Virus record (IMG/VR): IMGVR_UViG_3300023082_000025
Span: 1 to 36,611 of that record
Direction: 5' to 3' (one strand)
DNA length: 36,611 nucleotides
Origin: a virus
The notes beneath the pieces were generated by a model that had not been told where the DNA came from, ran no database searches, and saw nothing but the letters and a program-made list of their open reading frames with translations. A program made the position numbers and the translations under genes. Positions 1-36,611 of this stretch are shown piece after piece. The stretch's first letter is position 1; every line of letters begins with the position of its first letter.

Positions 1-29
1 GCGGTTCGCTTGTCTCTACATACGTTCAT
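1..29 (-). CDS. N-terminal 29 bases of HTH protein, continued from the right end
   Basis: Read on the minus strand, bases 29 to 1 give ATG followed by codons for MNVCRDKRT plus two bases of the next codon. If base 1 is joined to base 36611 the reading continues in frame into the HTH fragment at 36467-36610, giving a 57-residue protein. A Shine-Dalgarno-like GAAAGGA lies about 9 bases upstream of the ATG. The ten added residues fit helix 1 of a Cro/CI-type HTH (RDKRTAALGLSQ). The join is inferred from sequence and not seen as contiguous DNA here. Confidence 0.6.
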
Positions 30-56
30 TATTGCACATCCTTTCGTGTCGTTTCT

Positions 57-70
57 TGTCACATGTGACA
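57..70. promoter_or_regulatory. 14-bp perfect palindrome, candidate operator
   Basis: TGTCACATGTGACA reads the same on both strands. It sits 28-41 bases upstream of the ATG of the junction-spanning HTH gene (minus strand, start at 29). Its half-site TGTCAC also occurs three times at 205-237 over the leftward promoter. A dimeric HTH repressor, possibly the product of that gene, is the natural candidate binder. Confidence 0.5.
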
Positions 71-208
71 GTACCAAAGGTGATGTTAATTGCAAATCTT
101 TTCTTCGTCCCTTAACGGAAAAAATTTAAGTTATTGATAAATAAGAATCCGTCCCTACGTCCCCTAAGTCCAACGAGGTTTTAAACCCTATAGAAATACA
201 TTAATGTC

Positions 209-237
209 ACTATACTATTGTCACCTACTATTGTCAC
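209..237 (-). promoter_or_regulatory. Leftward promoter overlapping TGTCAC repeats
   Basis: On the minus strand a -35 box GTGACA (237-232) and a -10 box TATAGT (214-209) are separated by exactly 17 bp; each matches the sigma-70 consensus at 5 of 6 positions. Transcription would run left through the repeat region into the HTH and PrimPol genes if the molecule is circular. TGTCAC repeats at 205-210, 219-224 and 232-237 cover the -10, the spacer and the -35. The 11-bp ACTATTGTCAC is repeated at 214 and 227, 13 bp apart. Proteins bound there would control this promoter. Confidence 0.5.
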
Positions 238-430
238 TGTGTCAATATATACTATCTATATCTCTATATAACTAAACTAATAGGGACAAGAGGGACAAGA
301 GGGATATATAGAGTGGAAGCCATTTTTTCTGTCCCCTAAGAAAATATTAGCAAAGGGACGGAATGGGACAAGAAAAAAGCCTTAATGGCTGGCGCTATGA
401 TTTTATTTTGACCGACATGAAAGATTGTCG

Positions 431-459
431 TTGACAGATGATGATTCACAGCATATAAC
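431..459 (+). promoter_or_regulatory. Rightward sigma-70 promoter for the first small genes
   Basis: TTGACA (431-436) and TATAAC (454-459) are separated by 17 bp, an almost perfect sigma-70 promoter. Start of transcription would be near 466, about 44 bases before the 45-residue gene at 510. The -35 lies inside a 13-base sequence (TTGTCGTTGACAG, 425-437) found again, inverted, at the promoter near 33420. Confidence 0.7.
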
Positions 460-509
460 TACTCACACAAGCCAGGTGGTCGGGAACAACGAGATGAGGA
501 GAGAGGGAT

Positions 510-647
510 ATGGCGATATTGCAAGTTTATATACCAGACGAAGATAAACTGGAATTAGACAAAATCGCTGAACAAACGGGGCGCGAGGCAGAAGAATTGG
601 CTAGTGCTGCTGTGTCCGAAGCTATTCTGGGATATTCCAAAAAGTAA
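510..647 (+). CDS. Ribbon-helix-helix-like small protein (45 aa)
   Basis: The 45-residue product starts at ATG 510 behind a purine-rich GAGGAGAGAGG. Residues 4-8 (LQVYI) form a short beta-strand-like stretch, followed by two predicted helices (about 12-20 and 25-42). This is the shape of CopG/Arc-type ribbon-helix-helix DNA-binding proteins. It is the first gene after the promoter at 431, a usual place for a regulator. The fold is inferred from pattern and length only. It could instead be an antitoxin-like relic, but no toxin partner is recognisable. Confidence 0.6.
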   Translation: MAILQVYIPDEDKLELDKIAEQTGREAEELASAAVSEAILGYSKK

Positions 648-660
648 CAAGGGGTGAGGG

Positions 661-1077
661 ATGATGAGTAAACGAGATAGAGAAATACTGCAAGCTTATG
701 CCATGGGTTCTATGTCTGCGCCGCAAAAGCATTATCATACCGAAAATGTGACCATTACCGAGAAGCGCGCCCCTACCGATGAAAGCATTCGTCTGGCAAA
801 AGATTACGAAGAGCGTATCTGGAAGGACGTAACGCGGGCAACTGTGGAGGACATTAAGGGCATAGATGCACAATTTGTTGCGGCTGAGCTTTTGTACCAC
901 GATATGAGCAAGCATATCATGTTTAAGATTAACGGTAGGCCTTGTCGTGTGCGTTATGAGCCGAGATTTAGCGGTGACAGCCATTCGGTCATGAGGGATA
1001 TAGCAGAGAAAATAACCGCAGAAATATTAGGTCAAATTGGCGCGCTTGATGCTAAGCGCTTGTTTGCAACAACGTAA
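661..1077 (+). CDS. Hypothetical protein (138 aa)
   Basis: I do not recognise this protein. Two in-frame ATGs are adjacent (661 and 664); AAGGGG six bases before 661 favours the first. The product is charged, with a helical C-terminal half (residues about 105-138) and no membrane segment or cysteine motif; there is one Cys near residue 98. It follows the RHH-like gene by 13 bases and precedes other small genes in what looks like one transcript leading to terminase. Its position before the terminase genes is where phages often keep small packaging or regulatory accessories, but nothing in the sequence fixes a role. Confidence 0.65.
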   Translation: MMSKRDREILQAYAMGSMSAPQKHYHTENVTITEKRAPTDESIRLAKDYEERIWKDVTRATVEDIKGIDAQFVAAELLYHDMSKHIMFKINGRPCRVRYEPRFSGDSHSVMRDIAEKITAEILGQIGALDAKRLFATT

Positions 1078-1116
1078 CAAATGAACGGGCGGCCTAGCTG
1101 CGGGGGATGAGGGGAT

Positions 1117-1335
1117 ATGAAAACGCTTAAAGAGGCGCGTGAATTTGAAGCGATAATGCACCGAGTAGATTTGCTTGGTGGTCGCGCTACACCTGTGCAC
1201 GTTTATTGTGAGGTGCGCTGGTATGCTGATATTGGCGGTATTCGGTATGAACTAACCCATGATTGGGAAATCCATGAAATGACGGATGAAGTGTTACGTA
1301 AGAAGCCAGCTAAGAAAAAAGCAAGGAGAGCCTAA
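1117..1335 (+). CDS. Hypothetical basic-tailed protein (72 aa)
   Basis: The start ATG 1117 follows GATGAGGGGAT, a good ribosome-binding site. The middle of the product looks beta-rich (VHVYCEVRWYADIGGIRYEL), and the last 12 residues are strongly basic (KKPAKKKARRA), which would suit binding to nucleic acid. I do not recognise the family. It ends five bases before the ATG of the next small gene, whose own Shine-Dalgarno (AAGGAG) lies inside this gene's end. Confidence 0.6.
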   Translation: MKTLKEAREFEAIMHRVDLLGGRATPVHVYCEVRWYADIGGIRYELTHDWEIHEMTDEVLRKKPAKKKARRA

Positions 1336-1339
1336 CCCC

Positions 1340-1498
1340 ATGGAAAAGACAGAGGACACGGTGAGCGGTGGGGAGGTTAAAGATTGCCCAATTATTGGGT
1401 ATATTAAAACAATATACGATGATTTGCGTTGGGCAGAGGCTAGGCCTAAAGCTTGGTGCGATATTATGAATAGTATGTTTGATAGAGAAGGCGCATGA
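1340..1498 (+). CDS. Hypothetical protein (52 aa)
   Basis: ATG 1340 is chosen because AAGGAG at 1323-1328 precedes it; the same frame is open further upstream to 1286 but has no ribosome-binding site there. The product starts MEKTEDTVSGGEVKD and continues with a short amphipathic stretch containing two Trp. No family is recognised. Its stop overlaps an upstream ATG of the next gene (ATGA at 1495), typical of tightly packed phage genes. Confidence 0.55.
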   Translation: MEKTEDTVSGGEVKDCPIIGYIKTIYDDLRWAEARPKAWCDIMNSMFDREGA

Positions 1499-1524
1499 CC
1501 AATCCAGCACACAGTGAGGGAAAG

Positions 1525-1683
1525 ATGAGTAAGGCTGGATCACAAATGCTAGCGAGACAAAGCGCATACTATGAGCAACAAGCCGAAGCGTTGGATAAAT
1601 TTATAGGCACAGCTCAGCAAGCGAATAGGCTGATTGGCCAGATAATGATTGACGCCTTGACAACACCCAAGGAAAGTGAATAA
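1525..1683 (+). CDS. Hypothetical helical protein (52 aa)
   Basis: The frame is open from ATG 1495, which overlaps the previous stop, but GTGAGGG sits just before ATG 1525, so the shorter form (MSKAGSQMLARQ...) is preferred. The product is almost wholly helical and rich in Gln and Ala, and may form a short coiled coil. I do not recognise it. If the 1495 start is used the product is 62 residues. Confidence 0.55.
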   Translation: MSKAGSQMLARQSAYYEQQAEALDKFIGTAQQANRLIGQIMIDALTTPKESE

Positions 1684-1690
1684 TAGGAGC

Positions 1691-1822
1691 ATGATCAAAC
1701 TCTACATCGCATTCCTCATGACTATGGCGTTTTGGGCTGTTGAGGCTCAGGCTTATTGCACTATGCAACAGGTTTGTGATTGGACAAAGGGTAAATGCTA
1801 TCAAGTTCCGGTGTGTGACTGA
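1691..1822 (+). CDS. Small exported peptide with four cysteines (43 aa)
   Basis: ATG 1691 follows TAGGAGC. Residues 1-21 form a classical Sec signal peptide: Lys near the start, a hydrophobic core (LYIAFLMTMAFWAV) and an AQA cleavage site. The predicted mature part is only 22 residues (YCTMQQVC...) with four Cys that could form two disulfides in the periplasm. The stop overlaps the ATG of the terminase small subunit (TGATG at 1820). The family is unknown. A short, disulfide-bearing periplasmic peptide suggests a role at the envelope, such as superinfection exclusion or lysis timing, but this is inference. Confidence 0.6.
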   Translation: MIKLYIAFLMTMAFWAVEAQAYCTMQQVCDWTKGKCYQVPVCD

Positions 1823-2163
1823 TGTTACCCGAAGATTACAGTGAACCTGCAGAGAATTCTAAAGACGTCCGCCTTGCCAATTTAAAGCCATTTGTAGCAG
1901 GACAATCAGGCAACCCTAAGGGTAGGCAGCTTGGCAGCAAGAATCGTTCTACAATCGTAAAAGAATGGCTTGAGCAATCAACTGATGGTGAGCAAAATAT
2001 CGACCGTGTAATGCGCGCTCTTATAAACAAGGCAAGTGAAGGCGATGTTCCGGCTATCCGTGAGGCTCTGGATAGTGCATTCGGCAAGCTGACAGATAAG
2101 CAAGAGCATTCTGGCAACATGACTGTTAGCTGGCCTGTGCCTCAGTCAAAGTTAGATGAGTGA
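1822..2163 (+). CDS. terS: Terminase small subunit (DUF5681-type N-terminus)
   Basis: The 113-residue product carries the GQSGNPKGR-x-x-GSKN motif (residues about 28-42) typical of DUF5681 phage proteins that lie directly before large terminases. The rest is helical and would form the oligomer and DNA-binding parts. The small subunit recognises the packaging site and loads the large subunit. It overlaps the exported peptide gene by one base and the large-subunit gene by eight, which implies translational coupling. The role rests on motif and position. The gene is short compared with many TerS proteins, and no classical HTH is obvious. Confidence 0.75.
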   Translation: MLPEDYSEPAENSKDVRLANLKPFVAGQSGNPKGRQLGSKNRSTIVKEWLEQSTDGEQNIDRVMRALINKASEGDVPAIREALDSAFGKLTDKQEHSGNMTVSWPVPQSKLDE

Positions 2164-3418
2164 TTACCAGCCTCGCCAGCAATTCATGCCATTGCACATG
2201 CGTGATAAACGCTGGGCTTGTGTCGTAGCCCATAGACGTGCTGGCAAGACTGTTGCTTGTATTAATGAGGCGTTAACCAGAGCGCTGGCTACTAAAAAGA
2301 AGGCCGCTCGTTATGCTTATATTGCACCCTATTACAAACAGGCCAAGACAATCGCTTGGGATTATCTTAAGCAGTACAGCCGAGAGATAGCGATAAAAGT
2401 TAACGAATCAGAGCTTTGGGTTGAGTTATTCAATGGCTCCAGAATCTACCTATTTGGCGCAGATAATCCAGACGCATTGCGCGGGATGTATCTTGATGGC
2501 GTGATACTTGATGAGTTTGCTGATATGAAGCCAAGCATTTGGGGAGCAGTAATTCGTCCCCTTCTTACTGATCGTAAGGGCTGGGCTATCTTCATTGGTA
2601 CGCCAAAGGGTCACAACGCCTTTTACGATATTTACCGGGAATCAGAATCCAGTGATGAGTGGTTCTCGATGATGCTTAGGGCAAGTAGTTCTGGGTTATT
2701 GGATACAAAAGAATTAGATGATGCACGCAAGACGATGAGCGATGATCAATACGAGCAGGAGTTTGAGTGCTCATTCACGGCTGCTATTGTCGGTTCGTAT
2801 TATGGCAAGCTCATCAATCAAGCAGAGAAAGATGGTCGCATAACGACTGTTCCCTATCAGCCCGGCGTTGAGGTAACTACTATTTGGGATTTAGGTGGCG
2901 ATGGTATGCCGGTTTGGTTCTTCCAGATGGTTGGACGTGAGCCTAGGTTGATTGATTACTATGAAGAAGTCGGCGGAACGCTTGAGCATGCAGTGCGTGA
3001 GGTAAAAACTAAGCCTTATAACTATGGAACGCATGTTTTTCCCCATGACGGCAACCATGGCTCTATCCGCACAGGTGTCACTATGAAAGAGCAGGCCCAA
3101 GCTTTGGGGTTGCGTAATATTATCACACTGCCTAATGAAGGCGTTGACGATGGCATTGAGCTGGTTAAACAGCTAATACCTCGCCTTTGGATTGATAAGG
3201 TTAAGTGCTATTCAGGCATTGAGGCGCTTAAGAACTATCAAAGGCGCTGGAATGAAGAGCGTAAGGTTTACAGTGCCACACCATTACATAACTGGGCATC
3301 GCATGCTGCCGATGCCTTGCGTTATCTAGCGATGTGGCTTAAGATGGAAGAGGGGAAGAAAGTTGAGACACTTCAATTCCCAGTTGGACATTTCGCGCAA
3401 GGAATGAGGGGATTCTAG
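2156..3418 (+). CDS. terL: Terminase large subunit (packaging ATPase and nuclease)
   Basis: The 420-residue product has the full two-domain pattern. In the ATPase domain: a Walker A-like AHRRAGKT at residues 25-32, a Walker B VILDE at 116-120, and a coupling motif GTPKG at 148-152. In the RNase H-like nuclease domain: an acidic residue in IWDLGGD (about 245) and the closing HAADALRY motif near the C-terminus. The enzyme pumps DNA into the prohead and cuts it. The ATG at 2156 lies inside the end of terS. With the P22-type portal this suggests headful packaging, which agrees with the ends of the window joining. Confidence 0.92.
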   Translation: MSDYQPRQQFMPLHMRDKRWACVVAHRRAGKTVACINEALTRALATKKKAARYAYIAPYYKQAKTIAWDYLKQYSREIAIKVNESELWVELFNGSRIYLFGADNPDALRGMYLDGVILDEFADMKPSIWGAVIRPLLTDRKGWAIFIGTPKGHNAFYDIYRESESSDEWFSMMLRASSSGLLDTKELDDARKTMSDDQYEQEFECSFTAAIVGSYYGKLINQAEKDGRITTVPYQPGVEVTTIWDLGGDGMPVWFFQMVGREPRLIDYYEEVGGTLEHAVREVKTKPYNYGTHVFPHDGNHGSIRTGVTMKEQAQALGLRNIITLPNEGVDDGIELVKQLIPRLWIDKVKCYSGIEALKNYQRRWNEERKVYSATPLHNWASHAADALRYLAMWLKMEEGKKVETLQFPVGHFAQGMRGF

Positions 3419-3421
3419 TCC

Positions 3422-3450
3422 TTGACACCATACAATAAATAAGCAATACT
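3422..3450 (+). promoter_or_regulatory. Promoter before the portal gene
   Basis: A perfect -35 TTGACA (3422-3427) is followed after 17 bp by AATACT (3445-3450, 4 of 6). It lies in the 83-base gap between terL and portal, with the predicted start near 3457 and the portal ATG at 3502. A second TTGACC at 3462 has no good -10. Confidence 0.5.
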
Positions 3451-3501
3451 CAACCCGCGGCTTGACCTAACGGTTGTAGGCTCTCACCCAGAACAGATGA
3501 G

Positions 3502-5916
3502 ATGACCTTGGCCGATGAATCCGATGATGATGTAAGAAGCGACGTTGTTAAGCGTGCTTATCAATTCTGGAAAATCGCCAGTGCCGCAGAAGATAGCAAT
3601 CGCCGCAGAGGCTTGAAAGCTCTTGAGTTCGCTCAAGGTGGTGATGCTCAATGGGATACTGATTTGCTCTCAACTCGTCAATTGGACGCAAGACCTTCCG
3701 AATCTTACAACCAAATCCCCAACTTCGTGAACCAAGTAGTGAACGATGGGCGCATGAACATGCCTCAGACGCGGTTCATTGCAGGTGAGGATGGGGAAGA
3801 AGAAACAGCCGAGAAGATGGAAGACTTGGCGCGCAACATCCAGTCACAATCCGATGCTGAGATTGCCTATGATAATGCGCTGTATGGCCAGACAGTACCG
3901 GGTTGGGGTTATTGGCGCTATGTGACTGAGTATGAGAACGATAAGAGCTTTGATCAAATCATCCGTATCAAGCCGGTGTGGAACCAGTTCACGGTTTACG
4001 ATGATCCGTTCGCTATTGAAGTGGATAAACTTGACCGCAAGAAATTAATACAGATTTGTGATGTGAAATTAGAAGAGTTCAATGACGAGTACAAATCAGG
4101 CGAGGATGATGAGGCGTATGATAGTGCGACTTTAGAGAGTATTGGTGATTCAGCCCCTGAATGGGCGACAGGCGATACGTTGAGGATTGCAGAGTATTGG
4201 GAGCTTACTGAAAAACCAACAAAGCTTTATCGCAATAAAAAGACGCTTAAGATTACAAGCGAACGTCCTAAAGACCTGAATAACTACGACTCACGCGATG
4301 TTCTGGTTCCTAAGGTCATGTGGTACAAGATCAATGCTCGTGAGGTTTTGGACAAGAAAGAATGGCCGGGGATTTATATCCCTTATGTGAAGGTCGTTGG
4401 GAATGAAGTAAACATTAACGGCCAGAATATCATCTCGGGTATGGTTGAGCGTCTTATCCCGGCTCAGAAGCAGATGAACTATTGGCTGAACGCTGCTACT
4501 GAGGCGATGGCGTTGGCACCTAAATCACCTTGGGTGGTTGACCCCCGTGCGATTGGGCCGTTCCAGAGTGTGTGGGATCAGGCGAACGTTCGCAACTTCT
4601 CTTACTTACCAGCATTAAGTTCGACTTCTGAAGGCCAAGAGCTAAGAGCGCCACAACGTGCTGACAACAGCACCAACCTTAATGGGTTTGTGGTGATGGT
4701 GCAGCAGGCACAGCAGAACTTCTACAACCTCTCTGGTATCTACCCTGCTTCCCTTGGCCAAACCAGCAATGAGAAATCCGGCAAAGCTATTCTTGCAAGA
4801 CAGAAAGAGGGTGATGTCAGCACCTTCCACATTCAGGACAACATGGCACGTGGTCAACGTGCGGGCGGGCGGATTCTCGCTGATTTGATGCCGAAAGTGT
4901 ATGATGGCGCACGTAAAGTAACGGGGCGTAAAGAAGACGGCTCAACCTACATCATGCCTATCAACCAGAAATATAAAGACGGTGATGAGCAAAAAGAACA
5001 TGATTTCACGGTTGGAACATATGACGTGGCGGTCACAACCGGACCAAGCTACAGCACCAAACGCACCGAGAGTTCGGAGTTCTACAATCAATTAATTCAG
5101 TCATTCCCAGATGCAGCTGGTATCTTTGGCGATATTGCTATTGCTGCTTCGGATGCAGCTGGTGCTGACCGTGCGGCTGAACGTATGAAACGTGCTATTG
5201 CCATGGCAAGGCCGGGATTGATTGAAGAGGAAGGTAAAGAGAAAGTTCCTCCTCAGGTTCAGGCTCAATTGGTACAACAACAGCAGCAATTGCAACAAGC
5301 TGAACAGATCATCCAAGAAGGTGCGCAGCAGATTCAACAGTTGGAGCAGCAAGTAGCCAGCAAACAAGGCGAATTGCAGTTGAAACAGGCTGATCTCAAT
5401 ATGAAGGCCCAGCAAATGCAACTGAGCGAGGCAGATAAACAACGCCAAGCAGAAATCGATGCGGGTCAATATGAACTGGATGCAGAAAAACTTCGTCTTG
5501 AAGGCCGTAAGCTGGATCTGGAAGAAATGAAATTACAACTTGAGGCTGCGAAAGGGTTTGCCCAGCCAGCCAATAATGCGGGATTAGCACAATCAGGAGG
5601 CGAAGATATGGGATTATCACGTGAAGCGCTCTTGGCGCAAATGCAGGCGTTGGATGAGCAGGAATTAGCGGCGACTCAACAAGCTGAAATTGAACAACAG
5701 CAAATGGCGGAACAACAAATGATGGAAGAGCAGCGACAATTGGCCGAGCAAGAGCGTTGGAATGCGTTGATCCAGAGCCTGCAAGGTGTTCAGGAAACGC
5801 AAGCGGCTATCGTGCAGACCAACCAAGCCTTGGTTCAGGCGGTGATGACGCCTAAAATCGTCACACGCGATGCTAATGGTTTGGTGAGTGGGGTTGTTAG
5901 TGCCAGTAACGCTTAA
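3502..5916 (+). CDS. Portal protein, P22 family
   Basis: The N-terminal part carries the P22-portal signature: a helix of the type RRGLKALEFAQGGDAQW, then SESYNQIPNFVNQVVNDGRMN around residues 67-89. The dodecameric portal forms the DNA channel at one vertex and docks terminase and the tail. At 804 residues it is longer than P22 gp1 (725). The extra length is a Gln-rich coiled coil (about 575-685) and a second Gln/Glu-rich helical block (about 705-765), comparable to the C-terminal barrel of P22 portal. No clear Shine-Dalgarno precedes ATG 3502, though the conserved part begins soon after it. Confidence 0.92.
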   Translation: MTLADESDDDVRSDVVKRAYQFWKIASAAEDSNRRRGLKALEFAQGGDAQWDTDLLSTRQLDARPSESYNQIPNFVNQVVNDGRMNMPQTRFIAGEDGEEETAEKMEDLARNIQSQSDAEIAYDNALYGQTVPGWGYWRYVTEYENDKSFDQIIRIKPVWNQFTVYDDPFAIEVDKLDRKKLIQICDVKLEEFNDEYKSGEDDEAYDSATLESIGDSAPEWATGDTLRIAEYWELTEKPTKLYRNKKTLKITSERPKDLNNYDSRDVLVPKVMWYKINAREVLDKKEWPGIYIPYVKVVGNEVNINGQNIISGMVERLIPAQKQMNYWLNAATEAMALAPKSPWVVDPRAIGPFQSVWDQANVRNFSYLPALSSTSEGQELRAPQRADNSTNLNGFVVMVQQAQQNFYNLSGIYPASLGQTSNEKSGKAILARQKEGDVSTFHIQDNMARGQRAGGRILADLMPKVYDGARKVTGRKEDGSTYIMPINQKYKDGDEQKEHDFTVGTYDVAVTTGPSYSTKRTESSEFYNQLIQSFPDAAGIFGDIAIAASDAAGADRAAERMKRAIAMARPGLIEEEGKEKVPPQVQAQLVQQQQQLQQAEQIIQEGAQQIQQLEQQVASKQGELQLKQADLNMKAQQMQLSEADKQRQAEIDAGQYELDAEKLRLEGRKLDLEEMKLQLEAAKGFAQPANNAGLAQSGGEDMGLSREALLAQMQALDEQELAATQQAEIEQQQMAEQQMMEEQRQLAEQERWNALIQSLQGVQETQAAIVQTNQALVQAVMTPKIVTRDANGLVSGVVSASNA

Positions 5917-6202
5917 CATTCTGGTTGGAACGCAACGTGGTCTAGCGCCATCACCTATTGATGAGTATAACTACGAATCAGAGCCGTTTAACGTGCCATT
6001 AGTTAATAACGAGCCCAATACTGTTGCGCTATTGCCGCTATTGGCTAAAGGTCAGGTTTTGGCGTTGAGGTCAACCAATGCTGCGGGGACTACGGTTTAT
6101 GCGCCTACTGGCAGCAAGATAAATGCGGGGCAGTCTTATTTCATTGCATCTGGCGTAACGGCACGATTCACCGCAAGCGGGGTTAATTACAATGGCGCTT
6201 AA
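5900..6202 (+). CDS. Small beta-rich virion-like protein (100 aa)
   Basis: GTG 5900 is preferred (MPVTLNILVG...) because GAGTGGGG lies 6-13 bases before it; the frame is open from 5888. The C-terminal half contains VYAPTGSKIN and alternating hydrophobic residues, resembling the VYPPVGGTIN part of the small protein encoded after the coat gene (12798-13181). Such small beta proteins are often head decoration or fibre-attachment proteins. It overlaps the next gene by 11 bases. No enzyme motif is seen. Confidence 0.6.
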   Translation: MPVTLNILVGTQRGLAPSPIDEYNYESEPFNVPLVNNEPNTVALLPLLAKGQVLALRSTNAAGTTVYAPTGSKINAGQSYFIASGVTARFTASGVNYNGA

Positions 6203-8807
6203 GCATAAAAAGACTGAAACAGTAGCCGACCCTACGCAAGCGGACTTAAACGCACAGATTGCCTTGGGCAATTATCCAACTGGTACATTGCTGACTGATA
6301 TCGTATTGGGCTCAGATTGGAATGATACGCACGTTATAGATTCTGGCGGCTTGACCTTCACTCCCAATGCTTCACCTACCTACAGTGCATGGACGATTGT
6401 AGCAGATAGCGGCAACCGTTCTTTTACTGCCTATAATGCAGACAGCAATGTGGCGATGCAGATTGGTAAAGAAGGTTGGATGAGTTGCACCAATAAAACC
6501 GGCGTTACTATCCCAAATGGCGCGCCTGTTTATATCAATGGCTTTGATGTTGCTACTCTTATGCCTACGATTGCTTTGGCCTCTAATACAACACAAGCAA
6601 CGGTTACTACAGTTGGCGTTGCAACGGAAACTATCGCCAATAACGCAGTGGGAGAAGTCACCGTTTGGGGTGATGTAAGAGGTGTTGATACTTCTGCCTT
6701 TGTAGCAGGAGTTCCTATTTATGTTGGTTCAACCGCGGGCACACTCACTACAACCAAACCTGTTACTGGTTTTATTTATCAAGTTGGCGTAGTCGGCACT
6801 TCCAATGCCACAACGGGTTACTTGCGTGTAGCGCCTTCTCTTGCTGTATCCACTAGCGGCGCAAGCCCGACTATTGGGGCTTATAGCGTATCATCAAACA
6901 ATACCAACGCTGCTGCAGCCCCAACGGGCAACCAGACCATCATTGCAGGGACTCCCGGCTTTACCCCTACAGTTCCAGCTGCTGCTCAGTTCACGGGCTC
7001 TGCTTCGGGGTCGTATCAATACGAAATCCAGAACACCTCGACCAACGCTGCAGCTTCGACTGACTTTGTGGCTACTGCGGACAATGGAACCGATACAACA
7101 CAGTATGTAAACCTTGGCGTCAATGGTAGCGCATACAGCGCTCCGGGAGTATGGACCATCAATGGTGCGAATGATGCGTATCTCTATGCTTCGGACGGTG
7201 AATTGGCCGTAGGTACGGCATCTAACAAGCCCCTCGACTTCTTCACGGGTGGTCTACTCGCAGCGAATAACCGCATGAGCATCAGTGGTACTGGTTCAAT
7301 TTCAATGACCGGTGCAAATGCTACGTTACTGACTGCAGGCGCAAATGGCGCAACCAACCCAGCTCTTACCGTAGACAGCTCAACGGCATCAAGCGCTGCA
7401 GGCTGGGCAGTTAAATCCAGCGCTGCAGGCGCCTCAACGACCGGAGCAACCTCCCTCACCGTTACAAGCAGCGGTACGAACGAAAACGGTTACATAAGCG
7501 CTAAAGGTACTGGCACCCTCACGCTTAACAGCGGGAATACAGTCGCCACAACGATTGGTAACAACCTCATCATGGGCGTTAACCAGAGCGGCTTCAATAC
7601 TACGTCTAACTTCGGTGGTTTCCGTTCGGTTCAGAACTGGAGATTTACAGGCAGTACGGATAGCAGCCTCACGGCATCTGCCGATGTCGGGGTCTTCCTC
7701 GTTGACGGCGGGCAAGTAAAAACCCATGCTACAGGCGCTATTGCCACACAGCGTGATATCCGCTTCATCCCGTCCACACATGCTTTTGTCGCGGCGAGTA
7801 CGATTACGAACGCTGCGGGATTGGCAGTAGATGGTGCTCCTATTGCAAGCACGAACGCAACTATTAGCAATAGCAGTACGATCTACAGCGCAGGCTCAGC
7901 AGTGGGCGCAGGGGTAACGAATAGCTACGGCATTAACGTAGCGGCTAATACTGGTGCGACTAACAACTATGCAGCCAGATTCGACGGAAACACTCAGATA
8001 ACCGATAATGCGATCATTCCCAACACTCCCGCAACAGGCATTGTTCTATCAAACCTTACGCGCGTCAACGAAGGTCGTCGGGGCCAGATCAATATCTATG
8101 GTGAGTATTCACGCTATAGCTTCTCGGATGCCGACAAACGCAAGATACTCTGGCAAGCAACCGGCGGCGGTAGCACAACGACCAGTTCTTATGGCACTTC
8201 AGCAGCTACAATCGGCGCAGCTGCAGGTGTCGGCGTAACTACCACAACGGCTGGTGGCGCGGTCAAACGTCTTAGCTATACCACCGCAGCTACCGCAGCT
8301 ACTCAGGCGGGCGTTAACCTCGCTAACACGAGCTTCAGGGGCGGCACTGCAGGTTTGGGTGGGTTCTATGGCAAGTTCACGGGCGGTATAAGCACTTACG
8401 TAGCTGGTATGGCGATGTTCATAGGCTTTGCCAACGCAGGGACATTTACCGTTGATACTTCGACACTTCTGAACATGTTCGGCATCGGATTGGATGCGGC
8501 GGATACGAATCTACAATTCATGACCAATGATGGTTCAGGGGTTGCGACGAAAGTTGATCTTGGAGCTAACTTCGCAGCCAATGCAACGGATGTTTATGAG
8601 ATTGAATTAGGTTGTGGGCCTGCTGCAACAACGGCCTATTATTACATTCGCAATCTTACCACTGGTATAGTAGCCACCGGCTCAGCATCAGCTGACTTAC
8701 CCGCGGCCACAGCAACGTTCGGTGGGCGCATTTGGTGCAATACCGTCGCACTGACTTCGGCTGTGGGCGTGGCTGCTGGGAATATCTACATCGAATCGAG
8801 ATACTAA
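6192..8807 (+). CDS. Large tail-fibre-like structural protein (871 aa)
   Basis: The N-terminus (HKKTETVADPTQADLNAQI, then GSDWNDTH) is of a kind seen at the start of phage fibre and side-fibre proteins. The body is long, low in charge and rich in Thr, Ser, Ala, Gly and Asn with repeating beta-strand patterns, as in trimeric fibres. The last 170 residues look like a compact domain, possibly a jelly-roll or lectin-like receptor-binding tip. It lies between portal and scaffold, unlike P22. It could be a head fibre rather than a tail fibre. No intramolecular chaperone is recognisable. Confidence 0.75.
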   Translation: MALKHKKTETVADPTQADLNAQIALGNYPTGTLLTDIVLGSDWNDTHVIDSGGLTFTPNASPTYSAWTIVADSGNRSFTAYNADSNVAMQIGKEGWMSCTNKTGVTIPNGAPVYINGFDVATLMPTIALASNTTQATVTTVGVATETIANNAVGEVTVWGDVRGVDTSAFVAGVPIYVGSTAGTLTTTKPVTGFIYQVGVVGTSNATTGYLRVAPSLAVSTSGASPTIGAYSVSSNNTNAAAAPTGNQTIIAGTPGFTPTVPAAAQFTGSASGSYQYEIQNTSTNAAASTDFVATADNGTDTTQYVNLGVNGSAYSAPGVWTINGANDAYLYASDGELAVGTASNKPLDFFTGGLLAANNRMSISGTGSISMTGANATLLTAGANGATNPALTVDSSTASSAAGWAVKSSAAGASTTGATSLTVTSSGTNENGYISAKGTGTLTLNSGNTVATTIGNNLIMGVNQSGFNTTSNFGGFRSVQNWRFTGSTDSSLTASADVGVFLVDGGQVKTHATGAIATQRDIRFIPSTHAFVAASTITNAAGLAVDGAPIASTNATISNSSTIYSAGSAVGAGVTNSYGINVAANTGATNNYAARFDGNTQITDNAIIPNTPATGIVLSNLTRVNEGRRGQINIYGEYSRYSFSDADKRKILWQATGGGSTTTSSYGTSAATIGAAAGVGVTTTTAGGAVKRLSYTTAATAATQAGVNLANTSFRGGTAGLGGFYGKFTGGISTYVAGMAMFIGFANAGTFTVDTSTLLNMFGIGLDAADTNLQFMTNDGSGVATKVDLGANFAANATDVYEIELGCGPAATTAYYYIRNLTTGIVATGSASADLPAATATFGGRIWCNTVALTSAVGVAAGNIYIESRY

Positions 8808-8926
8808 TGTTAACCCTAGCACAGGCAATGGATGAGTACGCGACATTGGCCGCTGTTAACGACGTACATAAAAACAAGAAGGAAAAACCTCATGACTACT
8901 CCTATTTATTTCAAGTTCACCCTTAA
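8807..8926 (+). CDS. Possible small coupled ORF (39 aa)
   Basis: ATG 8807 overlaps the TAA of the fibre gene (TAATG), a common coupling arrangement, and opens a 39-residue frame (MLTLAQAMDEYATLAAVND...) that overlaps the next gene by 35 bases in another frame. The composition is helical and then basic. There is no known family and no separate Shine-Dalgarno. It may be a real coupled peptide or simply leader sequence for the gene at 8892. Confidence 0.35.
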   Translation: MLTLAQAMDEYATLAAVNDVHKNKKEKPHDYSYLFQVHP

Positions 8927-9740
8927 TGGTGATTTCAATGATCCAACCTTTGTGCATTACGATATGAACTCGGCAGACCCTAAATTCACTGTGGGTGATG
9001 CGCCTGTCTCAGGCGTAAGCGGTTTTGGTGACAGCTTCTATCTGACCAATGGTTTGAAAGACGCTTCGCTGTTATCGAGCATCACGAGCCGCAGCGCTTC
9101 TTATCGCAATACCGTAGTCAGCGGGGCGAATGCCGCTTTTGGTTCGACGCTTTATCATAATGGTGGAGTTATTACTGATGATTCCGTAGATTCATTTGCT
9201 GCGCTTTCTACCTCGTCGAATGATTTAGTGACGTTGAATGGCAAGGTGGTTGGATCAACAACCATGGGTGCAGCCGGTCAATCGATGATGTCTTGCGCTG
9301 CGATGACGGACCTTGTTAACCTCGTTACGGCGGATACTGCAGCGATTGCGGCATTGAGTGCGGGTCAAGTTCGCACCGTTAGCTCGTTCACTCCTTCCTT
9401 GGTTGGGACAGGCGCTACCGGTACGCTTGCTAGTAAGTTCACCAGCATCAAGGGTACGTTCAGCACACAGTTCACCTATTCGCTTGCAGGCAATCCGGCT
9501 TCTAACGTAGTGATGAAAATCTGCGCCACGAACAACGCGACCGAAGCTAGCTGGACCATCGTCGGTCAAACTGGCTTTGATCAGCAGTCTGGCTTGGCAG
9601 TGACGGTAGGTCAGTCGATTCGTCAAATCGGCCAGATCACTGCAGATGTTCCTGCTGGTTATTACTTCAAGTTCGTTAACTCCGGCGCTGGCACGCATTC
9701 TGAGGCGGTCATTGCCGGTCAACAAACTGTTTACGGTTAA
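8892..9740 (+). CDS. Structural protein, fibre or head-surface candidate (282 aa)
   Basis: ATG 8892 follows AAGAAGGAAAAA; the frame is open from 8832 but without a start signal. The product has low charge, is rich in Ser, Thr, Gly and Ala and has beta patterns throughout. Its last 90 residues (SLAGNPASNVVMKICATNNATEAS...) look like a beta-sandwich. It follows the 871-residue fibre protein and is probably part of the same surface assembly. No catalytic motif is seen, and the exact role is unknown. Confidence 0.65.
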   Translation: MTTPIYFKFTLNGDFNDPTFVHYDMNSADPKFTVGDAPVSGVSGFGDSFYLTNGLKDASLLSSITSRSASYRNTVVSGANAAFGSTLYHNGGVITDDSVDSFAALSTSSNDLVTLNGKVVGSTTMGAAGQSMMSCAAMTDLVNLVTADTAAIAALSAGQVRTVSSFTPSLVGTGATGTLASKFTSIKGTFSTQFTYSLAGNPASNVVMKICATNNATEASWTIVGQTGFDQQSGLAVTVGQSIRQIGQITADVPAGYYFKFVNSGAGTHSEAVIAGQQTVYG

Positions 9741-9756
9741 TTAAAGGGGCGAGGTT

Positions 9757-9879
9757 ATGGATTCTGAAGAAGATGATAAGATGAGTAATCTCGCCCTTCA
9801 TCGTCGCATGAAGAAGATTGAAGCGGCTATTGCATTCATTCTGGCTGTTCTGGCTGGTCTTGGTTACATATTCAAATAA
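9757..9879 (+). CDS. Small single-span membrane protein (40 aa)
   Basis: AAAGGGGCGAGG precedes ATG 9757. The 40-residue product has an acidic N-terminus (MDSEEDDK), a basic stretch (HRRMKKIE) and one C-terminal hydrophobic helix (AAIAFILAVLAGLGYIF, residues 22-39). The basic residues before the helix predict that the N-terminus stays in the cytoplasm. A second ATG at 9781 would give 32 residues. It sits oddly inside the structural block. It could be a small holin-like or inner-membrane protein; the function is unknown. Confidence 0.55.
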   Translation: MDSEEDDKMSNLALHRRMKKIEAAIAFILAVLAGLGYIFK

Positions 9880-9891
9880 GGAGAACTAGGA

Positions 9892-10128
9892 ATGGCGCTT
9901 ACTGCAAAAGAGAAGAAACAAATCAGGCGTATGACGAAGGCCTATGTTGCCACCAATGGTGATGATGCAGGCGATACCTATAATGACGCCTTGGCGGCAG
10001 ACGATACCTACGCTCGAGCTGAGTTGACCGTATTCGCAGCCAAGATGCTTGCCCAAGCACAAGTTGATTTACAAGTAGCCACAAGCAATGAGGCTACGGC
10101 CAACAAAACAATAGCACTGTACAGCTAA
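9892..10128 (+). CDS. Hypothetical helical protein (78 aa)
   Basis: AAGGAGAAC precedes ATG 9892. The product begins MALTAKEKKQIRRMTKAYV and is mostly helical and rich in Ala, with no membrane span. No family is recognised. Its TAA overlaps the ATG of the next gene (TAATG at 10126). It lies in the gene block between portal and scaffold, so a structural or assembly role is plausible but not shown. Confidence 0.55.
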   Translation: MALTAKEKKQIRRMTKAYVATNGDDAGDTYNDALAADDTYARAELTVFAAKMLAQAQVDLQVATSNEATANKTIALYS

Positions 10129-10535
10129 TGGCATTCTATGGCGCATTCTCATACAAGCAGTTCTGGAACCGCCAATTTCAGATAGCGCGTAATAATGTCG
10201 CCCCCGTCACTCCAACAGGCGGAGGTGGCAAGCCTTATAGCTCACATGATCCCGTGTGGGTTCAGGAGCAGAAATATTATGATGAAAAGCGCCGTTTAGA
10301 AGAAAAGAAGCGTGCGAACGAGCAAGAAAGAAAGCGCAAAGAACGTGAATTAGCCAAGCTTGAAGCCAAGCGTGCTCGGGACCTTGACGATGAAGAAATG
10401 CAATTTGAGGTGCTTGCGCTCTTGAAATTGCTTGAAAAGCTGGACCAAGAGAACAAGCGCATTCAAGGGTTGATTGATTTCTTCCGGCAAGAGGAAGAAG
10501 AAATTACTATCTTACTACTCTCAACTGTGATTTAA
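10128..10535 (+). CDS. Coiled-coil protein of the head gene block (135 aa)
   Basis: The N-terminus is aromatic (FYGAFSYKQFWNRQF) and followed by a Gly-rich linker (TPTGGGGKP, about 30-38). Residues about 45-125 form a long, strongly charged helix (repeated EEKKRANEQERKRKERE), surely a coiled coil. A short hydrophobic end (ITILLLSTVI) closes it. It is coupled to the preceding gene by TAATG. No homologue is recognised; a role in virion assembly is inferred from position only. Confidence 0.55.
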   Translation: MAFYGAFSYKQFWNRQFQIARNNVAPVTPTGGGGKPYSSHDPVWVQEQKYYDEKRRLEEKKRANEQERKRKERELAKLEAKRARDLDDEEMQFEVLALLKLLEKLDQENKRIQGLIDFFRQEEEEITILLLSTVI

Positions 10536-10539
10536 GTAT

Positions 10540-10568
10540 TTGACAGTTTAGAGCTGTGCAGTTATTAT
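10540..10568 (+). promoter_or_regulatory. Strong promoter for scaffold and coat genes
   Basis: A perfect TTGACA (10540-10545) is separated by 17 bp from TATTAT (10563-10568, 5 of 6). The predicted start is near 10575, 27 bases before the scaffold ATG. A GTG at 10569 in the scaffold frame would lie before the transcript start, which supports the later ATG. It lies directly before the genes needed in greatest amount. Confidence 0.7.
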
Positions 10569-10601
10569 GTGTTTAAATTCTTGTCCGAAAGGGATGTAGG
10601 A

Positions 10602-11516
10602 ATGAGCGATTTGATTTCTGGCGGCAATGCCGTGGAGAACCAATCACAAGGTTGGGATGATTCTGTAGAGATTACTTCTACTAGCCAACCAAACGAGCCA
10701 CCTGTTGAACCTAAAGTATCTGAGCCTGTTGAGGAGTCGGAAACTGAGGAAGAGCAGGAAGCACCAAAACCCCACAAAAAACCTAAAGGCTTGGTTAAGA
10801 AGCTCAATGAACGCGAAAGCGAAATTGAACGTCTAAATGCGGAACTGGCTAAATACCAGAAGCCACAGCCAGAAGCCAAAAAGGAAGTTCAGGAGCTTAA
10901 AGAGCCGAATCCGGCTGACTTTGAAGACCCGAATGCAAGTGATCGTGGGTATGGCGCTTACCAGAAGGCTTTGCGTGAATTTGACCGTCAAGAGGCCTTA
11001 AAATTGGCCAAAGGCGAGATTAACGCGGAGTTAGGCAAGCGAGATGAGCAAGCCAAGACCTTAGCAGAACAGGCCGAAAACCAAGCTAAACTTCAGAAAG
11101 CAGCTACAAGTTATATTGAAAAGCTTGATGCTTATGAAAAAGAGAATCCGGGCACACAAGCCAAGATTCTTCAGGCCATGGAAAAGGTAGATGTTCCTGA
11201 GACATTGGAAGAGTTGGTCATTCAGTCAAGGATGCCCGTCCAGATGGCGGAATACTTGGCGGATAATCTAGACCAACTTGAAGCTATCTCCCAGATGCAA
11301 CCGTTGCAGATGGTTTTGTCACTGGCACGTTTGGAAGGCCGTTTAGAAGCCTCACAATCCGCTCCCGCAACGAAGAGACAGACTCAGGCAGCACCACCTA
11401 TCACACCAATTGGTGGTACGAAATCCGCTAAGAAATCCGATTATGACCCGAATATGTCGCAAGAGGAGTTTGAAAAGGATTTCTTGGAGCTTGGGAAGAA
11501 GATTCCCCGCTGGTAG
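10602..11516 (+). CDS. Scaffolding protein
   Basis: The 304-residue product is highly charged and helical. It has an acidic, Pro/Glu-rich N-terminus, a coiled-coil centre (KKLNERESEIERLNAELAKY, about residues 62-81; QAKTLAEQAENQAKLQKA, about 150-167) and a short C-terminal tail after a Pro/Thr linker. It directly precedes the coat gene, as P22 gp8 does (303 residues in P22). Scaffold guides coat assembly and then leaves the prohead. The identity is by composition, size and place. ATG 10602 has AAAGGGA upstream. Confidence 0.8.
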   Translation: MSDLISGGNAVENQSQGWDDSVEITSTSQPNEPPVEPKVSEPVEESETEEEQEAPKPHKKPKGLVKKLNERESEIERLNAELAKYQKPQPEAKKEVQELKEPNPADFEDPNASDRGYGAYQKALREFDRQEALKLAKGEINAELGKRDEQAKTLAEQAENQAKLQKAATSYIEKLDAYEKENPGTQAKILQAMEKVDVPETLEELVIQSRMPVQMAEYLADNLDQLEAISQMQPLQMVLSLARLEGRLEASQSAPATKRQTQAAPPITPIGGTKSAKKSDYDPNMSQEEFEKDFLELGKKIPRW

Positions 11517-11527
11517 CGCTGTGCTCC

Positions 11528-11547
11528 TTGCGGGATTAACCCCGCAA
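11528..11547 (+). other. Hairpin between scaffold and coat genes
   Basis: TTGCGGG (11528-11534) and CCCGCAA (11541-11547) pair perfectly around a 6-base loop, followed by TAAAAGGAGCC. There is no T-run, so it is more likely an mRNA processing or stability element than a terminator. It would give the coat message a protected 5' end. The coat Shine-Dalgarno follows directly. Confidence 0.5.
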
Positions 11548-11562
11548 TAAAAGGAGCCAATA

Positions 11563-12780
11563 GTGGCAAACAATATTATCACCAACGGTATTGCTGTTAA
11601 AAAGGCACTGCCAATCCTTCGGAACAAGCTTCCGATGGTCATGATGGCCAATAAGGACTACCAAGCTAGCGTAGACGATGAAAACGCTCGTAACGGTGGT
11701 ACTATCTTCATTAAACGCCCACAACGTTATATTGGTCGTGACGGCGAGTTGATGAAAGTGGAGAACACAGTTCAAACCGCTCTGCCAATGACCCTGCAGA
11801 TGTCGGGTGTGGATGTATCGTTCAGCCAGAAAGATTTGCAGCTTTCGGCAGACGCAGTCAAAGAAGGTGCAATCGATAGCACCCTCGATGCTGCAATGAC
11901 CGCTATTGCTGCCAAGATCGAACTTGCTGGTACGGCGCTCTTCCGTTCGGTTCCTAACGTTGTTGGTACTCCCGGTACCCCACCAACCGATCCAAGCTTG
12001 ATTGCAACTGCTGGCGCATTCATTGATTCGCTCGGTGGTACGATTGGTTCTGAACGTATCGCAGTGATCGATAGCTTTGCTAACGCATCGCTGGCTGCTA
12101 ACCTTCGTCTCGTGTTCAACCCAAGTGATGAGATTTCCAAGGCCTTCCTTAAAGGTCGTATGGGCAGTGCTTATGGCTTCGAGTTCTACACCGATCCTGC
12201 GATTCAAAGCTTCACTGCAGGTACGTACGGTGGTACGCCACTGGTCAACGGTGCTGGCCAAACTGGTACGGTTCTTGTCACCAACGGTTGGACGCCAACC
12301 ACTTCGTTCCTGAACGTAGGCGACGTGATTCGTATCCCATCGATCCAAGCTGTGAACCCACAGACCCGTCAAGGTACTGGCCAACCGTACACCGGTGTTG
12401 TAACGGCGCTGGCTGTAGCGGATGGTTCGGGCAACATGACGATCAACGTGTTCCCTGCGATCACTCCTTCCGGTCAGTTCCAAACGGTCACCGCAAGCCC
12501 AGCAACCGCTGCTCCGCTTACGGTCATCTCAGGGACTTCGGGTCAGACCTCGCGTCAAAGCTTGCTGTACGATAAGAACGCCTTCACGTTCGCATCTGTA
12601 CCACTTGCTAACCCGGGCCCAACGGCTGAATACTCGCAAAGCAAGGACAAGATGTCCGGCATTTCGCTTTCAATCATTCGCCAGTACGACATTCACACCA
12701 ACCAAATGAAAACGCGCTTTGACGTTCTGTATGCATGGTTCGCCAGCTACCCAGAACTCGCTGTTCGTCTCCAAGGTTAA
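11563..12780 (+). CDS. Major coat protein, P22 gp5-like
   Basis: The 405-residue product starts at GTG 11563 with AAGGAG at 11551-11556. It begins MANNIITNGIAVKKALPILRN, the type of N-terminus of P22-family coat proteins, and contains a central region rich in Gly, Thr and Asn that suits the telokin-like insertion domain (about residues 225-320). Size is close to P22 gp5 (430). It follows scaffold directly. The identity is firm from order, size and N-terminal pattern, but I cannot align it here. Confidence 0.88.
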   Translation: MANNIITNGIAVKKALPILRNKLPMVMMANKDYQASVDDENARNGGTIFIKRPQRYIGRDGELMKVENTVQTALPMTLQMSGVDVSFSQKDLQLSADAVKEGAIDSTLDAAMTAIAAKIELAGTALFRSVPNVVGTPGTPPTDPSLIATAGAFIDSLGGTIGSERIAVIDSFANASLAANLRLVFNPSDEISKAFLKGRMGSAYGFEFYTDPAIQSFTAGTYGGTPLVNGAGQTGTVLVTNGWTPTTSFLNVGDVIRIPSIQAVNPQTRQGTGQPYTGVVTALAVADGSGNMTINVFPAITPSGQFQTVTASPATAAPLTVISGTSGQTSRQSLLYDKNAFTFASVPLANPGPTAEYSQSKDKMSGISLSIIRQYDIHTNQMKTRFDVLYAWFASYPELAVRLQG

Positions 12781-12797
12781 TTGAAAGGATTATTCAA

Positions 12798-13181
12798 ATG
12801 GCTAACCAACTTTCTAACACTGTCGGCTTGTTGATTAACAATGCCAACCCACTGCCGGATGCGGTGACGGAATCGGCTTTCCCGATTCTTGATATCGCAG
12901 CGACTGGTACGACCCAAGCTACTGCGGCTCCATTGACGCAGAACTTGACTTCGATCAACAACAACACCGCGGCAAACGGTGTCATCCTTCCAGTCGGGAA
13001 CGTGCAGCAACGCATGATTCTTTTCCCTAAGCTGGTCGCCAACGCACCGAAGGTTTATCCTCCGGTTGGTGGTACGATCAACTTTGGTGCAGTCAACGCC
13101 AGCATTGCCGCAACGGCTCAGGCTACCACTGAGTTCCTTTGCATCGATAACACAGGTCTCAACTGGATTTCGTTGACCTAA
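12798..13181 (+). CDS. Small beta-rich protein, possible head decoration (127 aa)
   Basis: AAAGGA precedes ATG 12798. The product has low charge and is beta-rich, with VYPPVGGTIN at about residues 86-95 and a final NWISLT. The VY-x-P-x-G-x-x-IN stretch resembles one in the product of 5900-6202. Lying right after the coat gene and ahead of a strong hairpin, it is a good candidate for a capsid decoration protein made in large amounts. Function is not proven by any motif. Confidence 0.65.
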   Translation: MANQLSNTVGLLINNANPLPDAVTESAFPILDIAATGTTQATAAPLTQNLTSINNNTAANGVILPVGNVQQRMILFPKLVANAPKVYPPVGGTINFGAVNASIAATAQATTEFLCIDNTGLNWISLT

Positions 13182-13195
13182 CATATGGTAAATTT

Positions 13196-13225
13196 AGGGG
13201 AGTCACGGGAAACTGTGACTCCCCT
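13196..13225 (+). terminator. Strong hairpin after the coat gene cluster
   Basis: AGGGGAGTCAC (13196-13206) pairs perfectly with GTGACTCCCCT (13215-13225) around an 8-base loop. No T-run follows on either strand, so this may be a partial terminator or a 3' mRNA stabiliser rather than a full stop. It would set the coat level above that of the downstream tail genes. Confidence 0.5.
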
Positions 13226-13244
13226 CTAACCTAAGGAGTTTATA

Positions 13245-13580
13245 ATGGCACGTTCTAAAGAAACTGTAGAAGAGACAGAAGTAGTCAACCAACCAGCGAA
13301 TGCTCCGATTGCCCCTTCGGAATTCAAAGGCCCTATTTCTTCGGAAACCCTTGCGCATCAATGGCAAGAAAACAGCCCTGCAATCAACACCAACTCTGCT
13401 TCGGGTTATACCACGCAGAATGTCGTAGCTGAAGCAGAAGCTGCTAAAGAAGCCGCTAAGGAAGAAAAAGAAACGAAACAGGAAAAAATCAGTGAGGCAG
13501 AATACGAGCGCCGCACGCATTTGGATGTTTCTGACAAAGACTACATTAACCCATCGCTTGACCACGTGAAGGCCAAGTAA
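13245..13580 (+). CDS. Hypothetical charged helical protein (111 aa)
   Basis: CTAAGGAG precedes ATG 13245. The product has a Pro-containing, mostly disordered N-terminal half and a Lys/Glu/Ala-rich helix at about residues 62-90, with a C-terminal part (HLDVSDKDYINPSLDHVKAK). It lies between the coat cluster and the gp4-like gene and is coupled to the latter (TAATG at 13578). This is a head-completion position, but I do not recognise the family. Confidence 0.55.
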   Translation: MARSKETVEETEVVNQPANAPIAPSEFKGPISSETLAHQWQENSPAINTNSASGYTTQNVVAEAEAAKEAAKEEKETKQEKISEAEYERRTHLDVSDKDYINPSLDHVKAK

Positions 13581-14305
13581 TGGCTGATACGGCAATCACC
13601 ATTATCACGGACGCCCTCCTTGATTTAGGCGTGATTTCCGATGGCGAAACCCCCACTGCTTCACAGGCAGCTGGGGGTCTTCGCAAATTAAACAACCTTA
13701 TCGATGCATGGAATATCGACAACATGCTTGTGTATGGGGCGGTGCAGAACATCTTCCCCCTTGTAGGTGGGCAAGCAGTCTACACCATGGGAACGGGTGG
13801 CAATTTTAATATTGCCCGTCCCAATCGAGTAATGAGCGCGTTCATACGCGACACCAGCCTCCCACTTGCACAACGGTATGATCAAGAAATAACTATCTTC
13901 AATGATCAGGAATACGCCGAGCTTCCCTTTAAGAATTGGACAGGTCAATACCCGTTCATGGGTATTTATATTGATTCATCCTACCCACTTTTGAATGTAT
14001 ATGTTAACCCCATCCCTACTAATTCACAATATCAACTTGTGATTTGGACAGAAGGCATCATTGGGAATTTGACGCTCGACCAAGTTATAAGTCTTCCGCC
14101 GGGGTACAAGCGTGCATTGACTGCCAACCTTGTTGTTGAACTTGCGGCATCGTATGGCCAACCGGTAGCCTCGACCACTGCACTAATTGCCAGTAGTTCC
14201 AAAACGGATATTCGGAATCTTAACATGCAATTCAACTCTCTAAACATTGACCCACGCTTGCTGGGTTATGGAAAATATGATATAGCTTCAAACCGATACT
14301 TATAG
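13580..14305 (+). CDS. Tail accessory factor, P22 gp4-like
   Basis: The 241-residue product opens with the head-completion signature (ALLDLGVISDGETPTASQ, then GGLRKLNNLIDAWN, residues about 12-45) found in the P22 gp4 tail-accessory family. In P22, gp4 binds under the portal ring and is the first factor to seal the packaged head. P22 gp4 is 166 residues; longer relatives of this size are usual in other phages. The stop TAG is in the same frame as the next gene, ten bases before its likely start. Confidence 0.82.
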   Translation: MADTAITIITDALLDLGVISDGETPTASQAAGGLRKLNNLIDAWNIDNMLVYGAVQNIFPLVGGQAVYTMGTGGNFNIARPNRVMSAFIRDTSLPLAQRYDQEITIFNDQEYAELPFKNWTGQYPFMGIYIDSSYPLLNVYVNPIPTNSQYQLVIWTEGIIGNLTLDQVISLPPGYKRALTANLVVELAASYGQPVASTTALIASSSKTDIRNLNMQFNSLNIDPRLLGYGKYDIASNRYL

Positions 14306-14314
14306 GAGGCTTGT

Positions 14315-15739
14315 ATTCCATCAATTGGCCTCATCGGCGGTTCAAACGTCCAGCGTTCTGTGTCTTTCGATAGTGAGGACACGATCAACATGTATGTGGT
14401 CCTTGATAAAGCAGGCAAACAGCCTGCGGCTTTGTATGGAACTCCGGGTAAAGAAGTGCATACTGTCTGCGGTACTGGACCTATTCGTGGTGAGTTCGCT
14501 TCTACTAATGGAAGGGCTTTTACTGTAAGTGGTCTAGGGCTTTATGAAGTTCTTTCTAATGGCACAAATACTCTAAGAGGAACGCTAAACAGTTTCTCCA
14601 TTAATGGGATTTGCACATTTGATGAAAACGGCCCTGAGTTAGCTATCTGTGATGGTGATAAGATTTATATTTTCACCTACGCCACCAACAACTTTGGGGT
14701 AGTGACCGATCCAGATCTGCCTTCTGTGGGTTCTGTTACCTTCCTTGGTGGCTATTTCATCGCCAATAAAAATGCCTCACAGGCGTATTATGTTTCTGAC
14801 CTTTACTCGGGCACATCATGGCAGCCTCTACAGTTTGCATCTGCAGAATCCTCGCCTGATAATCTCTCACGGGTGATTCGTGTATCCGGTCAGGTGTTTG
14901 GGCTTGGGACTAATACAACAGAGATTTTCACACAATCTGGCGCTACGTTCCCTTTCCAGAAAATCAGTGGTGCACAGTTCGATGTGGGTATTCTAGCTCC
15001 TTATAGTGCTGTTCCTGTAGATAACTCACTCTATTGGATTGGGCAGGATAGCAACGGCTCAGGTATTGTTTACCGGAATTCAGGCTATACTCCTATTCGC
15101 GTTTCTACAGAGGCTATGGAACTGATCATCGCACAAGCAACCGACCCAACGAAGATTCGTGGCCACACTTACCAAGAAGACGGCCATACGTTTGTTATGT
15201 TTACAGGTGGTGGCCTGCCTACGTCCATCTGCTTCGACATCTCAACTAAATACTGGCACAAACGCGCCTACCTTAATGGCAGTGGTTTTTTCGAACCTGA
15301 CCTAGCCAACAGCCATATGTTTGCTTTTGGTAAGCATTTAGTAGGTTCGCGGTTGAACGGTGCGATTTACAATCAATCCATGAATAATTATACAGATGCT
15401 GGCTCCCCATTATGCCGTGAAAGAACGTACACTCATATCTCTGAAGAAAACCAGCGCATTCGCTTTGATAATCTTGTGGTTGGGTTCGAAACAGGGGTTG
15501 GGACGCAAACCGGGCAAGGTTTCGATCCTACTTGTATGTTATCGGTTTCAAGAAATGAAGGCCATAGCTTTACTCAATGGCAAACAGCTACTATCGGTGC
15601 GGTTGGACGCTATCGTACAAGAGTGATATTCTGGCGTCTAGGAACAGCAAGAACCATGACATTCAGGCTTCGGGTTACTGATCCCATTCCTGTGAGGATC
15701 GTTGGTTCTTGGGTAAATGTACCCGGAGCGGTCGCATGA
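14315..15739 (+). CDS. Packaged-DNA stabilisation protein, P22 gp10-like, probable AUU start
   Basis: The conserved gp10-family N-terminus (PSIGLIGGSNVQRSVSFDSE, then INMYVV) lies upstream of the first canonical start, GTG 14360. Between the preceding TAG (14303) and that GTG the frame has no ATG, GTG or TTG. A perfect AGGAGG (14304-14309) is followed five bases later by ATT 14315, so translation most likely begins at AUU, giving 474 residues (P22 gp10 has 472). The protein forms the next tail layer below gp4 and closes the head. If GTG 14360 were used the conserved first 15 residues would be lost and there is no Shine-Dalgarno there. Confidence 0.82.
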   Translation: MPSIGLIGGSNVQRSVSFDSEDTINMYVVLDKAGKQPAALYGTPGKEVHTVCGTGPIRGEFASTNGRAFTVSGLGLYEVLSNGTNTLRGTLNSFSINGICTFDENGPELAICDGDKIYIFTYATNNFGVVTDPDLPSVGSVTFLGGYFIANKNASQAYYVSDLYSGTSWQPLQFASAESSPDNLSRVIRVSGQVFGLGTNTTEIFTQSGATFPFQKISGAQFDVGILAPYSAVPVDNSLYWIGQDSNGSGIVYRNSGYTPIRVSTEAMELIIAQATDPTKIRGHTYQEDGHTFVMFTGGGLPTSICFDISTKYWHKRAYLNGSGFFEPDLANSHMFAFGKHLVGSRLNGAIYNQSMNNYTDAGSPLCRERTYTHISEENQRIRFDNLVVGFETGVGTQTGQGFDPTCMLSVSRNEGHSFTQWQTATIGAVGRYRTRVIFWRLGTARTMTFRLRVTDPIPVRIVGSWVNVPGAVA

Positions 15740-16170
15740 GTTTTTATAACCCGCCTCCAATACAAACTCCAATTATCAACAAGGAAAAGGAAGCATTTGG
15801 TTTGCTCGCGCCTGAGTGGACGCAGTATATGAACCAAACCTTCACGGGCGATACGGGCACATCTTGGGTTCCCATCGCCACTAACCTTGGGTCCACTGGT
15901 ACTCCTACTTTAACGGGCTTATATTTTAAAGATGGGCAGTTCATTGATTTTGAAATTCATATCATCCCTGCAACGGATACAACAGCGACTTCTGGCAGCA
16001 CTTATATAACACTACCCTTCACAGTATTAAGTGATGGCGGGTGTTTTACTAAAATAGGAACTGCAGCGGGCGGGGGAGCAGTAGACGCAGCTACTTCAAG
16101 AGTCTACACGCCGACATGGGCCACTACGAACCTCCCCGTAACTCTTGCTGGTCGAGTAAGAGCACGATGA
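15736..16170 (+). CDS. Tail protein in the gp26 position (144 aa)
   Basis: ATG 15736 overlaps the stop of the gp10-like gene (ATGA). The first 35 residues (NPPPIQTPIINKEKEAF...) look extended and then helical. The rest is beta-rich with Thr/Gly patterns, comparable to C1q-like or knob domains of phage tail tips. In P22 order the tail needle gp26 follows gp10, so this may be a needle tip or plug substitute, but it lacks the long trimeric coiled coil of gp26. The identity is positional only. Confidence 0.5.
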   Translation: MSFYNPPPIQTPIINKEKEAFGLLAPEWTQYMNQTFTGDTGTSWVPIATNLGSTGTPTLTGLYFKDGQFIDFEIHIIPATDTTATSGSTYITLPFTVLSDGGCFTKIGTAAGGGAVDAATSRVYTPTWATTNLPVTLAGRVRAR

Positions 16171-16595
16171 TCCGCATAGAAACAGTGACCATTGATAAGG
16201 TTCTTGACTATCTAAAATTCCACGCTTCGCGGCATTTGAAAGAAACCGGTTATTCACATAAACCAGATGTGGATTGGGAATTATACAGAACTTTGGGGCA
16301 AGCCAAACAAATGTTTGCTTTCTTATTAAAAGATGCTGGCCAAATCGTTGGTTATGCTTTATTCTCTATTGGAACCAATCCTCGTTGCAAAACTCGTTTA
16401 GAAGCAACCGGCGATGGTCTGTATGTCGATAGCCCGTATAGGGTGTTGTGGACATCGAAACTAATCAAAACAGCATTAAGCCAATTACAGATGATGGGTG
16501 TTAAATCTACCGACATCATTACGGATGATAAAGTGGTTGGCCGTTGGTTATCACGTCAAGGCGCAAAAAATACTTACCAAGTTTGGAGTTTCTAA
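16167..16595 (+). CDS. GNAT-fold acetyltransferase-like virion protein
   Basis: The 142-residue product starts at ATG 16167, overlapping the preceding stop. It has the GNAT pattern: a central strand KDAGQIVGYALFSIG (about 68-82), a second strand ATGDGLYVDSPYRVL leading into a long helix (about 100-125), and a C-terminal strand with NTYQVWSF. The glycine-rich acetyl-CoA loop is poorly kept, so it may be a structural relative, like T7 gp13, which lies in a similar place before internal virion proteins. The fold is moderately sure, and activity is doubtful. Confidence 0.6.
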   Translation: MIRIETVTIDKVLDYLKFHASRHLKETGYSHKPDVDWELYRTLGQAKQMFAFLLKDAGQIVGYALFSIGTNPRCKTRLEATGDGLYVDSPYRVLWTSKLIKTALSQLQMMGVKSTDIITDDKVVGRWLSRQGAKNTYQVWSF

Positions 16596-17497
16596 TGGGC
16601 AGTAAATCATTAAAGAAAATTGCTAGCGTGGCATTGCCTATCGCGGCTTCGTACTTTGCGCCGGGTATTGGCACCGCTTTAGGTTCATCCCTTAGCGCCA
16701 GCACTCTAGGCGGCATTGGCGGTGCACTTGGCGGCGGTCTCGGAGGATTAGCAGGTGGTGGCGGTATTAAGGGTATCCTCGGCGGTGCAGCGTTAGGCGG
16801 TGCTGGTGGATACCTTGGTAATGGTGGTGCGAGTGATTTATTGGGAGGCACAAAAGTAGGGGATGCTTTTGGATTGTCTAATGCTAACTTAGGTTATAAT
16901 CCGGGTGAAATTGCTTCAGGGTCGTTAGGCTCTACAGTCGCGCCCGCAGCTTCGAGCGGTTCATCTTACGCAGGCATTGCCGGTAACATTCTAAGCGCTG
17001 GCTTGGGTACTGACGCTAACGATGAAGCTAAAAAAGCCTTATTACGCTCCCAAGAACAGAATACCGCTTTGCTGTCTCCTTTCCTTAACGAAAAATTTGA
17101 CGGCAGTGACCTTTATGACACTCCCGGTTATAAGTTTCAATTAGAGCAGGGTACTAAAGCCTTGGACGCGGCAAACGCGGCAAGGGGTAATTACTACTCA
17201 GGTGGTGCTTTGCAGGATGCTGCTAAGTATACAACTGGTTTGGCAGATAGCACCTATAACAACGCTTACAATCAGTTCTTGCAAACTCAAGCACAGAAAA
17301 TCGGTGCTGCTGGTGGTTTGACCAACATTAATGATACCGCGGCCAATGCTATTGCTGGCGCTGGGGTTAATAACAGCAATATTCTCTCACAATCCCTCGC
17401 TGGAATTCTCGGTGGGCGTGGCATTACCAACACAGGTGCCGTCAATGATAATGACCAATACGCAGCTATTCTTAAAAAGCTGCTAGGGACTGCATAG
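16595..17497 (+). CDS. Ejection (DNA transfer) protein with glycine-zipper region
   Basis: The 300-residue product starts at ATG 16595 (TAATG overlap). Residues about 15-85 are rich in Gly and Ala with small-residue repeats (GGIGGALGGGLGGLAGGGG), a membrane-inserting type of segment. The C-terminal half has TPGYKFQLEQGTKALDAANA and GNYYSGGALQDAAKY (about 175-215), features of phage 'DNA transfer protein' families. Such proteins are packed in the head and ejected to build a channel across the cell envelope. It corresponds in place to P22 gp7/gp14. Confidence 0.75.
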   Translation: MGSKSLKKIASVALPIAASYFAPGIGTALGSSLSASTLGGIGGALGGGLGGLAGGGGIKGILGGAALGGAGGYLGNGGASDLLGGTKVGDAFGLSNANLGYNPGEIASGSLGSTVAPAASSGSSYAGIAGNILSAGLGTDANDEAKKALLRSQEQNTALLSPFLNEKFDGSDLYDTPGYKFQLEQGTKALDAANAARGNYYSGGALQDAAKYTTGLADSTYNNAYNQFLQTQAQKIGAAGGLTNINDTAANAIAGAGVNNSNILSQSLAGILGGRGITNTGAVNDNDQYAAILKKLLGTA

Positions 17498-17498
17498 C

Positions 17499-18374
17499 AT
17501 GGCTGGCGCAAACACCAACATTTTCAGCCAGACCAAGACGCTGAACGACTTCACTCAGGAAGATGCTATTAGGGCATTTCAGCAACAGGTCATGGCGGCG
17601 AAGTTGCAACAGGCAGCACAAGGAGCGCAGCTTCCCGCTCCCTTACAATTGGCTAATGAATACCAAAAGCGCCTACAAATCGGTGATGTCGAAGGTGCAA
17701 ATCTAATTATGCAATTTGCCAAAACCCAAGATAAGGGCTTACAAGTAAATTCTAACGGTCAATTCTCTCAATTGCCGGGTTATGCTGGTTCAGTCGCGGG
17801 GATAGAGGGCGCTAAAGCAGGCGCCAAAGAGCAGGCACAAAGCAATGTTGAAGTGGTTATGCAGCCTAAAATTAAACAAGGGACGGCATTTGCTGAAGCC
17901 ATGGGCAAAGGTTCTGGCGAAGCTAACAGCGCAATGAATGTTAAGGGTATCAATGCTCCTGCTACTTTAAGTGTTCTAGATCAGATAGAAGCTCCAGATG
18001 CCACTGGGACCTCTCTGTTAGACAGAGCTAATGGCAGTACTTTGGGAGCTATGGGCTCTAGTGCTAATAAATTTGTTGGTAGAAGTACTCCCGCAACGCA
18101 GGCAAATGCTGAATTAGCAGTATTAGGCAATACACTCGTAAGCAACATTCCCCGCATGCAGGGACCTCAATCCGATAAAGATGTGGAATTCTATAAGTCA
18201 CAAGCAGGTAAACTTGGCGACCCAAGTGTGCCAGCGGATGATAAACGTGCCGCTATTGCTTCGATCAGAAAGTTACAAGAGAAATACGCCAAAAATAATG
18301 TAAATGACTTAAATGATTTACTTGGTGGCGCTGTTCAAACAACTGGCGGCTGGACAGTAAGGAAGATTAAATAA
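17499..18374 (+). CDS. Ejection/internal virion protein (291 aa)
   Basis: The product is helical and rich in Gln and Ala, beginning MAGANTNIFSQTKTLNDFTQ. Its C-terminal third has the pattern LGNTLVSNIPRMQGPQSDKD followed by KSQAGKLGDPSVPADDKRAA (about 208-250), a recurrent motif of phage DNA-injection proteins. It is one base after the previous stop and overlaps the next gene (TAATG at 18372). A role in DNA ejection, as for P22 gp20 or gp16, is inferred from motif and order. Confidence 0.7.
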   Translation: MAGANTNIFSQTKTLNDFTQEDAIRAFQQQVMAAKLQQAAQGAQLPAPLQLANEYQKRLQIGDVEGANLIMQFAKTQDKGLQVNSNGQFSQLPGYAGSVAGIEGAKAGAKEQAQSNVEVVMQPKIKQGTAFAEAMGKGSGEANSAMNVKGINAPATLSVLDQIEAPDATGTSLLDRANGSTLGAMGSSANKFVGRSTPATQANAELAVLGNTLVSNIPRMQGPQSDKDVEFYKSQAGKLGDPSVPADDKRAAIASIRKLQEKYAKNNVNDLNDLLGGAVQTTGGWTVRKIK

Positions 18375-19984
18375 TGCCTAAGTTCCACATCACCTCACCA
18401 GATGGTTCGGAATACGAAATCGATGCCCCCGAAGGCGCGACGGAAGAACAGGCTGTATCTTATTTACAACAGCAAGATCAAGCGCAACAAGTCCAAGCCA
18501 CGCCACAGATCGTTGATGGCGCTATTATGCCACCGGGTATAGACAGAGGAGCAGGTCGTGCAGGTTTGCAAGGATTTAACTCTGCTGTGCCATTTGGGCA
18601 ACGCATTACGGCTGGCCTTGGAGCTTTGGGTGCTTCTGCTCTTACTGGTGAGCCAGTTTCAGACCTTTATAATGAAGCAAGGCAAGACCAAGCGGCTACT
18701 AATCAAGCTAATCCTGATTCAGCGCTTGCGGGTTCATTGGTTGGTATTGCAGGAACCTTGCCTTTGGCTTCAGCTAGGGTATTATCGGGGGCAGCATCAA
18801 CTACTGGAGTAAGAGGGGCTGTCAATGCCATACCACAAGCTTTATCCCAAGTGGGTAATTTTGTTCGCGGTACTAAAGCCGCCGAAGGAGCGGGAACGCT
18901 TGCTAAAGCTGGGAATATCGCCCTACGCAGTGGCAGGGGTGGCCTCGTCGGCATTCCAGCAAGCACGCTCTACGCTTACGGTGACGCACCAGAAGGCGAA
19001 AGAGTTGACGCTGCACTCAGCGGTGCTGGGCTGGGCGCTATTATTGGGTCTGCCGCTCCTGCTGCGGGGGCTGTTCTAGGTAAATTGAACACCAAGACGA
19101 TTGTACCTGCGGCTGATGAAATTAAAGCTTTAGCTTCTAAGGCTTACCAAACAGCAGAAGCAAGAGGCGGCATTCTTAAGCCAAACATTACTAATGAGTT
19201 CATTGATTCCATAGAAACAATCAAACCTCAAACGGAGATTGGCCGTGCTGTTGGTGGAGATAATGTCGTTACTCAGCTTTCTCAGCGCTTGCAAGGCATC
19301 AAAGATAAACCGATGAGCCTTCAGGCAGCGCAGGAAGTGGACGAGCTTCTTGGAGATTTTATTGATGCTGAGTTCAAAGAAGGGCGCTTAAGCAAGCAGG
19401 GGACAAAACTTCTAGATATTCAGGGCAAGTTGCGGGATACCATTGAAAACGCTCCTGAAGAAGCTATTATAGGCGGCAAAGAAGGGTTTGATTCACTTAA
19501 AGATGGCCGAAGATTATACGCTGCTTCACGTCGGATGAATGATGTTGAACGTATTATAAATCGTGCTGATGATTATCAAGTCCCTGCCACAGCCATTAAA
19601 ACAGGTTTCAGAACGTTAAAGAACTCAGCTAGATTCCGCGGGTATAGCCCGGAAGAAAAGGCCGCCATTGAGCGTGCATCACGCACTGGTGTAGTAACAG
19701 ATTTGCTTTCTGTTTTTGGTAGTCGCTTAGGTCCTTTGGCTGGGGCTGCCGCAGGTTCAGCAGGCGGTCCTTTGGGCGCAGCTGCAGGTGGTTTAGCTAC
19801 CTATGCGGGTTCTTCAATAGCAAGAAAAGGCGCTTCCGCTTTACAAAAAGGTCGCGCCGACGCTGTTACAAGGGCTATTTCAGATAGAGCCGGACTGACC
19901 ACTACTCAGCAACGTATAAGCTTGCAGCAATTATTAAAACTTCCGCCATCACAAGCATTACAAATATTAGGGGATCAACAATGA
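18374..19984 (+). CDS. Ejection/internal virion protein with short N-terminal beta domain (536 aa)
   Basis: The N-terminus (KFHITSPDGSEYEIDAPEGA, residues 3-22, then TEEQAVSYLQQQ) is a small beta domain common at the start of phage internal or tape-like proteins. It is followed by two Gly/Ala-rich hydrophobic stretches (about 105-160 and 200-235), a charged helical middle and a further Gly/Ala-rich stretch near 450-485. This suits a membrane-active ejection protein, the largest of the three here. No lytic transglycosylase motif is visible. The end overlaps the next ATG by four bases. Confidence 0.7.
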   Translation: MPKFHITSPDGSEYEIDAPEGATEEQAVSYLQQQDQAQQVQATPQIVDGAIMPPGIDRGAGRAGLQGFNSAVPFGQRITAGLGALGASALTGEPVSDLYNEARQDQAATNQANPDSALAGSLVGIAGTLPLASARVLSGAASTTGVRGAVNAIPQALSQVGNFVRGTKAAEGAGTLAKAGNIALRSGRGGLVGIPASTLYAYGDAPEGERVDAALSGAGLGAIIGSAAPAAGAVLGKLNTKTIVPAADEIKALASKAYQTAEARGGILKPNITNEFIDSIETIKPQTEIGRAVGGDNVVTQLSQRLQGIKDKPMSLQAAQEVDELLGDFIDAEFKEGRLSKQGTKLLDIQGKLRDTIENAPEEAIIGGKEGFDSLKDGRRLYAASRRMNDVERIINRADDYQVPATAIKTGFRTLKNSARFRGYSPEEKAAIERASRTGVVTDLLSVFGSRLGPLAGAAAGSAGGPLGAAAGGLATYAGSSIARKGASALQKGRADAVTRAISDRAGLTTTQQRISLQQLLKLPPSQALQILGDQQ

Positions 19985-20808
19985 CAGCCGTTCCGTTCAA
20001 CCCCTTCGTTACCTACACCTACGTAGATGGAACACCGCTTTCGGGTGGGAAGATTTTTACCTACATTGCAGGGACTTCTACTCCTAAAGATAGCTATACC
20101 AACGCCCTAGGGACCGTACCTGCTACGAATCCTATCGTATTGGATTCTGCAGGGCGCTCTCCTTACGGGGCGCTCTGGTTGAGTGGAGATTACAAACTTA
20201 CCTTTGCTGACCCTGCTGGCGCTCCTATCCAAACGGATGATTCTATTTCTGCCGCTTATGGTGGTGGCGATATGACAAAAGCTGTTTATGACCCTGCGAA
20301 TCTATCCGGGCAAGTTGTTGTTATTAATGCTGTCCAAACGATTACCCAAAAAACATTTGATACAACCAACACCTTCGGTTTAAATGTCCCATCTAGCAAA
20401 ATCAACACGGCCGCATTTAGTGTAACATCCAGCATTGTGCCTGCAGATATTACGGGCGTTACATGGGCATTACCCGTAGGGACCTATAGAGTAGATTTCT
20501 CGGTTGCTATTACCTGTGCTTCAGCAGGTGGGTTTAGATTCGGCGGTGCGTTTACTGGAACGGCAACTGGTAAGTTATTTATGGCTCATTCCATTGATGT
20601 AACAGCCGTAACGAACTGGCCAGTAAGCACAACGCCATTCACTGCTTATTCAACTACTGGCGTTACAACGCCACAAATTATCGGAACGATGGTATTCGTT
20701 GTGACTGTTTCCGGGACGTTTACATTACAATTAGGACAATCTACTTCTAACGCAACACCAACAGCTATTGCTGACGGACAGTTAAAAGCGACCATTCAGA
20801 AAATCTAA
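19981..20808 (+). CDS. Receptor-binding protein with P22-tailspike-like head-binding domain
   Basis: Residues 1-90 match the pattern of the P22 tailspike head-binding domain: NPFVTYTYVDGTPLSGGKIF, then AGTSTPKDSYTNALGT, PIVLDSAGRSPYG and GDYKLTFADPAG. This domain attaches spikes to the tail. Instead of a long beta-helix, the remaining 180 residues form a compact beta-rich domain (SSKINTAAFSVTSS... to ADGQLKATIQKI), perhaps a C1q/TNF-like or jelly-roll receptor-binding tip. At 275 residues it is much shorter than P22 gp9 (667). It may be a short fibre or an adaptor for the next gene's product. Confidence 0.8.
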   Translation: MTAVPFNPFVTYTYVDGTPLSGGKIFTYIAGTSTPKDSYTNALGTVPATNPIVLDSAGRSPYGALWLSGDYKLTFADPAGAPIQTDDSISAAYGGGDMTKAVYDPANLSGQVVVINAVQTITQKTFDTTNTFGLNVPSSKINTAAFSVTSSIVPADITGVTWALPVGTYRVDFSVAITCASAGGFRFGGAFTGTATGKLFMAHSIDVTAVTNWPVSTTPFTAYSTTGVTTPQIIGTMVFVVTVSGTFTLQLGQSTSNATPTAIADGQLKATIQKI

Positions 20809-20816
20809 GAGGAATT

Positions 20817-22115
20817 ATGAAAAAACTTGCCTTTATTGCATTATTCTTTGCCACGAGCGCCCATGCTCAGTTAGTAACTGGTGGCGCTCTGTCAGTAGGA
20901 CAAGATAGAACTACAGGAGTGACGGCAGGCTCTTACACCTGTTCCAACCTAACTCTTGACGCCACGGGTCGCGCAACCAGTGCGGCTAATGGTTCATGTT
21001 CAGGTGGCGGTGGCGGTTCGGGTACAGCTAGTATCAAAACAGCAAGCTACACCATCGCTACAGGTGATTGCGGCTCTACGGTGATGATGGGCACTGGTTC
21101 AACGGGACAGTTAACCGCGACACTTCCCTCTGCTTCTGGTTTTACTGCGGGGTGCTTGGTTAACATTAAAAATGGCGATACAACCCGTGGTAAAATTCTT
21201 TCCGGGTTCCCGGCAGGACTGGCTGGGGCTATTCTCTGGCCTCTGCAAACCGTAGGGGTTCAGGTCATCAACGGTTCTTGGCAGATTGTTTCTAATCCGG
21301 GACGTTGGAAGGTACCTTCCACACAGACAATCCATGTTGATAAAATCAATGGCAACAACGCTAATGATGGTTTAGCAGCTGGCGCTGGGGCGGTACAAGA
21401 CGCACAGCAAGCATGGCGGTATGCGGTGTATAGTTTCCACAACAATAGCAGCACTCCCATTATTGCTATGGCGTGCGGTCAAACACATACGACCCCATTG
21501 GGCATGGGCGGGATTCCGGATGGCACGAATCTTGTTCAATTAAGCCCGGATGGTAATTGTAGCTTCACTTGGAACACCACAGGACCGGCTATCACGGTTG
21601 GCGACCTAGCTGAACTGGATATTAACCTCACCTATTACGGTTCCAACGGCGGGATGGTATGCGCTGGTAACACGGCTAACGCTCAGTGGAATGGATGCAT
21701 TTATCTTCATAACGCAGTGGTTCTTGATATCGAGGGTACAGTCACTTGGATACCGGGTGGTAATAACGATAACTTCCTTTACTGCGATGGGCCTTGTGAA
21801 TTTGCACTGGCTAATGGGGTTATTCATTCAGGATCAGGAACTGGTAATTATTATATTTACATGAGTGAAGGTGGCAAAGGTACTGCGAGTGGTGCAATGA
21901 GCGCAGCTAACGCCGGGAGTGATGCTGGCATTTACTATCTGTTCGGTGGCGCTTTCCTTAACGTCGGTGGTCCGGTAGGTGGTGGCTGGGCTTCTTTGGG
22001 GCAATCCAAGGTTTACGCGAACTCTACTATGGTGACTAATGGTTTGAGTATCCCTGCAGGCGTTACGGTTAGTTCAAGTTCGACCACTTGTAACACTTGG
22101 ACTTCGGTTTGCTGA
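20817..22115 (+). CDS. Exported beta-rich protein, tailspike-like or secreted (432 aa)
   Basis: AAGAGGAATT precedes ATG 20817. Residues 1-17 (MKKLAFIALFFATSAHA, cleavage before Q18) are a textbook Sec signal peptide. The mature part has Gly/Ser-rich strands, then from about residue 170 (IHVDKINGNNANDG) a repetitive beta pattern like a right-handed beta-helix, several Cys, and a C-terminal CNTWTSVC. Virion proteins made in the cytoplasm normally lack signal peptides, so either it is secreted (a periplasmic or surface-active enzyme) or the peptide is a remnant of a host-derived protein. No polysaccharidase catalytic residues can be assigned. Confidence 0.65.
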   Translation: MKKLAFIALFFATSAHAQLVTGGALSVGQDRTTGVTAGSYTCSNLTLDATGRATSAANGSCSGGGGGSGTASIKTASYTIATGDCGSTVMMGTGSTGQLTATLPSASGFTAGCLVNIKNGDTTRGKILSGFPAGLAGAILWPLQTVGVQVINGSWQIVSNPGRWKVPSTQTIHVDKINGNNANDGLAAGAGAVQDAQQAWRYAVYSFHNNSSTPIIAMACGQTHTTPLGMGGIPDGTNLVQLSPDGNCSFTWNTTGPAITVGDLAELDINLTYYGSNGGMVCAGNTANAQWNGCIYLHNAVVLDIEGTVTWIPGGNNDNFLYCDGPCEFALANGVIHSGSGTGNYYIYMSEGGKGTASGAMSAANAGSDAGIYYLFGGAFLNVGGPVGGGWASLGQSKVYANSTMVTNGLSIPAGVTVSSSSTTCNTWTSVC

Positions 22116-22116
22116 T

Positions 22117-22308
22117 ATGACCAGTATTGAAATCATAAAGGTATCGCTCACTGCTATTCTGGTATTTAGCTTTATTGGGTTAGTTGGTTATGCGGCGATT
22201 CATGGCGTAGGTGACGGAGACACAGGAAAAGGTATTTCTGCGCTGATTGGCTATCTTGGTGGTTTAGTAACTATGACTGTTGGTTCTTATTTCAAGCAGG
22301 GTGTGTGA
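22117..22308 (+). CDS. Holin-like membrane protein (63 aa)
   Basis: Two hydrophobic helices (about residues 7-28 and 41-58) are separated by a Gly/Asp-rich turn (GVGDGDTGKG). The short length and the place just before the SAR endolysin and spanins suggest a class II or pinholin-like holin that depolarises the inner membrane and frees the SAR endolysin. No clear Shine-Dalgarno; it begins one base after the previous stop, so coupling is likely. The neighbouring 168-residue protein is an alternative holin candidate. Confidence 0.6.
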   Translation: MTSIEIIKVSLTAILVFSFIGLVGYAAIHGVGDGDTGKGISALIGYLGGLVTMTVGSYFKQGV

Positions 22309-22814
22309 TGGAAGATCGTCGCAATGATGATGGTCGTCTAAACCGCGTTGAGGTGGCGTTAGAGCGTGTCTCTACGATGATGCAGAATAACGAAGAGCGC
22401 TACAAGCGTGACCATAATATGTGGACCGAAGTCGCACAAAAAATGGAAAAGCTCTCTGAGCGTTTGAGTGCATCTGATGGGTTAGGAAAGGAGGTCTCAA
22501 CGTTAGCGGGTGATGTCCGCGCGCTGAGGCACGATTTTCGCAACTTCGAGAATAGCCTCAACGGCCTTCCTTTGCTTGCCGAGAAGGTTAACGCAAACAT
22601 TACCATCATCGCAACACATGATACTCGCCTCAGCGCTCACGATGGGCGTCTTAAAGCTCTTGAAGACCGCAATATAAAAGAAGACGGGGCAAGTGAGGAA
22701 AAGACCAAAACCGCAGGATGGGTATGGGCTACTTTAAGCTCCATTGGTACATTTGCCGTGGGGTTGTTTATGTGGTGGCTGAATCAGCGAACTGGCGGCA
22801 TTAGTGGCGAATAA
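22308..22814 (+). CDS. Coiled-coil protein with C-terminal membrane anchor (168 aa)
   Basis: ATG 22308 overlaps the holin-like gene's stop (TGATG). Residues 1-125 are helical and charged with heptad patterns (NRVEVALERVSTMMQNNEER; KMEKLSERLSASDGLGKEVS). One transmembrane helix (WVWATLSSIGTFAVGLFMWW, about 140-160) is near the C-terminus. Within the lysis cassette it could be a holin regulator or an antiholin. Similar tail-anchored coiled-coil proteins occur in many phages without a known role. Confidence 0.6.
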   Translation: MEDRRNDDGRLNRVEVALERVSTMMQNNEERYKRDHNMWTEVAQKMEKLSERLSASDGLGKEVSTLAGDVRALRHDFRNFENSLNGLPLLAEKVNANITIIATHDTRLSAHDGRLKALEDRNIKEDGASEEKTKTAGWVWATLSSIGTFAVGLFMWWLNQRTGGISGE

Positions 22815-23322
22815 AACAGCCAAAATAGTAGGAGGCGGCAGTTTAGCAGCCTTACTCATTGCGGTGCCTTTTATCGCTGATCGTGAGGGGGAAAGTCTTA
22901 AATCCTATCGGGATGTTGTTGGGGTCTGGACTATCTGCAATGGGGAGACTTTAGGCGTAAAACAAGGCATGACCATGACAAAGCAGCAATGCCGTCAGTT
23001 AACAGAATCAAGAGTCGGCCAATTCATGCAAAAGGTGTTTGCGCTTAATAGAACACCCTTACCTGCAAAGACACTTGCTGCTCATACAAGTTTCGCTTAT
23101 AATATCGGCATTGCCGGTTATACACGTAGTAGTGCTTTAAAGTTTAATAACTCCGGTAATCTGCAGGCTGGCTGCAAGGCAATGGTTAACTGGAACGGTC
23201 TAACTAAGAACGGCATTAAGTACGATTGCAACGATCCTATCAATTTGAAGATCAACGGATGTAAGGGTTTGGTCAATCGGAGAACAGATGAAATCAAGCT
23301 TTGCTTATCGGGGTTGGAATGA
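22804..23322 (+). CDS. SAR endolysin, GH24 lysozyme
   Basis: GTG 22804 begins a 172-residue product. Residues 8-25 are weakly hydrophobic and rich in Gly and Ala (IVGGGSLAALLIAVPFIA), a signal-anchor-release segment. The catalytic triad of T4-type lysozymes has the right spacing: E28 (in REGE), D37 (YRD) and T43 (WTICNG), 9 and then 6 residues apart. The enzyme cuts the glycan strands of peptidoglycan after it leaves the membrane. The anchor has no Cys, so activation would be as in phage 21 R (refolding) rather than P1 Lyz (thiol isomerisation). Confidence 0.9.
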   Translation: MANKTAKIVGGGSLAALLIAVPFIADREGESLKSYRDVVGVWTICNGETLGVKQGMTMTKQQCRQLTESRVGQFMQKVFALNRTPLPAKTLAAHTSFAYNIGIAGYTRSSALKFNNSGNLQAGCKAMVNWNGLTKNGIKYDCNDPINLKINGCKGLVNRRTDEIKLCLSGLE

Positions 23323-23741
23323 AAATATACTTTTGGATCGTTGTAGTGGGACTGGCGTTATTAGCTCTCTACAAAGTATCTGAATGGCGAGCAGATGCCC
23401 ATAAGCTGGCCGCTGAAATAGCTTCCCACGAAGCAGACAATAAAGCCTGCGCCGAAAACAAACTCTTCACAAAGGATAGTTCTCATGAAATTGATACTAA
23501 GCTCGATGATATTGATGATTATGCTCTCAGCTTGCTCGAAGGCACCGCAAAATTGCCAGCTACCAGTAGTAGCAAACAACATGATGTTGCCACCTGTCCA
23601 GACCAATCTGCTAGGCTCACCATCAACCAGCGCAGACTCAACGATAAGCAAGCTGCCCAACTGGTAAGCTGTCAAAATACAATTAGATTTATTTATAAAC
23701 AGAACGGCCAAGAAAACCTATTACCCGGAGAAATCAAATGA
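23319..23741 (+). CDS. i-spanin (Rz-like)
   Basis: ATG 23319 overlaps the lysozyme stop. The 140-residue product has an N-terminal transmembrane helix (IYFWIVVVGLALLALY, 3-18) and a charged, helical periplasmic part (about 22-130). This is the Rz arrangement: an inner-membrane spanin subunit that reaches to the outer-membrane partner and fuses the two membranes at the end of lysis. A lipoprotein gene (23485-23667) is nested within it in the +1 frame, which makes the call firm. Confidence 0.85.
   Translation: MKIYFWIVVVGLALLALYKVSEWRADAHKLAAEIASHEADNKACAENKLFTKDSSHEIDTKLDDIDDYALSLLEGTAKLPATSSSKQHDVATCPDQSARLTINQRRLNDKQAAQLVSCQNTIRFIYKQNGQENLLPGEIK
23485..23667 (+). CDS. o-spanin lipoprotein (Rz1-like), nested in the Rz-like gene
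   Basis: This 60-residue frame lies wholly inside the i-spanin gene. It starts with a lipoprotein signal peptide (MKLILSSMILMIMLSAC, lipobox LSAC with the modified Cys at residue 17) followed by a short Pro-containing, low-complexity mature part. Outer-membrane Rz1 proteins look like this and are commonly encoded in an alternative frame of Rz. GGATAGTTCTC lies before ATG 23485. It would pair with the i-spanin across the periplasm. Confidence 0.85.
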   Translation: MKLILSSMILMIMLSACSKAPQNCQLPVVANNMMLPPVQTNLLGSPSTSADSTISKLPNW

Positions 23742-23872
23742 CCCTTATACTACTCATCGCTTCTTTCATCTGTGCACTTGTCGCTACGTTCAGCGTTCCT
23801 ACGGGACGTGTTAGCATGCTGGCTTTGGCCTTTGCTTTGTATGTGCTGACGTTGATTCCTATCAGCCACTAA
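23738..23872 (+). CDS. Small two-span membrane protein (44 aa)
   Basis: ATG 23738 overlaps the i-spanin stop (ATGA), and CCGGAG lies seven bases before. The 44 residues contain two hydrophobic helices (LILLIASFICALVATF, about 3-18, and MLALAFALYVLTLIPI, about 27-42) joined by a short polar turn (SVPTGRVS). Last gene of the rightward lysis cassette; an antiholin or second holin is plausible. Function is unproven. Confidence 0.6.
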   Translation: MTLILLIASFICALVATFSVPTGRVSMLALAFALYVLTLIPISH

Positions 23873-23877
23873 AAGAA

Positions 23878-23906
23878 AACCCCGCCAGTATTTAGCTGGC
23901 AGGGTT
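23878..23906 (-). terminator. Intrinsic terminator for the leftward operon
   Basis: AACCC-C-GCCAG (23878-23888) pairs with CTGGC-A-GGGTT (23896-23906), with one mismatch and a 7-base loop. On the minus strand it is followed by TTCTTTT, so it stops leftward transcripts coming from 24100. Rightward transcripts meet the same hairpin without a T-run and may be only partly stopped. Confidence 0.75.
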
Positions 23907-23929
23907 AAGAGGGAGGTTTGCGTAATTGA

Positions 23930-24100
23930 TTATACGCGCCCTTTACAGCGTGGGCAATGTGAATCTTCAAGTACGGCTTCAACAGTTGTCTTCCAAGCAT
24001 GATGGCAGCGTTTACGTGGGCATCTGAGGTAGACGGCTTCTTTCTTTAGGTGATGGAAGGCTATATCTTCGCTAGTGTTCGATGCCGCCAAATATACCAT
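23930..24100 (-). CDS. Small zinc-ribbon-like protein (56 aa)
   Basis: ATG at 24100 follows GGGTGA. The product has CPRKRCHH (residues 30-37) and CPRC (50-53), a Cys4-type metal-binding pattern with extra His, framing HAWKTTVEAVLED. Such ribbons bind zinc and often nucleic acid. It overlaps the 3' end of the preceding gene by 29 bases and is the last gene before the terminator. No family name is assignable. Confidence 0.6.
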   Translation of the reverse strand: MVYLAASNTSEDIAFHHLKKEAVYLRCPRKRCHHAWKTTVEAVLEDSHCPRCKGRV

Positions 24101-24260
24101 AATCATTCACCCAGCTACGTTGAACTATCTTCATATTGCCACATTCGTGCCGGTCGTTCAAACCAACAATCATGTTGACAAGCCCTTCTTGAGTATCGGG
24201 AGTTTTTACGATAGCCGCAAAATCGCAACAGAGGCATTCGATGGCTATTTTCTCAGACAT
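24072..24260 (-). CDS. Hypothetical Cys-rich small protein (62 aa)
   Basis: Product MSEKIAIECLCCDFAAIVKT... has CLCC at residues 9-12 and HECG at 38-41, which could hold one zinc ion. It overlaps both neighbours, as is usual in this leftward chain of small genes. I do not recognise the family. The two small Cys-containing proteins encoded next to each other may be related in function, though their sequences differ. Confidence 0.55.
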   Translation of the reverse strand: MSEKIAIECLCCDFAAIVKTPDTQEGLVNMIVGLNDRHECGNMKIVQRSWVNDYGIFGGIEH

Positions 24261-24441
24261 TAGCCCTGCGCTTTAGGTCATCAATCTGCTTTGTCGTTAC
24301 CCTATCTTCTACACGGTACATCACGCGGTTGTGAGAGCGCTCTAGCATGGTTAGGGATTCTTGCAGTAAAACCTTATAATCAACAGCGTTTCTTGGTTCA
24401 AAATACTCTTTGCTGACTGATGTATTGTTTTGTTTCTTCAA
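24253..24441 (-). CDS. Hypothetical helical protein (62 aa)
   Basis: The product starts MKKQNNTSVSKEYFEPRNAV and is charged and mostly helical, with no Cys or membrane span. It overlaps the next gene by eight bases. A pattern of the type DYKVLLQESLTMLERSHNRV suggests one amphipathic helix of about 20 residues. No family is recognised and no function is proposed. Confidence 0.55.
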   Translation of the reverse strand: MKKQNNTSVSKEYFEPRNAVDYKVLLQESLTMLERSHNRVMYRVEDRVTTKQIDDLKRRANV

Positions 24442-24549
24442 TCACAACCACCTCCACAACACTACTAAGCAAACGGTTAAAACAATGCCCAAAGAAATAA
24501 CAATAGGCCAGATAGGCTCTTCGGGGAAGTCGTCATCGTAGTGGTTCAT
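24442..24549 (-). CDS. Small single-span membrane peptide (35 aa)
   Basis: A clear AAGGAG lies eight bases before the ATG at 24549. The 35 residues have an acidic N-terminus (MNHYDDDFPEEP) and one hydrophobic helix (IWPIVISLGIVLTVCLVVLW, 13-32) ending RWL. The start overlaps the previous stop (ATGA). The acidic head and basic end suggest that the N-terminus faces the periplasm. Function unknown. Confidence 0.6.
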   Translation of the reverse strand: MNHYDDDFPEEPIWPIVISLGIVLTVCLVVLWRWL

Positions 24550-24839
24550 ACGTTCTCCTTCTTAGGCCAATGAAATGCTTTGCCTGCACGTTGGATGATT
24601 TTTCCCACAGGCAGATCAGCTTTACGCATTTCTTTCAGCATAGCAATTTGGCTAATTACAGCGTCTGTAACCAAATCACCATCCATAGGCTCTAACAATG
24701 GTAGCGAGTCTGGGTGGATGTAATATTTAAAATTCTCCTCATCCCTATAAATATAAACTTCTATTTCAGGGTCCAATTTCATCCCATAGTGCTTAGCCAT
24801 GTACGCTGCCTCCAAAGGGTCCTCGTAATAATACCTCAT
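24546..24839 (-). CDS. Hypothetical protein, paralogue of the product of 28765-29133 (97 aa)
   Basis: It shares three blocks with the product of 28765-29133: an N-terminal MRYYYEDPLEAAYMAKHYGM, a central YYIHPDSLPLLE and a C-terminal GKIIQRAGKAFHWPKKE. The conserved aromatic and His residues (HYG, YIHPDS, WPKK) suggest a small folded domain with a binding or structural role. It overlaps the preceding gene by four bases. No named family is recognised. The other copy carries about 25 extra residues in the middle. Confidence 0.65.
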   Translation of the reverse strand: MRYYYEDPLEAAYMAKHYGMKLDPEIEVYIYRDEENFKYYIHPDSLPLLEPMDGDLVTDAVISQIAMLKEMRKADLPVGKIIQRAGKAFHWPKKENV

Positions 24840-25006
24840 TGCGTATCCTTTCTAATGATCCCTTCACGCATCAAGCGTTCAATCATCTTGTCAAAGTTTT
24901 TATGTAGCGTTCCATTCTGAATGCTTACTCGCCCTGTTTTGTTGTGATGACGACGAGATTTTCCAAAAAGGTGCTTCTTCTCATCTTCGGTTAGCTCTTT
25001 ACTCAC
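24836..25006 (-). CDS. Hypothetical basic protein (56 aa)
   Basis: GTG at 25006 follows GGGAGGTGGGG, a strong ribosome-binding site. The product (MSKELTEDEKKHLFGKSRRHHNKTG...) is strongly basic with a His/Arg/Lys cluster at about residues 15-25 and a helical C-terminal half (NFDKMIERLMREGIIRK). It could bind nucleic acid. GTGA overlap couples it to the upstream gene. No family is recognised. Confidence 0.6.
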   Translation of the reverse strand: MSKELTEDEKKHLFGKSRRHHNKTGRVSIQNGTLHKNFDKMIERLMREGIIRKDTQ

Positions 25007-25797
25007 GCCCCACCTCCCGTGGTATGTTGCTTCAGGTTTTCATAAACCTCTAAAGCCATGGATATATAGTTTGCAGCAGCCATCGCCGGATATTTACTAT
25101 TTCTTTCTTTGTTAGCGTCTGATCTCATAATTGCTTTGCGAATAATCTCCACAGCAACATCCTCCTCCTCCGGCAACCCTGCTGCGGGAGTGGGGAGGTG
25201 GGCGTCAGCTTTGATCAGCAGCCTTGCGTAGTAATCTGCCTCAGCGAAACTCCTAGCAGTTATCGTGCATAGTGCGTCGCCTTTGCTATCCGCTGCAAAT
25301 ATACGGTTCTGAACGCGGAAACCTTCGGGCAATTCCTCGTTACGCCACGGTCCAGATGGGTTCTTAAACATCTCCCGGCAACATGATGGGCGTTCTAGCC
25401 CTCCTTGTGGGGCCACGTTAGCCTTGAGAAGCTCCCGCAAGTCAGTGCGCCACCAATATCTGGCTTTGTATCTGCCATGCATTACGTGGTCGCCGAACTG
25501 CATTCCTTTGTACTCGCCCTCACCAAGCAAAAACTTAAACAGCGGGTGGTCTCTCAACTCCTTACGGGTAGGCTCGGTTAGGGCGGCTATTGCTGCTTTG
25601 GCTTGCAATTCGTATACGTTGCCCTCTACATATTCGCCGTCCCAGCGTTTTCCATCACCATAGCCACATTCAGAACATTCGCCGTACATATCAGGCTCAT
25701 GAGTTTTGCAATCATGAAGCAGTTTAGTGCAGCCTTTTGTGGCATCTTTAACAGCCCTAGCAACCCGCTCCACGTCCGTTGTTGGTTTGTTGTTCAT
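25003..25797 (-). CDS. Hypothetical phage protein (264 aa)
   Basis: ATG at 25797 is chosen because GGAGCAGGGG precedes it; the frame is open back to a GTG at 25809. The N-terminal third has CTKLLHDCKTHEPDMYGECSECG (shown in parts: Cys pairs near residues 23, 30, 41 and 44), compatible with a zinc finger. Next comes ELQAKAAIAALTEPTRKEL, a stretch often seen in phage early proteins, and the C-terminal end is helical. It is the longest protein of the unknown leftward block. No enzymatic motif is visible. Confidence 0.6.
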   Translation of the reverse strand: MNNKPTTDVERVARAVKDATKGCTKLLHDCKTHEPDMYGECSECGYGDGKRWDGEYVEGNVYELQAKAAIAALTEPTRKELRDHPLFKFLLGEGEYKGMQFGDHVMHGRYKARYWWRTDLRELLKANVAPQGGLERPSCCREMFKNPSGPWRNEELPEGFRVQNRIFAADSKGDALCTITARSFAEADYYARLLIKADAHLPTPAAGLPEEEDVAVEIIRKAIMRSDANKERNSKYPAMAAANYISMALEVYENLKQHTTGGGA

Positions 25798-25997
25798 CCC
25801 CTGCTCCACTCTAATAGTTTATCCATAGCTTGCGCATCATAATCGCCCATGCCAGAGGCCAAGCATTGCTTGCCGGTAGGCTCCCCGATAATTCTCCACG
25901 CTTCTATCTCGCCGGTATTTATTCCATGCCCGTTTACAGTTGTTGCTAAACAGGCAATCCAGCCCTGCTCAAACTTCGTCAATTTCTTGGCGGCCAT
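25794..25997 (-). CDS. Hypothetical protein (67 aa)
   Basis: The ATG at 25997 has GGGAGGG nine bases upstream and overlaps the previous stop (TGATG). The product (MAAKKLTKFEQGWIACLATTVN...) is small and globular-looking, ending in a helix (DYDAQAMDKLLEWSRG). Pattern FEQGWIACLA followed by GEPTGKQCLASG suggests a compact fold with two Cys. No family is recognised; it lies within the leftward chain of small overlapping genes. Confidence 0.55.
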   Translation of the reverse strand: MAAKKLTKFEQGWIACLATTVNGHGINTGEIEAWRIIGEPTGKQCLASGMGDYDAQAMDKLLEWSRG

Positions 25998-26629
25998 CAC
26001 TTCCCTCCCAAATATTTGTCGGCAAGGGCGATGCCGGATTCAATGCCATCTATGGCGGCACTGAACGCCAACACATCAGGATGTTCCCAACTGTTTCCCT
26101 CAAAACCATTACCGGATTCACTTGCGCGGCTGCGAACATCATAAACGTAGTCGCCCAGCTCTTGTGCCTTCAGGGCCAGCAAAGCATCCCTTAGCTTGGT
26201 GACGACATCCTCGGCGTTGGGTGCTGGGGAGGGTGTGCCACAAGCCTGCAACTTGGCATACTTCAATCCGTCGCATTGCCACCGATATTCCTTTGCATCA
26301 ACACGAGCGATTACATCAACTTGTCCGCCATGCTTTATTATTGCATTCATGTTCCTGAACTGACTTTGTGCTACGGCGCTCATGCAGCTTAACGGTATAA
26401 ACCAGCCATCTTCCCCCACCTCTGGCTTGGCTGCTAGTGCAGCACGGGCTTGCCTCTGCGCTGTCGTGTAGCCAGCGTACCAGTCGCAGAATATATCGAA
26501 CACGTTAATGTCAATGTATTCACCTTGATATTGCTCAAACACCGTATCTGAAGCGGGGCCATGAACGCGGCAGTAGTACGCCTCAAACAGCTCACGCTCG
26601 GCATCTGGTTTAGTTTCGTTTGCGGTCAT
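25997..26629 (-). CDS. Hypothetical phage protein (210 aa)
   Basis: The ATG at 26629 follows AAGGAGAAAAAC. The product opens ERELFEAYYCRVHGP and has AGYTTAQRQARAALAAKPEV (about residues 52-71), a stretch of the kind seen in many unnamed phage early proteins. The C-terminal part has SWEHPDVLAFSAAIDGIESG. No catalytic or metal-binding pattern is clear. The N-terminal layout resembles that of the 264-residue protein two genes on, so both may descend from a common early-protein type, though I cannot align them here. Confidence 0.6.
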   Translation of the reverse strand: MTANETKPDAERELFEAYYCRVHGPASDTVFEQYQGEYIDINVFDIFCDWYAGYTTAQRQARAALAAKPEVGEDGWFIPLSCMSAVAQSQFRNMNAIIKHGGQVDVIARVDAKEYRWQCDGLKYAKLQACGTPSPAPNAEDVVTKLRDALLALKAQELGDYVYDVRSRASESGNGFEGNSWEHPDVLAFSAAIDGIESGIALADKYLGGK

Positions 26630-26850
26630 TGTTTTTCTCCTTCAAGAAAAAATTCGCCGTCGCTCATGGCGGCTGCTATTTCCAAAACTGCTTGGTCACA
26701 CCAATCGAAATCGGGATTACCAAAATCAATGCCCATGACGTCAAGGAAATCGCGCAATATAACTTCCGCCTTGTCGTATGTGATGCGAAAAAAGTCTGCA
26801 ATTTCCTGCGTGAATGCTTTCTTAGGTAAATCATGCTCTGGCTCACACAT
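26626..26850 (-). CDS. Hypothetical acidic protein (74 aa)
   Basis: GGAGGTGAAGTG precedes the ATG at 26850, which overlaps the previous stop. The product is acidic (MCEPEHDLPKKAFTQEIADF... ending FFLEGEKQ) and helical, with DFLDVMGIDFGNPDFDW in the middle. An acidic small phage protein can mimic DNA or inhibit a host protein, but nothing specific supports this. No family is recognised. Confidence 0.55.
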   Translation of the reverse strand: MCEPEHDLPKKAFTQEIADFFRITYDKAEVILRDFLDVMGIDFGNPDFDWCDQAVLEIAAAMSDGEFFLEGEKQ

Positions 26851-27203
26851 CACTTCACCTCCGTCTTATCGAAGGGGGCGAGGGAGTCACGAAGGTTATT
26901 CCACCCACATGTACACTGGGGGTTATGCTTCGCACCTTTCCAACTAAGATCGCAATCTCGTGTATGCCGCCCATATCCGAGTACAGCCTCCAAAAGCTGT
27001 GTGACCTCGGGTGAATGGGTGCGGTATCCGCCACGGTCCATGATCTGACTGAAATGCTCATGACAAAGATAAGCAGTAAGCGGATGACGATATGGTCTAG
27101 GGTCATCATGAAAGATGGCCTCTTCGACTTTCTCACCGGCAGGTTTGCCGCACATGCTGCATACTTCGCCGCCACAGCAAACACTGGTAAACAGCTTATT
27201 CAT
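26850..27203 (-). CDS. Cys/His-rich hypothetical protein (117 aa)
   Basis: The ATG at 27203 follows AAAGGGGGCGAG; the frame is open to 27230 without a start signal. The product has CCGG-x-x-CSMCG (residues 9-18), LCHEHF (46-51) and a late CTCGWN motif, giving enough Cys and His for two zinc sites. This resembles small treble-clef or HNH-like phage proteins, but the HNH catalytic triad is not clear. It overlaps both neighbours. Confidence 0.55.
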   Translation of the reverse strand: MNKLFTSVCCGGEVCSMCGKPAGEKVEEAIFHDDPRPYRHPLTAYLCHEHFSQIMDRGGYRTHSPEVTQLLEAVLGYGRHTRDCDLSWKGAKHNPQCTCGWNNLRDSLAPFDKTEVK

Positions 27204-27504
27204 GCTCGCCCCCTTTGTGTTGGGCAGCAATGGCAGCGTTCGCTATTGGATCAAGCACTTGGTAGATTATTCTTAGAGCGCTGTAAATATATGCCCGGTC
27301 GAGTGTCGTTGCGGGCTGGATTTTTTCTAACACTTCCTTTGCATTCTCTAACGCCTCAACCAGCCCCGCAGTATCGAGTGTGGAGAGGTGAGCGTTTACC
27401 GCGGCGTCGACCACAAATTTCTGGTTGGCCGTTAGTTGGTTATAGCTCAGGCTGTAGATGCCATATGCAAACCGCTCCCGCTCCATATCATTTCCCATTG
27501 TCAT
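27196..27504 (-). CDS. Hypothetical helical protein (102 aa)
   Basis: Three in-frame ATGs (27504, 27498 and 27486) are possible; none has a strong Shine-Dalgarno, and the first overlaps the end of an AT-rich hairpin (27505-27526). The product is mostly helical (QLTANQKFVVDAAVNAHLST; LVEALENAKEVLEKIQPATT) without Cys or membrane spans. The gene follows an AT-rich gap that may hold its own regulatory signals. The family is unknown. Confidence 0.55.
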   Translation of the reverse strand: MTMGNDMERERFAYGIYSLSYNQLTANQKFVVDAAVNAHLSTLDTAGLVEALENAKEVLEKIQPATTLDRAYIYSALRIIYQVLDPIANAAIAAQHKGGEHE

Positions 27505-27596
27505 ATATTTATACTTTCATAAATATTGTTAGTGTTTTAATTGAATCCATTATAAATATTAAACCCTCATTCAATTAGAATTCGAGTCTGTTCCTT
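27505..27596 (-). promoter_or_regulatory. AT-rich gap with two inverted repeats and a TATAAT box
   Basis: ATATTTAT and ATAAATAT (27505-27526) form an 8-bp inverted repeat with a 6-base loop next to the start of the downstream gene. AATTGAAT (27539-27546) and ATTCAATT (27569-27576) form another 8-bp pair around a minus-strand TATAAT (27554-27549). No good -35 lies 16-18 bases before it, so an activated promoter is possible. The evidence is suggestive only. Confidence 0.35.
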
Positions 27597-27704
27597 TCAA
27601 GATTTTAATATACAGCCCAAAGCAAGGCCAATGATGAAGCCAACACCAAGCAAGAATACTGTGATCATTCGTTGCTGCTGGTTCACCTTTCTGTTCCTTT
27701 CAAG
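27587..27704. repeat. 15-bp direct repeats flanking the 29-aa ORF
   Basis: TCTGTTCCTTTCAAG occurs at 27587-27601 and again at 27690-27704, 103 bp apart. Between them lies most of the 29-residue membrane ORF. Each copy contains, on the minus strand, an AAAGGA that could act as a ribosome-binding site. The arrangement could be a past duplication or a recombination footprint. Confidence 0.7.
27597..27686 (-). CDS. Single-span membrane micropeptide (29 aa)
   Basis: GTG at 27686 overlaps the previous stop (GTGA), with GGAACAGAAAG before it. The 29 residues are a polar start (NQQQR) and one hydrophobic helix (MITVFLLGVGFIIGLALGCI) ending LKS. A 15-bp direct repeat lies at its two ends. It could be a real membrane micropeptide or a fortuitous frame; the coupling and clean transmembrane pattern favour the former. 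Confidence 0.45.
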   Translation of the reverse strand: MNQQQRMITVFLLGVGFIIGLALGCILKS

Positions 27705-28048
27705 GTGAGGGCTGCTAACGCTATATCGCGGCTAGGGTGGTAACTGTATCCGGTCACTGGCCCGGCAGTATAAATTGGCTCGCCCTCGTGCATGCCGGTA
27801 ATAATATCAGCCATCCTATGTGTTACTAAAGGCCGCTGTTCGGATATTTGCTCCAAAGCCTCTCTCAACCTAGCGTTCTCCGCCTCTAATGCAGTATCGC
27901 GCGTGGTGAGGGCAGCTTGCCAGATAACCCATTCATGATTGGTTGAATCAAAAACATAACTATCCCCATAGCGCTTCACTACTCGTGCGCCATAAAGAAG
28001 CGTTAAATGCTTCTCAAACTCGGCTCGGCTCTGTTCTAGATCGGTCAT
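27683..28048 (-). CDS. Hypothetical protein with central coiled coil (121 aa)
   Basis: GGAGG precedes the ATG at 28048. The layout is one often seen in phage early proteins: an N-terminal helix (DLEQSRAEFEKHL), a region ending NHEWVIWQAAL, a helix of the type ALEAENARLREALEQI (about 53-68), and a C-terminal SRDIALAALTLKG. Many phage genomes encode such proteins with no known function. It overlaps both neighbouring genes. Confidence 0.65.
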   Translation of the reverse strand: MTDLEQSRAEFEKHLTLLYGARVVKRYGDSYVFDSTNHEWVIWQAALTTRDTALEAENARLREALEQISEQRPLVTHRMADIITGMHEGEPIYTAGPVTGYSYHPSRDIALAALTLKGTER

Positions 28049-28227
28049 ATATCCTCCATTTTAGGCAGGTGTCTTTTGAATAGTGCTGTCAACTCTTTAA
28101 TCAATTCATTGCTAGCGGGAACATCTCTTAAACAAACCTTTTTCCCATTCACTTCTAAAGTGATATCTGCTTCAGGCGTTTTTCCGTAAGCATTAATATT
28201 AGCATATTTAAAAATAGCCTTACTCAC
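28045..28227 (-). CDS. Hypothetical protein (60 aa)
   Basis: GTG at 28227 is chosen because GGGAGAGCAGA precedes it. The frame is open to 28284, but that part lies within the upstream gene and has no start signal. The product has a strand-like centre (ADITLEVNGKKVCLRDVP) and a C-terminal helix (NELIKELTALFKRHL). It overlaps the upstream gene by eight bases. No family is recognised. Confidence 0.55.
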   Translation of the reverse strand: MSKAIFKYANINAYGKTPEADITLEVNGKKVCLRDVPASNELIKELTALFKRHLPKMEDI

Positions 28228-28390
28228 TCTGCTCTCCCAATAATTGACGATACGCAATTCGCTGCTCCTCGGTCCAAACATCACGCTCTATCTTCTCAAC
28301 CGCTTTTGGCATCTGGTCGAACAGGTAGCGAATCTCCTCGGGCGTCACGGTTGACATAGCTGCGAGTTTGTTTTCTGATTCTGTTGTCAT
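28220..28390 (-). CDS. Hypothetical protein (56 aa)
   Basis: The ATG at 28390 follows GCAGGAGGC, a strong ribosome-binding site, and lies one base from the upstream stop (28391). The product (MTTESENKLAAMSTVTPEEI...) contains TPEEIRYLFDQMPKAVEKIE and ends with a charged helix (WTEEQRIAYRQLLGEQSE). No family is recognised. A longer frame that overlaps it on the same strand, read from 28284, lacks a start signal and is not preferred. Confidence 0.6.
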   Translation of the reverse strand: MTTESENKLAAMSTVTPEEIRYLFDQMPKAVEKIERDVWTEEQRIAYRQLLGEQSE

Positions 28391-28678
28391 CTAAGCCTCC
28401 TGCCGACGTTCATCACAAATCTGGTCGCCACGGTTCTCAGCACTATAATCTTCACCCTCTGGCGCAATTAACTCACGAAGCTTGTCGCGAATCTCTGAAG
28501 CTGGGCGTCCTGCCAGTACCATGGCGAAGATGGTGTAATGCGCTTCCATACCTTCGTTAGCATCATCACAGGCTTCTAGGAATTGACGGTTAAGCAAGCC
28601 ATGAATGCCACGGCTATGTGAGCCTGAGGTAAGAAATACTTCAGCGCCTTGTTCGATTTCTTCTAGGGAAGGTTTCAT
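28391..28678 (-). CDS. Hypothetical protein (95 aa)
   Basis: AAAGGAG precedes the ATG at 28678, and a promoter with a leader hairpin lies just upstream. The product begins MKPSLEEIEQGAEVFL and contains SHSRGIHGLLNRQFLEACDD and AMVLAGRPASEIRDKLREL, all helical, ending in a charged tail. As the first gene of its transcript it may be made early, but the family is unknown. The upstream in-frame part (to 28768) overlaps the promoter and is not coding. Confidence 0.6.
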   Translation of the reverse strand: MKPSLEEIEQGAEVFLTSGSHSRGIHGLLNRQFLEACDDANEGMEAHYTIFAMVLAGRPASEIRDKLRELIAPEGEDYSAENRGDQICDERRQEA

Positions 28679-28699
28679 TGTGATTCTCCTTTGTTGCTG

Positions 28700-28715
28700 G
28701 CCAACCAATCTTGGC
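28700..28715 (-). promoter_or_regulatory. Leader hairpin at the transcript 5' end
   Basis: On the minus strand GCCAA-gattgg-TTGGC forms a 5-bp stem that begins about five bases after the predicted transcription start (near 28720). It is followed closely by the AAAGGAG of the gene at 28678. A hairpin in the same place, with different paired bases, follows the promoter at 30538-30566. Confidence 0.5.
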
Positions 28716-28726
28716 TCGTGAGAGTA

Positions 28727-28755
28727 TGTATAGATGGAATTGAAATAGTGGTCAA
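28727..28755 (-). promoter_or_regulatory. Leftward promoter before 28678
   Basis: On the minus strand TTGACC (28755-28750, 5 of 6) and TATACA (28732-28727, 4 of 6) are separated by exactly 17 bp. It lies in the 86-base gap before the gene starting at 28678. The early transcribed sequence resembles that of the promoter at 30538-30566. Confidence 0.6.
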
Positions 28756-28764
28756 GAAGATTTT

Positions 28765-29133
28765 TCAACTTTCTTTCTTAGGCCACATGAAAGGGATTCC
28801 TTCGCGCTGGATTATTTTACCCGTAGCAGGAAATTCATAGTCCCCCTCAGTATAAACTAGCTTTCCATTAGTTTTCCAGACGGCCCCTAAGCATCCATCA
28901 TCATTAATATAATCCTTTTCTTTTATCTCCAACAAATTCAGGCTGTCGGGATGAATGTAATAAAATCTATCAATGCCAGAGCTTTGAAAGCATGCCGCTC
29001 CGTACTCCAAAATATCGTTAGCAGATGTGTATATGTGGCCAGTATAATTATGCCCCACAGAAAACTGAAGCTTCATCCCATAGTGCTTAGCCATCCAAGA
29101 CGCCGCTAACGGATCATCATAATACCATCTCAT
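28765..29133 (-). CDS. Hypothetical protein, paralogue of the product of 24546-24839 (122 aa)
   Basis: The ATG at 29133 follows GAGGAGGGTTGAGG; an upstream in-frame extension to 29196 lies within the neighbouring gene. It shares MRWYYDDPLAASWMAKHYGM, FYYIHPDSLNLLE and GKIIQREGIPFMWPKKE with the shorter paralogue. It has an insertion in the middle (NYTGHIYTSANDILEYGAAC...) that the other lacks. Two divergent copies in one genome suggest separate selected roles. No named family. Confidence 0.65.
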   Translation of the reverse strand: MRWYYDDPLAASWMAKHYGMKLQFSVGHNYTGHIYTSANDILEYGAACFQSSGIDRFYYIHPDSLNLLEIKEKDYINDDGCLGAVWKTNGKLVYTEGDYEFPATGKIIQREGIPFMWPKKES

Positions 29134-29416
29134 CCTCAACCCTCCTCTTCGCCTGTTGCATAATCCTGAACTTCCTCGTCGTTTCCGCAAACTCAATCAG
29201 CCACTCATCGGGATTAATGTTGTAAATCTGCACTTCTTCTTCGATATCCAACACCAGCGATTCCATCTCTGCGAAGATTGCAGGTGATGGTATGAACTCG
29301 CCTTTGAACGTGTTCTTGACCGTGCGGTAGTCCAGACCTAGAACATCACTCAAGGCTTGGGCTTTGAGGCCAATCTGGGTGGCTAGTTCGGAAAAGCGGG
29401 TGGTGGGATCGTTCAT
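29117..29416 (-). CDS. Helix-turn-helix protein (99 aa)
   Basis: AGGAG lies eight bases before the ATG at 29416. Residues about 8-45 have the Cro/CI-like pattern FSELATQIGLKAQALSDVLG followed by LDYRTVKNTFKGEF, with a recognition helix at about 30-38. The C-terminal part is helical and acidic and then basic, possibly for dimerisation. It directly follows the methyltransferase-like gene, with four bases of overlap, and may regulate it or the local transcript. Confidence 0.65.
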   Translation of the reverse strand: MNDPTTRFSELATQIGLKAQALSDVLGLDYRTVKNTFKGEFIPSPAIFAEMESLVLDIEEEVQIYNINPDEWLIEFAETTRKFRIMQQAKRRVEDEMVL

Positions 29417-29913
29417 AGCAATGGCTCCTGCACCATGGGTGCTTTAGTCTCGATAAAGAGATCTGGTTGATTGTACGCCTCACGGATACGTTTGCATGCT
29501 ATATCAAAGTATTCAAGCTCGCGCTCAATCCCGATGAACTTGCGACCCATCTTCACGCAGGCAACACCCGTGGTGCCGCTGCCCATGAAGGGATCGATAA
29601 TCATTTGGGCTGTTTCAGGTAGAAATCCCATAGTCCATTTCATTAATTGAATGGGCTTTTGGGTCGGATGCTCTTTGCCGCCATCAATACCAACCGCCCT
29701 ATATCTGAAAATACGTGGCGCAAACTTCATGCTAGACCAGCAAAATTCTACTTCTCCAAAATTCAACCCATCAATTTCTTTATCCCAAATAAGATACCCA
29801 ACTGTAGGGGGCAGTGGCAAATGACAGCCGCCACCAATTGCGACGTTCTTTCGTGGGCAAAAAAGCAGAATCCATGTTCCGTCTCTGGGCGCTGTTTCTA
29901 TAGGTTGCCACAT
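29413..29913 (-). CDS. Truncated DNA methyltransferase with DUF551-like N-terminus
   Basis: Residues about 38-150 are the C-terminal half of an N6/N4 DNA methyltransferase: YLIWDKEIDG, then HPTQKP, the SAM-binding DPFMGSGTTGVAC and FIGIERELEYFDIA. Residues 1-20 (MWQPIETAPRDGTWILLF...) are instead the start of a DUF551-type phage protein. The catalytic DPPY/NPPY motif, expected near the N-terminus for this motif order, is missing. The 166-residue protein may therefore be a recombinant chimera, inactive or dependent on a partner. It could still bind SAM. Confidence 0.75.
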   Translation of the reverse strand: MWQPIETAPRDGTWILLFCPRKNVAIGGGCHLPLPPTVGYLIWDKEIDGLNFGEVEFCWSSMKFAPRIFRYRAVGIDGGKEHPTQKPIQLMKWTMGFLPETAQMIIDPFMGSGTTGVACVKMGRKFIGIERELEYFDIACKRIREAYNQPDLFIETKAPMVQEPLL

Positions 29914-29914
29914 C

Positions 29915-30133
29915 TCACTTCTCTAAACTCTTAAGGTTAACATCAATCTGCTTACTAACAGCTTTCAACGCTTCCCCATTCGCAGGGCTTAGCTGCGGGA
30001 TGAGGGATTGTAGGAGGGCGGTGGAGTCGGTGAGGTTCTGACTGATAGTGGGTGCGGCCTTAAATTCACTATGAGACAAGCTAACTCCGTCTATCGTGTA
30101 ATACCTTTCGCCGACAGGGATAGTTGGCAACAT
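29915..30133 (-). CDS. Hypothetical protein (72 aa)
   Basis: AAGGAGAA precedes the ATG at 30133. The product begins MLPTIPVGERYYTIDGVSLS and continues with a helical, Ser/Leu-rich part (LTDSTALLQSLIPQLSP; ALKAVSKQIDVNLKSLEK). The first 25 residues look like a small beta unit. No family is recognised. Its start overlaps the previous stop (TGATG), so it is coupled. Confidence 0.55.
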   Translation of the reverse strand: MLPTIPVGERYYTIDGVSLSHSEFKAAPTISQNLTDSTALLQSLIPQLSPANGEALKAVSKQIDVNLKSLEK

Positions 30134-30270
30134 CACACATTCTCCTTTTTCTCAGTCATCGGCCTATCAACCAGCTCCCACAGATACCGGGAGCGTTGGT
30201 AGTTATTCTTAAGCTGCCCGTAGATAGCGCGGGTCTTTGTTTCTGGTGTTTGGGGGAGGGTGAGGATCAT
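30133..30270 (-). CDS. Hypothetical protein (45 aa)
   Basis: GAAAGGGG precedes the ATG at 30270; the longer in-frame stretch to 30378 has no start signal and lies within the upstream gene. The product (MILTLPQTPETKTRAIYGQL...) contains NNYQRSRYLWELVDRPM. It looks like a short, basic, helical protein. No family is recognised. It starts three bases after the upstream stop. Confidence 0.5.
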   Translation of the reverse strand: MILTLPQTPETKTRAIYGQLKNNYQRSRYLWELVDRPMTEKKENV

Positions 30271-30272
30271 GG

Positions 30273-30491
30273 TTATTCCCCTTTCACCGTAGATTCGTAA
30301 GCATCCCAAGCTTTTTGCAATTCTGCATCGCTGCCGAACTCCATCATGTTCCGTCCTATGTCTGCTTTGCTCATCCACAACCAGAATGTTTCGCCATCCT
30401 CAGTTACTTCAACGCGGCACGCTTCTACGCCACGCGCTTTGCGGTGCGGGTTAAGCTCTATAAATTTAAATGCGATTGATGTTTTAGTCAT
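30273..30491 (-). CDS. Hypothetical protein (72 aa)
   Basis: GGAG lies six bases before the ATG at 30491; an ATG at 30503 is the alternative. The product has AFKFIELNPHRKARGVEACR, VEVTEDGETFWLWMSKADIG and a helical end (SDAELQKAWDAYESTVKGE), which looks like a compact beta-beta-alpha fold. It is the first gene after the promoter and leader hairpin at 30512-30566. Short phage proteins of this form are common and mostly uncharacterised. Confidence 0.6.
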   Translation of the reverse strand: MTKTSIAFKFIELNPHRKARGVEACRVEVTEDGETFWLWMSKADIGRNMMEFGSDAELQKAWDAYESTVKGE

Positions 30492-30511
30492 CTCATTCTC
30501 CATCGTTATTG

Positions 30512-30526
30512 GCAACCCTTCGTTGC
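30512..30526 (-). promoter_or_regulatory. Leader hairpin at the transcript 5' end
   Basis: On the minus strand GCAAC-gaagg-GTTGC forms a 5-bp stem beginning about five bases after the predicted start (near 30531). It stands in the same relation to its promoter and to the block TCACGAGC (30532-30525) as the hairpin at 28700-28715, with a different but still paired stem sequence. Confidence 0.5.
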
Positions 30527-30537
30527 TCGTGAAGATA

Positions 30538-30566
30538 GTTATAATTGAAAGTGTGAGTTGATGCAA
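30538..30566 (-). promoter_or_regulatory. Leftward promoter before 30491
   Basis: On the minus strand TTGCAT (30566-30561, 4 of 6) and TATAAC (30543-30538, 5 of 6) are 17 bp apart. It lies in the 78-base gap between 30491 and 30570. Start predicted near 30531. Confidence 0.55.
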
Positions 30567-30569
30567 GAA

Positions 30570-30947
30570 CTATTTTACTTTTTTTATTACAGTAAAAACC
30601 ATCTCTTCATTTCCTAGAAAATTGAATTCTTTTTTATCTGCAAAATCTCTGTAAGCAATATCTTTGAGACGGTCCATATTAATGCCATAGCCCCTTTCAA
30701 GAACCCGGCAGAAAGCATGGTCCGTAAGCATGTGGCTTCTTGTTGGCATCTTTGGGAGATTGAACTTTTTCTTCAAAAGATATATGGCCAGTTGGGCTAC
30801 TGGCTTTTTATCGTTCGGTAACTCATTTACAAGGTCGTTGAGCTTGCCCCTTACTCTCGCAGCATGACTGGGTGTTTTGACAAAATCCATCATCATCTCA
30901 AGAGCGGGCTTGCATACCATTACCTCTGGTGAATAAAGCGAACTCAT
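30570..30947 (-). CDS. Hypothetical protein (125 aa)
   Basis: The ATG at 30947 follows GAAAGGATTGAGAG. The product has a helical first half (PALEMMMDFVKTPSHAARVR) and then KFNLPKMPTRSHMLTDHAFC followed by RVLERGYGINMDRLKDIAYR. The TDHA-x-x-RVLERGYGI stretch resembles the core of small toxin or interferase-like RNA-binding folds (the 'BrnT/RelE-like' look of HA.ERM..RGI), but the resemblance is weak. A short strand pair (EEMVFTVIKKVK) closes it. No family is firmly assigned. Confidence 0.55.
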   Translation of the reverse strand: MSSLYSPEVMVCKPALEMMMDFVKTPSHAARVRGKLNDLVNELPNDKKPVAQLAIYLLKKKFNLPKMPTRSHMLTDHAFCRVLERGYGINMDRLKDIAYRDFADKKEFNFLGNEEMVFTVIKKVK

Positions 30948-31183
30948 ACTCTCAATCCTTTCAAATTATCTTGTGTAAAATCCCAATTACCACCCTTAGC
31001 TGCACGATACACCTTCTCATTACTCTTGCCCAAAGCATGCCGGTCGATAATGTCCTGTACCTGCTTTCTGGTCTTTCCAAGCCTCTGAGCTATCTCCAAC
31101 CTGCTCAGGCCCTCTACGTTCAGCAGATGGTCAATCTCATCCACGTAAGCAGGATAAGCGTGGGTGTGGCGGGGGATGGGCAT
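30944..31183 (-). CDS. HTH DNA-binding protein (79 aa)
   Basis: Residues about 14-50 read YVDEIDHLLNVEGLSRLEIA followed by QRLGKTRKQVQDIIDRHALG, a clear helix-turn-helix (turn near GLSRLEIAQRLGKT, recognition helix RKQVQDIIDRH). It resembles the resolvase/sigma-like HTH used by small phage regulators. The ATG at 31183 overlaps the upstream stop by one base. Its target may be one of the 17-bp-spaced promoters in this arm. Confidence 0.65.
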   Translation of the reverse strand: MPIPRHTHAYPAYVDEIDHLLNVEGLSRLEIAQRLGKTRKQVQDIIDRHALGKSNEKVYRAAKGGNWDFTQDNLKGLRV

Positions 31184-31404
31184 TATTTATTAACCTCGCT
31201 CATTGGAATGGTTTTTTCTTTACCGCTAGCAATGTTCTTTCTTGCCTTTTTAACAGCTGCAGCGTCACTTGAATCTTCTAGATCGCCACTTAAAGACATG
31301 GCCTTCTGGTAAATCCAACCGAACCATTCGCTGTTAAACTTAATGCTGGCTTTGCAGGCAAGATTGCCAATCCAATAAAATATATCCGACAAGAATAATC
31401 TCAT
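31183..31404 (-). CDS. Hypothetical protein (73 aa)
   Basis: The product starts MRLFLSDIFYWIGNLACKAS, an aromatic amphipathic helix that may lie on a membrane, and ends in a basic, Ala/Lys-rich part (DAAAVKKARKNIASGKEKTI). GGAGAAGTGAG lies before the ATG at 31404. No family is recognised. Confidence 0.5.
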   Translation of the reverse strand: MRLFLSDIFYWIGNLACKASIKFNSEWFGWIYQKAMSLSGDLEDSSDAAAVKKARKNIASGKEKTIPMSEVNK

Positions 31405-31414
31405 CTCACTTCTC

Positions 31415-31684
31415 CTAGTTGGTTATATCGTTTAACGTCTTCCACTCACTCTTCGCCAATCGGTAATACACATGCTTACCCTCACGGCGTTTCTTCAGGA
31501 TACCACCATCCAGTAGTAGCTTTAGCTGTTGGGATAGGGTGGGTTGGGAGATGTTGGATTCAATGCTACCACCTATCATTGTGGCGCATAGTTCATCATC
31601 GAACCAAAGCAACAATTTCACAATCCCCAACCGTACCGGCGTTCCGAGTAGCTTGTAGCGTTTTGCTTGTTTTGTGAGGTTCAT
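31415..31684 (-). CDS. ArsR-type winged-helix regulator (89 aa)
   Basis: The product has the ArsR layout: LGTPVRLGIVKLLLWFDDEL (helices 1-3), then NISQPTLSQQLKLLLDGGIL (recognition helix, about 44-63) and the wing KKRREGKHVYYRLAKSEW. At 89 residues it is near the small end of the family. The metal-binding ELCVC motif is reduced to ELCAT, so it is unlikely to sense metal in the usual way. ArsR-like proteins in phages may act as simple repressors. It overlaps the upstream Nmad5-like gene by four bases. Confidence 0.82.
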   Translation of the reverse strand: MNLTKQAKRYKLLGTPVRLGIVKLLLWFDDELCATMIGGSIESNISQPTLSQQLKLLLDGGILKKRREGKHVYYRLAKSEWKTLNDITN

Positions 31685-32220
31685 TTGATACCTACCAGAG
31701 CGTTGAGATCGGCAGTTAATGTAGCAGGCACTCCCGATGTTTCATTAATTGGCTTGAATTTCTCATAAAACTTCTTGCCTTCTGGCCAAGCCTTCTCAAG
31801 TCCCTTATAGGTGCTAACACTATAAAGAAGTGACCGTGCTTGCGACCGAATCTGATTGTGCTTTACCTTCAAAGCCTCAGTATCAGCATGCCAAGCCAGA
31901 TATTCATCACGCAAAGTGTCATCAGATATATCACCTAGCCGCTGGCAATAGTCGTTAGCGGTAGATTTAACTGGCAATGGTGGTGAAACAGCAACCTTAA
32001 TGTTCATGCCATTAAGATTGAAGCGCAAGCACCCATCCATGCGAATCCAACCCTTATCAAGAGCAGCAGCCTTGTCGCGCTCTGCTTTGGAATAAACATG
32101 CTTCCATAACTTAACGCCAATTTGGTTCTCTCGCTTATTAAGCTTTTCTTTTTCCTTGGCGCAAGTATCCACGGCCATAGCGCCAATTATTTTATCTCTG
32201 ATTTCATTAGTTAGTCTCAT
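31681..32220 (-). CDS. Probable Nmad5-family protein (nucleotide-modification-associated)
   Basis: AGGAGG precedes the ATG at 32220. The 179-residue product begins MRLTNEIRDKIIGAMA, has KLWKHVYSKAERDKAAALDK-GWI in the middle and ends TLTADLNALVGIK. This layout is what I recall of the 'nucleotide modification associated domain 5' family of phages (start M-x-LT-x-x-IR, a GW motif, closing LNALLGL). The biochemical role of that family is not established; its name comes from association with DNA base-modification genes. The assignment is from memory of the pattern. Confidence 0.55.
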   Translation of the reverse strand: MRLTNEIRDKIIGAMAVDTCAKEKEKLNKRENQIGVKLWKHVYSKAERDKAAALDKGWIRMDGCLRFNLNGMNIKVAVSPPLPVKSTANDYCQRLGDISDDTLRDEYLAWHADTEALKVKHNQIRSQARSLLYSVSTYKGLEKAWPEGKKFYEKFKPINETSGVPATLTADLNALVGIK

Positions 32221-32231
32221 CACATCCTCCT

Positions 32232-32258
32232 AAAAAGAGGGATGAGTTGCCCCATCCC
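32232..32258 (-). terminator. Hairpin with T-run ahead of the Nmad5-like gene
   Basis: On the minus strand GGGATG-gggcaact-CATCCC forms a 6-bp stem, followed after TC by TTTTT, i.e. a short intrinsic terminator. The AGGAGG of the next gene comes straight after. It may lower transcription into the Nmad5-ArsR-HTH genes compared with the SSB-like gene upstream. Confidence 0.55.
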
Positions 32259-32281
32259 CCAAGTGGTTCTCGCACAGTAAA

Positions 32282-32461
32282 TTATTCAATTCCGTAAACA
32301 GATTTCGTTCCTGAGACAAAGCTCTCAAGATTTTGAGCAATACGAGCAATAACTTCGTCGTTACCACCTCGACCCTTAAGAGCAACTATGGCTTCTAAAG
32401 TTTTTTCAATAAATAGAAGGCAGCCGATAGCCGTCTCCTTCACCATTTCATTGTCTTCCAT
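32282..32461 (-). CDS. Hypothetical helical protein (59 aa)
   Basis: GAGGGAGTGG precedes the ATG at 32461. The product (MEDNEMVKETAIGCLLFIEK...) is one or two helices with a Gly-Gly break (ALKGRGGNDEVIARIAQNLE) and ends SGTKSVYGIE. No family is recognised. It overlaps the preceding gene by 14 bases and is followed by the hairpin at 32232-32258. Confidence 0.6.
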   Translation of the reverse strand: MEDNEMVKETAIGCLLFIEKTLEAIVALKGRGGNDEVIARIAQNLESFVSGTKSVYGIE

Positions 32462-32732
32462 CTTGCCACTCCCTCGCTAGTTTTTCTGCCCATTCACGAC
32501 CTTCATCAATGCGAAGGTGGAAAGCTGGATAACGTGCGTCGATCATATCGGCCACCATCATGTCATGCTCTCCACCAGTACGCATCTTGGTGATCATCGG
32601 TTCAAAGTTCTGGTACAGGCAGATTAGCTCTGCATGTCCTTGTGCCTCTTCAAATGCCGCCATGACCATTTTCAGCCACTCCTTGCGAAGTGTTGCATTT
32701 TTGAAGCATTCTGTTTGAACCTCGTATTCCAT
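32448..32732 (-). CDS. Hypothetical protein (94 aa)
   Basis: The product is helical (KEWLKMVMAAFEEAQGHAEL; GGEHDMMVADMIDARYPAFH) and acidic, with no recognisable domain. There is no good Shine-Dalgarno before the ATG at 32732; it lies six bases after the stop of the SSB-like gene and probably depends on coupling. It may help the SSB-like protein, but this is only suggested by place. Confidence 0.55.
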   Translation of the reverse strand: MEYEVQTECFKNATLRKEWLKMVMAAFEEAQGHAELICLYQNFEPMITKMRTGGEHDMMVADMIDARYPAFHLRIDEGREWAEKLAREWQDGRQ

Positions 32733-32738
32733 ATATAG

Positions 32739-33329
32739 TTAAAATGGAATAGAGTCGTTTAGCTCAACATCATTGCCGTGAACATCTGTCTTGGCTGCTG
32801 GCGTATCGCCGTTCATATAAGCTTTATACTCCGGCGAAGCGTTGATCTTGTCGATAATGAAGTTCGGTAAGTCCATGATAGCCACCATATCCGGCTTACG
32901 CAGGTCGAACATAACGGGCTTAGCTTGCAGCTCAGGCACTTTCTCGTTTGCCTTGAGAGCGGAAACGCCAGTCACCTTAGCATTGCCACCAGACGTGACG
33001 CCAATGTTCAGGTTACAGCCCTTGCCAAGTAATTGGCCAAGATTGAACTTTTTAGGGTTTTGCTCTTTCGTCCACGCTTTATAGTCTTTAGCAAGAGTTG
33101 CCTTCTCGTTGAAGGAAAGCGTATAGGTCTTAATGATGGTGAGTGGGCGGTTATCGTCGGTCAACTCCTCAGGAAGTTCCCAACCGATAATGACTTGGTG
33201 CACTTCTTTCTCGTCACCTTCATAGCTGGTTTTCTGGGTGCCAATATCTGCAATCATGTAGCAGATTCCCGTATGCGTTCCTACGCTAGCTTGTTTGTAC
33301 TTTTTAGTTTCTGAAGCTTCATATTCCAT
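32739..33329 (-). CDS. SSB-like conserved phage replication protein (196 aa)
   Basis: AAGGA precedes the ATG at 33329 (an in-frame extension to 33464 overlaps the promoter). The product follows a pattern common to many phage replication modules: VGTHTGICYMIADIGTQKTS, then VIIGWELPEELTDDNRPLTI and LSFNEKATLAKDYKAWT. The C-terminal end, acidic and closing NDSIPF, is like the tail of bacterial SSB (DDDIPF), which recruits replication and repair proteins. An ssDNA-binding role is inferred from this tail and the neighbouring PrimPol and nuclease genes. Confidence 0.65.
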   Translation of the reverse strand: MEYEASETKKYKQASVGTHTGICYMIADIGTQKTSYEGDEKEVHQVIIGWELPEELTDDNRPLTIIKTYTLSFNEKATLAKDYKAWTKEQNPKKFNLGQLLGKGCNLNIGVTSGGNAKVTGVSALKANEKVPELQAKPVMFDLRKPDMVAIMDLPNFIIDKINASPEYKAYMNGDTPAAKTDVHGNDVELNDSIPF

Positions 33330-33372
33330 ATTGATAGTCCTTGTTGCTTTATGAGGTTTAAGTTCTGTATCG

Positions 33373-33401
33373 TTGACAACACCCGTTGTCTTGCGTAAGA
33401 T
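33373..33401 (+). promoter_or_regulatory. Rightward promoter for the HTH/VRR-NUC cassette
   Basis: TTGACA (33373-33378) and TAAGAT (33396-33401, 4 of 6) are 17 bp apart. Its -10 overlaps that of the leftward promoter. Start predicted near 33408, 35 bases before the GTG at 33443. Confidence 0.5.
33375..33390. promoter_or_regulatory. Inverted repeat GACAAC-N4-GTTGTC
   Basis: A perfect 6-bp inverted repeat with a 4-base centre covers the rightward -35 and extends to the predicted start of the leftward transcript (near 33390). It may be an operator for both promoters, or a 5'-end hairpin of the leftward message, or both. Confidence 0.5.
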
Positions 33402-33425
33402 AGATAAGAACAGAACTACTGTCAA
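33397..33425 (-). promoter_or_regulatory. Leftward promoter for the SSB-like gene
   Basis: On the minus strand TTGACA (33425-33420) and TATCTT (33402-33397, 4 of 6) are 17 bp apart. The -35 lies in the 13-base sequence shared with the promoter at 431 (here inverted, 33419-33431). Confidence 0.5.
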
Positions 33426-33442
33426 CGACAAAATGAGGGCAT

Positions 33443-33631
33443 GTGAAAAAGGCTGATCGGACATTTTACAATGCTACACAAGCTGCTGAATATATGGGTG
33501 TGACCCGGCAACGCTTTTACGTGATTAAAGAGAAGTACCGTATTAGGAAGTGCGAAAAAGGCTACCCAGCCTTAGAGTTAGCCAAAGTGCGTCACCTGAT
33601 GGATAAATGGTTGCGTGCACATGGCAAGTAA
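33443..33631 (+). CDS. Excisionase-like HTH protein (62 aa)
   Basis: GTG 33443 lies four bases after GAGGG. The product has YNATQAAEYMGVTRQRFYVI followed by KEKYRI and a wing-like part (KCEKGYPALELAKVRHLMDK), the layout of HTH_17/excisionase-type winged helices. It points against the surrounding genes. With no integrase visible, it is more likely a regulator of the divergent promoters just upstream than an excisionase. It overlaps the nuclease gene that follows. Confidence 0.7.
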   Translation: MKKADRTFYNATQAAEYMGVTRQRFYVIKEKYRIRKCEKGYPALELAKVRHLMDKWLRAHGK

Positions 33632-34085
33632 ACTATCGCACAAGCGCGGCAATCTAGAGGCCAAGCTTCAGGTGGCTTTCATTAACTGGATGGAGTATGC
33701 GCTACCGAACGTGACCGTTTGGCATACCTACAACGAAAATTCCAAGAACGAGATTCAAGGCAAGATCAAAAAAGATAGAGGCGTTCTTGCCGGTGTGCAT
33801 GATAATTGCCTGATTTGGGCGGGCAGGAATTTTGCCACTATTGAATTAAAAAGTCCAGAAAAAGCACCAAGCCAGAATAAATATTCTCCCACGCAGCAGG
33901 ATTTCGCTATTGCGATGAGTAACGCTGGCTTTCGTCATGCATGTTGCCAGAACGGTCAACAGATCGAAGCTGCTATACGTTCATTTGGGTTGGTGCCGCT
34001 TTACCGTTTCCCTGTTTCTCTTGCCTCCAGTGGCAAACAAATGCTGCAACAGGTGGCGCAGCATGAAATGTATCGTCGGGACTAG
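33621..34085 (+). CDS. VRR-NUC family nuclease (154 aa)
   Basis: The product has the VRR-NUC pattern: NLEAKLQVAFINWMEYALPN (first helix with the acidic residue), GVLAGVHDNCLIWAGRNF (the usual form is GV-x-AGVPD), TIELKSPEKAPS (active-site E-x-K) and KYSPTQQDFAIAMSNAGF. Stand-alone VRR-NUC proteins are structure-specific nucleases, often Holliday-junction or flap cutters. ATG 33621 is preferred over GTG 33615. The stop overlaps that of the opposite gene by four bases. The P of GVPD is replaced by H here. Confidence 0.8.
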   Translation: MASKLSHKRGNLEAKLQVAFINWMEYALPNVTVWHTYNENSKNEIQGKIKKDRGVLAGVHDNCLIWAGRNFATIELKSPEKAPSQNKYSPTQQDFAIAMSNAGFRHACCQNGQQIEAAIRSFGLVPLYRFPVSLASSGKQMLQQVAQHEMYRRD

Positions 34086-34297
34086 ATAAGCCTTTTGCCA
34101 ATAGCGCCGTTGTAAAGCGCTTCGTCAAATTGTAGAATCTCCTCGCCTTCTGGAATATCCTCCCGCTTCAGCCAGAGGCTGTTGCCTTGTTTGACTACGG
34201 CACCGCACTCGCCGCATTGCGAGCAGAGATGTTTTGTTCCGTTTCTAAAAGTGCGTTCGGCGTAAAACTGGGTTCCTTCGTGATTACATTGTGTCAT
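34082..34297 (-). CDS. Small zinc-finger-like protein (71 aa)
   Basis: GAGGA precedes the ATG at 34297; the longer frame to 34342 lies in the PrimPol gene. The product has CNHEG (residues 4-8) and CSQCGECG (25-32), a Cys/His metal-binding set, in TKHLCSQCGECGAVVKQGNS. It overlaps the PrimPol-VapE gene by 14 bases at its start and the VRR-NUC gene tail to tail. A DNA-binding helper of replication is possible; the family is unknown. Confidence 0.6.
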   Translation of the reverse strand: MTQCNHEGTQFYAERTFRNGTKHLCSQCGECGAVVKQGNSLWLKREDIPEGEEILQFDEALYNGAIGKRLI

Positions 34298-36470
34298 TGT
34301 AAGAATCCTCTGCGGGTTGTGGGACGTGATCGGCGGGTGCATACCATCTGCGTTGCGGGTGAGAAGCTGGGTGGGGGCGGTAGTCTTTTCTTACTTCCCA
34401 TTTACGGTGCCTTAGATAAGCGCCAATGCGGTTCGATTCGCGCCTGCTCCAGCGATCCTTGGGAATGTCAAGCGTTGTCATTAGCTCATCAACCGTGATA
34501 GCATCTGATTCACGCATTTTCTTGTCAAGCAACGGTGCCCATGGCTCTTCCTCAAATCGCAAGGCCTGCTCACCCACGGCGAGTTTAAGAACTTCTGGAT
34601 CATCAATCCAGTTTCCCTCACCTGATTTCCACGCAAGGAATGCCTCGGCCCATAATTGGGGCGTAATCTTTCCGAGCTGCTCGATGTCAATCATGCTGTT
34701 GACGAGAACAGGCCAGAACCTGCGCGCGCCTGTAGGGTCTTTTAGGTAGCCGTTGCCTCCGGGATTCACTGTGCCAGCGAACACGCAGCGGCGAGGCCTT
34801 GTTACCAATGTGCGGCCATAGGGTGGGCGGTAACGATCTTCCCTACGTGTTACGAATTTCTTGATATGGTCTGTATCGGCTTTATTAAGCGTATCCATCT
34901 CGGCAAATTCGATAATCGAAACGCCCTGAATTTGAATCAATGCATCCTTGTTACCAATGTCATCCACCTGATCCGTGAAATACGATGCTTGGCCAAACTG
35001 GGCTAATAGTTTGAGAGCCGTTGATTTACGGTGGCCCTGATCACCCTCAAGAATCAGCATGGAATCCATTTGGCAACCCGGTTGCATGATACGTTGTACC
35101 GCGCCAATCAGGAATTTTCTCCCAACTGTTTGGGTGTAGGCATTCTCATCGACATTGCAATAATCAGAAAGCCAGTGGCCTATGCGTTCAACGCCATCCC
35201 ATTGCAATGATTCAAGCCATGTTCTTGGCGGGTCTACTTCGTGCATTTTTGCAACACTCAGCATAATGTCATGGGCGTCGTTCGGTCTGATTGACAGGCC
35301 CAAGCCTTGCGGGGTTTCAAACCATGCGGTTGCTGCGGTTGAGTCGTCATCACGGATGGCGCGTGGTTTCCAAGGCTCTATGTTAGACCATGGCGGGCAT
35401 TTGTTTAGAATAACCTCATCGGCAAAAACATCGTAAATCAGGACATCCCGCATTAGCGGGTGTTTCTGCATGACAAGAAGGCCGTTATGGAAGCTTTTCT
35501 TAATCAGCCTTGGGTCATCAGCTTTGCCGCCGTACAATAACCCGGCCATCCATGTTCCATCTTCCGCTTCTTCACTACCCACTAATCTTAGACTGGGACG
35601 GATAATATATTCGACTTCAGGTTGGGACGTAGCGGGAACCGTCTTGGCATTGGCTAGGCCTGTAGTCACGGCGCTGCTAATAGTCGCCATGCATGAATCC
35701 ATTCCGTCATCCGCGACCAGCCCGTTTGATTTAGCGCCCGCCACAGCTAGGGATTCCACCATTTGAGTGGTTAGCCCTCCTTGGCCTATGTAGTTGGCCA
35801 TCGCTACCGTGCTTTTAAATAGCTGGTGATTGCGCGAGCCTTGGGTGGTCGTTGCTAAAATCCTGTATTCCTCGTCCACTACCTTTTTCACATAAGAACT
35901 TGAAGAGGCAGACTCTGGACGCTTTACTGCTTCGGGGGCGGCTCGTTTCCTTTCTTTTTTCACTACCAGCTCAAGAAGCCAGTCGGGAGCGAAGGCGAAT
36001 GGCGTTGTAGATGGTTTAAGCTCTTTATGCCACATATAAACACCGCCCTCAGGGTGTGCAGATGGTGGGGCGATGACGTAGCCACCATTCCCGCGCACAT
36101 CTACATGCGGGGCTAGTTGGCTAGCTGAATTGTTGATTTCAACGCCTTCTGGCATCTTGAAATAGATATGCCGCCCTTTCTTGGTTGCGACCTCTGGCGT
36201 TGCAGGTAGGGCTGGATGTGTGGCAAGCCATGCCTCGGCCTCTTCCCCGTCAAGATCAAGTACCCATATTCCCGACACTTCACCTGTAGCAATACCGATA
36301 TTGGCGTTCGGCCATTTTACTTCCCACTCCGTTACCATGTCGTAACTGGTAGTGGCCTCCCTGCAACCGTTCTTAGTTCGTGGGGTCTTGGCCATTTCCT
36401 TGCACGGGAATACGCTTAGACCATGCTCGACATACCGGAAAGCAAAGTCCTTGAAGATTGATGTGCTCAT
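34284..36470 (-). CDS. Primase-polymerase/VapE-type helicase replication protein
   Basis: The 728-residue product has two parts. Residues 1-165 are a PrimPol (bifunctional primase/polymerase) domain with DLD (D72, D74), GRH (H101) and a third acid in HVDVRG (D124). Residues about 415-620 are a VapE-type ATPase: WDGVERIGHWLSDYC, a Walker A GDQGHRKS (about 475), Walker B-like EFAEMD (about 520), then RPPYGRTLVTRPRRCVFAGT and GARRFWPVLV. It would open and prime DNA at the origin. The C-terminal 90 residues look winged-helix-like. Its ATG overlaps the stop of the upstream HTH gene. Confidence 0.9.
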   Translation of the reverse strand: MSTSIFKDFAFRYVEHGLSVFPCKEMAKTPRTKNGCREATTSYDMVTEWEVKWPNANIGIATGEVSGIWVLDLDGEEAEAWLATHPALPATPEVATKKGRHIYFKMPEGVEINNSASQLAPHVDVRGNGGYVIAPPSAHPEGGVYMWHKELKPSTTPFAFAPDWLLELVVKKERKRAAPEAVKRPESASSSSYVKKVVDEEYRILATTTQGSRNHQLFKSTVAMANYIGQGGLTTQMVESLAVAGAKSNGLVADDGMDSCMATISSAVTTGLANAKTVPATSQPEVEYIIRPSLRLVGSEEAEDGTWMAGLLYGGKADDPRLIKKSFHNGLLVMQKHPLMRDVLIYDVFADEVILNKCPPWSNIEPWKPRAIRDDDSTAATAWFETPQGLGLSIRPNDAHDIMLSVAKMHEVDPPRTWLESLQWDGVERIGHWLSDYCNVDENAYTQTVGRKFLIGAVQRIMQPGCQMDSMLILEGDQGHRKSTALKLLAQFGQASYFTDQVDDIGNKDALIQIQGVSIIEFAEMDTLNKADTDHIKKFVTRREDRYRPPYGRTLVTRPRRCVFAGTVNPGGNGYLKDPTGARRFWPVLVNSMIDIEQLGKITPQLWAEAFLAWKSGEGNWIDDPEVLKLAVGEQALRFEEEPWAPLLDKKMRESDAITVDELMTTLDIPKDRWSRRESNRIGAYLRHRKWEVRKDYRPHPASHPQRRWYAPADHVPQPAEDSYNDTM

Positions 36471-36611
36471 AGTGCCTCCTCAGTATCAAGCTTTACTAGC
36501 GCCACCATAGCGCGGATCGGAATGTCACTTGGGCGCTGCTCCCAGCGTATAATCGTTCGCCTTGTGACATTTAGCATTTGTCCAAACTTCTCTTGGCTCA
36601 GGCCTAATGCG
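36467..36611 (-). CDS. HTH (Cro/CI-type) regulator, cut by the window end
   Basis: The visible 47 residues (36610-36467) hold a clear XRE-type HTH: ALGLSQEKFGQMLNVTRRTI, then IRWEQRPSDIPIRAMVALVK. The frame runs off the window at 36611 and continues in bases 29-1 if the ends are joined, giving 57 residues with an ATG and a Shine-Dalgarno. It overlaps the PrimPol gene start (ATGA). Such a small HTH protein at the head of the replication operon is a likely autoregulator acting on the palindrome at 57-70. Confidence 0.8.
   Translation of the reverse strand, partial: ALGLSQEKFGQMLNVTRRTIIRWEQRPSDIPIRAMVALVKLDTEEAL

Follow-up and report, generated by a model that had tools for sequence, protein, structure and literature searches.

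Predicted mRNA 5′ hairpins with variable stems and a retained fold in an environmental podovirus and an SSB-anchored group of phages

Several mRNAs of the phage studied here are predicted to start with a short hairpin whose letters vary between genes while its fold is kept, and the same prediction holds for dozens of other environmental phages. This structure is well supported in a group of phages assembled around an SSB-like protein, and moderately supported in the window, by which we mean the whole viral contig that was analysed (36,611 nucleotides). The reading we prefer, and to which we give an even chance, is that the window's hairpins are 5′-terminal RNA hairpins that probably block 5′-end-dependent mRNA decay.

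Judged by its terminase, portal, scaffold and coat genes, the contig (36.6 kb, 47.6% GC) belongs to a P22-like podovirus, distant from all known phages (portal and coat identity of at most about 36% among phage records), the early region of which is transcribed mainly leftward. A first-pass annotation had proposed two leftward promoters with 17-bp spacers, here S1 and S2, each followed by a common box and then, at equal distance, by a hairpin; all of these elements were found in place [Table 1]. The start box, TCACGAGC, is identical in the two leaders. Transcript starts were predicted from the position of the -10 box only, a 7-nt distance leading to the A of CACGAG, and the predicted start leaves ACGA (about 4 nt) unpaired ahead of either stem. 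Both hairpins lie at the same offset from their promoters and have 5-bp stems that differ by two compensated pairs, confirming from the sequence that the bases changed while pairing was kept, though in a single comparison. The first gene behind S1, a 95-aa ORF, yielded no match in Pfam, in PHROG or by tblastn in phages. Other genes of this region include an Nmad5-type nucleotide-modification-associated protein in the leftward cluster (31681-32223; Pfam PF18757, E 7.8e-21) and a short N6/N4 DNA methylase (29413-29913; Pfam PF01555, 166 aa, the C-terminal part of the profile being matched).

Table 1 Predicted promoters, start boxes, hairpins and associated genes of the window
Feature	Position	Strand	Basis and details
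Promoter S1, TTGACC-17-TATACA	28727..28755	-	sequence; -35 28755-28750, -10 28732-28727, 17 bp spacer
Start box of S1, TCACGAGC	28714..28721	-	sequence; predicted transcript start A28719
5′ hairpin of S1, GCCAA-GATTGG-TTGGC	28700..28715	-	MFE -6.4 kcal/mol; arms GCCAA 28715-28711 / TTGGC 28704-28700, loop 6
ORF of 95 aa, function unknown, first gene behind S1	28391..28678	-	ORF
Promoter S2, TTGCAT-17-TATAAC	30538..30566	-	sequence; -35 30566-30561, -10 30543-30538, 17 bp spacer
Start box of S2, TCACGAGC	30525..30532	-	sequence; predicted transcript start A30530
5′ hairpin of S2, GCAAC-GAAGG-GTTGC	30512..30526	-	MFE -6.3 kcal/mol; arms GCAAC 30526-30522 / GTTGC 30516-30512, loop 5
ORF of 72 aa, function unknown, behind S2	30273..30491	-	hypothetical phage proteins matched weakly by tblastn
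Promoter S3 (SSB-like operon), TTGACA-17-TATCTT	33397..33425	-	-35 33425-33420, -10 33402-33397
5′ hairpin of S3, GACAAC-GGGT-GTTGTC	33375..33390	-	arms 33390-33385 / 33380-33375, loop 4
Opposing promoter S3R, TTGACA-17-TAAGAT	33373..33401	+	-35 at 33373-33378; -10 overlaps that of S3
SSB-like protein, PHROG 862 (phrog_862)	32739..33329	-	its homologues gave access to the group of phages whose hairpins covary
Promoter S4, TTGACA-17-TATAAC TACTCACACAAGC	431..472	+	same start box, without hairpin

The SSB-like transcript had likewise been said to begin with a hairpin, and one is indeed present at the predicted 5′ end of S3, with an unpaired overhang of about 1 nt; its 3′ arm, however, doubles as the -35 box of S3R, a promoter facing the other way. 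Entangled in this way, S3 argues less strongly for an RNA hairpin than do S1 and S2. The two face-to-face promoters (33373-33425), with their overlapping -10 boxes, lie between the leftward SSB-like gene and a rightward gene (33443-33631) that is a small possible HTH gene by a Pfam match below cutoff, and likely form a regulatory switch. S3R had escaped the first-pass annotation, as had the rightward promoter S4, which precedes a 45-aa possible ribbon-helix-helix gene (a weak Pfam match, E 0.054, below cutoff). S4 carries the start box in the form CACACAAGC without a hairpin, and box and hairpin are thus separable. The contig contains exactly three copies of the sequence TCGTTGACA (428-436, 33370-33378 and 33420-33428), each corresponding to a -35 box, namely that of S4, S3R and S3, respectively.

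For single leaders of the window it is the position of the hairpin, rather than its folding energy, that carries the information. The S1, S2 and S3 leaders fold no better than their dinucleotide shuffles (z of 0.09, -1.29 and -0.52, respectively), and about 7% of the genome's 26-mers have an energy as low as that of the window hairpins. A perfect stem of 5 bp, with its place fixed beforehand, is by contrast seen at 0.7% of the positions in the genome and in 0.5-0.6% of leader shuffles. Five edits lead from S1 to S2 with a 5-bp stem retained at the same start; when the S1 hairpin was randomly mutated to the same divergence, a 5-bp Watson-Crick stem persisted at that start in ~2% of trials. A hairpin-blind scan covering the entire window, which looked for TTG..TA promoters followed by a ribosome-binding site (RBS), returned 22 candidates. 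Most of these are probably spurious, and only S1, S2 and S3 bear a stem of 5 bp or more that begins 4-12 nt past the -10 box. The S1 and S2 leaders can be aligned beyond the start box (p = 0.0003), and may therefore be copies of one cassette. A TATAAT-like site with a terminator-like hairpin (23957-23929) was rejected as a leader since it sits where a gene cluster ends.

Protein-level scans of viral contigs, for which the S1 gene, primase-helicase and SSB-like protein served as queries, returned no close relative of the window, a coat protein search returned two relatives only, at 32% identity, and helicase-alignment scans of viral and genome contigs returned distant relatives without the early region. 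The start-box pattern matched viral contigs 12 times, never in a relative; one match (L014) is coding sequence, and most of the others resemble chance matches. Given this lack of close relatives in the collections searched, covariation could not be followed in the window's own leaders, and we turned instead to the SSB-like protein (phrog_862) as an anchor. Its alignment with four distant homologues recovered 80 viral loci, in many of which the SSB leader has an extended -10 promoter, TGTTATAGT, often with TNTAATTNNG ahead of it. The hairpin starts about 5-8 nt past TGTTATAGT, that is at about +1 or +2 of the predicted transcript, leaving a predicted unpaired overhang of 0-2 nt. Running a promoter-only pattern over 30 SSB-anchored records revealed further sites ahead of other genes. 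At almost every one of them a hairpin occupies the same place, usually with another stem: one record pairs CGGTC with CTGC, another CGATC with CGAC, and a third GCGGT with CCAC. Among the 9 records that contain at least two hairpin sites, the stems differ between copies in 8, as counted by eye.

A second promoter-only pattern was run over all viral contigs and its matches pooled with the earlier loci, yielding 73 nonredundant phage sites, 49 of which have an RBS and start codon nearby. Among these GTGTTATAGT promoter sites, picked on promoter and RBS only, 44/49 have a hairpin (a stem of 4 bp or more at the expected position) 5-8 nt later, against a mean of 6.5 and a maximum of 13 in 200 shuffles. 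Hairpins are also found at 10 of the 24 sites without a visible start, and these ten look like SSB leaders whose start codon lies beyond the 60 nt read. Loops in this group measure 3-7 nt, with A-Y-G preferred at a constant spacing from the start, although ACAA, GAT and CGA, among others, also occur. In other phages (L307, L322 and L329), genuine-looking GTGTTATAGT promoters with a TTGACA -35 box and an RBS lack the hairpin. A second hairpin, GTCC-loop-GGAC, is frequent ahead of the RBS of SSB leaders (L238, L243, L210 and L318); in two such leaders (L212 and L222) the RBS itself lies in the loop of the second hairpin (GTCCAAGGAGGAC), an arrangement that suggests translational control.

Covariation was assessed on 24 equal-length leaders (set A5) chosen among hairpin-bearing sites of one length, a selection that inflates the 94% of cells found paired (23-63% in slid registers). 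Double-changed cells numbered 33, against 10.7 +/- 2.3 after shuffling, and the covariation score reached 0.752 compared to 0.248 in shuffled sets, none of 500 shuffles scoring as high. The second pair of the stem is GC in 12 leaders, CG in 6, UA in 5 and AU in 1, and the third is GC in 14, AU in 8, GU in 1 and UA in 1. The sound evidence is this variety of pairs together with the hairpin-blind 44/49 result. RNAalifold predicted no structure for a mixed-length set (A4), because the arms of unequal hairpins fail to align, and only the equal-length set is informative for covariation. Rfam 15 returned no family match at the gathering score for the window and 12 loci.

The arrangement was also sought at 48 clusters of strong consensus promoters from phage and prophage loci, from which the TGTTATAGT family was excluded. 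Ten of the 48 have a 5-bp stem starting 5-11 nt past the -10 box, compared to a shuffled mean of 1.8 and maximum of 6, and to 1-2 stems in neighbouring 7-nt bins. The window's leaders fall within this range, at an offset of 11 for S1 and S2 and of 6 for S3. One of the ten, the SSB-like leader L209, has the GCCAA/TTGGC stem of S1 around another loop. The proposal that selection acts on an RNA hairpin while leaving its stem letters free is thus strongly supported in the independent SSB-anchored group, where the covariation signal is strong and pairing rather than sequence is conserved, and less strongly at consensus promoters. Inside the window, where pairing can be followed through one comparison, the same proposal draws on two leaders plus S3, the latter having a DNA-level alternative, and the start box of S4 is free of any hairpin. 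We infer that the window's hairpins are of the same kind as those of the covarying group; what would link them is a common architecture and the SSB-like gene rather than leader homology, and the group uses a different promoter.

In the mechanism that we propose, leftward transcripts would begin shortly before a small RNA hairpin whose fold and position are under selection while its stem sequence is free. The 5′ triphosphate would thereby be concealed from RppH, the host pyrophosphohydrolase, and 5′-end sensing by RNase E would be blocked as well, so that the mRNAs may live longer while the downstream ribosome-binding site stays open. An overhang of about 4 unpaired nucleotides, as predicted for S1 and S2, is borderline for protection in E. 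coli. RppH and RNase E require single-stranded 5′ ends, hence the stabilization of mRNAs by 5′ structures (PMC3997798). The closest parallels are the 5′-terminal stem-loops of E. coli ompA and papA, in which a hairpin sits at the 5′ end of the mRNA or close to it, as is predicted here, with an accessible ribosome-binding site further downstream, and which block access of RppH and RNase E (PMC3997798). Those, however, are single chromosomal leaders, whereas here several transcripts per phage have a hairpin of 4-6 bp tied to a promoter module. The leader hairpin of T4 gene 32, reported in a work cited in PMC8948821 to stabilize its transcript, also belongs to a phage SSB gene. Its CUUCGG loop is absent from the window's hairpins (loops GATTGG, GAAGG and GGGT), and, unlike the gene 32 hairpin, the hairpins described here adjoin the promoter start and recur before unrelated genes with other stems. 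The put antiterminator RNAs of HK022 resemble the present leaders in placing stem-loops near the 5′ end of early phage transcripts, and their two stem-loops recall the paired hairpins of the larger group's SSB-like leaders. The put RNA consists of two long, sequence-constrained stem-loops. The stems found here are, by contrast, short and free to vary, and S1 and S2 have one hairpin each rather than two adjacent conserved stem-loops.

Among other explanations, the one with most life, though we regard it as unlikely, is that the hairpins serve as RNA targets of a protein, from phage or host, which recognizes loop and fold rather than stem sequence and exerts control over translation or antitermination, along the lines of HK022 put RNA or T4 RegA sites. 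It would account for the A-Y-G preference in the larger group, for the presence of the hairpin at several promoters per phage and for the frequent second hairpin ahead of the RBS of SSB-like leaders. Yet loop sequence is only partly conserved, the window's loops are without AYG, stems vary among the copies of one phage, and a candidate protein was not found. Palindromic operators bound by repressors or Aca-type proteins similarly place inverted repeats beside phage promoters, and dyads overlapping promoters commonly serve as operators; the S3 dyad, between face-to-face promoters and beside a small possible HTH gene, and the threefold recurrence of the start box CACRAGC would suit such DNA sites for a dimeric repressor or activator at the transcription start. 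Sequence-specific operators would not, however, be expected to differ in stem among the copies of one phage; the same half-site was not found at each promoter of one phage in 8/9 records, nor in S1 versus S2. Nor would a DNA-bound dimer readily tolerate the 1-bp shift in half-site spacing between S1 and S2 (loop of 6 versus 5). Moreover, the exceptions inside real stems, few in number, are G-U but never A-C pairs. Different stems within one phage, loops of 3-7 and G-U without A-C all fit an RNA fold rather than a sequence-specific operator, and we consider the latter very unlikely.

It is also rather unlikely that the window hairpins arose by chance, or as functionless by-products of a duplicated promoter-leader cassette. 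The extended similarity of S1 and S2, which may share ancestry, would be explained in this way, as would the unremarkable folding energies, the bare S4 and the fact that only two leaders are clean. Against this stand the small proportion of simulations in which random divergence preserved the stem, the 5′-terminal stem of S3, and the selection of the same arrangement in other phages. Protection of the 5′ end remains our preferred reading.

Stabilizing 5′ stem-loops are already known from a few mRNAs. What appears to be new is their systematic, promoter-linked and covarying use across a phage group, no description of such a promoter-hairpin module having been found in the literature searched, many subscription papers being outside the reach of that search. 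This environmental group appears to build a hairpin into most transcripts of one promoter class. A broader proposal, quite improbable in our estimation, is that a widespread phage promoter-leader module, combining a host-type promoter with a free-stem 5′ hairpin and a preferred loop ahead of several operons, constitutes an RNA-level regulon read by a phage factor; if so, that factor would control the stability or translation of a whole set of transcripts. If confirmed, the present findings would mean that phages systematically shield the 5′ ends of their mRNAs from the decay machinery of the host, and would provide a simple sequence signature with which to locate phage transcript starts in metagenomes.
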